This document shows positions 1 through 64,000 of a stretch of DNA of 64,000 bases, piece after piece (positions within the stretch are counted from its first letter, which is position 1; each line of letters begins with the position of its first letter). The notes under the pieces were generated by a model. It saw only the letters and a program-made list of their open reading frames with translations. It was not told the origin of the DNA and did no database searches. The DNA is from Asterochloris sp. CNOR1 (lineage: Eukaryota > Chlorophyta > Trebouxiophyceae > Trebouxiales > Trebouxiaceae), in contig OZ017746.1 in the NCBI GenBank assembly GCA_963969365.1, positions 2,108,001 through 2,172,000 of the forward strand, read 5' to 3'. A program made the translations under genes and the position numbers.

Positions 1-3000
1 CCCTGTCAAGGAGTCCACTGGGGGGACGCGCCCTCAGCTGCATGCCAAAGATGGTGAGCAAGCAGCAGCAATGGAGTTCAGAAGTTCAAAACGCAACTGG
101 CCAGCGCTGCAAAGTGCACTGAAACCCCGCAGGTGCCAATTCAGCTGCCAAAGAGTTCCATAAGATCTTTGATGAGGCCAGGATCACAGTCAGGTGCAGC
201 AATTTGCCTGCTGTGACCTCAAAGTTGGCCTGTGGGGTGTTGGAGCAGGTCAGGGTCAGACCTCTGCTTTCCAGGAACCCTTGAGCAGCCTGCCTGCCCT
301 GCACGCCTGCCAGCCGCAGCCATGGGGTGGCCCAGACTGCTGTTCAGCTGAAGCTGCAGAAAGTGCCACACCATTGTGGAGCCAGGCATCATCCCAGGCA
401 TTGACTCAGCCTGGACTGCCCAGACCATGACGCACGCCAGCCTTGGCAGCACTCTGATGCTCTCTCTGCTTCATTGTCCTGCAGGTCTGGCAAGGGCGGC
501 AGGGGTGAAGTCACAGAGAAGGGCGGCGGCAAGTGGGTGCGCAACTTCAAATACTGTGCAGGTGGCAACAGCCCCAAGAAGATCTTCCTGCAGAGCGCGA
601 CGCCTGCAAACGGCACCTATGGCGGCAGTGTTGTGTGAGAGCCATTCACTGCACTGCACCACCTGCTGTCCTGCCCGTTCCTGCTGCTTCTGCAGCCTTG
701 GTCACATCGTTGTGAGAGCATTTTCTGGCGTGCAGCATGAGGTGCCCAACGCAACGACTGCAGCTAGTGCCCTAAACGATCACAAGCTTTGAGCATTGGC
801 AGTGCTGGGCCTGCTTACAGCTGCTGCGGTGGCAACTAGGGCGGCAGCAGGTTTGAGCATGCCTTGTAGCGAGGTGATGCCTGCTGTCCTGTGGAATCAG
901 AAGCTGGTGTGCGAGTCTGGAGTTCTTGCACAGCCTGCCGCATGGCTGGCAGTCAGATTGCTGGCATGGTGCACAGCCACTCCCTGCCTCCCTGCAGGCT
1001 GTACGTAGATGCTGCACTGGACTCCCTCGCACACCTGCACGACCAGAAGATCTTCACTGCACCCAAGGGCGCCAATGGCGACCCCTCAATGGGCAGCGGC
1101 GGGCCCAGGTGAGGCTGCCAACACCATTGCCTGTGGGTGAGGCAGCAGCCAGGGCACTGCCTGCATGTCCCCACTGCCGGCTTCCGGTTCATAGCTGCAG
1201 GCAGACAAGCAGGGCTTGGGGCCATTCAGACGCAGAGCAACTCAAGTGGCAAGTATCCAGGGAGCACAGAAGGCAGCCTGGTAGCTCTGCCAGGAGAGCG
1301 CCAGCCCAGGTTGTTTGCGTGCCTTGAGCGTGCACACCTGCCCGAGGAGGCAGGGGGCCCCTTATGATTGAAGCTGCCGCCTGATCAGACTCTGGTATAT
1401 CTTACCTGCGGCAACCGTTGCAGGGGCATGCATAAGCAAGAATGGCGGCACACAAATCCAGTGCGCATCCCTGTGCCCCCTGGAACAGTGGTCAAGCGCA
1501 AACGCGGCGGGGCCCTCCTGGGAGACCTTACCAACCCAGGCGAGCCGGGATTGCGCAATGATTCACTGGCGCCGGACTCACCCGAAAGAGCAACGCCTGG
1601 CAGCAAACTGTCACAGGGCTGCCTGGGGTGTCCCACGCTGCCGCTTGCTGACAGGCTGCCTGCAGTGCCTTGCAAAGCTGCTCAACAAGCAGGAGGACAT
1701 GGTGTGGGCTGGAGACCTGACTCCAGAGCTGCTAAGCAGCCTTCTGTGCTGGCGCTGACCTGCCTGGCTGGGTCGCTGCAGGGGACAGCCTGGTGGTGGC
1801 CAAGGGTGGCCGCGGGGGGATTGGGGTTGTGCGGCCCTCCAAGGTCGATAACCGGAGGCAAAACGCAAGAGAGCGTAAGGCCCTGGTAAGTGGCACCCCT
1901 TGAACCGCACTGCACAAATGTTTCTTGGCTTCCTGACATCCTGGAGCCCCCGGAAAATTGCTTGGCATATGGCTTCAAAGGCTGAGCCTGGACATGGCTG
2001 CCTCACCCGCCTAGCTGCCCTGACACACTCGCTGCGGCGTTCAACCTCAGCTACAGGCTGCGTTTACTGGTGCTGCCTGCGCCTGCTGGACTGATGCCAA
2101 GCCCTAGGCTTGAGGGCTAGGCCTACCCTGTGCAGCTGGCACGCAGGCAGCAGGGCCAGCCCTTGCTGTGCAGCTGGCACGCAGGCAGCAGGGCCAGCCC
2201 TTGCTGCGCAGCTGGCATGCAGCATCTCCCTGGCTCCTGACCTTGTGATTCGGTGCAGGCAGAGGAAGGTGTGGAGGAGTTTGTGGTCGAGGATACGGAC
2301 TGGCGCGCTGACACAGAAGGGATGCCAGGGGAGGAGGTGTCCCTTGAACTGCTGCTGCGCGTGAGCTGCTGCCGACATCGCTGCACTGCACAGCTTGGCA
2401 TGCTCATGACCTTTGCAGAATGCAGGTGTCACTTCAGCTGCCATTGCGGATGTGCTGCTGCCAGAGCTGCTGCATTCCCTGCCTCAGCGTGCTTCTGGCG
2501 AGGCACGCCATTCGATCTGTCACATGAAGCCTGAGTGTGGGTGCGCCTGGTGGGGCAGACTGGTGCGCAGGCCTGTTTCCGCTGCTGTGCAGGTAGTGGC
2601 TGATGTGGGCATTGTTGGCCTGCCCAATGCGGGCAAAAGCTCCCTTCTGGCAGCCATGACCAGGTGACGGAGCCCCACACTCTGCTTGTTTTGCAAGCCA
2701 CCCTGCTTAATGTGTGGCATGCGACCCTGCTGCAACGAGCAGCTGGCAAAGCTTGACAGCAGCAGGTCACTTGCATCCACAATTTCATCCTCACTGCAAC
2801 TCCCTTGTGCCGATTGCTGTCAGAGGGTGCCATCCTGGCTGTATGCTGCTCCTGTGATTCCTCATGTGCCCTCTGTTTTGCATGCTGCCTTAGGGTCCAA
2901 GGTTTGATGTCGGCCAATCCTGTGACTCCATCCTCGCTACTCGTCGTCGCCTTCAAGTTCACCCTGACCGCATGCTGCAGCCTGACTGAGTGCTGCTGTC

Positions 3001-4444
3001 TGCAGAGCCTCTCCAGAGGTGGCCCCCTACCCCTTCACCACCATGACGCCCAACCTGGGGGTGATGCAAGCCACCCAGCAGGATGCAGAGAACTTTGTAG
3101 AGGAGCTGCAGAAGGCAGTGCTGGCAGACCTGCCAGGACTCATACAGGGCGCACACCAGGTGAGGCAGCCTGGGTGTGGTGCCCAGAGGCCTTGCCAGCC
3201 AGCGCAGGCCCGCTTGCTGCAAGCCTGCCCCAATGCATGTGTCGGACGTTTTGCTGGTGGTGCTTCACTCCCTGTCTGGAGGGGCCATTTGCAGCCCCAT
3301 AAGCCTGCAGTGTGGGACACCACAGTGTACAGATGCTTCAGCTCATTGCTGTATAGCACAAGGAAAAGCAGGACTAGCAGCTGGCCCTGTGGAAGTATTG
3401 ATGGCTCTCCTGCTATGATGCATGCGCCAACAAGACCTGCATCGAGTCCGCTCTGGGCATCTGCCTATTCAATGTGTGGCGCCTCTGCAGGGACGCGGCC
3501 TGGGGCGCAACTTCCTGCGCCACCTCCGACGCACGCATGCGCTGCTGCATGTCGTAGACGCGGCGGCTGAGGACCCTGCAGGTGACTACTGGGCTGTGCG
3601 CGAGGAGCTGCGGATGTACAACCCCAGCTACTGCGCACGGTGAGCAGAGGTGCCTGCGTGCAGTCCAGCAAGCAGGCTGCACTGCAGTCTGAGCTGGCAC
3701 ACGATACAGGAAAGTTAGCACGTGGGACCCAGCAGGGCGGGCTGCCAGCAACGCGCCTCCCTGCATGATGCTGGGTTGTCTGCAGAGCTAAGCTAGGGTC
3801 TCAGATACTGCACTAGCAGTAACACTGTCTGCCCGCCGCGCATCTGGGCTGCAGAGTCAGGCATGCTGCCCCATCTGAGTAAAGGACACACGAGTGTCAT
3901 GTGGGGCAAGACTGGGCCCATCTTTACTCACGGGTGACTTTTGAAGCACTGTCTCCTGGACTGCAGACCACACCTGGTGGCCCTGAATAAGGTGGACCTG
4001 CCGGATGCTGCTGAGTTGGAACAGGAAATCACAGCAGAGATCCAGAGGGTGGCGGCTCAGCTGCAGGTGACATGCCTGTCCTGAAGCAAGCTGTGGGCAG
4101 CCTATGTTAATGCCTCGCCTGCCCCTGTGCTGCTGGCATACTCTGCTGCAGCAAGCCAGTAATTGTTGCAGGTCAGCATCCTGTTGTCTTCTGTGCCTCT
4201 TTGGCTTCTCACACACGCTGCGGACCACAGCCCGCTGCAGCAACTTGATACCATATGACGTTGCTGACAAGATGCCTGGTGCCTGCAGGCTGCGAACTCA
4301 GACCTGACGCTGTTCTTCTCGCCCCCAGCGGCAATCGTCCCCACAAGTGCCACCTCCGGCTTAGGCATCAGCAAGCTTCAAAGTTACATTGGCAACATGC
4401 TCCGCACCGAAGGTGCAGGACCTTCTCTTCCAGACATTGAGTGA
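1..4444 (+). CDS. obgC: Obg-family GTPase, plastid ObgC type, 5' end outside window
   Basis: Obg GTPases act in ribosome assembly; plant ObgC works in the chloroplast. Exons run 1-53, 133-193 and 485-634, with the splice phases joining as FDEARITVR then [11 protein letters not shown], the start of the glycine-rich Obg fold. Later pieces give [18 protein letters not shown] and [11 protein letters not shown]. The G domain shows G1 GLPNAGKSS near 2620, G2 in YPFTT near 3030, G3 DLPG near 3128, G4 NKVD near 3990 and G5 SATSG near 4340. The reading ends in GAG TGA at 4442-4444. The first exon is already open at base 1, so the start codon and any transit peptide lie upstream and plastid targeting is inferred. 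An insertion after the first glycine-rich motif ([11 protein letters not shown]) fits the plant plastid branch better than bacterial Obg. The gene converges on the LRR gene, leaving 277 bp between stops. Confidence 0.9.
2129..2226. repeat. 38-bp tandem repeat inside an Obg intron
   Basis: Two nearly perfect 38-bp units (2129-2166 and 2167-2204) begin TGTGCAGCTGGCACGCAGGC, followed by a partial third unit ending near 2226. The repeat sits in the intron before the exon encoding [12 protein letters not shown]. It contains CAG triplets like those of the local 3' splice sites. Confidence 0.9.
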
Positions 4445-4721
4445 CTTTGGCATACTTCACACCTAAAGAGATCACAGAGAGGCAGATTGCTGGCCGCATG
4501 CAGAGCAAGTCACTCTGGCATGCTACTGGAAGCTGCAGGCCAGCAATGCATGTTTTCAAACCTCCCATGCATGACTCAACTTGCTCCGTGATTGCTTGCT
4601 TCCAAAACAGTGCCACTATCAGAAGGTTGGTGGGTACTTTTCGCCTGGGCAGGGCTTGCCCAGATCAGTGCCATAGGGGTTGTATCCCGAGGCCCAGCGT
4701 GCAGTGGCTGGGACCTGCATG

Positions 4722-6379
4722 TCAACAGGTCTGATCGTCAGGAGGCTGCTCACCATCAGCAGCCGCCTGCCATGCACCATCTCTTACGATGCCGCAGAGG
4801 CCTGTATTGTTGGAGGTTTCCAGCAGCACCTGCACAGTAACCAGCAGGGAGGTGAAGCTGCAGTCCATCCACATCCACATTTGTGACCACTCTTTGTGCT
4901 CACCATGGAGGTGCTGCGCAGGTTATAGAGTGGCCCGCTAAAGTTGTTGTTTCCCATAGTGAGCGCGGCAAAGACCCTGCTATTTCTGCACGGCAGCGTG
5001 TAGAGGCATGGTCAGCAGCAAGTCACTGCCACAGCACGAGAGGCACTCACGCAAAGGAGTCAGGGATGGAGCCGCTGAAGTGGTTGTCAGCAAGGTCCAG
5101 GAAGTACATGGTTGGAGTGGCGTAGCTTGCAGGGATGCTGCCAGTCATCTGCAAGCAAACGACATGGTCTGTGATGCTGCATGCATTGGCTGTCAAGGCA
5201 GGGCAAGGCAGGCTCACTGTAGGACACAGACAGGCTCAGCACACAGCTTACCGAGTTCTGGCGGACCTTGATGTACTGCAGGCGAGTGAGATTTGAGAAG
5301 GCAGGAGGCAGAGTGCTGGTGAAGTTGTTGAAGCTAAATTTCATGGCATTAACGTTGGGGAAGCAGCTGGCGACGCGAGCCGGCAGAGTCCCAGTCAGGG
5401 GGTTGAGTGGGTTGCTGCCAGCAATGTCATACTCCTGCAGGTGCCAAGCTTTGGAGGGCTGTGGGCTCAATGGAGGGCTGCGGGCTCAATGCAGGGCAAA
5501 GCAGACAGAGTGACGCAGCAGCATGGCGAGGACCTTGGCTCTGTGCTGGCTAGGCTCACACTGGACAGAGTGGGGTGCTGCTGCTGCTTGCAGACATACC
5601 TTGATGTGCTCGGCAAATGGGCAGGTGGCATTCACGACAGGATCCATGCTGGGGCCCTCAATGTTTATGTCTGTGAAGTGAATATTGGTCACCTGCACTG
5701 GGTATTGAGTGCCCTGAGGGCAGTGGCTCATCAGAAGCAGCAGATAGCACGACATGGCACGCACATGGCCATCTCCACCCAGGATGTCCTCCTGCTTCAA
5801 GCTGTCGCCTGCATGGTGACTTCAGTCGTAAAGGTTACTTACTCGCCAATACATAACATGCAAAACTAGCACTGCTGGGCTCTACAGACCGCGACAGCCC
5901 AGCCACCCCCAATTCCCCCACCACTGCAGACGCACCAGTAGAGTCAGAGAGCAGTCATGACATCCTAATTTGTCAAAAGAAAACCTTGAGCTGCCTGACC
6001 AGCACATAAGCAGGACAGCAGGAGCGCCTTGCAGGCTAGCTGCAGGCTGGGGAGTGGCGCACCTGCCGTGCTCCGCAGGGGTCACAGCTTCCATTGCTGG
6101 TGGCAGGCGGCGTGGGGCAGGTCCAGTTAGGTTCGAGGTGGCTGCTCCAGTTGCCACCCAAGGCCACAAGCTGCTGCTTGGCTTCCTGCAGCAGGGCAAC
6201 TGCAAAGCACAAGGTTGCTGCCTGCTCTTTGGCAAGTCTGCTGCTCAGACTGGCGCTGCTGCTCTGCAGCAGGCCAGGCAGCCGAAAAGTAAGGCACCCT
6301 CACGCTGGTCTGGCAAAGTGAAAGCTGAAATGGGGCGCGAGGCGCTGAGGGCAGTCAGCAGGAGAGCCCATGTCAACAT
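4722..6379 (-). CDS. Small secreted leucine-rich-repeat protein
   Basis: The start at 6379 encodes a signal peptide, MLTWALLLTALSASRPISA. The splice phase then joins it to an LRR N-terminal cap: LALLQEAKQQLVALGGNW, followed by a Cys-rich WTCP...CDPCG stretch near 6080-6230. The next exons give CPQGTQYPVQVTNIHF (about 5640-5740) and plant-type LRRs: NPLTGTLPARVASCFPNV, FNNFTSTLPPAFSNLTRL, MTGSIPASYATPTMYFLDL, NHFSGSIPDSFA and NNFSGPLYNL. A C-terminal SNNTGLCG motif is typical of the end of plant LRR ectodomains. The model stops at 4722-4724. I see no transmembrane segment or kinase domain, so it is probably secreted to the wall or apoplast, for example as a recognition protein or inhibitor. 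The ligand cannot be read from sequence. The last exon could splice once more near 4750. Confidence 0.75.
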
Positions 6380-6826
6380 GGTGCTTGTGCAGTCTTCAGA
6401 ACAATAGCCAAGCAGGACTAGTGCGGCAGATCAGTGCAGCTAAATGATACTGACGCAGTGGTTACAGGTCAACAGGCTCACTTCAGACCAGTTCAGTGTT
6501 CGGTCCAAGACATACCAGGAGCCTAGCTTGATTGCCAGCTGTCCCAGCAAAGATGACCTCACAAATGCTGTCAGGCCTGTCAATGGGGCCAGAACCAGAT
6601 AGAGGGGTGCTGAGGAGGTGGGAATGCATGGGGCAGCACCGCTCTAAGCAATGTGGGGTGTCTGCCAAAAGCAACTTCAGGCGTTTTATAGGCAGAACCT
6701 CTTATGCTGCTGCAATTGTAGTGTTCATGTCTGCCATTTGAACTGCAGGCTGTTGCTGCCATGCTGTTTGCAGTGCTGTGGGGTCAGCATACTATAGTGG
6801 TGACCAAGCATGCTGGAGCTGGTGTG
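6380..6826. other. Intergenic gap, no gene seen
   Basis: This stretch separates the start of the LRR gene from the stop of the next minus-strand gene. It must hold the LRR promoter and the neighbour's 3' UTR. No open reading frame here shows splice-supported or family-like sequence, and I see no clear TATA box. Confidence 0.5.
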
Positions 6827-7886
6827 CTACTCATCTTTGTCATGTCCAGCAGCTGCTTGATTGTGTGCAGCAGCTTGGACGTCCTCCACAGCATCATGCC
6901 ACTCATCGTCTGACAGGTCCGGGTGCCCCAAGAGCTGTGCCTCCTGCTCGCTGTTCACGCCAGGGGTGCTGCTGATCACGCAGCACACCGCTCCAATGAC
7001 ATTGCCCTGTGGTGCAGGTGAGCTGTGTTGTCAGCCTGCGCGGCGTTGCACACAGGTGGGCTGCTGGCCAGCCATCTGGCAGCATGGCACAACTCCTGCA
7101 GGGCTGCTTGCCCAGCCTTGTCTGAGGACCGCCAAAGTCAACAGGGAACTGCCCATTATGGCATGGATTGTGTAGCAGGCTGTGTCACCTGGCCACATTG
7201 GGGGAAGCAGCAGGCAACTTGGGACAGCAAGCGCTGCTGGCCGTCTACGGCACAGCAGACTTAACCTACCTGGAGATCAAACAAGTGCATACCCTTAGGT
7301 GAGCCTCTCTCTGTGCCCTGTATCCGGTACTCTGCATAACCGAGCAGCTCTTCTCTTACAGGGTCCTCTGCAGAGACAGCCAGCGGTGTTGTAGACCTGC
7401 AGCCATTGCAGGTGGTTTCTGATATGCAGAAGCTGGCCACACACCTGGATAGATGGCGTAGAGCTCTGTCATGAATTCACAGCCAACAGGGGAGTTGGTG
7501 TAATATGTCAGCTCCTCATGAGGGAGCAGCAGCATATAACCGTCATACACCTCAGCCTCTGTGCATGGCTGCTGGGCATCTGAATGTGTGTGGAACTTAG
7601 CGTAGAGCTTGGTGCCCTCAGGGAGGCTAAGGCTCAGCTGCAGCACCCTTGTGGAGCCCACTGTGAAGAATCCTCTCTCCCAGAGAATCTTTGCCTGCGG
7701 GGTCCCCGCCACTTGGTTCATGATGAACTGCATGCTGTCTAATTGCAATGTGACGAGCTGAACAGCAACGGTTTGGCGGAATGGTAACCCTAGGCAAACC
7801 CTGCTGGCTGCAGTGATGACCAGCAAATTGCAGCAGCCTCTTACAGCAGGCGAGGCGTTGGTGCTTGGCACTGCCGGCCATGACAT
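6827..7886 (-). CDS. Conserved-looking protein of unknown function
   Basis: I do not recognise this family. The start at 7886 gives MSWPAVPSTNASPAVRG, then a hydrophobic stretch, then VTLQLDSMQFIMNQVAG, a run including ILWERGFFTVGSTRVLQL, and PHEELTYYTNSPVGCEF. A donor after TATCCAG joins in phase to ERGSPKGMHLFDLQ near 7270, and that exon joins to GNVIGAVCCVISSTPGVNSE near 7000. The tail is acidic and His-rich (HPDLSDDEWHDAVEDV...AAAGHDKDE), ending in TAG at 6827-6829. The codon-like composition and two phase-consistent splice joins argue that it is real. The N-terminal hydrophobic stretch could be a signal anchor, or could be removed by a short intron beginning GTTTGCC. It is divergent from RPB7, with only 73 bp between start codons. 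Confidence 0.6.
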
Positions 7887-7959
7887 TCCCTCAAATGGTA
7901 TGAGTTGCTGAAGTCTTGAATCCTGGAGACCTCAGATTGGGCAGGGGAGGTGGCTCAGC

Positions 7960-8764
7960 ATGTTTTTCGAGCTGGACATGACCAGGAGCATTGAAGTGGA
8001 GCCCCAGTTCCTGGGACCCAGCCTGATGCAGACCATTGAGACGCTGCTAATGCGAGACGTGGGTGCCTGCTCTGAGGTGCCACTGTGCTCTAGCTCGCGT
8101 GTTGCGCTTTGTAGGGTCACATTCTGAAGGTTGCAGACGAACAACAGTTGCAGTTGCATTGTGACTGCAGGTGGAAGGGACATGCAGTGGGAAGCATGGC
8201 TTTGTACTGGCAGTCACTTCCCTGGAGCCCCTCCCAAAGGGTCGCATCAGGGAAGGCGTGGGCAGCGCAATCTTTGATGTCACCTATAAATGCTTAGTCT
8301 TCAAGCCATTTCGGCATGAAGTGCTGGATGCTGTGGTCTATGAGGTCAACAGGGTGAGTGCCTGTGTTTGCCCAGAAGATGAGTGTCAGGCCTGTCATGG
8401 CATCTGCGACAAGTTGTGTGCGCTCCCACTGTAGATGGGCTTCTTCGCTGAGGCTGGCCCGGTGGAGCTGTTTGTGTCGCAGCACCTCATACCAGGTCAC
8501 TACGCATTTGACAATGCATCAGAGCCCATCTATGAATCCAACGAGGGATCTCCCAGCATCAGGGTCGGCTCAACTGTCAGGGTGAGAGTCCTACGGGCCA
8601 AGGAGGAGATCACTACCATTGTGAGGCACCTTGTGCAATTTCTTGCTGGAGCGGGTCTGTTGCTGTGTGGCCTTCTGCAGGGTTGTGCTGAGTCCTGCCT
8701 CATGTGGCTGCAGCAATGCATCGCTTCGATGTCAGAAGAGTGGCTGGGAGCCCTGCATGAGTGA
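7960..8764 (+). CDS. RPB7: RNA polymerase II subunit RPB7
   Basis: RPB7 pairs with RPB4 to form the Pol II stalk, which binds nascent RNA and helps initiation. Exon 1 starts MFFELDMTRSIEVEPQFLGP. The next exon reads VEGTCSGKHGFVLAVTSLE, then KGRIREGVGSAIFDVTYKC and FKPFRHEVLDAVVYEVNR. The third begins MGFFAEAGPVELFVSQHLIP, and the last gives IASMSEEWLGALHE before TGA at 8762-8764. The order is the RNP-like N-terminal half followed by the S1/OB domain, with the usual C-terminal hydrophobic tail of the eukaryotic family. Length, about 170 residues, is normal. RPB7 fits better than the Pol I, III, IV or V paralogues because of the MGFFAEAGP and SQHLIP motifs, but plant Pol V uses a close copy. 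Four exons were placed by eye. Confidence 0.92.
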
Positions 8765-9036
8765 AGAGTGAAAATAACGGCAGGTGCAGAGGGTAAGCAA
8801 ACGAGAAGAATCAGAGATTACTGGCTAATTCGATCCAGGATGGGCCCGATGCTGAGCTGCTTCAATTATTTCTCATTCAATTGCAGTGAGAGAGAGCAAA
8901 AGAGTCTGCTGCTAAGTTTGACCAGCCAACCTTGGGGAAAGCAGTTTCCTTACAGGCTCGACTGCTTCCGCATAACAAGTTCCTGCCGTTGGATCTCACG
9001 TGACCACCTGCGTCATAAGAGCTTCGTGCCGCTTTG

Positions 9037-12000
9037 ATGGAGCTGGATTTTGTCCGGCATGACCTGCTGCAGACGGCAGCGACAGCCTCCAGCACCCTCA
9101 GAGTAGGCCTAAAAGGCATCAGTGCAGATGCTGCTTCAATGCGGCGTAATGTACCTTGAGAGCCAAGTTTGCAGGCCAATTGGGCATTCGTTATATGCCT
9201 CATCTTCCTGTCTGCAGGTGCTTCCGCAGGGGCACAACAGGCAGCAGAAGGTGGCAGTCGGGGACACCAGCGGCGTGCTGCAGTGCTTCTCCCTCAAGCG
9301 CAACGATGTGGTGGCAGCCTTCAAGACGCTTCCCACGGGCAGCGCAGTCACACATGTCACCCTGGGCAAGGGACAGGCGCAGCGGGACAAGATCTTTGTC
9401 GCCAGTGGGCACACGGTGGGTTGTGAACTGCAGGCATCAACATGAGCCTGCAGCATGCAAGCCCGTGCACTGCTGAAGGCTCTGTCATGCAGCACCCAGG
9501 GCAGAGAGCCCCTACAGCTCAGCACCCTGTGTGGACTGCCTCTGCATGTGCCTCTTTATCAGCCTGCCTGGCACAGCTGACATGTTGACAGCTGCGCCCT
9601 GCCGCGAGGGCCACCATTCTCAGCACCACCTGCACCCTGCAGGCCTGCAAGGGCTCCCCCATGCTGGCAGCACGCTATGCCCTGCATGCTGCGCTGCAGA
9701 TCCGGGGACTGACCAAAAAGGGCAAGGAGTTTTACAGGTTCACCACCAACCTGACCGAACAGTTGCGCACCCTACATGTCTGCGACAGCAGCGTCTGGGT
9801 GACGGGGGAGTTCCTGGTCACCGAGTTCCAGGACTCCAAGGAGGTCCAGTTCTACACAGCCCCTGACCGCATACACGATGCTGATGTGAGCAGGCGCACG
9901 GCACCCAGCAGCATCAACTGTGGCGTGCATTTGCATACTCCACGGCTTCAATCAGGCTGATGTGAGCAAGGTGGGTTTGTTCACAGCGCTGGGCAGCTGC
10001 AGCACCCCCCCTCACCCTGACCCCCAAGATGCAGCCACCATTGTGTGAGGCAAAAGGCTGCAGCACGAGTCGCTGGCAACCCAGATTGTGCCCCTGCGCT
10101 GCAGCTGGTGCCGCTGAGCATGACGGGGGTGGGGGAGCCAGGCTGGACCTCTGTGCTGGCCTGTCAGGACCGCTGCGTGCGCTTCCTGCACAGGTCAACC
10201 GTGGTGCACCAGGTGGGCTCAGTCGCTGGACACTGCCAGGGCCCAGCCTCAACGCTGATCTCGTACAGCCAGATGATGTGCAAGCTCAGTTTGATGACAG
10301 GGCAGAGACTCACGTGCTCTGCCCTTCCAGGGTGCATGGCTGTGCTTGACTTGCCAATCTTCACCCACACTCTGTGGCTGCAGACAGTTGACGAGCAGAC
10401 TGTGGGCACAGCTGGCAGACAGCAATCTGAAGAAATGTTTGATGCCACCGCCTTATTGCGGCTCTGAGGAGGCCCGCCTCCTTCTGATGGACTGACCCTC
10501 TTCTGCACTGCTGCAGGCAGCTACAGACAGTGCGGTCACAGTGGTGCGCTTCATTGCCGACTCGCATGACCGCTCTCCCCTGAACTCTGGGCGCAAGGAG
10601 GTGCTGTACGGGACAGAGCAGGGAGTGGTGGGGCAGCTGCTGGCAGACATGCAGTCCCTCAAGACGGGGTGGCAGATTCGAGACCCCAGCCGCAGGAGTG
10701 AGGTCCAGGCCTGCTGCCCAGCAGTCCACACAGCGGCTGCCTCGCGCTTGGCCTTCAGCCAGGCCAGCGGGCCACACATGCCTGTTTTGCCCTGCAGCCA
10801 CTCCACTGCCTGGTCTGCGCAACGCCCGGTGCATCCTCTGAGTGTCAAGATTCCAGCCCAGGCCGTCCTGCCGCAGCACTGGCGCACTCAATGGCTTCTA
10901 CATGCCCGCAGGTCCAGTGCGTGCCATATTCTCAGCCATTGACTTTAGCAAAGATGGCTCTGCTGACATCTTGGTGGGGCGCGACGATGGCAGCGTGGAG
11001 CTGTATGGCATGGACACAGAGCAGCACCCCACATTGTTGTGGAGCATCAATGTCAGCGAGAGCGTCAGCAGCATCCAGGGGGGGTTCCTAACTTCTCCCA
11101 CCACCCAGGTCAGGGGGGCTGACATGCCTCACGGCCGCCCAGCCCGGCAGGGAGCGTGTCCACCATGTCATACCACTCCCATTCACTTGGGGCTCACAGT
11201 GCCTCACTGCCGATGCTGTCCAGGCTGCACTGAGTGCTGTCCAGGCCTGACGGCCACCCTCACACAGGTGTGAAGCCCGGGCACAAGCAGCTGCAAGCCT
11301 TCGTCACGCTGCCTGTCAGGGCAGCCCACCTAGAAGTGGCAGCAGGCGCCCGCACACACATGTCAAGCTCAATGGGCCATACCTGTCAGGACAGAGATGC
11401 TGCATGCCTGCGAAGGTGCATGCCCCTAGAGGACAGCCCCCTGCAGGGGCCAGGCAGCAGGGACATGTCGTCCACACTGCAGCTGTGAGCATTGTCGGTC
11501 ACTCCCCTGCAGGATTTTGTGGTGCAGACCTACTCAGGGAAGGTCATCGCGTTCGCAGAGCCGGCAGCTGAAGGCCCAGGCTCGCCCCTCAAGCGGCTGG
11601 GGACCGTCCTGAAGAAGGTGGGGCTGCCAGCACTTGCCTCCTCCAGCCACTGCTGTCTTGCCCTGCCAGACTGCCTGCCAGCTGCTCCCAAGGTCGTTCT
11701 CAACAGTATGCTGCTCTCCTTGAGGTTGCTCAGGTACCTGCCTGAGTAACCCAGCTTGCACAGGAGGCACCACCTGCACCAAGTTCATGATGGCAGTCCC
11801 CTTGCCACCAAGTGCCCAGCACCAATACCCATCTTGACTGCCTTCATGGCTGATCAAGCTGACTGTCTCTGCCCGCATGGTGCAGGGTGAGGAGGTCAGC
11901 AGCGATGGTGTGCCTGAGCGCATTGCAGCAGCTGAGCGAGAGATCGCAGACCTGCAGCTGAAGGTGGACGCGCTGCGGCAGTCTCAGCCCCAGCATGGGG

Positions 12001-14428
12001 GGCAGGCTCTTGCGATGGGCGCCCAGCTGGACCTGAAGGTGAGCCTGTGCGCTGTTGCCCTGCATCATGGCGCTGGGGCCAGGCTGGGCGGTTTGAACGG
12101 TCTCTGGCCTGCAGTGCACGTAACCTCGTCCCTGGTGGGCTCTGCTTCAGGCGCCCCATCAGCAGTAATGTGTGGGGCAGAGGGACTGCTCAGGTCCCAC
12201 AGGACTGCTGCTCAAGGGTGTTCTTCAGCTGTAGTGCTTAGAGCTAAGGCTGCAACCTGTCAGCAGGAGCTGCAGACACCACAGCACCCACCGTTGCAGA
12301 GCCTCAAAGCAAATGCAGGCTTGGTGTTGCACGTTCACCGCCGACAGCATTGCAGCAGTGGCCCTATCACTGGCCCTGGAGGCTGGGTACACCACCCCAC
12401 TCAAGCTCGTTGGTGCTGCCCTCAGCCCTGCCGGCAGGTGTCTCACCTGCCCCCCCCCGGCTGCAGGACTCCTTCCGGCTGGACCCTGAGGATGGGTGTC
12501 ACGAGCTGACGGTGGAGAGCGCGGGGCCCATCTTTGCGGTGGCGGTGCAGTCGGACGTGCCCCTGGACCTGCAGGAGTCCCAGGTCGCCATCCTGTCACG
12601 CTCGCCCCCCGATGCAGCCAACGGGAGCGCCACGCTGGCCACCTACAGGTGTTGCCTCCGGAACAGCCCCGCAGCACCAAGTGGCATTGGCACTTGACAG
12701 CTCAGCGGCTGCAGCCAGATGCCCAGCCAACAAGTGGGAGAAGACATTTAGCCTGCAAGCTTGTCACCGCCATGCAGGGGTTGGCTGTGTGAGGGCTGCA
12801 GGGCGGAGCGCCAAGCACTGCTGTAGGGCTGCCTGTGGGGCCCGTGTGGGGCAGGGTGCCGCCCGGGCCCAGCTGCCTGAGGCCAGGCAGGGGGCGCGCG
12901 GGGCCTGGCTGCAGTGCGGCTGCAGTGGCCTACGCTGTGAGCACCTGCACTGGCTCAGTGCCTCTTTGCAGGCATCCTGTGGCCGGCCAATCTTCTCCGG
13001 ATTGCTCTGCGCGCAGGCCTGAGACAGCCAGCCACCACCATGTCAGAGTGCATCATGTGCGCTGCAGGTGTCAGGAGAGCACCAACCGGGTGGCCATCCG
13101 CATGCGTGTGGTGGAGGGGCAGTATGGCACTGTGCAGGCCTTTGTGGTGCCCCAGACCTCCCCCAACACCTGCCAGGCCGCAGTGCATGCGGTCAAGCCG
13201 CTGTGCATGCACCGGCGGACGGAGGACTCCCTGCAGCAACAGGCGCCCACCACTGAGTTGCGAGTCACAGGTGCAGCCAGGACCAGCGACGAGCTGTGTG
13301 CGATTGGAGACAGGAAGCAGCTGGCTGTTTGAGCAGTCGCCTTCTGTCTGCAAGGGCACACTAGAATCTGGAGCCGATGCCGCTCATGCCTAACGGGGCA
13401 GATGCCTATCAGAGAGAGGGTCGCTGATAGTATGCTCGCACTGGTCCATGTGCCACAGGGAGCCTTAGAGGCTCCCGTGCTGACCTTATCTGCCTGCTGC
13501 AGGCGCATTCAGCATGGCTGACATGCACGGCTGGCTGTTATTCTGCCTGCCTGAGGTTCAAATGCGGCCTCCTAGTGACACAGAGGCCACTCTCGTCTTC
13601 CAGAGTGTGCTGCTCGGGACAGTTCTCACCTGGTAGGCCACTGTTTTGCATGTCGATGCCAGATGTGCTGCCCCTGTGAATACTGGCAGGGCAGCTGCCA
13701 GCCTCATTCAGTTGCAGCCTTGCATGAGTAGACAGCAGGCATTCAGCATAGGCAGCAGCCACTTCACACAGCCATTGCAGCTGTCAGAAGTCGAGTCCCA
13801 GACTGAATAGGCGCCAGCCCATTGTGTGTGCTGCCTGCAGCCAGTACTGGCAAGGAGAGGGCTGCTTTCGCAGCAACAACCTGTCCACCTTGGCCGTCCT
13901 GAGGGGGGTCATTACCAAAGTTGCCACTGCTCAGAAAGTTCGGGTCCAGCTGGCTTTCAGTCTAAATCCACAGGACGTGACCAGCACTGTAGAGCTGATG
14001 TGGCCAAAATTGGAGGCTCAGAGGGATCAGGAGAGGCGTCTGCTCTTGATGGACGCTCTCCAGGTGATGTGATGCTGTCATGCTGCTGCCTTGACCTGTT
14101 CGCAAGATCATTGTGCAGCCAGGAATAAATGCTCACACTAGGCCAGGCCTTGCTGCAGGAGCTGAGAATGCAGGAAGGAGACTGCAGCTTCCTGGCCCCT
14201 GATTTACAAGAAGTCCTGAAAATAACTGAGCAGACCCGCAAACAGGCTCAGCCAAAGCATGACCACCAGCTGCTCAGAACATACACAGGGGTCCTCAAAG
14301 ACCTCTTTGTGGACTGGCAGAGATTCAATGGAGTTGCTTCTGTCAAGCATCGTGTGCTCCAGCTGGACTCACTCCTTCAGAACAGGCACACTACAGCAGA
14401 AAAAGTTGTGCAATTCATCCTTGCCTGA
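9037..14428 (+). CDS. BBS7: BBSome subunit BBS7
   Basis: BBS7 is a core subunit of the BBSome, the coat-like complex that moves membrane proteins in and out of cilia with intraflagellar transport. The start at 9037 gives MELDFVRHDLLQTAATAS. The N-terminal beta-propeller is visible as QKVAVGDTSGVLQCFSLK (about 9250), VLACQDRCVRFLHRS (about 10155), a VGRDDGSVELYGMD exon (about 10975) and ESVSSIQGG (about 11060). A coiled-coil exon, EIADLQLKVDALRQ, lies near 11940. The gamma-adaptin-ear part includes ATYRCQ...VVEGQYGTVQAFVVP near 13110 and MADMHGWLLFCLPEVQ near 13515. The C-terminal platform and helical part ends in KDLFVDWQRF...QFILA, with TGA at 14426-14428. Coverage of the whole human protein order indicates an intact gene. 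It converges on the coiled-coil gene, 306 bp away. Confidence 0.9.
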
Positions 14429-14734
14429 CCAAAGGTGCAAGTTTTGCCGCATGTCAGTGGTGGGCAAGAAGAGCAGGCAGCGTTGGGTACCCAAGCATAC
14501 ATTTCTGCTGCTCACTACTGGTACAGGTCACTGCATGTCCCTGAGCTGGGTTTGTCACCTCCCAGAGTGGACCTGTGACTTTTGAGCCTTGAAGCCTTGG
14601 AGATGGCTGTGTTGCTGTCATCACCACCCTGCCTCCTGCAGCAGGTGAAGGCAACGTCAGAATAGTCCTTCACGTTCATAAAGAAGCCACTTGGCCCTGC
14701 AGTGCTGCCACGATGTCAAGCATGTCCAGTGGCC
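14429..14734. other. Convergent intergenic spacer
   Basis: This lies between two facing stop codons (BBS7 and the coiled-coil gene). It presumably contains both 3' UTRs. I saw no further coding sequence. Confidence 0.5.
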
Positions 14735-17700
14735 TCACCTCCTGCTGTCTGCAGCCTTCAGGTAGCTCTTGCTCTGTGTTGACATGGAGGCAAAGCGGGA
14801 GGTGCGCGCAGTGATGGCAGGCTTGGCAGGGACCTACAGAAGGACACGCACTTCATCACACGGACCATGGCTCTCGCACTGCTGGCTGCCACATTGAGCT
14901 GGTCCGTATCTGAAAGTCTGTCTCACCTTGTGCTGCACTCTGTCGAAGGCCATATTCATTTCAGACAGCTTCATGCGCTTGCATGCCTGGGGCAGCTCCT
15001 TGCCGCCGCCCAGGCCGTCCAGAGCGCTTAGCTCCTGCACAGTACGTGGGTCACTTGAGTGAGGTTCCTGCTTGCAAGCGGTGAAGACCTGAGGCTGCGC
15101 GTGGGGCCAGCAACATGACACCTCAGTCAGCGTTGTCACAGCAGGCTGAGGGAGATGCCCCAGTGCCGCTGCAGTCTCAGAGGCACATCTGCTGGCAGCC
15201 TCACTGCTGCGCGCCTGTGCACAGGCACAGCAGGCAGCCTCTTAGGGCTGCCCTGGAGTCCTTACGGGTAGGCTCAGTGCCGCAACCTGCTCTTGCCCCT
15301 CACGTGCTGCAGAGGCTTGTGGGCCCCTGCTCACAGCCGTGCCCCAGCTGCAGGCCCAATGGCCCACCTGCTCACAGCCCTCATCTGCTCCAGCATCCCT
15401 GTGCTCCAGCTCATCCTGTGTGAAAGGAGGACCCTTGAGGCCCTGCTGGTCACTCTGCTGGTCGGGCTCCTGCTCAAGTTGCTGGCTGCGCAGGGGGCTG
15501 TGCTGCAGTCTGCTCTGGGTCCTGGACGTTGGTGGAGGCATGCCGTTCTGCGCGCGAGCCTGCAGGCACGCTGCATGGTTTGAGAGTGCAGCGCAGGACA
15601 GCAAGTGGCCCAGCAGCCTGAGCAACATGAGAGGCTTGCGGAAACAAACCCAGCAATAGGCTGTGTCTCCATGGGGTCAGCGTCATTTCATCTTAGAGGC
15701 GTCGGCAATCAAAGTTACTGCTGACCCCTGCAGCTGCAGCAAAGCATACCTTGCCGTTGTTGAAGCTCCTGTTCAGCAAACTGTTGTCAGGGTCATCTGG
15801 GCGCTTTGTTGGAGACACCCTCTTGCGATTCAGCACTGTGGCCTGCTTTTGCTTGGGGCAACCTGCAGCCATGCAGCGTTTATGCCACAAAGCACTGGTG
15901 CGCTGTGCCCGGGCTGCTGTCACTGCTGCATACATTACTTCAAAGCATCAAGAGCCTTCTCAACACACATCTCAGGGCTTCACACAGCTAGCTCCCTGTC
16001 CTGACAGAGTAAATGATGATGTCTAGTGATGTGCTAATGTATAACATCATAGCACTTAGGGCTAGTCTGCCACAGGGCACTGCTACATACACAACCACTC
16101 CACAGCTGCTGTCTGGGCTCAGTGACTCACTGATGTTGCCTGCTGCCGTGCTGGTGATGTGTGCCAGAGCCGCCTCCTTCTCAGCAAGCTGGGCTTCCAG
16201 CGCATCCATCATCTGGCGCTGCTTCTCAAGCTGCGTCTTGCCTGCTCCTGCCTCGATGTTTGCCTGCCTCAAGTGATTGCGAAGCTGACTGATGGTGGCA
16301 GCATCGCTCTGCAGGTGCAGTCAGCATTGGCTTCAGTCACAGATGCTGACACTGTCATTGGCTGCAAACAGCCAGTGGCAACAGCAGCTTCTCGGCACTC
16401 AGCCAGACTAGACACTTGGGTGACTCCTACCTGCATGCTGGCCTTGTCATCTGGCTGCACCCAGCCTGAATCTTGGCAGCAGCGGCCCTGCAGCAGGCAG
16501 CCTCACCTGCTTCTGCCTCTCCATGGCATCACCCTGACTGCTGTGTGCAGCCTGCAGCTCTTTGTGCTCTCCTCGCTCCATCTCAAGCATGGCCTCTGCA
16601 GCTGACAGCCTGTGCTGCACGTCATGCAAGTTGGCATCCTTGCGCTCCATCAGGGACTTCTGACGCTGCATCTCCTTGGCATGCTGATCTGCCTTGTCTG
16701 AGATGGTGCGTTCCAGCAGTGCCTGCACCGAAAGCAGACAAATGACAACTAGCAAGTGACAGGCGTGGCTGAAGCAATGTCTTGATCTGCCTGCTCCGAA
16801 TGCCGGCCACACTGTTGATGGTGCTGGCCAAGGCTGGACGATATTCTGGAGCGTTGGTTCAGCAAGGATGCTGCAGCAGCTGCAGGGCAGGCAGCAGCAG
16901 GCAGGCCATAGGCGGCCCCAGCCTTTAAAGTGAGGCTTGGCGGGCAGCACTGTTAGTGGCCAAGTCTGCAGGGAAGGTGGGCGCTGCTGAGAACCATGAG
17001 TCAATAGCACATCTTGTGGCACCCAGCATCCCCACCTAATACTATGCTGGGAGGACGGCACGGCCACTGGTGGCTGCTGCACAGGGGCATACCTTGGCAT
17101 GTTCGCTTTTTTGGAGGGCTGCAGCATGCTCTGCCTTGACATTATCAAGCTGAGCTTGTGCAGCCTTGGCTGCAGAGCGCTCCTTCTGTAGCTCCTCCTT
17201 GTGAGTGGCTGCCAGGCCCTCGCCCTCCTTGGTGACCTTGCCAATGTCTGCCTCCAGCGCCCCAATCTTGTCGTTAAGCTGCACAGCACGCTCTGGGCTG
17301 ATGTCAAAGTCTGCACAGGGTTCCTCTGCTGGCACAATATGCTGCTGTGCAGGGAAATGGATGTAGATGTCGATTATGGCTCTTGTAGCCCCTTGTGCAC
17401 ACGGGGCTACACACGGGGCTATATGCAGGCCTGGTTGTTTTTGGTGGGATGTGCAGAGAATGCCTAGGCTGGTGTGGCAGAGTGCTGCCAGGTGCAGCAG
17501 CAAAGGTGGCTTAGGAAGTTCACTAATAGGGCAGGAGAGACAGCTGCTACGCCTGCCATGGCCGACCTGCTGCACCCTCCTGGAAGCATCCGTCTTTGCC
17601 TGTTTATCATGCTCCTGCAGCTGCTTCTCAAAGCCACGGGTGAGCTCCACTATCTCCCTCTCCTTGGCATCTTTGGCCTCCTTCTTGCTGGCTGACAGCT

Positions 17701-20700
17701 CAGCCTTCAGGTCACATGTCTCTGCTGTCAGCTTGCTGATGCGTGCAGCATCCTCTTCCTGCATGCAGGATGGTATGTCAGCAGGCAATGACTGGATCTG
17801 TCAGATGATTGGTGGAGCTTTGCTTGAAGAGGGATCTGGAGGACATGTGCTCCCTGCTTGCACTTGCATTCGGTGCTCCAAGTACATTCTGCCGTCGTGC
17901 ACAGCTCAGAAAGGCTGGAAGAGCCAGCACATTCGGAGCCAACGCAATGGCACAGGCATGCTGATGTAGGGCTGCAGCGGTCTAATATCAGAAGGTGCTG
18001 GCAATAACAGAGCTGGCAGATGCAAGTCAAGCAAGGCTTACCAGCTGCCTCATGGCCAGGTTGCCAGCGTTAGCGACGTCAGCTTTCAGAAGCTCAATCT
18101 CAGCACAGCGGTTGCTCAGCTCTCCCTCTGTCTTGGCTGCTCTGCCACAGAGCTCGTCATACTGCTGTTTTAGCTCAACCTGCAGGCAACAGAGGGCATT
18201 TTGCTGGGCCTGGAGATCAAAAGGGACTGCGAGGTGGCAAGAATTCCAGTGCTGCTGTTGGTTGCCCTGCGTGCTGCATGCCCTTGCTGTTGCTGGCGCC
18301 GTAGAGGAAGGGTACCACAATGTTGGCACCTTGTGACAAGTGCCAGATGCGGATGCATGACTTTGAAGGGATTTGAACCCACCTGGACCGCCTGCTCAGA
18401 AGTCAGGGCATTGGTTGCCTGCTGCAAATCAGCTTTGACACTGGAAAGATTGCCCTGTGTCTCCTGCAGCTGGTTCTGCACAGCAGACAGGCTGCCCTCC
18501 AGCTTGCCCGCGTCAACCGCCGAGCGCTGCAGTTCTGCAACCTGCCTCTCAACTTTCATATTGGCTTCCTGCACTCAGCACAGACTGCACATACATGCAG
18601 CACGATGCCAGGGAGAAGCAGACTATGGGCATGAAGACGCAACAAGCGGAATGTGCAGATGCAGGGATGACCAAGCAGGCACATGCAGTGCCCATGCACA
18701 ATGCTGAAAGTGCGTGCAGGCAGGTCCATGCAGGGACACCCAAGCTCAAGGCTGCTAGACCTCATACCTCAACTCTTTGCCGTAGCCGACCATTTTCTGC
18801 CTCTTTCTCTGAGATAGTGGCCATGGCTGCTGCCAGGGTGGTGTCTGCTTCTTTGATGCTTGCCTCAAGCTTAAACACCTGCGGGTGATGCAGGCATGTC
18901 ACTAGGCACCAGACACCACACGATGCTGGCTCACAGCAATGATTGCCTGCAGCACAATTTCACATGGCGACACACCTGTTTGGCAGACGCCGCCTGAGCT
19001 GCTGCCAGGCTGTCCTCAGTTAGCAACAACCTGGCTGCGCCACCCTCAATCTCCTTATGGAGGCCAGCAATTGTTGCACAGGCCTCGACAGTCCGGCATT
19101 GCAGCTCGCTGACATGTCCCTTCGCAGACACAAGTTCGTTCTCCTTCTCCAGCAGCCTAGCCCTGACTGCCTCATGTTCCTGCATAGCACAGTGTACTTG
19201 AGCTTCCAGGAGCACCATGTTATCCTCAGGGAGTGAAGCCTTTGCCTGTTCTGCTACCACTGCAGGGCAAGCCTTCAGCAGCTGGTCTTTAGGAATAAAG
19301 TGCAGCTGCAGGACTGCAAGCCTGCACACCATGCAGCCTGCTCAATGCAACATCCCAAGGTTGACGAGGTGAGGCCACACCACATGCCTTCTGGGCGTTC
19401 TCAAATTTGCTGGCAGCATTCTTCAGGCCAGAGCTCAGTTGTCCATTGGTAGCAGCAGCCTTTTGTAGCTCAGCCTTGGTATTTGTGAGCTCCTCGCTAC
19501 GCCTGGCAAGCTGCTGGTTCAGAATGGCGCAGTCATCCTCCTGCAGGCAGCATGGCATGTCAGGGCAAAGCTCAAATGCACTAGCTGGGCAGCATGCCCG
19601 TGCCTCTGGACAGGGGTCTGCACCTTTGCGCAGAGGGCCCTGGCAGCATCCTCCTGTCGCTTCTCAGCCTCTTGCTGCAGTAGCCTGACATTGTGCAAGG
19701 CTGCATCAAGGTCCCCTTGCAGTCTCCTACCCCTATCCTGCACTGCAGCCACAAAGAAAGCACGTCATGATGGCATTGAGGAAAGAGCCTGTACTAGGTG
19801 CTCAAGTGTTGGCAACCTGCCCACGAGCCGCGTGCAGGCTGCCGGCATGGGTGTCACCATTGCAGCAGGAGTAGGAAAAGGCGAGCAGTGCTGCCCTCCT
19901 GCCGTTCTGCTTCTGCATGAACGCACCAGAGTGTCAGCAGCCTAACAATCTAGGCAGCAGTCACCTTGATGCAACTCCTGCACGGCAGCTCCCTCTGCCC
20001 TCATAGCATCTTCAGCTCTTTTTCTGATGCTGTCTACCTCTGCTTGGCTCTGTGCAATTCTGGCATCGATGGCCTGCACATCACCAATCATCTCGATTTA
20101 GAATCGCAGCACATCTCTCGTGGCTTTGCTGACGGCACACGTTCAAATGCCCAGCACAGGCCCTGAAATGCACATGAAGGTGCATGGCAGCTGTTCCACC
20201 TGAATGATGCTGTCAAGGTTGCTGATCGTCCCCTTGCCCTCGCGTGTCACTGCACAGCGTGTGCAGTGTCTTGACAAGCTCTGCAGTGGAGCGGGTGCAG
20301 GAAGCTGGACATCCAGAGCACCCTTGCCTGCATTCAGCTTCTTCTCATAGGTGGTGGCAGCGTACATGGCAATCTCCAGCTGGTCGCTCAGCCTGCTACT
20401 CTGGGCAAGGAGTTCATCATTCCGCCTCAGCACTGCAGGGAATACAGCAGCTCTCAGCATCCTGCTGACATGCAGCCCAAGTTGCATCAAGACGCAGTGG
20501 TCGGCAGTTCACATCCTGCTGGCATGTCGTTGAGGTTGCTCGTAAACGCTGGGCACCAAGAAGCAGCTCTGAATCCTCTGCAGCAGTGCAGCAGAGGCCA
20601 TGGCATGGGCTGACTGCACCTGTCTGCAGCTTTGTCTGCAACTCTGCCCTCCGGCGCTGCTCAGAGTTGAGGGCCTTCAGGTGCTCATCCAGTTCTGCCT

Positions 20701-21054
20701 CAACACGGTGCTGCTCTTGCTTCTGCAGGCCAAAGGTAAAATGAATGTGTGCCCTTACAGGGTCGGATCTCCATGCTGCCAGGAAGGGCTTTGCATGTGC
20801 CTGAAGCACGAAGCACCCTCCTGTGCTACTGCAGATGCAGGCTCTGGCCACTCACTGCAGCTCTGCTATTGCTATGCAGCGCTCACTGCTTTCTTAATGG
20901 CAGCAGCAGAGCTCTTCTGGTCCTCCAGCAGCCTATTGGCGCTGGCCTTGAGACTGGCCAGCACATTGCTGCCCATGCTGCCAGTGCATAGGGCGCTGCT
21001 GGGATTGGCCGCCTGCCATGCCATTGGCTGGGCAAGTGCTACTGCCTGAGCCAT
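14735..21054 (-). CDS. Long coiled-coil protein, candidate synaptonemal complex ZYP1
   Basis: At least ten exons encode continuous heptad-type coiled coil. Examples are SLKASANRLLEDQKSSAA near 20930, KVERQVAELQRSAVDAGK near 18530, KQQYDELCGRAAKTEGEL near 18140 and EKQRQMMDALEAQLAEKE near 16200. The N-terminus (start 21054) is a short low-complexity head followed by NVLASLKASANRLLEDQ, which resembles the region before the coiled coil of plant ZYP1. The C-terminus is basic and non-coiled: KRVSPTKRPDDPDNSLLN near 15800, CKRMKLSEMNMAFDRVQH near 14970, and a last exon PAKPAITARTSRFASMST ending at 14735. A head, long coil and basic tail is the layout of SYCP1/ZYP1 transverse filaments. Coiled coils mimic each other easily, so a kinesin-like, centrosomal or Golgi protein remains possible. 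Several intermediate exons are uncertain. Confidence 0.55.
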
Positions 21055-21480
21055 ACTGCACCTGCATTTAGGCGCATCAGGGTCACCACTGCAGCAAGCT
21101 CACAGCTCTTTGATGAGTTTTGAGTATAGATGTAAGGCAGTCAAGGTGCCTATGAGCTGAAGTGGCACATAAGATTCACATCAGGGCCAGGTCCCGGTGG
21201 GGCTCTCACCCGTCCAGTCAAAGAGATTTCTGAATGCAGTGCTGCTTCAGGACAGCACGATTGTCTGGTGTCGTTGCATCGATGACGTTGAAAGCGCACA
21301 ATTATCTTGAGGCGGGAAAAGTTTTGAAAGTACCGTGCTCAAATTCTTTGTGCCCCCCGGACTTTGCAGGCTCTCCGCCTGTTCTCTCCCCTGTAGGATT
21401 AACCGGTTGTCATTGACGGGCATGTCAGCACCTGTGAACTGTACACTGATCTGAGGAAATCTGGCTGATGGCTGGGGCTG
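21055..21480. other. Intergenic gap, no gene seen
   Basis: This is the spacer between the start of the coiled-coil gene and the Ku80 stop, both on the minus strand. It must hold the coiled-coil gene's promoter and the Ku80 3' UTR. No supported coding sequence was found. Confidence 0.5.
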
Positions 21481-24400
21481 CTATTCCATGTCCTCAAACT
21501 CGTCATTGTCTATGGCAGCAGGTGGAGCCTCCTCTTTCTGCACAGCAAACTAGGCCACTCAGACAGCACAGCACTTCACGTCTAGTAAGGCTTGCATGAG
21601 CACTCCATGCTGACTTGGAAAGGCCGCACCAAGCGCGGAATGCAACAGTCTGACAGGCAGCCTGGAACAGCTTTGGGCCAATGCCTTGTTTGCCTGTGTC
21701 TGGCACTGCAATGCGGCTACCTTGGCAATATCAAGACGCTGCTGCAGCCAGCACTGAGCTTCCTCCTTGCTGATTCCGGCGCCCTCTGCCTCCTCCTCTG
21801 CCAGAAGCGTGATGCCCTTGCTGACCACTCCCTGCCAGAAGTCGCTGTGGCCGCTGTCAAGCTCACGGTTCTGGGCGAGATCCCCCAGGAAGGTGTTGAA
21901 AACATCCCCCTGACCCGCATGCTCCTCGCAGGCCCCCCGCAGCACTGTCAGGCAGTCCAGTGGCTTGTCATACCTGCACCAGGGAGATGGGCAATAGGCT
22001 GACAAGGCATGAGACTCTTGAGGTAGCTCTGCTTCACGTGATAAGCACAGCTGCCAAGACGACAGATATTGCAGCAGCAGTCAAATGCCAGGGCTGGACA
22101 AGCAAAGCGCACCCTTAAGATGCACCCTCGCACTGCACCCACACTCAAAAATCTGCGTTGGTCTGACCTGTCTGCTTACCGGCCCATGCTGGTAGCCAGC
22201 AGGCGCAGAATGCAGCCCATCATGCCCTGGACAGCCTGCGCCACCTGGCCACCCTCCAGGACCTGCTTGAAGTCAGCAACTGGGTCAGCTGTAGACACCT
22301 GCAGCGGCAGCGCTGAGTTGTCAGGGATGTATTTCCTGTCAGGCCTGACACAACAGCTGCTGCAAATTGCTGCAAATTGCTGCAAATTTTTTGCAGGTGA
22401 ATTTCTGCTCTGAATCTTGGGATGTCAGAGCTCAACCTGGGCGCATTCTTCATCTTTCTTGGGCACACACCTGCGTGACCTGAGTCATAGCTGCATCAGC
22501 AGCCAGCTCGCCTTCCTGCAGCAGCTGCACTCCATTTGTGCCTGCTTCTGGCACCTCCTCCTCTGTCTTGGCCTGCAGCAAACCAAAGTCAGGTGGTTGC
22601 CAGGATTTCTCACCTGACTCTGGTGGGTGAGCCAGCATGACTGGCGCTGCTGGATGCAGGGCGGCCAAGCCTGGACTGCACCTTGCTGGCTGCAGCCTGA
22701 CAACATTGAGCACTTGGGCTTGCTCACCTTGGGAATATGGGTGGGAAACATCGTGGACATCGCCTTCAGCAGGGCGTCTGCCTCCTTGTTCACTTTGGGC
22801 TCTGCCAGCAGGCGCACCAGCCTGTCCTTCACGGCATTGGGAACCTCCTCGTCACTGTTGACAGCCTTGTCTGCCATGAAGCTGATGAAGCGGCTCAGAA
22901 TGGGGTTAGCTGTGGTGTCTGGCTGCAGCAGCTCTTGGCCACCTGCAGTGCAGGTAATTTGTTGATTGAAGCATGTACAGACTTACTCCCCCAGAAGCTA
23001 TCAAGAAGGACATAGTGCGCATTAGCCTAGCATTGCACAGGCAGCTATGCAGTGTTGCTGGCCACCCTCGTTTGCACCAGCATGAGGCCTGTGCAGCAGC
23101 GCTTCAGCGTTGCGAGGGAGGCACGTAGCAGCGATGAATTTAGTTTGTGCAGCAGGGCAGCAGCAAAGGCAGCTGGCAAGTTTAGTAGGCTTCTTCAAGC
23201 AGAGTCAGTGCAACCCTGGCTGGTGCCAAGCCTGACCTGATGCGAGGTCCATAGAGTCGACCAGCGCCTGCATGTGGGCCACCTGCTGCTGACTGGGACA
23301 CAGGGGGCTGTCCTGAAAGCTTTTGAAGCTGAAATTGCGCACATCTTCTGCAGGGCAGCAAGAACAGCTTCTTGCTGCAATTTATGGCGCTGGTTGTTTT
23401 GCTGATCGATGGTGAGGCCCACCTGCCAATTGTGATGGGCGGCACCACACCAGCTTTTTTCAATCAGCTGAGGTGCTCAACTAAGTTGAAGGCAGGTTGC
23501 AAAGGCAGCGTGGTTGCCTACCAGACCTTGCAACAGCTCAGTGTGATGCTGACACTCTTCCTGCAAAGCGTGAGGCACAAGAGCGCAATCCTCAACAGGC
23601 CACTCCACCTTGGAAGGGCAGGTCATTGAGCAGGAGGCAGTCTGGATATCCGTCTGATCCCAACCAGGGCGAGGCGCAGTGCAGGTCCACCCCAAATTGA
23701 CGATCATTGCAGCTGAACACGCTCCTGATAAGGGCCACCTGCCCTTTGTCTGCCAGCGCACGCACAATGGCCGACATGATCAGCCTGGACTGCTGGTCAT
23801 CCTTATTGGGCACCAGCATCCAGACGTCCTGCAGATATCAGTGGAATGAACTGGCAGCTGGTCGTCCTTGTTGGAAAGCAGCATCCAGAGGTGCAGGCTG
23901 CAGCGGTGTGGCAGTCGTCGTCGCAACTAAGCAAACAATAGCAGCAGGGAAAGCATCGGCTCACATGCATGAAGCAGTGGCGTGGAACTTGGTCCTGAGC
24001 CACTGTCCCTATCAGCTGCATGCCTGCAGAAGGCTTGTATTGCATTTCAAGCTCGTCCTCCTTACTTATTGGCACTAGCTGCCTCCCATACTGCATGGCA
24101 GGAAGCAGTGGCGCATGAGGGGCCAGGGGCCTTATTCATTACAAGGCACATGTTTTGGAGCAGCCTCAGCTGAAGGCAGCACTGAGGCATCGTGTGGGCA
24201 GGAGTCGTCCAGTGGCAGGCCATTTCGGCAGGTTGGAGGCCACCTGGTTGTACACAGCACTGCGCTGCTGTGCACTGTCCTGCAGGGCCACGATTGCGAT
24301 TGAGAAACTGACAGCCGGCTGTCAGAAGCAGGACCGCACCGAGACAGACAGCGTCAGCCCTGTGTGTGTGCACACCCTGCAGGCCTTCCATGCCTGAGAT

Positions 24401-26506
24401 ATTGTACAGTGACAGGAAGACAGGCAAGGTCAGTCTCTGAGCGCACATTCTGCAACCCTTCTGGTCCGAGTTGCCTGTAGCACTCTTGCATGGTTCGATG
24501 CCTGAAGGGCTGCGGCATTTGAGCTGCTACAATTGAGCTGCTTGTACACACTTCATGAGGCTCTCCCAGTCAAGCAACCAGGCAATTGATGCCAGCGACA
24601 TCAGCAGATACAGACCCCGCTGCCTGAGCGCACCCTGTCAGCATCATGGCGGTTCTCCCAGTTGAGCAATGGGCGACCAGGTGCCGGCAGCATAAAAATG
24701 TAGGCAAGCTCTGTGCGCGCACCCTATAAGCCTTCGTGCGGTCCTCCAGGTCCACAACCTCGTCGGTAACAGCGCTCTTGTACTCAATGTCACGGATGAC
24801 ACGGTGTGTGGGCGCCTCTCCCACATCCCCCTCCTGCATGTCTGAGTAGTGAGCTGTGGAGGGGAGCTTCTCCTCCGACACCTTCTTGTTCACCTGTAGG
24901 CAAAAGCTGTGCCTGTCAAGATGATGCCTTAGGCTTGGGGCCTTCTCTGTGCTGTAGCACATTGTCTCCTGATAAGGCACTGAAGCTTGGCCAGGTGAGC
25001 CTGCTGTAACCCTCCATGTGAGCTGTCAGACCTGTCTGCACGCATGCTGTCCTGGCTGCTCGTACAAGGCCAGGACAGGGTTCAGCCTTTTCAGCAGAGG
25101 CACCCGGCCAGCCCCTCACGCATAGCCTGCACTCGCCTTCACTTTGATGTCCAGCCCATCGCAGATCTTGAAGAGCAGCGAGCGATACGCAGTGTGGGTG
25201 TCCCGCATTTTGAGGGCTGTGGACAGTTGCTCAGACTTGCTCACATGCCTGATGACATGCTGCACCCCCTGGCTCAGGCGCTGCAGCACCTCCTGATTGC
25301 ATTGCTTCGCCTCGCTGTACTTGGCGTCCTGCTCCACATCATCAATGGAGATGATCTGCAGGCACACAGCCCAGAGTATGCTCAGGCCTGGGCTGGGAGA
25401 GCTGTCATGGTGAGCATCCAGCTCTGCACTGCCGACTCAGAGGGCCTGCATGCAGCGTACAGTGCCCTGTTCATGTCTAGCCTTGGCCTGGAGGCATGGC
25501 AAGGCAGTGCAGCAGACTACAAAGTGACTCAGGACCCAGCAACTGCAGGACGCCTGCAGCAGGATCCACATGCATGGCATACCTCCAGGGTGATGCCGGC
25601 GTCAGTCAGGGCGCCACTGACCCCTCTCGCAAACTCCAGAGCATCATCCATGTTGGACAGGTCCATCAGGAAGTTGCTTATGAGCAGGATGCGCTTGCGG
25701 GATTTCTTCTGATTGATGACCTCAGAGCGCGCCTTGAGCTCGCCAATGGCAACAACGACGGCGTAGAGGAAGTCACTCTGACCCGAGGCGTCCTTTAGGT
25801 AGGGCAGGCAGCCTTCTCTTCCTTGCATTGAATCATGCTGTGCCTGCCGGCACCTGCTTGGCAGGCGCAGGGCATGGCAGGGACATTTCCTCTTGAAGGA
25901 TGGCTTGCTGATGCCCAAAAAGCTCTAGAAAAGAGGTTATTGGACATCAAGGCAGCAAGCAGAAAACAGTCTGCAAGCAGAAAACGAAGACAGCACCTGT
26001 GCTGTGGGAATGCTCACCAAGGGAAGGGCCTTCAAAGATGTCAGGAACATCAGGTCAGGAGGCTGCAGGGATTGCTCCAAGATGATGTGCTGATACTGGA
26101 TGCCGTCATTCACCTCATCTGCAACCGGATTCTGGGTGCCTGCAGCAGCATGAAGGGTTAGCCTGGCAGCCTTCGACTGCGAAAGCTTCCAGTGGCTGTG
26201 ACAGGCCCACCGTTTGTCCCACACAGCACCAGCCCAAGCTCATGAGTGGGCTTGTTCAGAATCTGCAGAAGCGCCAGCGCAGTTCAAGGACTGGCACGAC
26301 TGCAGGCATCACCCAGAACAGCCGGACCTTGAGCATCGCATGCACAATCAGAGCCCTCTGTGCATCTTCCAAGTTGTGCCTCTCCATGAGGAATCCAACA
26401 TCCAGAATCACCACCGCCAGCTCCTGCAGGGCGCTTCAGGCAGGATGCTGCTTCCGAGAGCAGCTCAGCACAGCACATACGCTGCAAGACACACCTTGGC
26501 TGCCAT
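21481..26506 (-). CDS. KU80: Ku80 (XRCC5), DNA double-strand-break end-binding subunit
   Basis: Ku80 pairs with Ku70 as a ring on DNA ends, starts non-homologous end joining and protects telomeres. Exon 1 is only 12 nt (MAAK, 26506-26495); the next exon starts at 26423 with ELAVVILDVGFLMERHNL, the first strand of the vWA domain. More vWA sequence follows: QYQHIILEQSLQPPDLMF near 26070 and SRKRILLISNFLMDLSNM near 25660. The Ku core includes VSEEKLPSTAHYSDMQEG near 24860, GRQLVPISKEDELEMQYK near 24060 and MLVPNKDDQQSRLIMSAI near 23800. The PK-binding C-terminal domain shows KAMSTMFPTHIPKVS near 22740 and YDKPLDCLTVLRGACEEH near 21950. The acidic tail ends NDEFEDME at 21484, just before the stop. 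The C-terminal helix differs from the animal DNA-PKcs-binding peptide, as in plants. Introns contain decayed copies of exon edges (see repeats). Confidence 0.88.
22360..22390. repeat. Three tandem decamers in a Ku80 intron
   Basis: TGCAAATTGC-type decamers occur three times in a row, directly followed by TTTTTGCAGG. They may supply pyrimidine and acceptor-like sequence, or may be simple slippage. Confidence 0.8.
23791..23900 (-). repeat. Decayed copy of a Ku80 exon start, about 65 bp from the original
   Basis: The exon start encoding DVWMLVPNKDDQQ (23791-23834, read on minus) is repeated imperfectly at 23856-23900, just upstream of it in transcript order. The copy keeps GATGCTG, AACAAGGA and ACCAGCTG and lies behind a CTGCAG acceptor-like site. 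It looks like a tandem duplication across the 3' splice site followed by decay. Confidence 0.7.
24441..24730 (-). repeat. Decayed serial copies of a Ku80 donor-side exon edge
   Basis: On the minus strand the true donor follows ...AAGGCTTATAGG, reading GTGCGCGCACAG near 24715. Similar GTGCGCTCAG sites lie near 24628 and 24441, and a matching block CTCCCAGTnnAGCAA occurs at 24561 and 24653. Spacing is about 90 bp, or twice that. Several potential 5' splice sites are thus laid out in series. Confidence 0.6.
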
Positions 26507-26910
26507 GCTGCCTCGGTATTACGCACCAGCGACTCCAAGACAGCACTGCTGCTGTGCTGCGAGCAAAGTGGGAGACACAGGCAACGCAAGGTTTTGGTAG
26601 GTGCCCTAGAACTCGACTTTTGCCAGCCATGCTTGCTTCAGCAGCTTTCAGAGCAGCCCGAAACAATGAGACATTGGCGTGGTACCTCGCCAACAGACAA
26701 GCTGCTCTGCTTGCCTCATGGCAGGGCAGCGCACGGGAAGCTCTGTCCACGTCCAGTCGCAGATTATTGTCTTTGCAGGACTGGATGGTGACTGGGCAGT
26801 GTTCAGCGTCTCACAGCTCAGAGCACTTCCCATCAGTCAATGCTGTGAGGTGGCACTGCCCTGCCCAGCAGGCCTCCATATGGAGCCTCACCCTCCCACA
26901 GCATCTCAAT
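26507..26910. promoter_or_regulatory. Divergent spacer between KU80 and COX11
   Basis: The two start codons point away from each other across 404 bp, so both promoters must be here. Open frames in the spacer show no splice-supported homology. I could not pick a convincing TATA box or element. Confidence 0.45.
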
Positions 26911-27987
26911 ATGGTATCAGCATGCCACAGCAGCCAGTTACGCCATTGGCAGCATGCCTCAGGACGAGCTTTACAGCACCGCCAGACCCACACTGGCAGC
27001 ACGCTGCGGCAAGCACCCCAGCCCGTGGGGGCTGCTGCGGCCCGGCAGGCTCGGCTCACAGCGCAAGTCCAGGCAGCCAATCGGCACAGCGGAGAGCAGG
27101 GCATGTACCTTGTGGCCTTTGTGGTGGCAATGGTTGGCCTCACGTATGCCTCAGTGCCCCTCTACCGCATGTTCTGCCAGGCCACAGGCTTTGGCGGTAC
27201 GGTGCAGCAGGGCAAGACAGGTGTGTAGCATTGCCCCAGCAAGAGTGTTTCAGGACGACCTATCAAGCGCAGGATGGCCATCAAGCTTATACCAAACTGG
27301 CTTTGCATCAGCATTGATGGCCACCCTTTGACGGACACCCTGCCCGCCATGACCTGAGTTGAATCCTTGCTGGGGTGCTGTTGCAGCCCCCTCAGCAAAG
27401 CGCTGCCTGTAAATAGTGGCCCTTGCTGGCAACCAAAGGCTGCTCTATTTGGCATGCAGTTGAGGACAAACTGGCGGAGCGGGAGCAGGCTGCCAACGCA
27501 GAACTAGATGCAGCTGCTGCCAGCAGACAGTTGACTGTGACCTTTAACGCTGACGTCTCAGATGGCATGCCATGGAAGTTCCGGCCCAGCCAGCGCAGCG
27601 TAACTCTGCGCCCCGGAGAAAGCACACTGGCATTCTATGTAGCTGAGAACTTGAGCAACAAGTCCATCATTGGCGTCTCCACATACAATGTCACGCCACA
27701 GCAGGCAGGCTACTACTTCAATAAAATTCAGTGCTTCTGCTTCGAGGAGCAGAAGCTGCGGCCAGGTGAGCAATGGCTAGCTGCCTTCGGCCCCTTGCCA
27801 GTTGCCTAGCTTGCTCTCAGCGGCTCCATGTGCACATACAGGCGAGCAGGTTGACATGCCTGTCTTCTTCTACATAGATCCAGAGTTTGCAATTGACCCC
27901 AAAATGAAGGGCATAGACCAGCTCACCCTCTCTTATACATTTTTCAAAGTTGACGAGGATGAAGAGGACCTTGATGCAGCAGCTTGA
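26911..27987 (+). CDS. COX11: Mitochondrial copper chaperone COX11
   Basis: COX11 delivers copper to the CuB site of cytochrome c oxidase from the mitochondrial inner membrane. The chosen start (26911) gives a basic, Ser/Arg/Gln-rich presequence without acidic residues until the membrane part. The transmembrane helix is YLVAFVVAMVGLTYASVP, followed by LYRMFCQATGFGGT. Exon 1 ends at 27220 and joins in phase to VEDKLAEREQA at 27460. The copper-binding domain has the signature CFCFEEQ near 27738, as well as VTFNADVSDGMPWKF. Exon 3 from 27842 gives GEQVDMPVFFYIDPEF and an acidic tail ending AAA, with TGA at 27985-27987. All hallmarks are present and the length is normal. Another in-frame Met exists at 26932-27104, but only the upstream start supplies a targeting sequence. 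Confidence 0.93.
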
Positions 27988-28119
27988 CCAGTACTTCAAG
28001 ACTGCATGACAATTTGCTCCGCAATTGTTTTTAGACAGTCTGCATTGCCCTTCTATCTTCAAAGGGAGCAGCTTGAAATCGGCTCAATTTCACTTGCGAG
28101 CTTGGCTTATCAGCAATTC

Positions 28120-29435
28120 ATGGCCAGGCTCTTCAAGGTGTGACACACAGCCCGAGCTGGCTATGCTCCTCTCAAGGCCAGCAAGATGCACAGAGCTTGC
28201 TACCTGCCTGTGCAGGCCTTGGGTTCCAGCCTGTCCGACTACAGGGACAGGCGCTTCCCTGGCAGTGATGAGGAGTACTATGAGCGTCTGCGAACCAGCA
28301 CCACTGTGTATGTGGGCAACCTCAGCTTTCAGACCACAGAGTTCCAGATGTACGAGGTGAGGCAGCCGGCGGCAATGCCCTGGCTGCTCATGCAACAGCA
28401 TTTGCCTTGCTGACCGGCTTGCTCCGTGCTGGCTGCTCATGCAGTGCTGTTCTGCCTCCCTCGCGGCTTTAACACGCACCGCTTGCTCTTGAGGTGGCCG
28501 ACTGCCTTACGTTTACGCCCTGCAGTGCAGTGGCTGCCTGCGCTGTGCTGATGTGCCTTGCTCACAAATTTGGGTGCATGCTGCAGCTCTTTCGTAAGGC
28601 TGGCGAGATTCACCGGCTCATCATGGGGCTGGACAAGATGAAACGCACCCCCTGCGGCTTTTGTTTTGTGGAATACTACAACCGCGAGGATGCAGAGGCA
28701 GCTGTCAAGTATATCGGCGGCATGAAGCTGGACGACAAGCAGATCCGGGTTGATATTGACTGGGGCTTCGAGGAAGGGCGGCAGTATGGTCGGGGGCGTC
28801 ATGGCGGCCAGGTGGGCATTGCACGTGCATAGGCGTGACTGCAGCGTCTGAGTGTGAGCAGGCATCCATTTGCAGCCCAGCCAACAGTCTCTCTGTGCTC
28901 ATTCAAGCTGGGTGCAATGACAAGCTTGACAGCACTTCGATTGCAACTCTGCCGACTTGGTCTGTACACAAACAAGGTTGCTGGAGGTCTGGGACAGGAC
29001 CTTCAAGGAAGTTGAGTGGGCTGAGGGAGGCCTGGACCTCGACAGGAGCTCAACTGAGTATGGAGCATTGCACACGCTGGCTACAGCTGGTTTCTTGTTC
29101 AGGTCCGTGATGAAATCAGGCGGCTCAAGCAGCAGGAACAACAGGAGGAGGCTGAGATGATGTTTGGCAGAGACTGGCCAGAGCCCCCTCCGGCCTTCAG
29201 ACAGCCCATGGACGCTTTCCCTCAGCCCCCTCCCCCACCGCTGCGCTACCCGCCTCAACAGCACGACAGGGGCCACCACAGGCAGCTTGACATCCGGCAC
29301 TCATCCCACGGGCACCGCAGCAGTGGCGGCAGACGGCATCGCCAAGATGACCATGGGGGCGGCAATCGGAAACGGGCCAGAGAGCAGCAGGAGGTGGAAT
29401 ACCGGCATCCCCGCATGCGGCATGATGATGATTAG
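28120..29435 (+). CDS. CBP20: Nuclear cap-binding protein subunit 2 (CBP20)
   Basis: CBP20 binds the 5' m7G cap of Pol II transcripts together with CBP80 and supports splicing, export and microRNA processing. Exon 1 is 18 nt (MARLFK, 28120-28137) and joins in phase to [14 protein letters not shown] at 28216. The RRM follows: RNP2 VYVGNLSF near 28310 and RNP1 GFCFVEYY near 28660, with [17 protein letters not shown] between them. [15 protein letters not shown] (about 28755-28800) is the conserved cap-contact region. The final exon from 29103 starts [15 protein letters not shown] and becomes a Pro-, His- and Arg-rich tail ending RMRHDDD. This tail is longer than in animals and resembles the plant extension that carries nuclear localisation signals. 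Confidence 0.95.
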
Positions 29436-29541
29436 CTCCCATCTACACCTCTCATGTCTGACACAGTCTCAATAACTCTCAAATGCTCACTCCCCATTTA
29501 ATTATTGGTTGAGTCTTAGCTATCAAATCTGGCTGATCAGC

Positions 29542-29751
29542 TTAGGTCAGCACTCTATAGACAGCCATGCCAGCAAAGGCACCAGCAAAGGTCAGCAGCA
29601 TCACATTGTTGGTGGGGGATGGCGCTGGGTGGCGCAGGGTCTGCGCCAGCAGGTAGGCACTGCTGAGCGTACACACCACCGTTCCAGTGACCTTGCAGCT
29701 CGTGCAGTCTGCCTTCGTCCCGTTGCGCTGCTCCTTACCAGACATTGGCAA
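29542..29751 (-). CDS. DMAC1/DUF4536-like small membrane protein
   Basis: This is a single-exon frame of 69 residues. Near its N-terminus it has DCTSCKVTGT, a CxxC motif followed by two hydrophobic helices (VVCTLSSAYLLAQTL and NNVMLLTFAGAFAGMAVY). This layout matches DUF4536, the family of animal DMAC1 (TMEM261), an assembly factor for the distal arm of mitochondrial complex I. The role here is inferred from family resemblance only. It converges on CBP20 with 106 bp between stops and lies head-to-tail with TMA7. Confidence 0.65.
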   Translation of the reverse strand: MPMSGKEQRNGTKADCTSCKVTGTVVCTLSSAYLLAQTLRHPAPSPTNNVMLLTFAGAFAGMAVYRVLT

Positions 29752-29844
29752 AGTTGACCTGTACAGGCACTCACCAACAGGCTGCCTGGCGCCCCATCAA
29801 GAGAGTTCTGCTCAGCAAGCGGCAGTGAGCCTCACCTTCAGGCT

Positions 29845-30273
<429 letters not shown>

Positions 30274-30386
30274 GGCCTCACAAAAGCTTTGCAAAATTAA
30301 GCTGTGAGCCCCCCCTTTTGGTCAACGTTATACTTCCGTTCTTGGTGTGGTGCTGCCCCCAACTGTGCTGGTGCAGCGCTGCCAGA

Positions 30387-31305
30387 ATGCACACTTGGGC
30401 AGCCTGGCTATGCACAGCAGGTGTAGCTGCAACTCTGCTTGCCAGCATCAGAGGAGCATGTCATGCAGGACTAGTGCGACAGGAGCTGGGAAGGAAGCTG
30501 ATGCATATCAGAGAGTGGCACATGCACGCTTGCCCCAATGCATGGTGCAGCAGAGATGACATCAGCTTCTGCTGTGCAGGTATGGGCACTACCTTCGTCA
30601 TGTGCTGGCCTTTGTTTGGTGACAGCTGGACAGCTGCCCTGGCAGCCGCCTCCATCCCATTCGCTGCAACCCTGCACTTTATTGCGGTGGGACTGGGCAT
30701 CACAAAGGATGCTGGCCTTGTGTCTGGGACTACGGTGCGGGTGCCTGCAGTGCATTGCTGGCTGAGGTGCCCCGCCAATGGAAGCCGTGTGTGCGTCCCT
30801 GCAGAGGAAGGGCCAGCGAGAGGAGCTTTTGGCTGGCCCCAGCCTCTATGGGGTCTCGATAACAATCTTGACGGTCTTGTACTGGCAGCGTCCGGCAGGC
30901 GTTGCTGCGGTGGCCTGCCTGTGCGTCGGGGATGGCTGTGCAGAGGTGGTAGGCCAAAGGCTTGGGAGGCACAAGCTTCCACACAATAAGAACAAGGTGA
31001 GGCTACTTCTGAACTGTGTCTTTTGCCTGAGCCTGTAGCTAATGGGTTTCACACTGCAAATGCAGAGCTATGAGGGCACAGCTGCCTGCTTTCTTGGTGG
31101 CTTGTTTGGGACTGCTGGCCTGCTGCTCTGCCTAGAAAGGCATGGTCTCCCCTCGGCGGCAGGGGCACCCATCTGGCTGGGAGCAGCTGCTGCTGCCGCT
31201 GCAGCGGGTGCAGTGGAGTCTTTCCCTCTGGGTGACTTCGACAATGCTATGGTTCCAGTTGCAGCAGCCATGGGCATGCACTTGCTGATGCCGGCTGTCA
31301 CCTAG
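30387..31305 (+). CDS. Phytol kinase-like membrane protein (VTE5/farnesol kinase family)
   Basis: Members phosphorylate free phytol or farnesol with CTP in plastid membranes and feed tocopherol and chlorophyll salvage. The sequence starts MHTWAAWLCTAGVAATLL and continues LVRQELGRKLMHI, the conserved RKL/MH motif after the first helix. Later exons give MGTTFVMCWPLFGDSWTA, a short linker RGELLAGPSLYGVSITIL, and the signature CVGDGCAEVVGQRLGRHK near 30930, which is the family's nucleotide-binding motif. The last exon reads SYEGTAACFLGGLFGTAG, then an Ala-rich helix and VESFPLGDFDNAMVP, ending in TAG at 31303-31305. About six hydrophobic helices are visible. I could not settle the splice between LMHI and MGTTFV. 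The substrate (phytol, farnesol or dolichol) cannot be decided here. Confidence 0.8.
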
Positions 31306-32131
31306 CTGAGCTGAACTGGTTGGCTAATTCCAAAACCCAACCCAGCTTGGCTTAAACCCAAGGACACTAACTTTTGAAGCTCTTCACCTCCTCCCTCATA
31401 TGTACACCTCCAGGGGCTGTGACTCAAAATCCAGTACTGCTGACCAGCTTGACGACTGCCGCCATGCAGGATGCATCCCTTTCAAGGCAGCAGCTGCATG
31501 AGGGCTACCTTCCTCCTTTCACAGGTGTCTCCCTAGCTCTGAAGGGCAGACAGCTGCTTGTCCAGAAGCAGCATTCCAAACAACTCTGCCATGCTGATGG
31601 CTGACACCCACCACAGTGCTGGGCACAGGTGCACAGGAGTGGGGGCTTGTCCATTCAAGGTCTCAACTAGCTAGATTTGAACTCTGCAATGCCGGCCAAG
31701 CCAGACTCTACAGCATGGCTGAGGCCTGCACAAAGTGGGGTGGAGTGACTCGCCTACCTCTCGTTAGTGCTTGCTGATGGCAGTTTCAGCTGAGGGTTGG
31801 TGGGCCATGCTGGGGGGGTCAGTGATCTTCGAAGACTAAATCTGCAAGCAGATGCTGACTAACCAAACCCCTCTCAGATTGATATTCCCCTCATACATTT
31901 GGTCCTGGCAATTTGGTCCGGTGGGTGCTGTGTGCTCCCTGCGAAGGGCATGCCTGATGAGGACAGGAGGCCGCCGCAGCAGAATACTAACTCAGCCCAT
32001 GGAGTTCAAAGAGCCGCTGTCTCAGGGCTTGAGACACTAGGAGCAGCCTGGCCTGCTGCAGGTTGGAGTCGCCATGCAGCAGTGAGTAGTGCACCACACT
32101 TGCCTTTGCTTGTCTGGGATCATGGCGGCAG
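31306..32131. other. Intergenic gap, no gene seen
   Basis: This separates the phytol-kinase stop from the homeodomain gene start. Short frames occur (for example near 31374-31604) but carry no recognisable motif or splice support. It may contain a 5' UTR exon of the homeodomain gene. Confidence 0.45.
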
Positions 32132-35100
32132 ATGCAGAAGTCTTCTGAATTCTGTCTGCAGGATGCCCTGTTCAGCAGCCTGGCCACAAGCAACTTGATG
32201 GACGCAGCAGACTTTGCTCAGTCCAACAGCCATGGGGAGGCGCTGATGGGCTTGTCATCAGTGGGGAGCCTGTTGCAGCAGCCCAACCCGCTGCAGCAGT
32301 TGCAGGCGCTGCAGGCACACCATCTGGTGCGGTGCACACTTGGCTGAGCTGGCACCATATCTGCATTGTCAAGTGCTCATCCTCCCACATGTCGACCTCT
32401 GTAGGAGGTAGCCAGCCACACTGTGTTCCTGCTTGCTTAAGATCTGCTCTCTGATTCTGTAGGCCCAGCTGACTAAACAAGTCAAGGACAGCGAGGGCCC
32501 CGCATCGCAATCCCTAGGGGCTTTCTCATCGCCTGATGGCCCTGCTCTGCAGCAACTGCTGCAGCAGCATCAGCACCAGCAGCAGAAGCACAACCAGCAC
32601 CAGCAGAGTGTGGCGCAGGCTGCGGCGGCAACCAGCCAGGCACAGCCCCAGGTCGTGCAGATGCCCAGGTAAGATATAAAAGTGGAAATCGTGGTTGGCT
32701 CTGCTCAAGTAGATGTCACTGATGTCAGCAGGGCTTGTATATCACGCCTATATTCGGCAGCGGAAGTCTTCTGGCAGCAGCGACGCTCACATTTGTGTGC
32801 TGTTGTGCATGAGTGACTGAGGCAGGCTGAAGAGTCTGCTCCTGCATGCGCTTGGCAGGCGCTTCTCGCTGCCATTGGGGAGCAAGCTGCAGCGTGCCTT
32901 CTTGGCGCGGCTGAGTGCTGATCTGAACCCCGCAAGAGTTCAGAAAGCTTGCCGACTCACAGATTTTCATCCTGAATCTGAGTTCCTTTTTAGTCATCGA
33001 GGGGGTGCATTAGCCTCCAAAGCTGCATGGCCGAGCTGCCATGCTGGCAGACGGCTTGAAGACTGTGCACACCTACCAGGGACACAACCTGGTGGTTGCT
33101 GTGCCAGACTGACCCCACTGCGCTGCAGGCCTCGCTGGAAGCCCAACCAAGTGCAGATCAGCCTGCTGGAGCAGCACTTTGGCTCAGGCAACTCCAAGCC
33201 CACCACAGAGCTGACAACCAACGTGCAGGCTGCTGGGGAGGCCACAGAGCAGCAGGTGAGGTTCAGGGCAGGCAGCGGTGGTTGTGATGTTGTGCTGTTG
33301 TGCTGTGGACGCGTCCTGGCTGCTGCTGCAGATTGCCAATCACCATCTCGCACAGCAGGAATGCCCTGCCCCTTGGTGCAGGTTGGGGTATGGCTGAAGA
33401 ACAGGCTGGCCAGGGCCAAGCGGGATGCCAAGGTGAGGATGTTGGTATGATGTGACACAGAGGGGCTGCATGCTGGAGTCCCCAGCCTGATATACACCTC
33501 CTGCAACCCAGTCTTTGTGCTCAGGCTGGTGCTGTTCCTGCAGATAATGGAGACACAACCTGCACCGCGCGAGGATGCCTCTGAGTGAGTCTGCCCTGCC
33601 ATGACCTGCCTGCCTCAGCCCTGCTGCTGCACCGGATTACCAAATGTCTGGGCAGCAGGTGGTCTGACATGGAGGTGCAGGGTTAGCCACCCCCAGTCAG
33701 CTGCTCCCTTCAAGTATTGCGCTCCCTGCGGAGCCTAGGAGTGCTGCGCTCCCTGCGGTGCAGGTCGTCACGCAAGCGATCCCGGGGAGCGGCAGGCGCA
33801 GAGAGCGAGCCCGAAGTCAGCGCGGATGATGTCGCTGCCACCTTTGAGGGCTTTCAGGGCGTCGCCTTTGGGTTGGTGAGCCTGGACGGCTGGGCTTGCC
33901 TGCACATGGCCCCCATCTGGGGCGCTGTGTGACTGCTGCATGGGTGCACACCACCGGGCTGTCATCCCCCTGCTGAGGCTTGTCTGCGCTCCTAGCGTAC
34001 CAGCAGTCGAGGATGGCTGTCTGACTCTCTGCTGTATGCTGTAACTGGTGCCAGATGCTGCAAGATCTGTTCCAGCCCAGCTTGGTGTTCCTCCTGCTCA
34101 GCACTCCCACAGCTTTGTGATCTGCACCTGAACTCGGCTTGCTGCCTGCCTCTTAGGCTCACGTGTCGTCTGCCCCCCCTGCAGCTGCGTGACTTGCACA
34201 TGGTTATGGAGGGCATCGATCCCACAGAGCAGGAGCAGGTGTGCAGCAGCATACGCAGCAGCAGCAAGCTGGCCGTGTTTGGGCATGGCATGGAGGGCAC
34301 CGTCCTGAAGACTTTTGCTAGGCAGCTGTGCGATATTGGCATCCAGGTGGGCTGAGCAGCAAACACTGAGGGGACACAGAAGGCAGCGGCCATGCTGCGG
34401 CTGCAGGACACAGTGTGTCTGCTGGTCATTCCCAAGGGGGTTAGGGAAGCAGCAGGCAGAGAACAGGCGGTTGCAATGTGGAATCTGGAGCCATCTGCAT
34501 TGCAGCTGCGCCGCCATGCACTGTGCCGCTTGACTGTTGGTGCCCAAGCCAAGCATGTACAGTTGGGTGGAGATGGCCTGTCTTGTCTGTGCTTCTTGGC
34601 ATGACCTGCCTGTGGCTGTCAGTATGCACTGCAAGATATGTGCCCTGCATCCTGCCCCCGCCTCCTGAGGAGTCCGTGCGCAGCAGGCAGCTTCACTGCG
34701 TGGCCTGGGTGCCCCACTCGTGGGACCCCGTGCCTGAGCCAGGTGCCCTGTCTGTGCAGGCGGCCTCCCTGGACGATGTGGCCTGCCCCTCTCTGGACCA
34801 GCTTGACCTGCTGCTGGTCAGCGCAGGCACAATGGTGCCCAGCGTCATCAGTGCTGCCTCAAGCGAGGCCAGGCGCGCTGGTGAGGCAGCACCCTGCCAG
34901 CAGCATTCTAGCCTCTCTGTGGATCGTGCAGCATGCAGGCTCTGAAAGTGCCTGACACTGTGAGGCTAAATTGCCAGTGAGGCAGCAGGCCACAGCACAG
35001 CACTGCGCTCCCAGCAGGTATGAGAGGCATTGAATTAGGCCTGAGAGCTGCGTGCTGCGTCTGCACTCCCATGTGTGCAAAGAAGCCGCCCACGCCTGTG

Positions 35101-35590
35101 CCCATGAGTGGTATGGGGACGGCTGCCTGCCGTGCCTGCAGGCGTGAAGGTCATCTGCTTCACAGCGCTGCAGCGCTCAGCAAGCCTGAGCTTTGCTGAC
35201 GCTGTGACGCACCTGCCGCTGACGCGTGGCTCCAGTGGGGAGCTTCTGGGCTGCAGCTACGAGCTGGCGCTGCAGCTGCTGCTGGAGACAGCCACAAGTA
35301 ACCTGAGGCGCATCCTGGAGGTGAGCTGGGCGCTGCATTGGAGGGCCTCCTGGGTGGCCCTCTCCTGTAGCCTGCCAGGCCGCCCTTTCCAGCATCCTGC
35401 AGGGGGCCTGAGGGCAATCCAGCTACCCAGGCTGTGGTCACATTGTCGCCAGCATGAACCTCCTTGCCTTGCCCTCTGGTCACTCTGTCCTGCTCTCTGG
35501 AACAGGGGAACGCAGCACAGGTGCCATCTGCAACCCTAAAAGCGCCTGTCTCTGTCTGTGCCGCAGCCCCAGCAGGAGGCGCAGGACTGA
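32132..35590 (+). CDS. Predicted homeodomain-SIS fusion protein
   Basis: Exons 32132-32326, 32463-32668, 33129-33255, 33382-33432, 33544-33584, 33764-33875 and 34185-34346 join in phase without a stop. The N-terminus is Gln/His-rich, like an activation region. The divergent homeodomain starts PRWKPNQVQISLLEQHFG and ends VGVWLKNRLARAKRDAK. It keeps helix-3 Trp and Asn but has Lys at position 50 and Leu at 53; spacing resembles WUSCHEL-type domains. After SSRKRSRGAAGAESEPE the frame runs GLLRDLHMVMEGIDPTEQ, KLAVFGHGMEGTVLKTF, DLLLVSAGTMVPSVISAA, GVKVICFTALQRSASLSF and LPLTRGSSGELLGCSYEL, a SIS fold like 6-phospho-3-hexuloisomerase. The last exon, PQQEAQD, stops at 35588-35590. One junction (34346 to about 34620) is unresolved. 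Two adjacent genes are the alternative: a homeodomain gene stopping at 33930-33932 and a SIS gene starting at a Met near 34200. Confidence 0.6.
33724..33763 (+). repeat. Short tandem duplication at a 3' splice site of the homeodomain gene
   Basis: GCGCTCCCTGCGG occurs twice, about 29 bp apart, ending at the CAG that precedes the exon start at 33764. This is another small duplication abutting a splice acceptor. Confidence 0.75.
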
Positions 35591-36484
35591 CTGCTGCCCG
35601 CGGTGGCGCGCTGCTCCCTCGCGCCATCGTCTGCAGTCGTTGCTGGGCCGCGCAGCACCCGGCCTCCAGTGCCAGGGGCTTGTGGCCAGCCAGGAGCACC
35701 ATCGTGGCGCCACGACCTGGGATGCACCTCAGTCTTGGACAATGATTGGCCGCAGCATAACTCATCAACTCCTTCAGAACAGCCTTCCCTCCACCCAGCA
35801 GCCCCACCTGCTGATGTCCGGCTGTGGCGCCTTTGGCACCACAGACACGACCCCGACGCTAGGCGTCCCGCGGCTCCACACTATAGACGCACTGCCTGTC
35901 AAGCAAGCTGGTGTGACCAGCCCGAGACAGAACCCCCCTCCCCCCCGGCTGCTGCTGCTGCAAGCTGGTGCTGCGCGCAACACACATATAGCTCAGCACC
36001 CAGTTCAGCAGCAGAAGTGTCCCCTTCCTAGTCCAGGCGATGGTGGCCAACTGCCAGCCACCTTAAGCACTCCTCCGAACGCTGCAACAGTACGAGAGCT
36101 GGTAGGCCTAAGTCCCTCTGGGTGCTGCTGAACGCTGTTCTCAATAGCTGAACAGGATGCGCAGCAGCTTTCAGTGTCTTTCTGGGTCGCAATATCTCAC
36201 AAACTGCCTGGCGTGAACCAGATGTGCAAGCAATCTGCGCTTTGCTGTTCGTGCCTGCAGCTTGTACAGTCTGTTTCGGGTGATGACATCTTGAAGCCAA
36301 TCTGTTCGACTTCATGGAGTCAACTGGACAGCAGGCCATCCTGGAAGCAGGAGTGAGCCCACATTGCATCTCGTCACCGTCTGTTTAACCTCACCCAAGT
36401 TCAGCTATGCATTCTGGTCCCCTTTTCTCCTTCTTGAACTCTAATGTTGGTTTTGTGACATGACACGTCTGGTTCAAGCTGGGG
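35591..36484. other. Gap with unproven open frames
   Basis: A long plus frame (35454-36131) overlaps the end of the SIS gene and continues here, but reads as Pro- and Gln-rich filler. A minus frame (to 35807) contains GGGKAVLKELMSYAAANH, which faintly resembles an acetyltransferase helix, but it has no supported partner exons. I therefore call no gene. The 3' UTRs of the two converging neighbours must lie here. Confidence 0.35.
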
Positions 36485-37666
<1,182 letters not shown>

Positions 37667-38238
37667 GTTGTGAGGCTGAAGCCACAGGGCCACCACCTGT
37701 TGCAATGCAGGGGTGGTCACACACGCCTACACTGCAGGTGCAGGGTTAGGCGGGCTCAGACCAGGCCTGGATGTATGTTGGCCATTTGGCTTTACGATTC
37801 TCACGTGCATGAGGCCCTGAGCAAGGCATCCCTACCTCAGTTGCCTGTCTGCCTGAGCAATCAGAGATCCTTTTGCAGGCAAGTCTTGAAAGCCTAACGA
37901 TGCGACTGCAAGTGCTGATCATGCAGCAGCCATGGATGACAGCATCGACACGGGGCCAGAATGCCCGTCTGAGATACTGATGTCAGATGCTTGCCTAGGT
38001 CATCATTGAACTTCTGGACACTGTGGCTCACTTCGCCGCTGGAACCGAAGTGCCTGCTACCGCATCAATCAGCTTGGCCCTGTTCTGACCTTTAAAGACT
38101 AGGTCAAACGTTTGAGCTTGGTATCGCTGCTGATAACACCAGCGGCCCTGAACCATCGGAGACACCCCCAGCAGCCACGCTTGATTGGGCTGGGCATCTG
38201 GGCCACCCTCTGCCAACTTCAGCACCGTTTTAGGCGCC
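37667..38238. promoter_or_regulatory. Divergent spacer between UMP-CMP kinase and RIB72
   Basis: The two start codons face away from each other across 572 bp, so promoters for both should lie here. A 70-codon minus-strand frame (38028-38240) lies in it and is discussed under rejected items. I see no other coding sequence. Confidence 0.45.
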
Positions 38239-41200
38239 ATGCCTGGTCCTCTGCTGCCAAATCTGCCAGGCTACTCTGTCAGCAGCCCAGTGAGTCTGTT
38301 GCACCCCGTCTTTGTGAGAGCTGCATTGCTGGGCATCTGAAAGACAAGGACATGCCGTGGTTGCATACGCACCTTGGGCCATGCTGGTCCCGGTCGGCTG
38401 GTGCAAAACCACAAGCAGTGCACCCCAGAGCAGCCTCACTTGGCCGTACATGTTGTGCTGAGCCATGTCAGCATCACCCTGCAATATGCACCTGCTTACG
38501 AGGTGACCTTTGCCACAACACAATGAGTGGCAAATCCTAGACCTTCTCTGTGGGCACTGGAGGCTTGTCTCTCAACCCTGCACGCTGTGCTTACAAATAC
38601 TGCCCATGTCCTGCGTTGCATCTACATCCTTGTCCCAGATGTAAATCTTGTCCCATCTGTGGACCGCTGATGCCGCCCACAGCAAGTGCCAGACCCTGGC
38701 CGTTGCAAGACCACGCAGAGCAGCACAGCCAAGCCTTGTTTGCCTATCTGCAGACTGCTGACGCCGCCCACAACAAGCGTCAGACCCTGCGCTATGTGCG
38801 TGGCTATGCCAATGAGGAGCCGACCATGGTGAGCGACGATGTCCCTGAGGGTGCCACCACCACGCAGCTGCACCTGGGCGCCAGCTATACCCCTTCAAGT
38901 GTTACTGGCAGCCAGACAGCGTACCGACCACCAGGTAGGCTGCTGCTCGGTCTGGGTGGGCTTGGCCTGTGCGCGCCATGCCTGTCTGTAGAGCTTTACC
39001 TTGTTTGCCACGTCCTTTGCTACTGATTGCTTACCAAGAGCAGGACATCAGCTGGTGGCTGATGCGCATACCTGTGCACAATAGTGGGTGCGTGCTGCAT
39101 CGCGGCGGGCACCCTGAGAGCCATGATTAGAGCTGCAACCATGGCTGCAGGTGGGCGTGGGCAGACATGGGGCGGCGTGGGCAGCTCCTACCAGGTGCCC
39201 AAGTGGGTGGCCAACAACAACAAGGTGAGCTGCCTTGGCTGCACGACGCTGTTGTCCCTGGGATGTGCACTCCAGCAGGCTGGACGCATCTGGGAGCTGC
39301 ACCCAGAGCCCTGACACACAAGGCAGCAGCTGACTGTTTTGCGGCATGGTAACACAGCCTGCAGGCCAAAGATGTCATCTGTTGGGCTCAGCACTTGCAC
39401 CATGTGCTCATCCTGAGCCCCTGCAGGCACTGGCTTGGTTTGGGAGGCCTCACTCTACAGCTCATTGGTTACAGCTGAGTGTGGAGTCACTGCGTTCCCC
39501 GTCTTGGCATCGGTCACCCCGCAGGTTCTGCAGTGGGTTTGTGTAGTTCAAGGAGGCCTCACCCTACAGCTCAACCCTTTGAGGAGGAAGCAGTGTGCAG
39601 GGCCGCTGCGCTCCTCGCCCTGACATGGTCCTGGACCCTTGCTGCAGGTGCTGCGGTGGTTTGGGTACTTCAAGGAGGCGGTGGATGAGAGTGCGCTGGA
39701 AAACTGGCGGGTGCGCCGTGTGACCCTGCTGTTCTACCTGGAGGACGACACCTGCCAGGTCACTGAGCCCAAGGAGGACAACAGCGGCCTGCCCCAGGTG
39801 GGATGGGGCCTGCAGCAGGAATCGATTTGTAACAACACTACTCCTGTCATGACTGCCCGGTGACCAGTTCAAGGAGGACATCAGCGGCTTGCCCCAGGTG
39901 GGATGAGCCTTGAACAAACAGCCAACAAGCAACACAGCCTCTGGAAACTCGTTGCCAGGTTGCTGAGCCCAGGAGGGAGGAAGGCAGCCTTCCCCAGGTG
40001 AGGTGTGGCCTGTGCATGGCCACAAAGTGGGGATTGGCACGGGCTTGTGTCGCAGCAGCAGAGAGGGGCTCGGTGTCAAGATCGCTTGCAACCATGTGTC
40101 GCGTACGTTGTTTGTAGCATGTCAAAAGCTGCAACAAATTTTGCACTTTGGCAAGCACTCCTGGCCACCACTGCGCGGCATGCGCATGACGACCTCGTGA
40201 TTTTGCACGGGCCACCCATCACATACCCCCTGCCGGCAGCACGAGTCCTTGCCAGCGTGGGGCGTCAGGCCTTGCTGCTCCCTGTGGCCCAGTGCCCCCT
40301 CCAACAACCTCTGTCCCCTGCAGGGCGTGCACATCAGGCGCCACCGCATTGAAACGCCAGATGGGCGCTTCTATGAGCCCCGCGACTTTGCAGTGGGCGG
40401 CAACGTGGCGATGTACGGGCGCACATTCCACATCACGGACGCGGATGCCTTCACCCGGGGCTTCCTGCAGGACCAGGTGAGGGCGCCCAGCACTGCGTCC
40501 CCCGCCCCGCCCCGCCCCACCACCCCAAACATCTTTCCTTCCACAAACACATCCTGCAGAGGACGAGGTGAGGGCGTCAGGCATTGCTGCGCAAAACTAC
40601 CTTCAGGGTCTCCTGCAATTGCTGCCTGTCCAACATTAGCTTGTCAACTTAGTTTAGCAAGGGGACAAAACCAACTGGATGGGGAAGGCTCCAATGTTGC
40701 TGCCAAACAAAGTTAGGATCCATGCTTTGTTGAGGGCTGGATGGCTTCATGGGCCATCCAGCCTGCCACAGGGGCCCCATGCTGAGCAAGGTTGCTGGTG
40801 CAGGGCTTGGAGGTGGGGCCTGCTGAGGAGGTGCCCTGCGACCCATACGAGGAGAGGAAAAGCACCCTGAAGAGGCACGAGTCCGGTGAGCACCTTGCAT
40901 GATGCTGGCCACTCCAGCCCTGCATTGCGTGCCAGGCAGCCTGCTTAGGCATGCACACACCATCAGGCTTCCCTGCTGCAGACTGACGTTTGGGCAAGCC
41001 CTTGCATTGAAGGCAGCCTGCTGATGGGCTGCAGGTCTACCAAGCCCCTTGTCGTGCTCCTGTGATTGTACAAGTGCTAACAATCTCAACCTGAAGCGCT
41101 TGCCTCATGGTGGACCTCACCAGGATGACCCTTCTGCGTGACTGCTTCTGTGCTGCAGGCAGCCCCACCCATACGGCCCCCGGCAGCCCACCCCGTGAGA

Positions 41201-44200
41201 CCTTCTCCAGCCCCAACCGGCCAGCCAACAAGGAGGCCCTCAAGCAGTTCATGCGCAACTCACGCAAGGTGGGGCAGCCGAGCAGCCACTTGTCACCAGC
41301 ACCTGCCTGCGCCCCCGCTGGGCAGCTGCCTTGCCAGTTCGCAGCAGCCTGAACAATCAGCCTCACAAGCCAGGCAGCGTGCGTGCAGGAAGGACTCGGC
41401 AGCTGCCCTGGTCAAAGTGGCGCCTCTTGGTGCTGCAGGTTGAGTCCCACAGCGCTCACACGCTGCTGGTCACAGCCTGCTGCCACCTGCATCGCATCGG
41501 CAGGCTCTCCCTTGGGTGGATGTCTGCAGCCTGCTGCAGGTGCTGCGGTTCTACTGCATCTGGGATGACCGCCTGGCCATGTATGGGGACCGCCACCCCT
41601 ACCGCCTGCACTACTTCCTGGAGGACGACACTGTGGAGATCCTGGAGGTGCATGAGGGCAATAGTGGGCGCGACCCCTTCCCCGTGTTCTTGAGGCGGGC
41701 GCCCCTGCCCAAGGTGACGACTGGCACTGTGGCCGGCTGAACATTCCATCCGGCGGACTGCCCCGGGGTGTCGGGGGGTGCTGGCCCCCCCGTCTTCCCG
41801 AGGCAGGCCCCCCTGCCTGAGGACTGAATGTGGTGCACAGCTGGGGTCCATGCCGGCTTGTGTCCTTGCCGGCTTTGCTTTGTGGGGATGCCTTGTGTCT
41901 TCAAGGAGGAGTGCCCTCTCCTGTGTTCTGGGTGAGCTTCCCTGCTTCAGATGGAGGCTTCTGCATTGTAGACAGCTCAGGCCGTGCTGGCTTGGGATGC
42001 CAGAGGACCAAAGGGCATGTTGGGGACCGAAACTGCAGCAGCTGCACTTGGCTCCCGCAGTAGTGTGTGCTGCTGAACAGCTGCTCATGGCTTCATGGAA
42101 CAGGGGGTTGCCCCGCGGGCCCAGTTCTGATGTTGTCCACCGTCTGCACCAGAGGCACACATGCTCCTCAATCTGCAGACCCTGCCGCTCTGGCCTGCCT
42201 GCCCCAGTCTTGTGCGCTGCAGGACTTCACACGGACCAAGCCGGCCAAGAACCTGCCGCGTGAGCTGTGCTATGGTCCCCAGGACTTCCGAATCGGCACG
42301 TATGTCCAGGTGTACGGGCGTGACTTCCTGGTGCATGACTGCGATGACTTCACGCGCCACTGGTACCAGGTGGGCACTCACGCAGCGGACCTGCAGCCTG
42401 GTGCAGCCAGCCGTGCCCTCTGCATGGTCTTGCACACACGACTGGCTGATACACAGCAGGTCTGCCTTGACCTTACAATGGTCATGCTGAGGTGACACAC
42501 CCCCAACCAGTTCAGAGCAGGTCTACATTGTGGTCTGCAGAGGACACCCCTTTGTTGAGCTGCACCAGCACGCATTCTTGCAGGCCACCGGGGCTTGGAA
42601 GAAGGCGCAAGCTGCCCGCTGCACTCTCTCAGCTGCATGTCCACTGGCCTGTCCTCTACCCCTGCGCGGAGAGGACAGGCTAAGCAACATTGAGACAGTG
42701 ACTGGTCATATTGCTCTTCTGAGGAGGCTCACCTGTTTTGCTGTGCTCCACAGGAGACCCTGGGGCTGCCCCTAGACAAGCTGGAGGTCGTCCCTGTGGC
42801 AGAGGCCATCAAGCCCCTGCCTGTGCCCGCCCTGCCCCCCTACAATGGCTATGGCTCCCTGGAGGACAGCGAGCAGAGCTGCAAGAACCTGGTGGGCAGG
42901 GGTGGTAACCTGCTTGACAGGGACTTCTCACAGATGGCAGCGGGCTGCCTTCTGCTGTTCATCAAGCGGCTGCTCAGTTTGGGAGGCGCCGTGGGGCGGG
43001 CGGATCATCTGTGCTGCCTCATCGCTTGGCTGTGCCCTGCCACAGTGCGCCCTACTCCTGTGGGTGTGCCTGCCACACTGCTGCTGTGACATGCTGTCCA
43101 CAGCCAGCTGTGGCGGGTTCCTGGGGCCTGTGCCAGCCACAGTGCGGGAGGACGCCCAGCCAGACAGCTGACAAGATATGCCTAATGCAGGTGCCCAAGC
43201 CGCCAAAGAAAGACTTCTACAAGCTGATGAACAAGGATAAGATCATCCTGCGCTTCGGCTGCCGCTTTGTGGAGACAGCCACCCACAAGCTCAGCCCTGC
43301 TGACAGGTAGCAACCCGGGCTGCTGCACCTGCATCGCGTGCAGCAATGCGGTGGACACCTGCCCCACGGCATCCTGCCAGCCGCATTGTGATGCCGTGCG
43401 AGACAGCTGCACCAGCAGCCCAGCCCTGCAGCTTATGCAGCCCTGTCACATCGCCCTGTCCTGCAGATGTGCGGCATGTCTGCCTGTGTGGCCAGCCAAA
43501 ATAGCAGTGCAGCCCACTATCAAAGCTCCATCTGCAGCCGTGAGCCCAACCCCACCGCAGACACTGCAGCAGCCAACTGCCACGCCTTGCCACCCTGCAG
43601 GGATCGGCGCTTTGTGCTGTCCTACTTCATGGCAGACGACACGCTGTCCATCTTCGAGCCCCCTCTGCGCAACTCGGGCATCATCGGCGGCAAGTACCTG
43701 GAGAGGAGCAAGGTTGGTCTTGACTCAAAAGAATGCCAAGTGCATTGCTTTACATGTGCTCTGTCAAGCAAACATGCGCACAATGCAGCCCTTGGTGCAA
43801 ACCCCAACTTGCAGCCGCATGCAAGCTATGCTGCATGGGCTGCAGCAAGCCGGCTGCAGCTCAACAGCATGGGCAGTGCAGTTCTGGCCACAGCCCCTTG
43901 GCGCAAGCGGAAGCAGCTGTGCTGGCCAGGCAGCACCTGCCTGCTTGAGAGATGCGCAGCTTTTGGCTACTGCAAGACATCCCTCACCCTGGCTGGCCCT
44001 GCCATTGCAGGTCTTTAAGAACGCCAACGAGATGTACAGCGAGCAGGACCTGTACGTGGGCAAGGTGCTCCCCGTGCACCACCGCACCTTCGAGCTGCTG
44101 GAGGCTGATGAGTTCACCTACCAGGTGGGTGGTCCAGTGCATCTGTCTTTGTACTGCGTCCCAGACCTGTGCAAGCCAAAGGCAGGCATGCTCACCCTCG

Positions 44201-45423
44201 ATGGTTTCCCGCTGAACATGCTTGCTGCCTGTTGTTCTGGCACCTGCTGCCCCCGCCATGCAGGTGGTCACACCCCAGGAACGCCATCTACCTGTGCTGT
44301 CCTTACAGCATGGCGCGCAAACCCTCAAAGTGCTGGGCTGTGCTGAGTGCGTCAGGCTCCAAGGGCATGCCAGCATTTACCATGCACTGACTGGACCTGC
44401 CCTGCCTGCAGTACATGGAAAACAATCGCCATGTGTACCTCATGGCCGACTGGGAGGCAGCCATTCGGGCTGTCCGCGCCCAGATCTCAGGTGTGCAGCA
44501 GTGCCTCCAGCCCCCGCCTTTCCACTCCAGAAGGTGCCCTGCTTCCCTTCACTTCAGCTGCCTGCTCTGTGCTTACCCCTGGACATGGCCGGGTCCTGCT
44601 GTGCGTGGGCCTTACTCTGCACAGCTGGCACTTGCACAGGGGGCCATGACCACTGCCTGTGGTTTGCCATGTGCTTGGCTTGCTCCTGCTGCGTTGAACC
44701 GACCCTGTCCTGCCATGCCTTGCACAGGGACACGCACGGCTTGCTGCCTGGGCTCGGTCTGTTCAGCTTGCTTTGGCTGCGCTGTACCCTGTGCGGCCCT
44801 GCCCTGCGCATCAGAACCCTGCCCATCCCTCCCTGCAGATGAGGAGGCCCTGCGCACGGCCTTCATCAACGTGGACAAGGAGGGCAAGGGAGACATCACG
44901 GAGAGCCAGTTTGAGGAGGCCCTGCGCCAGGCCGGCGTGGAGCTCGTGCGCCACCAGGGAGTCAGCCTGTACCGCCGCCTGGCTGGGCATGCAGGCACTG
45001 CCGCTGTCCGCGTGGAGCACTTCCTTCAGGTGGGCAGCTACAGTGTGCTGTGCAACACCTGGCTGGGAATGGTGGCAGGCTGTGAGCAGGTAGGGTGGCG
45101 CTTGAGCAGCTCTTGTGAGGGTGGGCTGCTGCCTGCTTGTTGTCCCTTCTGCGCCACTCCGACAGCTTCAGCAAAATGTTTCGTTTGCAGTAGACTTGGA
45201 TGCTGTTGTGTGGCGCTTGGCCAGATGCTGCTGAGCTGAGTGATGTGGTCTCAAAACCACAGGAGACGCCTGGCCGTGGTTGATTGACACTGCGCACCAG
45301 CATTTATGCTGTTGGGCTCAAGCTTGCTGTCTTGTTTTCAAGATCAACAAAGCAGACAACATCATCGGCTACCTTGGTTGCAGGTGCTACACTCCGCATG
45401 ACGGGTTTCTGGAAAGGTCTTAA
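38239..45423 (+). CDS. RIB72: Ciliary doublet-microtubule inner protein RIB72/EFHC1
   Basis: RIB72 (animal EFHC1/EFHC2) lies inside the A-tubule of ciliary doublets. Exon 1 (38239-38289) encodes [17 protein letters not shown], like the start of Chlamydomonas RIB72, and joins in phase to [18 protein letters not shown]. Three DM10 domains follow. The first is [14 protein letters not shown]...[10 protein letters not shown]...FTRGFLQDQ (39648-40480). The second is [16 protein letters not shown]...[14 protein letters not shown]...[10 protein letters not shown] (41540-42370). The third is [16 protein letters not shown]...[14 protein letters not shown]...LEADEFTYQ (43240-44125). A degenerate EF-hand, [18 protein letters not shown], is near 44870-44925; its loop has Gln at position 12 and Lys at position 5, so calcium binding is doubtful. 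The last exon, [13 protein letters not shown], ends in TAA at 45421. That final acceptor (TTTCAAG) is the least certain piece. The order equals the family's. Confidence 0.88.
38666..38800 (+). repeat. Decayed copy of RIB72 exon 2 start in the preceding intron
   Basis: The block CTGATGCCGCCCACAGCAAG at 38667 matches CTGACGCCGCCCACAACAAG at 38757, the start of exon 2, with similarity continuing through GCCAGACCCTG. The offset is about 90 bp. It reads as a tandem duplication over the acceptor, with the upstream copy decaying inside the intron. Confidence 0.75.
39431..39690 (+). repeat. Two decayed copies of the first DM10 exon start
   Basis: The true exon start is at 39648 (GCAGGTGCTGCGGTGGTTTG, then TACTTCAAGGAGGCGG). 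A copy at 39521-39560 keeps GCAGGTTCTGCAGTGGGTTT and TTCAAGGAGGC. Another at about 39431-39470 keeps TGGTTTGGGAGGCCTCAC. The two copies also share the following CTACAGCTCA. Both lie upstream in the same intron. Confidence 0.8.
39751..40010 (+). repeat. Exact 100-bp-period tandem copies of an exon end and its donor site
   Basis: The exon end AAGGAGGACAACAGCGGCCT at 39771, followed by GCCCCAGGTGGGATG at 39791, recurs as AAGGAGGACATCAGCGGCTT at 39871 and GCCCCAGGTGGGATG at 39891. A third, more decayed TCCCCAGGTGAGGTG lies at 39991. TGCCAGGTnnCTGAGCCCA matches between about 39753 and 39953, a 200-bp offset. Three donor-like CAG/GTG sites therefore stand exactly 100 bp apart. Confidence 0.9.
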
Positions 45424-46023
45424 CTCAGGAGCCAGCAGATGACAGCGCTTACATCATGCAAAGCTTGACGTCAAGAGCACAGGCCCTCTAGTAGAGAGAA
45501 ACCTTGCAGCTGCACTTTTCTAAGCACCATGCATTGTTCCATAAGCAGACCATTGGGGGACAAGTAGGCAACGCAAGACGAGGTTCCTTGGCTAGCTCAG
45601 CCTTTGGTGGGCTGCAGTCTGAAAAGGTGCTGAACAGCATCCTGGTCGAGTCACTGCTGAAAATGCTGTTAGAAGGGCAACCAGGGGCCGAGGGGATTCT
45701 GGGGTGGACAGGTGTGCTGGGAGACAATAAAATGTGTACAAAGACAATCAAGGGGACGCTTCTGTCTCTCACAGCGAAAGGATGGGGGCTTGGTGGTATG
45801 ATGCATGACAGCATCCCCCCTGCAGCGCCTGCCGTCCCAGGCCGCACGCTGATCAGGGGGGAGGCTTAGGGCTACATACGCATCTATGATAGAGGCTCTT
45901 CAGAAGTCCAATGACCCTGGAGATGTGGTGTCTGCAAAATAAAGCCTCAATGGTGCCTTCTGAATAGTAGGCGTCTGCAGAGCCTCGACCGCGGTTTCCA
46001 GGGACCTTGAGGCCCTGCTGGAA
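45424..46023. other. Convergent gap with two opposite unproven frames
   Basis: Frames of about 120 codons exist on both strands (plus 45504-45869, minus 45488-45847). Neither shows a known motif, and at most one could be real. The region must hold both 3' UTRs of RIB72 and the bZIP gene. Confidence 0.4.
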
Positions 46024-49000
46024 TTATGTGGGCGCGACCCCTGCAGCGCCTATTGCACCAGGCCAGTTGCCCTGGGCGCGCTGCCGGATTTGGCGGCGCC
46101 CAGTGGCGCCCCAGGCGCGGGGAGGCAGGTCCCCTGCGCCGCTGTGGCTGTGCCGGCGCAGGTGTGCTGCGGCTGCAGCAGCGCCCTCCTGCGCTGTCTG
46201 CTCATCCCACAGCGGGGCTGCACGGCCGCCGTTCTGCTGCTGAGGGTCCTCACTCAGCAGCAGGTTGGGCGAGCTGCTGATGCGAGGGACTGGCTCAGGC
46301 AGCAGTCCGCCGGCCAGGCCGTATGGCAGCGACTGTGACACCTGCACAGATATTGCAGCAGCAATACAGGCTAGATCAACATGGGCCTGTTGCTGATTAG
46401 GGGAACAGCAGCATGCTGCACTCGGCCTTGGCAGCGCAGCACCTGGCCAACAACATAACATGCTGACATAAAAAAAGCAGTAGAGCCACTGGGGATGCTG
46501 CTGGCAGCCTCAAGCACCTTGCTGTCACCTCCAAAATGTTGAGGGGACCGAGGTGCTCAGGACAGCGTGGCATGCCGGCCTCACTGCAACCGATTGTCAC
46601 TCACAACCAGGGTGAGGTTCAGAGGCGCAAGGGACAGGGCGACAGAGGGACTCACCTGAAGAGGCCCTGTAGCAGGAGGGCTCGCCTCCTGCGCGTCATC
46701 CTCAGCTTCTTCCCTTGCCAGCACAGCGGCCGCAGCAGCCGCAGCTGCGGCAGCGCGCCTGCTGCTGCGGCGATGCCCCTGAGCAGCTGTGGCCTGGTGC
46801 TCATACTCCCCTCCAGCATCGATGCCATGGGCCTCGCCACGTGCCTTGTTGCGGGCCTGCTGCGGCGGGCGCCGGCTGCCAGCCCCGCTGCTGGTCACCC
46901 CCAGCTCTGCGCACTGTGCCCTGCCATGCAGCTCTCCCCTGTTGTGCAGGTGAGGCTGCTGCTGTCCCTGCCGCTGAGCGGGCGGGGGCGTCGCCTTCAG
47001 CTGCAGGTTGGGCTGCGGCCCCAGCTGCGGGAAGGAGTGCCCATTGCCTGGCCGGGCTTGGGGCATGGGCAGATTGTGCAGGACAGCCTGCTGGGGCAGT
47101 GCCTGGCTGTAGTGGGTGGTCAGGCCCAGCAGGGCATTGCGCTGGTCCACCAGCTTGGCATTGAGCACCGACTGGAGATACAGGTGCTGCTGCAGGGTCT
47201 GCAGAGCAGCAAGGACAGCCCGCACTCAGTGGTTTTGAAAGCCAGCAGATGCTGGCAGGGCAGTGTCCTGCATGGCAGGCGCAAGCAGCTCATCGGCGTC
47301 AACAGCATGTCAATTGCAGACTGCAAAGACAGCGCTGCTGAAGGGTCAGCACGTCTGGGGCACACATGCAATTGTGGTCAATGGGCACAAAGAACATGAA
47401 ATCATGTGCTTGGATGCAGCCATGCAGGGCTGCCCCATGGCCATGTCAATGACTGGGTACCATGAAGCGGCTGTGGACAGCTCTGGCACATGCGACTGTC
47501 AGAATGACTGCTTGGAATATTGCTTGGACAACTGCACACTATCTGACAAGAGCAATGCAGAAAGACATGCAGAACTGCAGAGTTTGAGTCTGACCTTGAT
47601 CTGCTGCTGGAGACCGTCCTGCTCTGCCTGCTTGCTCCGGCAGGAGCTCTTCAGCTGCGCCAGCACCTGCTGGGCCTCCAGCTTCTCAGCGGCCAAGTGG
47701 TCAGAGCGCTTGCGCAGGCCCTGCAGCAGCAAGCTACACGCTGTCATGCAGCACGGCGCAAGATGGACGCCAACTGGGGCCACATGACCACCGGGTGGCT
47801 GCATGCACGCCGGAAGGCAGCCAGCAAGCTATCCTCTGTGCCTGACAGGAGTCTTTCTTCAGCAGAGGATGAGCACAACTTCCTGGCAATAACCTGATAT
47901 GCCACATGGACTTGCCCTGTCCATCTTTGCCCCTATACTCAGCCTGCAGGCTGGAAGCAGCGGATGCACCCGAGAACATGCACCAAGCTCGTCTCCTGCT
48001 ACACACCAGGCTAGCCTGTGGCTGACCCAGCTGCCAGCCACCACTGCTGCATCTAGCCATGCACTGCTGCCTGCAGATTGCAGCACAGCCCACACAGTGC
48101 CCAGGCCGCCCCCACCTCCATGTGCGTCTTCTGCTTCATCTTGGAACGCGCGGCCGACAGGCGGTTGGCCAGAATGCGTTTGGCACGCTTGGGGTCCACG
48201 CTGGGGTCCAGGCGGGGGTCCAGCGCGGGCTGGCGCCCCCCGCGGCCCTTGCGCTGGTCAGGGGGAATGAGGTACTGGGAGTGGGCCACAGGGGGCAGCG
48301 GCGGCGCAGGGGGTGGGGCCGCCTTGCTGCGCCCCAGCTTGCCTGCGCGCAGGCAGGGGAGGGGGCCCCGTCAGGCACACTGCATGAGGAGCTGGCGCCA
48401 CTGCGGAGATGCAGCAGCGTCAGGGCCAGCAGGCAGTGCATTGCAGCCCCAAGCAGTGCCAGCAGGCGGCAGAAGAATGTGCAGCTCTAGCACGTCGACC
48501 TGTTGCTGCCAGGGAAGTACACAGACAAGAAACAAGTAGCACTGCAGCATGTAGCAGGCTGTAGCTTGTCTGCACGATGCAGGCCTTATAGCTTGCTCCA
48601 GCAGCTTGATGGTGCTGGCATGCTACACATGCCAGCTGGCAACAAACAAAGCACTCCCACAGGTGCAGCACCGTGACGTAACCACCCCTGAAGCGCTCAC
48701 TCTTGCGAACAGGCTTGGTGGGCTTGAGTTCAGCCACGTCCCGCCGGAAGTCTCTGAAGCGACTCTGCCCCTGCACCTCGTCCAGGTCTGAGGACATGCT
48801 GCGCGGCAGCTGGGCGCCCCCGGGGGGGTCCAGCTCCAGCCCGCTGAGGGCGGCCGCAGTGTCAAAGTCGGCTGAGGTGGGGTCGTCCTGGCCCCCAACC
48901 TGCATGGCCTCCCACAGGCTGAGGTCGCCCAGGTCCTGCAGGAGATGCATCGCAAGTTGTGTATCAAGAGTATCTGAGAACAGTAGTGTCCTTGCCTCCA

Positions 49001-51665
49001 CCTGCATGGCCTCTCACAGGCTAGGTGTGCCCTGGTCCTGCAGGGCCAGAACAAAAGGGGTTTAAGCCAGGGCTGGAGGTGGCAGCTTCCAGCCGCTGCC
49101 CTGCCTGACCGCAGAGGCTGCCCAGCTTCTGCAGGGGAAGCACCCTCGGCTGCAGATAGAGTGCTTGAGGTGGCACTGTCCTGACCCTGCCTGCACCAGC
49201 ATAGCCAATCCACAGCTGAGGTCGCCCATGTCCTGCATGGGCAGGCAGACGGGATGGAAGGACCATGCACTCTTGAGTTGCATGTCACTGGTTCGTTCAC
49301 ATAAGATGGAGGTGCAGGTGAGGCTTTGCACTGATTGCTTGCTTGCTGAAAAGGCTGCCATCTTCCGGACCTTGTGCTGCAGACAAAGCTGCAGTGCGAC
49401 AGAGGTGCGATGGAGGCAGGCTTGAGAGTCAAAGCTGGTGCTGTGATGCGCAGAGTACAATGCAGAGTCCCCAGTGCATCGCAAGCAAGCCACCGTGCAG
49501 CCTTGGCATGACTCACATCGAACAGTTCAGAGCCAATCTGCCGGCTCTGCTGGCTGCCGGGTGGCAGGATGGGAGAGTCCAGAAGTGGCAGGGAGCGCGA
49601 CTGGGTCAAATTTCCCTGGTCCGCAAGGGCAAGGTGCGAGGTCGTGATGGGAACAGGCACAGCATGCTGATGCTGCTGGTGCTGGTGCTGTGCAGCATGG
49701 TGCCGCGTCTGGTCCTGCTGCTGCGAGCAGGAGGCCAAGGCGTTCCAGGCCTCCTGCTGCTGCTGCTGCAGCCACCAGTGCTGCTGCTGGGCAAAGAAGA
49801 GCTGCTGCTGGGTGGTGTGCTGCTGGCGCAGGGCCTGCACTCACCAAGGAGCAGCTGTCAGGTGGTGCCCGACAGCAGACAGCAGCCGCTTCATGCTGCG
49901 CCATGGTCGTATGAGGCAAAAACCTGGCCCGGCCTGCTGCCAGCCTGACAGGTTTGATGCCAATGCAATCGAGGCCAGCTATGCAATGCACTTAGGGGAT
50001 AGCCGCCGACAGCAGAGTAACAGCGTGAGGGAAGATTGCAGATCTTGCCTGTGCCACTTGACAATGCTTAGTAGATGATGTGGGCTGCAGAAGTGAAGCA
50101 GGTCCACAGTTCCGTTGTTGCCCCACACCTGAGCAGCCCGCTCCTGAGCACGCTGCTGCTCCTGGCTGCCCTCGCCCTGGAGATGGCGCTCGCTGGGCGC
50201 AGGCAGGCTCTCGCTGTGCTGCTCAGCTGCGCGCGGCGAGCGCAGATGTGGTGGCAGGTCCAGGGGCTCCTGCAAAGCCTCCAAGTCCGGGCCATCCATC
50301 GTCATGTCAAGGTCACCGGCACTGCTGGACCTGCACGGCAGAGAGGGCTCTCTTTTCTGGGATGCTTTCAATCACTGCTGACACTTGACAGGACCTGGCC
50401 TGGGCCTGGTATGCACCACCTGGACTTGTTGTGCTGCTGTCCCAAGTGCGCAGCCTATGCCATGTAGCTGTGTGAAGCAGGCTGCTGCTGAGGGAAGGGA
50501 CTGCAAAAGGCCTGCAGAGGCAGTCCCCGAGTCCAGCTGCAGGCAACAGGCCTTCAAGGTGCCTGGGCAGTGTGCAGAGTGCTGGGCACTCCCTCACCAG
50601 CGCCACTGGCTTGAGGATGGGTGCCCCTGCAGGCTGCGCGCAGACAGCATGGAGACAGTACGTGCCATTGGCAGGCAAAGCCAGGGTGGCCTCCACCTTC
50701 CAAGGCACCTCTGTGCGACTCAAGCGCTTGAGGCAGCACCTTCTGCCACACGGCCATCCCTTGGAGGGGCTGAAGTCGCGCTTCAGGAAGGCCAGCTTCT
50801 GTTGAAGGTCCAGAAATATCCAATTCCTCAGGCCTCGGCCGCATCCGACAGCAGAGGCGAGACCTTTGAAGCAAGCCTGACATGGTCTGTGACTTGCACT
50901 CCATCACGTCTTTGCTCCTGCTGACATGCCAGAACCATTCTGCATTTGCAGACCTGGGGCTGACGCATGCAGACCAGCACCCTGAGCCGATCGCCAGCTT
51001 GTTAATGCCCTTGCCTTCCCTCAACAATGCTGAGCAGGTTTTCTCAACTTTGCTGCCCCAGCCTGCATGACTGTTCCACCAGGTGCTCTCAACTCCAGCA
51101 TCCCTTGTGGCAGCCTGAACCTAGAAGCAAAGGCAGATGGCCCCCAAAGCCTCTTCCAAGGGCCATGCACCCTTGGCACCAAGGTGTTTTCGCACCTGAC
51201 CAGTGTGGGAGCCTGCAGGTCCAGGTTGAGCAGGAAGTTGGGCAAAGCGCCGTGCCGCTCCTGCTGCCCAGTGCCATGTGGTGTGTGGCCGTGGTGGCCT
51301 TTGAGCAGGCCTGCGCCAGCTGCATCTGTGTCGTGGGAGCGCTGGGGGCTGTGCTGAAAGGGGAGGCGATCATCCTGCTTCTGCTGCCGGGGTGGGCGCA
51401 GACCAAACACGCTGTGGCCTGCATACTCCAAGTCCTCGGGGATGGGCTCAAAGCCGCTCCAGGTCCAGGGCAGCTCTGCAAAGAGGTCGCTGGGGCTGCC
51501 CAGGTCGCCGCTGCCTTGCGGCTGAGTCAGGGTCTGGAGCATGGCGATGTGCTCCCCTTCTGTGCTGCTCAGGCTGCCGCTGGAGCAGAGGTCGGGCTGC
51601 GTGAAGCAGTCCGCCGGGGGTGTCTCCTTGGACAAGCTGTGCACAGCGTTGTCAGGCAGAAGCAT
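46024..51665 (-). CDS. Plant group-I-type bZIP transcription factor
   Basis: The DNA-binding region is unmistakable: DPKRAKRILANRLSAARS with KMKQKTHME following (about 48195-48120), the plant VIP1/RF2a/PosF21 class with Lys at the usual Arg-10-like position. The zipper continues in later exons: LRKRSDHLAAEKLEAQQV near 47690 and LNAKLVDQRNALLGL near 47150. Upstream exons are typical activation regions: MLLPDNAVHSLSKETPPA from the start at 51665, an acidic DLFAELPWTWSGFEPIPE, SAGDLDMTMDGPDLEALQ near 50310, a Gln/His-rich exon near 49840-49520, and LGDLSLWEAMQVGGQDD near 48930. A basic exon KPTKPVRKSERFRGGYV precedes the bZIP. The C-terminus ends GAIGAAGVAPT at 46024. Exons between 50400 and 51200 are uncertain; an additional frame there (EVPWKVEATLALPANGTY) may be an exon or another gene. 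Targets are unknown. Confidence 0.75.
48899..49250 (-). repeat. Serial decayed copies of a bZIP-gene exon start, about 100 bp apart
   Basis: The acceptor-plus-exon start that encodes DLGDLSLWEAMQ lies at 48899-48941. Similar blocks occur at 49001-49043 (CCTGCATGGCCTCTCACAGG, then CTGGTCCTGCAGG), near 49114 (GAGGCTGCCCAGCTTCTGCA) and near 49218 (GAGGTCGCCCATGTCCTGCA). Steps are about 101, 92 and 104 bp. On the minus strand each carries a CTGCAG or TGCAGG acceptor-like site, upstream of the real one. Confidence 0.8.
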
Positions 51666-52987
51666 CCAGGCACCCAGCCGCGCCTTGGTGCCGTCTGCTC
51701 AGCACCAGGCGCTGAGCAGGGACAGCACGCCTGCATGACAGACAGTCAGACTGGCACTGACGGCACCATTCGAGAGGAGCAGTAAGTTTAGGCTGCAAGA
51801 GTTGACAGGACCAGCAGCGTATGGCGCAGGAGCCAGGAACAGACAAGGCTGACTCAGACTGCGAAGTGAAAGTCCATCACCTGTGTCAGGCCACCAGACT
51901 GCCCTGCTCATGCAAAGGCAAAGAGCCATGATCTCAGGCTGTTTCGCCCAGGGCGCCTTCGTTGCAAGGAGCGAGCACGACGTGAGATCAGCCAGCGGTG
52001 GCTTCCAGAAGTGGTCAGACACCACCTGTCCGTTCCTGAAAATTTCCTGATTACATGAAACCTGTACAGATACCTACGTAGGGCTCCATGATTCCTCCTT
52101 TGTGCAACAACCTGGCTGCCCGTTCAGGTACAGCATGCCCAACAGCAGACCTCCCTCACATCATACCATTCTCACCACCTTGCTGCATCAGGGGCCAGCA
52201 GATGCACCTGTGCTAAATCCTCATGACGATCAAGCAGCTGCTGGACTTGTTGGCTGCTCACTGCCTCCAGCACCAGCTCTGTCGGATGTGACGCACTGTG
52301 CGTCAAGTGCAGCTTGTGCAGCTCTGAAGAGATGGGCATGGCTGCTGAGGTTGCCCTTGCCATCGGAAGGTAAACAGACTCAGGAGGGCCTCTGGGTTGC
52401 TACGAGCAGTGGCCACCTATAACTGCGTGCCATCATTGAAGCAGCCAAAGATGCTGTACGTTGCAGCTGTGTGCCTGCATTCACCTCAGCAAACTCGACT
52501 AGCGGCCTCTGCAAGCTTGCAGAAACTCTGCAAGCTCTTGTGCCAGCCTGCTGGCGGTGAGCCAATTGTGTCAGGCACTACTTGCCATATTGCCTGGCCG
52601 CATTGCATGACAGACTGACAGTGCGCCCTGGCCAAGTGTTGGCAAGTCTGTCCAGGGCCCTCAAACATGCTGGTGACGTACATCCTGCCAACTAGGAGGC
52701 GCTATACATCTACTTGAGCCCACTGCTATTGGTTCATTGCGCACAGTGGCATCTTTTTCAAAGCAAGCCAACCACCTACCTCAACGAAGAGTTTGCTTTG
52801 GCTACTTCTTTGCAACCAATGAGCTGACTCAACGCAAGATGAGGTGGTGCAGCCCGTTTGCAGTTGCTGAGCTGCTGGTTCATGAGGGTGCGGACTCGAC
52901 TGGCATGTTTTCAAGTCAGGAACATGGTACAGGCAGTCAACAAGATCAGAGTTGCTTGTGATGCACAGCATGCTGTGGCGGGGCGCT
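51666..52987. other. Gap with possible small minus-strand exons
   Basis: I cannot assign a gene. A minus frame at 52363-52172 reads SSELHKLHLTHSASHPTE and VLEAVSSQQVQQLLDRHE, which looks helical and protein-like, with a possible donor GTGGTG near 52183. Another minus frame starts at 52683. No phase-consistent pair of exons or known family was found. The bZIP promoter must lie in the left part. Confidence 0.35.
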
Positions 52988-54342
52988 CTAGTGGGCATTC
53001 TCCTCGCAGTGCTTCTCGTATGCCTTGGCATCTAGGAGGTCATCGAGCTCTCCCTTGTCTGACAGCTGCACCTTCATTATCCAGCCGTCGCCAAATGGAG
53101 AGGAGTTCACCTGCGGCGCATCAGCCAACGGAAAATCCCCAACCACAGCAGTTATGCCAGTGCTGCTGCTATGGGCAGAGCACCTCTGCATGCTGCTGCA
53201 GCCTTGCTCATGGCACCTGGCCTTCAAAGCACAGGGCTGGCAAGGTGCATTGCGGCGACGGTCTCAGCCAGCTACCTTGTTGGGCTCGTCATTCAGGGCC
53301 TCGTTGACCTCCTTGACTGTGCCAGTCACTGGGGAGTTCACGTCACTGGCGGCCTGCAGCAATGTTTTCAAGATCGGCCTGCAGTGCGGCAGGAGAGCTG
53401 GGCCTAGCCTGCGTGGCCGTGAACTGCAGCGCATCAGCAGCCAGCCAAGCAAGGCTAGTGAACTCAGCCGGGTACATCAACCTGCAGCTGCAGCTATCTG
53501 TGCAGACATTGCGGCTTAGCAGCGTTGCTTTAGAGAGAACTCTTAGCACACCCCCTCCTCCCGCATTGCATCACAGTCGCCGACAGCCAATGCTTGCCTT
53601 GACAGACTCCACCACTCCAAATTGCTCGCTCTTGGTCACCTCAGACCCGACCTCTGGCAGCTCAACATACACAATGTCGCCCAGCTCAGCCTGCATGGGA
53701 GTGGCACTGCTGCTGCTCAGAGGACAGACGCTGAGCTCCACAGATCTTGGAAGTGCAGAGCGCGTCGCCAAGCTGCTGCCTTGAGGCCTGGCAATGAGCG
53801 CCACAGAGCTTGAAGGGCAGAGCATGCCGCTCCGCAGCTGCATCAGGGATTGCTGCTGAGCACTGCAGGCCTCGGTGGGCAGAGCAGTGAGCAATCATGG
53901 GACACAGTCATGAATTTGATGGGGGCTTGGTGTGCAGCATGTTGCTTAGCAGCTGCACTGGGCACTGCCGCCAAGCTCCACAGGGCTTGACTTGCTGCCA
54001 ACCTCGCAGTCAAGCAGAGAGACTAACCTGTGCGTGGTCTGAGATGCCCACAGTTGCGATGTCGCCCTCAAGTTTGGCATACTCGTGGGACTCCAGGTAC
54101 TTGGCAGAGGAGTCAGCTGCAGGTGGCACCAGATCAATCAGCCAGGCAAGATCAATCAGGCCACCCTGTGGCTGCATGGAATACTGAAAAGCAAGATAGT
54201 CGGCACGGGGCAATTTACTGGAGGCATAGGCCCGCAGGAAGATGCTCTGGGCCTCCTGAGCCACTTGCTGCTGTGGGCTGAGAGAGGCTGGTCTGAGCCC
54301 CAGAGCTCCTGCTGCCTTGCGGGCGCAGTGTCGGAGGGCCAT
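52988..54342 (-). CDS. GCSH: Glycine cleavage system H protein (mitochondrial)
   Basis: H protein carries the lipoyl arm that shuttles the aminomethyl group between P, T and L proteins in mitochondrial glycine breakdown, important in photorespiration. The start at 54342 gives a basic presequence, [18 protein letters not shown], then a Ser/Gln stretch. A donor near 54225 joins in phase to [18 protein letters not shown] and [11 protein letters not shown] (54050). The core exon is [18 protein letters not shown] with [14 protein letters not shown] near 53600; the Lys in ESVKA is the expected lipoylation site. Then come [18 protein letters not shown] (53340) and [18 protein letters not shown], ending CEENAH at 52988. 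All conserved blocks are present. A serine decarboxylase lies 2.8 kb away, also in serine/glycine metabolism. Confidence 0.93.
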
Positions 54343-54452
54343 GCTGCACTGCAAGAGCGTTCCAGATCGCAGATAAACAGCACAAGCCCTACTCCTATCT
54401 GACACCTCTGAAGAAATGGAAGCTGATCAGCAAAGCTTTTAGTTCAGTCGGT

Positions 54453-54734
54453 CTAGGCTGAACTGCAAAGCTCTGATCCAACTGCCATCTTCCTAGTGTG
54501 CAAGTTGTGCTCCTGACTCTGGAGTTCCCCGTGGATGAAGGGCAGGGCTTTGGACTCTTCTGGCTTGGGGTCCAACGGTGGGTGAAAATCGCAGTGCAGC
54601 AGGAGCTGGTTGAATGTGCTGAGGTCAGCTGCATGGGAGCCTGCAGGCACTCTGCCTTGCCGGGCTGGCTCTCCAGCCTTGGAAGCTTGGGCAAGCACAG
54701 CACTGAGCGCCAGGCGCTCCAAGATCGCCTGCAA
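54453..54734 (-). CDS. Doubtful small open frame
   Basis: A 93-codon frame reads MQAILERLALSAVLAQAS, then HCDFHPPLDPKPEESKAL, and ends AVGSELCSSA. The composition looks protein-like, and the frame stays open upstream as RASPFYK. It matches no family I know. Its start is 22 bp from the opposite-facing start of the AILP1-like gene, which leaves no room for two promoters. It might be an exon of a longer minus gene or chance. Confidence 0.25.
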   Translation of the reverse strand: MQAILERLALSAVLAQASKAGEPARQGRVPAGSHAADLSTFNQLLLHCDFHPPLDPKPEESKALPFIHGELQSQEHNLHTRKMAVGSELCSSA

Positions 54735-54756
54735 CTTGTAAAACGGTGAGGCCCTG

Positions 54757-56936
54757 ATGATGACTGCATTCTGTGTCGTGCCAGCGCAGCATGATGTGCA
54801 CGCACCGTTTCAATCTGTGGCCCGCACAGGCGCTCCCCTGGTTGACCCTGTCTGCATCGATCTCAATGCGCAGCTGGTTCATGCATTACAGGAGGTCACA
54901 GGGTCGCAATGCAGAGGTGCGCCACCACCCTCAACTCTTTGTGCTGCCAGGCAAGTGTGGTGGCATCCCTTGATCTGATCACCTCAACGATGCCCTGTGA
55001 CTCAGCTAGGGCAGATCCTGCAGGGGCTGGTGTGCTGGTCGAGCATGCAGTTTCGGGACGCCACAGCCGCTTCGCGCCACACGCCTTTGCAACCCAGGAG
55101 GCCATCTGCGTGTTCAGCGGCAGCCTGATCAACAGCACAGGTAAGCCCCATGCAAGTCTGTGCACAGGCTGCAGCACAGCGCTGAGCAAGGGCGCTGTGC
55201 AGCACGCCCAGCATCAGCTCAGCTCTCCAGCTCGGCAGGCTGCTGCCCTCCAGAAGAGCTCCAGCAGTGCCTCAAGGTGCCTGCCTTTGTTTTGCGAGCT
55301 TGCTAGCTCCGGGCTTGCCCATTCAAACAGCTCCAGCCTGACGACGCAAGGGGTGCATCATGGGTTTGTTGCGTGTTCTGTTTTAGTATTAGCGTCCTGT
55401 TGGCTGGTCAACCTGATCTGAACCATATGACTGTGCGGTCGGCTCTGAGTGCGAGCCCTGCTGCTGTGCAGAGCTCGGGGAGGGTTCCCTTGATGCGCAT
55501 CGTGGCTCCAGTGGGGGCAGCAAGGGCTCTGTCTATGAGCCCGATTGGGGAGAGGGCAGCGACAAAGAGGAGCAGCCAGATGCTGAGCTGCTGCTACGCA
55601 TGTTTCTGTGAGGACGCAGTGGCCCCGTCCTTGCACTTCAAGTTCACTGCTGTTTGAGGGCATGGGCGGTCGGCGTTGCTGGCTCCTGCTGCCTCCTGTC
55701 ACTGTCAACAAGCTGCCATCTCAGTGGGTTGGCATGCTCCAAGTCTGTACACTGAGCCCTGCTGAAGCCTGCGCCCCATGCCTTGCAGGTCTACCAAAAA
55801 TAGCGACCTGCTGATCCTGCTTTCTGAACTCCAGGTGAGGCCTGCCGCCTGCTCAGCATGCCTTAGGTGGTGAGTGCCGTCTGCACTCCAGGTGAAGCGC
55901 GTATGCGCTGCTGGCAGCCTGCTCAGTGCGCCCTGCGCTTCTGAGCACTGCACCGCAAGAGGCCCAGACAGTGCTGGGCTCTTGTCCACTGGCCATTGCA
56001 CGACTGCAAGAGCTCTGCTTTTAAGCTGCAGGGGCAATTTGCCTTCGTGTGTTATGACGGAAACAAGAAGCAGGTCTTTGCTGCGCGGTGAGGCCGATCT
56101 GAGAGCTCATCGTGTGAAGCGAGAAGCTTCATGAGATGACTGCCCTGCTGGCGGCTTCTGCAGGGACCCTTCCGGCAGCATGCCCCTGTATCATTCAGTG
56201 GACGAGGATGGTGCTATTTCATTTTGTAACAAGCTGGCGGATATACCTGGTGGGCTGGCTAGCACCTGGGACAGCCTCCCTGCAAAAATTCTTCCCCTTT
56301 GATTGCCCCTTGGCCTTGGAGCCCTTGTGCCAATCTGGTGGTTGCATGGCAAAGTTCGACTCGGCCGTGACAGGCTGAGGGTGCCACTCAGCCTTCACCT
56401 CAGCAGGCCAGACAGGATGTGCTCAGCCTGCGTTCTGCATACTCAGTTGCTGCTTGCCATGACAGGTGCAGCATGCCTACACCCCAGGATGCTGCTCAGC
56501 CTGCACTCCACATTGTGTACCCTCTGACCAAGCTGCCCTTGCCGCACAGGAGCTGAATCCTTGGCAGACTGGGTGGAGGTGCCCCCAGGTTCTTTTATCA
56601 GTGGCGGTAGGAACCCAAAGCTGCAGCAGGTATGCTGGCGTGGACATCCGGCCTGCTGTCAGCTCTTGCAACATCCAGTACTTGCACGTTTCAGCATGGC
56701 CAGCAGGAGATGAGTCAAGTACCTGTGCCATGCTGCAGTTTGCATTGACGCCCCAGCAGCTACAAGCCAGAGAGTCAATGGAGAATAGTGAAGCTGACTT
56801 GGTCAGCGTAGACCTGTCACGGAGTTCGCACAAGAGCGCAGAGTCAGCACAGAGATCATACAAGGCCCACAAAATGAATGAGAATTTTGCCAGCTCAAGA
56901 GTGTCAGACACAGATGGGCTGTTCATCATGGACTAA
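54757..56936 (+). CDS. AILP1/TSJT1-like (DUF3700) protein
   Basis: The family has the N-terminal-nucleophile glutaminase-like fold of asparagine synthase but is not known to be catalytic. Plant members respond to aluminium, auxin and dormancy. Exons 54757-54916, 55024-55140, 55472-55607 and 55789-55834 join in phase. The start is MMTAFCVVPAQHDVHAPF. Family motifs are SRFAPHAFATQEAICVFS, GQFAFVCYDGNKKQVFAA (from 56032), DPSGSMPLYHSVDEDGAI and DWVEVPPGSFISGGR (about 56590). The protein starts MM and lacks the Cys-2 nucleophile of true class II amidotransferases. Two features are unusual: an acidic Gly/Ser-rich insert (SSGGSKGSVYEPDWGEGS) between the FSG strand and the AELLLR helix, and a Ser-rich tail ending DTDGLFIMD. 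The exon between about 56310 and 56545 is not settled. Confidence 0.75.
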
Positions 56937-57135
56937 TGGTTCACTTCAACAGGTGCAGCAGCAATGGTTTGATAAGGTTTTGAGATCACATATATTGTAC
57001 TTGTATGCATGCCTGTTGCAGTATTGTACTGCATGGCTTTGCCAGAACACATGCACAAAATCAGATCTATGTCTAGGTAGTGGCTAGGAAGGGGGGACTA
57101 GCTGTAGCATCTAAATCCAGGATGGACACGGTCTC

Positions 57136-60100
57136 TCAATGTGACTCTGAGGCGCGGGCGTCTGCGGCCAGCTTGCGCATGGCCAAGGTGGCCTCCCTGG
57201 CTCGACTCTGGATGAGGTCTTGCACAAAGGTCTCCAGCTTATCAACAGTGATGTTGGGCATGACCACCACGTGGGCGATGTCCCCCTGGCATGCCAGCTG
57301 CCACTTTTTGACAAAGGCCTCCTCTGTGGGGCGTTCAAACACCACTGTGCTGCTCAGCTCGTTCAGCATGGTTTTGATGCCCACTTTCTGGAACATGTCC
57401 TGCAGCATTGAAGCATAAATTGAGGCAGGCGCACCTCACTCAGAGCATTGCTTTGCTGGAAGCTACTTCAGCAGTAACAGCCTTTTAGCACTGTCAAACT
57501 CAAGAGCGGTCTGCAACTGCGTGCCTGAATGCGCCCTGGGCAGTCCAGATGCATGCAGCCTGTGTGTCCTGAGGCATCCACCTCAGCAAAACATCCTACT
57601 CAAAGTTTAGAGAGCTGAGTGTCTGTGGGACAACAGCATGAAACAATTCGTACACCCAGCTGCAGGCTCCCAGAATCGAGGCCACTTTGACCCATTTGCA
57701 CAGCCCATCCTCAGCCCCTCACCTTGAGCAGGTGCGCATTCTTGAGACAGCGCTCCACGTCGCGCCTCATGCCCTCATACCCCTTCTTGGTCAGCGTGTA
57801 CCACAGATACAGAGGGGCATGCCCGTTGCGACTGCCCATAATGGTTGCATCGCGGCTGTTGAGGTACTCCACATTGGTTGACAGGTTCTGCAGGCAGCGC
57901 GCAGTTGACAGGATTCTGACATCCCTTTACATGGGGTTGAGCAGGGCATGGCAGCGTCTGTACTCCAGGCTGCCGGAAGCAGGCAATGCAAGAGCAGGCA
58001 ATGCCAGCCTGGATTGCGGCACATCATGCTTGCGTGTCAGCCTCCAGGCTGGAATGCAGGAAAGGGGCATCAGGAAGTTGCAAACAGCGCTTCAGCCTTG
58101 AGGACAGCAGGCTAGCAGCGACAGCAGTGCATCTTGTGCTGTGAACTGACCTTGATGTAGCGCATGCGGGTGATGACCACGCCGCAGGGGACAGGAGCCC
58201 CCACAAACTTGTGCCCGCTGACAGAGACCGAGCCAATGGGCTTTTGGAAGGTCACCAGAGGGGCTTCCTTCACAAAGGGGATCTGCAGAGGAAGCGCAGG
58301 CCTCTGACTTGCTGAGCAGACAGCGCAGGCTGCCATTGGCTTCAACAAGCATGGCAGCTGCCTCGGGAGGCAGCACTGACCAGGTTTGGCTGACCCAGGT
58401 TGAGCAGGCCAAAGTACCTCAGTGGTACAGGCTGAAAGAGTGCAGGCTGCCTTGCAAGAGGCTTCAGAGGGCTTGCCCCTGTTGCTTGCGACGGCAATTT
58501 AGCAGCGTGCCTGGGGAGTCAGGCTGCATGGTTTCTGTGCAGGGGCCTTAAGAGGAGGCGTAGCGGCAGGCAGCTGTCGCGCACCATGAGGCCAAACAGG
58601 GCACCATCACAGTGGATGTAGAAGCGGTCCTCAGCAAAGCCAGTCTCCTCAAGGATTTCGAGCACCTGAAGGCGCAGGCAGCATGGCGGGCTGAGCACAC
58701 AGAACGCTGGGTGCGTACAGGCACTCACGAAGGACCACAGGGGGCCTCTGATGTCATAGTTTGTGTCACTCGCTGCACCGCGCCAGATTGCCACAAGTCT
58801 GCAGCACCCAGCCCAGACAGCCTGGGACCATGTCAACTAGAGCACCTGCCTGCTCAAGGTTGTCCACAGCACTCCCCAGCAATTGCCTCGCCCAGGTACC
58901 CATCACTCAAGGCGCCTGCACTTATGGCCCTCAGGTGTAGTACCTGCTTGCCTGCAGTTAACCCCAGCAGCCGCACCGCTCTAGCACCATTCACATCGCA
59001 GCACCTGCCTGGTCAAGGTCATCTACAGCCCCCCGCACGGTTGTCCCGATGTTGACATTGACGATGGCCGGGCGGCCTCTGTTGGCCTCCAGCAGGCGGC
59101 GGAAGTGGTCGTAGTCCATTTCTCCTGTGGGCAGTGTGTCCACCCCCTCGTAATCCATGCGATACATCTTGGCTGCCTTGGGCACGCTATAGTGAGTCTC
59201 ACGAGAGGCGTACAATATGCCTGCAGGTGGGTTCAGGAGTGGCTTGTCGTGGGCTGATGCAGAGCCATACAGGATGCCTGCAGGCTGGGGCGCTGTCTGC
59301 AGCCCCAGGGTGGGTGATCAGAAAGGAAGGTCAACAATCTCCTGCATGTCTGCTGCTGCTTCGCTGCAACTGTGCAAAAGGCAGCAGCCAGCGCCAGCCC
59401 CTGCAGCTGCCACAGCTTGTGATCGCCGTCATGGAGCAGCTTGCTGTCCTGCTGTAAGCCGCACATCAGACATTTGTGCTGCCTCCTCAAAAAGCAAGCC
59501 TCGGAGCAGAGATCAGGAAGGTTGCTCCCTGTGTGTGGGCTTCTCTGCGACTGTGCTGAACAGGAGGAGGCAACAATCGGAATTGGTCCCTGTAGCTGCC
59601 GCAGCTGACGGTGGCCCTTGTCAGAGCAGCTGGCTGCCTGCTGTAGGCCGCCCATCAGGAGGTTGCTGCCTGCTGCTTGCTCAACAAGCGACACTCTGAG
59701 CACTTCTTATTGAGAGAGGGAGGGTCGCTCACCGTCAGGCAGGTTTTCTCGCCCCACCAGGATGCCGTGCAGGTTGCCCTCTGTGCCACAATTAGTGATG
59801 TACCTGCACAGTGCATTGGCTCGGGCACTGCTGGGCATGCGTGCATGCAGTTGGTAGTCATTCTGCATACTGCTGATGCTCTCTCACTACAGGCACACGC
59901 TGCAGGTAGTAGTGAGTGGGCAGCCCAGGAGCACACATGGCGTATCAATCAGCCAATGTCTCCATCAGACTGCAAGTTTGCAACTTTGTCCACATGGCAG
60001 CATGCGGGGCTCAGCAAAGAGCCACTCAATGTGACTGGGCAGCATGCAAAAGATGACACAGTGATACCAGCACACAGCGCCCCTCACCCCCAGTAGTCCT

Positions 60101-61400
60101 GCTTATCAATCTCCCAAAGCTTGGCAAACCACTGCAGGACGCCGATCTGCAGCCGCAGGGGCAGGGCAGAAGCAGTGACACAATGTGCTGAAACAGTGAC
60201 CGCCTAGCGAAATTTCAAAGCCTGGCTCTGGCTGCAGGCATGGCCTTACCTCAAATTCTCTGGAGTGGACCCCATAATTGCTCTCAATAAAAGGATCACC
60301 CAGGTTGTTGATGCTGAACTTCTGCAGACCCTCCAGTGCCTCATAGCTGAAGTTCAGATTATATGGGTACCTGATGGTCAAGTGCATTCATCATCAAAGT
60401 CATGTTGACTTGGACTGAACACTGCAGAGGTGCGCGGCAGCACTGTTTCTGCCTCGGGTGGAGGCTGCCTGATGACAAGCATGGAGGCCCAACTGCTCAG
60501 GAGAGGCATCGGGGCCCGACGTTCGGGGTCACCATGGCTGCCCTGCAGCCCTGCTGCAGATGGAGAGGCAGCTTGGCAAAGATGTGCTCTGCACTCAAAC
60601 ACAAAGACAGCATGGCTGCAGCCAGAAAGCCTCATCCAATGTGGCTCTCCTTGCAAAGTTGCAGCCAGCAATCATATCAGTGCCTCACACAAGCCATACA
60701 TTGCCGGCCACCTATAGCCTCACCCCATGTGGTGCTCTGTGCGCTCCTGCAGCTTCTTCTGGTAGTCCAGCAGAATCTTGTTAACCCTGCTGGCATGCGC
60801 CTGCAGGCAGGGCAGGAGCGCGAGACGGCATTCCTTGGTGCCTTCCCCTGATGTGCACCTACACAAAAGCTCCTGCATGATGCTGCCCTGAGCGCATCAG
60901 CAACCAGGCAGAGCAAAGGCAGACCACACACATGGCGCTGCCTGCCGACCTGCCAATCATAGCACAAAGAGAGTCTGACAAAGTCGGAAGGGCAGCCAGC
61001 TGCTGGATGAAACTATTCGCCTCATTGGAGACCACAGCCTGACAGTAGTCAGGCAGCAGGAAGCTACAGTGCAGACACAGCAAGCTGCCTGAAAAGGCTG
61101 CTGGTAGGCCATTCTGAGGTTCCCCAGTGGTGGTGCCTCGCTTTATGGCCTCTACTGCAAAGTTCAAGCGATGGTGCACATGTGGCAAGCTGGGGGCCCC
61201 ACCTCCTCAGAGGCCGTGCCTGGCTCAATGACCTCCAGCGCAGGGGTCATGTGGTGCGTGATGACCGGGCCCTGCACCGGCAGCGCCTGGTAGGGGGCTA
61301 CTGCCTCCTGGCTCGCCTTCCCGCTCACGTTGCGTACCATGTTGCGTTGCACCTGCTCGGGGGTGTAGCCGGGGCCTGCAGAGAAGCGCTTCTGGGACAT
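57136..61400 (-). CDS. SDC: Serine decarboxylase, plant type (PLP-dependent)
   Basis: The enzyme converts serine to ethanolamine for choline and phospholipid synthesis; relatives are often mislabelled histidine decarboxylase. Exon 1 (61400-61203) gives [18 protein letters not shown]. Later exons read [72 protein letters not shown] (59800), [18 protein letters not shown] and [13 protein letters not shown] (58610). The PLP lysine lies in [13 protein letters not shown] near 58210. Then follow [18 protein letters not shown] (57840) and [18 protein letters not shown], with a final ASESH before TGA at 57136-57138. The block order equals Arabidopsis SDC. The N-terminal part differs and shows no clear targeting signal. 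The intron after [10 protein letters not shown] appears to begin GCAGGT, a rare GC-AG type. Confidence 0.93.
58842..59040 (-). repeat. Decayed copy of an exon end in a serine decarboxylase intron
   Basis: GCACCTGCCTGGTCAAGGTC at 59001, covering the true exon end (VDDLDQ, on minus), is echoed by GCACCTGCCTGCTCAAGGTT at 58842 and continues as TGTCCACAGCACTCCCC. The offset is about 159 bp. The copy even keeps the GCAGGTGC that forms the unusual donor. Confidence 0.75.
59217..59680 (-). repeat. Imperfect tandem duplications in the next serine decarboxylase intron
   Basis: ATGCCTGCAGG recurs at 59217 and 59274 (57 bp apart), spanning the acceptor of the exon that begins near 59215. Further in the intron, CTGCAGCTGCCACAGCTTGT at 59401 matches CTGTAGCTGCCGCAGCTGAC at 59590, and both continue through CTGCTGTAnGCCGC and CATCAG, an offset of about 189 bp. 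Confidence 0.65.
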
Positions 61401-61734
61401 CGACTGGTGCCAGACAGAAAGGCACAGTCCTCACATGGGTACACCACTACAGGCTTACCTGGGGGAGAAGTCACCGGGAGGCCAGACCTTGAAGGCAACA
61501 GCAGGGCTATGGAAGGATGGCACAGTCCCTACATGGACACGCCATGCAGGCATAGCAGCTGCCCCAGGTCTGAGGCAGCTCTGGACCAGGCTCAGCTGGG
61601 TCCTGAACGGAAGCCTGCCAGTTGCAGGCGATCTGCAGGAGTCAGCTGTGAAGGTAAGGTAAGCCCCAACCTGCCCTGCCCCGTTCACGACCCCCATGGG
61701 CGCTTACTGCTGCCAGGTCGAGGAGCCAAAGGAG

Positions 61735-62599
61735 TCAACTGTGCCGTACGGCACTCGCGGAGCTGCGCCCATTGTGCAGGCAACTCCCTGCACACCCCTG
61801 CACATACCTGTGCAGGTGGGCATGCATTTCAGTCTTCCAGAGCGCAGGGATGCCAGGCAGTTGCAGAATGAGCCCTTTCTGAGCGCTGCTGCCCTGCCGA
61901 AGGCATGGCAGCGCTTGAGGTGTCTCAAAATGCTGTAAAAATAGCCAGGAGCCAGACAATGCCAAGCAGGGGCTGCAGCAGGCACCTGTAGTGCTGCTAC
62001 CATCTCGCAGGCATGCCAAATTAGCATGAGCTGTCCAAGCAGCATGCGCCTCAGCCACAGGGATGCCACGCAGCGCCTGCAGCAGGCACCTTTGGGCCAG
62101 CTGCCAGAAAGGGCTGGGGTGCCAGGCAGTGGCACCTGGGGGGCTGCTGCCATACTGCAGCTCCTCATCTGCAGCCTCCTCCACCCCATTGGCCTCCCAG
62201 AAGCTGCCTCGTGGGCTAACGCCCCTGGCAGGTGGGCCCGCGTCTGCGCTGGGGCTGCGCCCAGAGCTGCGCGCTGAGCTGAGGCGCCGCACCGGCCCCA
62301 CTGGGCGGGGCAGTGGCAGGGCGCTGGCCAGCTCCACAGGATCTGAGCGCAGGGAGTCCAGGCCATTAGCTGGCTGCCTGGCATTGGCTTGGTGCTGCCC
62401 AGGTTGGCAGCTGCTTTGATCTGAGCCACCGCTGCTGTGCAAATTGCCCGGCTGCAGGTATGCGTCCTTGTCTGAGAACTGACAGGTGGAGAAGGGCATC
62501 TGGCAGCTTCATGTGGCAAACCTGGTTGTGTTGCGCCAGTTGGACTTTAGGCGCTGATGCAGGGGAGTCCATGGCCAGCAGAGCTGCCTTCAGGCTCAT
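61735..62599 (-). CDS. Uncharacterised Ser/Pro-rich protein
   Basis: I do not recognise this gene. The start at 62599 gives MSLKAALLAMDSPASAPK and ends the exon with QLAQHNQ. A very short intron (about 46 nt, GTTTGC to GTCAG) then joins in phase to FSDKDAYLQPGNLHSSGG. The body is low-complexity Ser/Gln/Ala/Pro: LDSLRSDPVELASALPLP, RRLSSARSSGRSPSADAG, FWEANGVEEAADEELQYG, then a helical HPSPFWQLAQRCLLQALR. The frame stays open to 61735, but the last part (after NLACLRDG) loses coding character, so the real end may be spliced earlier. The acidic and serine-rich nature suggests a disordered regulatory protein, but that is only a guess. Confidence 0.5.
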
Positions 62600-63004
62600 G
62601 CTGGCAGTGCTGCAGGTATAGGCGTCAGCAGCCTGATCGATTTCTGGCAGGCAATTGCTTCATCGATTGCACACAACAGGCACCTGATAAGATGCTGCAA
62701 GATGCCGCATGCTTTCAATCAGATGCCGTGGGAGAGAGGCCAAGCACAGCTGTGGCATTGCAGAATCCCTGTACTAGCAGGGATGTCGGAGCCCCCGGCA
62801 CTGGCAGGCTAGAAAGGCCATCTGAGCATGCAGATGCCCTATGGACATGCACCCAGGATTGTAGTACACCTGACTCCTGAATCCAGGTCAGGGGTAGTGC
62901 TGAGCTGGATTGCTGGAGATCACCAGTGTGGCTGCATGTGAACATACATAGATGCTGCAGGCTCAGGGCAAGTGCTCGCTGCCATGTTGCCAGCCCTCCT
63001 GCAG
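62600..63004. other. Divergent gap, no gene proven
   Basis: This lies between the start of the Ser/Pro-rich minus gene and the first supported exon of the plus gene at the right edge. Promoters and perhaps the plus gene's first exon should be here; a frame near 62690-62880 has no clear splice join. Confidence 0.4.
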
Positions 63005-64000
63005 AACAAGAGACAGTGTTTCAGGAGACATCGGCATCTGCTGAGCAAACCTCAGAGGCCGTTGCTCTGCCTTACTATGTCCCTAAGCCCAGAAGAACTG
63101 TCTTTGTCAGGGGTGAGCCTGTGCCTGCATTGCATAAGGTCTGGCCAAGTTATCTGGCATGAACTCCACCTGTGATCTACTATCTTGTGGCTTGTGTTCC
63201 CTCCATCGAAGCTGCTGGGCCACTCTGTGACGCCTCAGCGCCTTCAGCAGTGTGGCATGGCTGCCCTTGCAAGGTGCTTGCCTTTTCCTGCCGCAGGGCC
63301 GAGCAACGGGTGGCTTTTGAGCTGCCTTCTGGCATCAGCCGCAGTACCACCGTCAATTGTATGTGCCTGCTGCAGGGGTGCGTGATGGGTCGCTGCTGTT
63401 CAGGTGGGAGGATGCTGGCACCTGGTCCAGCGCTCGGCTGCTGGGCCGCATCACCCCCAAGCAGCAGCAGGTGGCTGAGCTCAAGTTCAATCTGGCACAG
63501 CACAGTCCAGAAGTCTGGAAGGGCGGGCTTGAGCAGGGGTACAAGTACAGGTCAGCTTTGCATGCTGTGCTGCAGGCTCAAACCTCCATGACCGCCCGTG
63601 CAGAACAGCTGCCCCATGAGCACAGTGCGCCGTGCAGCATGGTGGTCACCTAGAGCTCTGGTACTGCCCATGTGGAGCCGCAGGCCAGCTGGCCCCCTGC
63701 ACCCTGCACTCCTGCTCCATCGCACAGCAGGCAGCTTCAGCACAGCCCTGTGCGCAGGCTGTGGAAGGAGCAGCCACCGTGTGAGTCCAGCACTTCAGAG
63801 GGCTTGTCTGACACTGTGGAGTCAGGAGCCGAGATGGGCCCAGCGCAGCAGCAGGAGGCTTCGGTAGCTGATGGCCCCAGCCAGGAGAATGGAGCCCCTC
63901 AGGCTGAGGAACAAGACCCGAGCTGGGTGGCAGGCAGGCTGGACACCCTTGCAGACCAGTTCACAACAGGTCAGCAGGCTGTGATGGTGTCCGGCGTCTG
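63005..64000 (+). CDS. Unrecognised gene, partial at the right edge
   Basis: Three coding-looking exons are visible. The first (63005 to about 63111) reads EQETVFQETSASAEQTSE then LPYYVPKPRRTVFVRG. The second (about 63370-63550) reads VRDGSLLFRWEDAGTWSS, ARLLGRITPKQQQVAELK and EVWKGGLEQGYKYR. The last (about 63765 to 64000) is stop-free to the window end: LWKEQPPCESSTSEGLSD, EMGPAQQQEASVADGPSQ and SWVAGRLDTLADQFTTGQ. The WEDAGTWSSARLLGRI segment loosely recalls Tudor/chromo-like domains that read GxV, but I cannot name a family. The first exon's start is not identified and the 3' end is outside the window. Confidence 0.45.

What the first reader, a model, noticed from the sequence alone, without database searches (positions are those of the whole stretch)
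32132..35590. Predicted fusion of a WUSCHEL-like homeodomain to a sugar-phosphate isomerase (SIS) domain
Seen: seven exons join in consistent phase from a Gln-rich N-terminus through the homeodomain into KLAVFGHGMEG and later SIS motifs, with consensus donors. Knowledge: SIS domains bind phosphosugars, and bacterial regulators (RpiR, GlmR-like systems) pair DNA binding with SIS sensing. I know of no eukaryotic homeodomain protein built this way. Inference: a transcription factor that could sense sugar phosphates directly.
Basis: partly seen in the sequence, partly recalled or inferred. Interest (0 to 1): 0.75.

Follow-up and report, generated by a model that had tools for sequence, protein, structure and literature searches.

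The report
Algal homeodomain–sugar-isomerase fusion gene (predicted)
A green alga appears to carry one gene that joins a DNA-binding homeodomain to a domain related to a sugar-phosphate isomerase whose key motifs have changed, which would be an unusual metabolite-linked gene switch, but no transcript yet shows that the two halves are one protein.

Summary
The homeodomain is real (Pfam 27.4 bits, cut-off 22.9). It resembles WUSCHEL-type domains at its start but lacks their four-residue second-loop insert. The second half is a diverged 6-phospho-3-hexuloisomerase (HxlB) relative (58.4 bits, E 7.9e-16; equivalog cut-off 160); PF01380 (SIS) itself stays below its cut-off. GRSG and SGSGET are replaced by GMEG and AGTMVP; the Glu of (F/Y)E is kept. 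No other HxlB-like stretch was found in this 56.4 Mb genome.

One polypeptide is favoured but unproven. A crude gene model trained without this gene recovers six exons exactly and prefers one gene by 10^4.4 or more. Five residues before the first in-frame ATG of exon 7 match the conserved first HxlB helix (3 of 2000 random stretches do as well), so exon 7 is probably spliced from upstream. Against: a weak intron 5 donor, a TGTAA (poly(A)-type) motif in intron 6, a model that over-merges, no relatives, no transcripts. Phosphosugar sensing is untested inference.

The parts
32132..32326 (+). exon 1, N-terminus (start codon uncertain; the model uses an acceptor at 32162 and splits the exon)
32463..32668 (+). 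exon 2, Gln/His-rich region
   Evidence: the model keeps its 3' end but starts it at 32553
33129..33255 (+). exon 3, homeodomain first part (RPRWKPNQVQISLLEQHF...)
33382..33432 (+). exon 4, homeodomain helix 3 (VGVWLKNRLARAKR)
33544..33584 (+). exon 5, linker; followed by the weakest donor of the chain
33764..33875 (+). exon 6, basic/acidic linker (SSRKRSRG...), ends at the joint
   Evidence: its residues add no significant HxlB similarity
33876..34184 (+). intron 6, the joint between the two halves; holds a TGTAA at 34040-34044 and the stop reached if unspliced (33932)
34185..34346 (+). exon 7, first SIS exon (LRDLHMVMEGID...KLAVFGHGMEG...); first in-frame ATGs of this open frame at 34200 and 34206
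34760..34880 (+). exon 8, SIS (DLLLVSAGTMVPS)
   Evidence: extends it upstream to 34687 and adds an exon 34407-34477
35142..35320 (+). exon 9, SIS C-terminal part (LLGCSYELALQLLL)
35567..35590 (+). exon 10, last codons PQQEAQD and stop (uncertain; not chosen by the model)

Best explanation
One nuclear gene of a green alga encodes a roughly 400-residue protein: a Gln-rich, activation-domain-like N-terminus, a divergent homeodomain, a charged linker with a KRSR-type basic stretch, and a C-terminal domain related to 6-phospho-3-hexuloisomerase. The homeodomain probably binds DNA (W48 and N51 kept; inferred). The SIS-type half most likely serves as an oligomerisation and possibly ligand-binding module rather than as an enzyme, so the protein would work like a eukaryotic analogue of bacterial MurR/RpiR regulators. 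Shown here: the two domains, their order, the open splice chain, the altered motifs. Supported but not shown: that both are in one polypeptide. Inferred only: DNA binding, oligomerisation, and, least sure (about a third), response to a sugar phosphate. The confidence given is for one polypeptide with a regulatory SIS half, not for the sensing step.
For: Ten in-phase GT-AG exons. Homeodomain above Pfam's cut-off. HxlB-type half, E 7.9e-16, with PDB relatives YckF 1m3s and MJ1247 1jeo. A gene model trained on 180 kb of the same genome plus the window without 31301-36480 recovers E3-E7 and E9 exactly and the 3' ends of E1, E2 and E8, in one gene. Forcing an intergenic base at the joint costs 10^6.6, and at any of the positions tried every 25 nt in 33433-34200 at least 10^4.4; 6 of 34 sampled introns inside other predicted genes cost as much as the joint, median 10^5.5 (those genes were in the training set). 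Random 25-codon stretches placed before the first in-frame ATG of exon 7 reach the real HxlB score in 3 of 2000 trials, the signal lying in LRDLH; no ATG precedes it in its open frame, so exon 7 probably needs an upstream exon. No other HxlB-like stretch found in the genome (searched exon by exon, a lower bound).
Against: No transcript, protein or second species was available. The gene model is crude and over-merges: it also joins the upstream gene (from 30463), and a presumed real boundary at 32100 costs it 10^1.1. Intron 5's donor is weak. The only + strand TGTAA in 31-37 kb lies in intron 6; TGTAA is 2.8-fold commoner after predicted gene ends than in predicted introns (19 in 24.9 kb against 33 in 123.2 kb). 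Exon 6 adds no significant similarity to HxlB (648 of 2000 random stretches do as well). A 267-nt gap between same-strand genes is short but not unheard of (2 of 12 predicted gaps are 272 nt or less). Leu at homeodomain positions 49 and 53 is unusual and could weaken DNA binding (position roles recalled).
Confidence: 0.62

Rival explanations
1. Two separate neighbouring genes: a homeodomain gene that reads through the intron 6 donor to the stop at 33932 and is polyadenylated after the TGTAA at 34040, and a stand-alone HxlB-like gene starting at the ATG at 34200 or 34206.
For: TGTAA at 34040; its enrichment after predicted gene ends; same-strand gaps as short as 132 and 272 nt among 12 predicted ones; UGUAA is reported as the likely poly(A) motif of chlorophytes including trebouxiophyceans (PMC1868727, passages read).
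Against: Costs 10^6.6 in the gene model. An ATG-34200 start drops LRDLH, which matches the conserved HxlB helix (about 4.5 bits; 3 of 2000 random). Leaves the intron 6 splice pair as coincidence (about 6%). The SIS half itself has no TGTAA downstream as far as 37000.
Confidence: 0.15
2. A bicistronic mRNA, as known in green algae: homeodomain ORF ending at 33450 (intron 4 retained), then a SIS ORF starting at the ATG at 33547, 96 nt later.
For: Both ORFs are open in the forced parse; many green-algal inter-ORF regions are under 100 nt (PMC11291117, a preprint, passages read).
Against: Costs 10^8.6 in the gene model. The leaky-scanning mechanism in that paper goes with few upstream start codons; here 13 ATGs, the first ORF's own start included, precede 33547 on such an mRNA. 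Intron 4 has one of the best splice pairs of the gene (11.2 and 13.1 bits).
Confidence: 0.06
3. One gene with two products: polyadenylation at the TGTAA in intron 6 gives a homeodomain-only isoform (ending at 33932), splicing gives the homeodomain-SIS form, so the SIS module is a regulated option. (Overlaps with the best explanation.)
For: A good splice pair and a TGTAA lie in the same intron.
Against: A TGTAA in a 309-nt intron is expected by chance about 8% of the time (0.27 per kb), and no other signal supports it.
Confidence: 0.12
4. The fused protein is real but the SIS-type half is a structural remnant or still an isomerase, with no link between sugar phosphates and DNA binding. (Overlaps in part with the best explanation.)
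For: The Glu of (F/Y)E is kept, as an enzyme would need (recalled); the altered GMEG and AGTMVP motifs fit a remnant.
Against: Nothing tested here separates it from a sensor.
Confidence: 0.35

Closest known systems
6-phospho-3-hexuloisomerase (HxlB/PHI; TIGR03127; B. subtilis YckF 1m3s, M. jannaschii MJ1247 1jeo)
   Same: Sequence relative over most of the domain, including the LRDLH stretch of the first helix and the Glu of FE/YE.
   Different: 58.4 bits against an equivalog cut-off of 160; GRSG, RLM(H/Q) and SGSGET become GMEG, QLCD and AGTMVP; fused behind a homeodomain.
Plant sugar isomerase (SIS) family protein AT5G52190
   Same: From recall, a plant HxlB-like SIS protein; listed among bacteria-to-plant transfers in PMC11131428 (passages read).
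   Different: Not compared here: its sequence was in no tool I used. Recalled as a stand-alone protein.
WUSCHEL-related homeobox (WOX) proteins
   Same: RWxP...Q...LE start and first-loop length as in STENOFOLIA 6wig. A WOX protein is reported from Trebouxia arboricola (PMC6788696, passages read).
   Different: No four-residue second-loop insert, helix 3 VWLKNRLARAKR instead of YWFQNHKARER; no SIS domain known in the family (recalled).
Bacterial MurR/RpiR regulators (N-terminal helix-turn-helix plus SIS; plan recalled)
   Same: General plan: DNA-binding domain, then SIS domain.
   Different: The DNA-binding domain is a homeodomain, and the SIS part is closer to HxlB (58.4 bits) than to RpiR models (28.1 bits), so the likeness would be convergent.

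Membership tests
Homeodomain (PF00046) | Score above the curated cut-off over the full domain | tested here: met
   27.4 bits (25.0 in the full protein) against 22.9, profile 2-57 of 57
Homeodomain (PF00046) | Helix 3 core W48, F49, N51, R53 (numbering recalled) | tested here: inconclusive
   W and N kept, F49 and R53 are both Leu in the alignments
WOX / WUSCHEL | Extended homeodomain with a longer second loop | tested here: not met
   four residues shorter than STENOFOLIA there
WOX / WUSCHEL | WUS box (TLxLFP, recalled) outside the homeodomain | tested here: not met
   no TLxLFP and no LFP in the 405-aa model; ends of the model uncertain
SIS domain (PF01380) | Score above the curated cut-off | tested here: not met
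   14.1 bits against 25
HxlB / 6-phospho-3-hexuloisomerase (TIGR03127) | Sequence homology over the domain | tested here: met
   E 7.9e-16, profile 6-156 of 178
HxlB / 6-phospho-3-hexuloisomerase (TIGR03127) | Equivalog cut-off, and motifs GRSG and SGSGET | tested here: not met
   58.4 against 160 bits; GMEG and AGTMVP in those columns (four distinct bacterial sequences)
MurR/RpiR regulator | N-terminal RpiR helix-turn-helix (recalled) | tested here: not met
   in the full protein Pfam finds only the homeodomain above its cut-off
Metabolite-responsive transcription factor (what it would work like) | Ligand binding that alters DNA binding | not testable with these tools
   needs purified protein
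Single-gene fusion | One mRNA spans both domains | not testable with these tools
   no transcript data; indirect evidence

The most novel reading that the evidence does not exclude
A eukaryotic homeodomain transcription factor that carries its own sugar-phosphate sensor, made by capture of a hexuloisomerase-type gene, with a built-in switch: poly(A) choice inside intron 6 decides whether the cell makes the sensor-bearing or the sensor-less form.
Probability: 0.08. Interest if true: 0.85.

Novelty: new variant of a known kind. Interest (0 to 1): 0.5.

Why it matters
If one protein, it would join a homeodomain to a metabolic-enzyme fold, a plan recalled from bacterial RpiR-type regulators but, to my recall, not from eukaryotes. 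Searches of the held papers for homeodomain or homeobox together with SIS domain or sugar isomerase found none describing it (0 papers; 6 papers listed, none about such a protein by title; only the listing was seen). The library holds only open-licence papers, so absence there is weak. It would make it directly testable whether a eukaryotic homeodomain factor can read carbon status.

Tried and rejected
Relatives: peptide patterns of the 274-aa homeodomain-SIS part found none among bacterial and archaeal genomes (40 pattern stretches, 0 confirmed) or IMG/VR contigs (12 stretches, 0 confirmed). These are prokaryote and viral collections, so this does not bear on conservation among algae. PHROGs gave one weak match of unknown function (22.3 bits). 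A weak SIS-like hit on C7 (L013, E 0.05) falls in a citrate synthase gene (PF00285, 34.5 and 33.0 bits on two frames): a chance match. The PF01380 matches on C6 belong to a glutamine-fructose-6-phosphate transaminase (glmS models, 71.8 and 70.0 bits on two frames), not a competitor. TGTAA as a decisive 3'-end mark: not depleted in the window (31 seen, 34 expected), only modestly enriched after predicted ends, so kept as weak contrary evidence. That exon 6 encodes the beginning of the HxlB helix was tested and not supported; only LRDLH of exon 7 carries the signal. The cheapest forced split (33600, 10^4.4) rests on a 2-nt exon and is a model artefact. Homeobox_KN and NDX searches of the genome found nothing, but nothing rang in the controls either, so they show no absence. 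Papers: passages read of PMC6788696, PMC11131428, PMC9125323 (expression of AT5G52190 only), PMC1868727, PMC11291117; all others seen in search listings only.

Full report
What was checked. The region 32132-35590 was read and all frames listed. Joining exons at GT-AG sites gives ten exons in consistent phase and a 405-aa protein. The host genome has 56.4 Mb in 21 contigs, the window lying on C1. Its RbcL (L047) matches 8q04 and 1gk8 best among 61 Rubisco chains (1gk8 recalled as Chlamydomonas), so a green alga is likely right; the species was not determined.

The two domains. Pfam gives the homeodomain 27.4 bits (cut-off 22.9) and the second half only 14.1 bits for PF01380 (cut-off 25), below threshold. 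NCBIfam identifies the second half: 6-phospho-3-hexuloisomerase TIGR03127, 58.4 bits, E 7.9e-16, well below the equivalog cut-off of 160; the best MurR/RpiR model has 28.1 bits. PDB relatives are YckF, MJ1247, AF1796 and a hexulose-phosphate synthase chain. In an alignment with four distinct bacterial HxlB sequences, GRSG, RLM(H/Q) and SGSGET become GMEG, QLCD and AGTMVP, while the Glu of FE/YE stays. That these motifs form the active site is recalled; the one paper search on it found none (0 papers).

The homeodomain. Pairwise scores stand far above shuffles for STENOFOLIA (70 against 14.2, sd 5.4), HOP (78 against 12.4, sd 5.1) and Engrailed (58 against 13.6, sd 5.1), less so for the alga's other homeodomain on C5 (29 against 11.4, sd 5.1). 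The start RWKPNQVQISLLE resembles WOX, but the WOX loop insert is missing and position 53 is Leu as in HOP. I therefore call it a divergent homeodomain with some WOX-like features.

One gene or two. I trained a simple hidden Markov gene model on 18 stretches of 10 kb from the same genome plus the window without 31301-36480. It learned donors near [C/A]AG|GTG and acceptors TGCAG (T 91, G 95, C 98%). Applied to the held-out gene it recovers E3, E4, E5, E6, E7 and E9 exactly and the 3' ends of E1, E2 and E8, in one gene; it disagrees on the starts of E1, E2 and E8, splits E1, adds an exon at 34407-34477, and does not use E10. It is crude: it also merges the upstream gene, allows tiny exons, and one of its upstream joins makes a stop codon. 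Its likelihoods are a yardstick, not a proof. On that yardstick the cheapest intergenic base in intron 6 costs 10^6.6. The cheapest printed values elsewhere are 10^7.2 in intron 3 (inside the homeodomain), 10^6.1 in intron 7 and 10^4.3 in intron 8 (inside the SIS half), 10^3.5 in intron 2, 10^4.4 in intron 5, and 10^1.1 just upstream of the gene. Among 34 sampled introns of other predicted genes, all from the training loci, the median is 10^5.5, and 6 of 34 cost as much as the joint.

The reading of exon 7. In its open frame (33996-34355) the first ATGs are at 34200 and 34206, so a stand-alone SIS gene without a 5' exon would start there. The five codons before, LRDLH, match the conserved (I/L)xELH-type helix of HxlB; an ATG-34200 start loses about 4.5 bits. 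Replacing the 25 real residues before that ATG by 2000 random window translations reaches the real score 3 times. When only the 20 exon 6 residues are replaced, 648 of 2000 do as well. The evidence thus says that exon 7 is translated from upstream of its ATG and probably spliced to something; it does not by itself show that exon 6 is the partner. Exon 6 is the partner on splice grounds: the acceptor at 34185 is the only one above 4 bits in 33933-34215, and 33876 is the best donor in 33764-33932. By chance such a pair in a usable phase arises about 6% of the time.

Evidence against. Intron 5's donor scores only 2.5 bits; if it is not removed, the homeodomain reading ends at 33588. A TGTAA at 34040 is the only one on the + strand between 31 and 37 kb. 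UGUAA is the likely chlorophyte poly(A) motif in PMC1868727 (passages), and here it is 0.76 per kb in the 500 nt after predicted gene ends against 0.27 in predicted introns and 0.39 elsewhere outside genes. Bicistronic mRNAs occur in green algae (PMC11291117, passages), but 13 ATGs before the candidate second start do not fit the leaky-scanning pattern described there.

Genome context. No other HxlB-like SIS stretch was found (exon-by-exon search of the best candidates, a lower bound); the other SIS matches are a glmS-type gene. AT5G52190, a plant SIS protein, is listed among bacteria-to-plant transfers in PMC11131428 (passages); whether this gene is its orthologue was not tested.

Verdict. 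No description was found in the held open-licence library by searches.

Noticed in passing
window 36727-37635, minus strand: Convergent neighbour is an adenylate-kinase family gene (PF00406, 96.2 bits in one frame and 23.2 in the next), split by introns.
   Followed up: partly
window 29845-30141, minus strand: An open frame matches TMA7, a translation-machinery-associated protein (PF09072, 49.7 bits).
   Followed up: partly
window 30766-31305, plus strand: Upstream gene reads by eye like a membrane kinase of the phytol/dolichol-kinase type, but neither of two frames tested has a Pfam hit.
   Followed up: partly
own genome, 180 kb sample and window: Predicted splice acceptors are almost invariant TGCAG and donors favour GTG, an unusually strong acceptor consensus (from a self-trained model).
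   Followed up: partly
L001 (G000:C5:654968-655087, minus): The only homeodomain stretch that PF00046 finds in the genome exon by exon (38.3 bits); its intron seems to fall near the same place before helix 3 as in the window gene (by eye).
   Followed up: no
window 33256-33381: Intron 3 inside the homeodomain is 126 nt, a multiple of three without an in-frame stop, so a retained-intron form would stay open.
   Followed up: no
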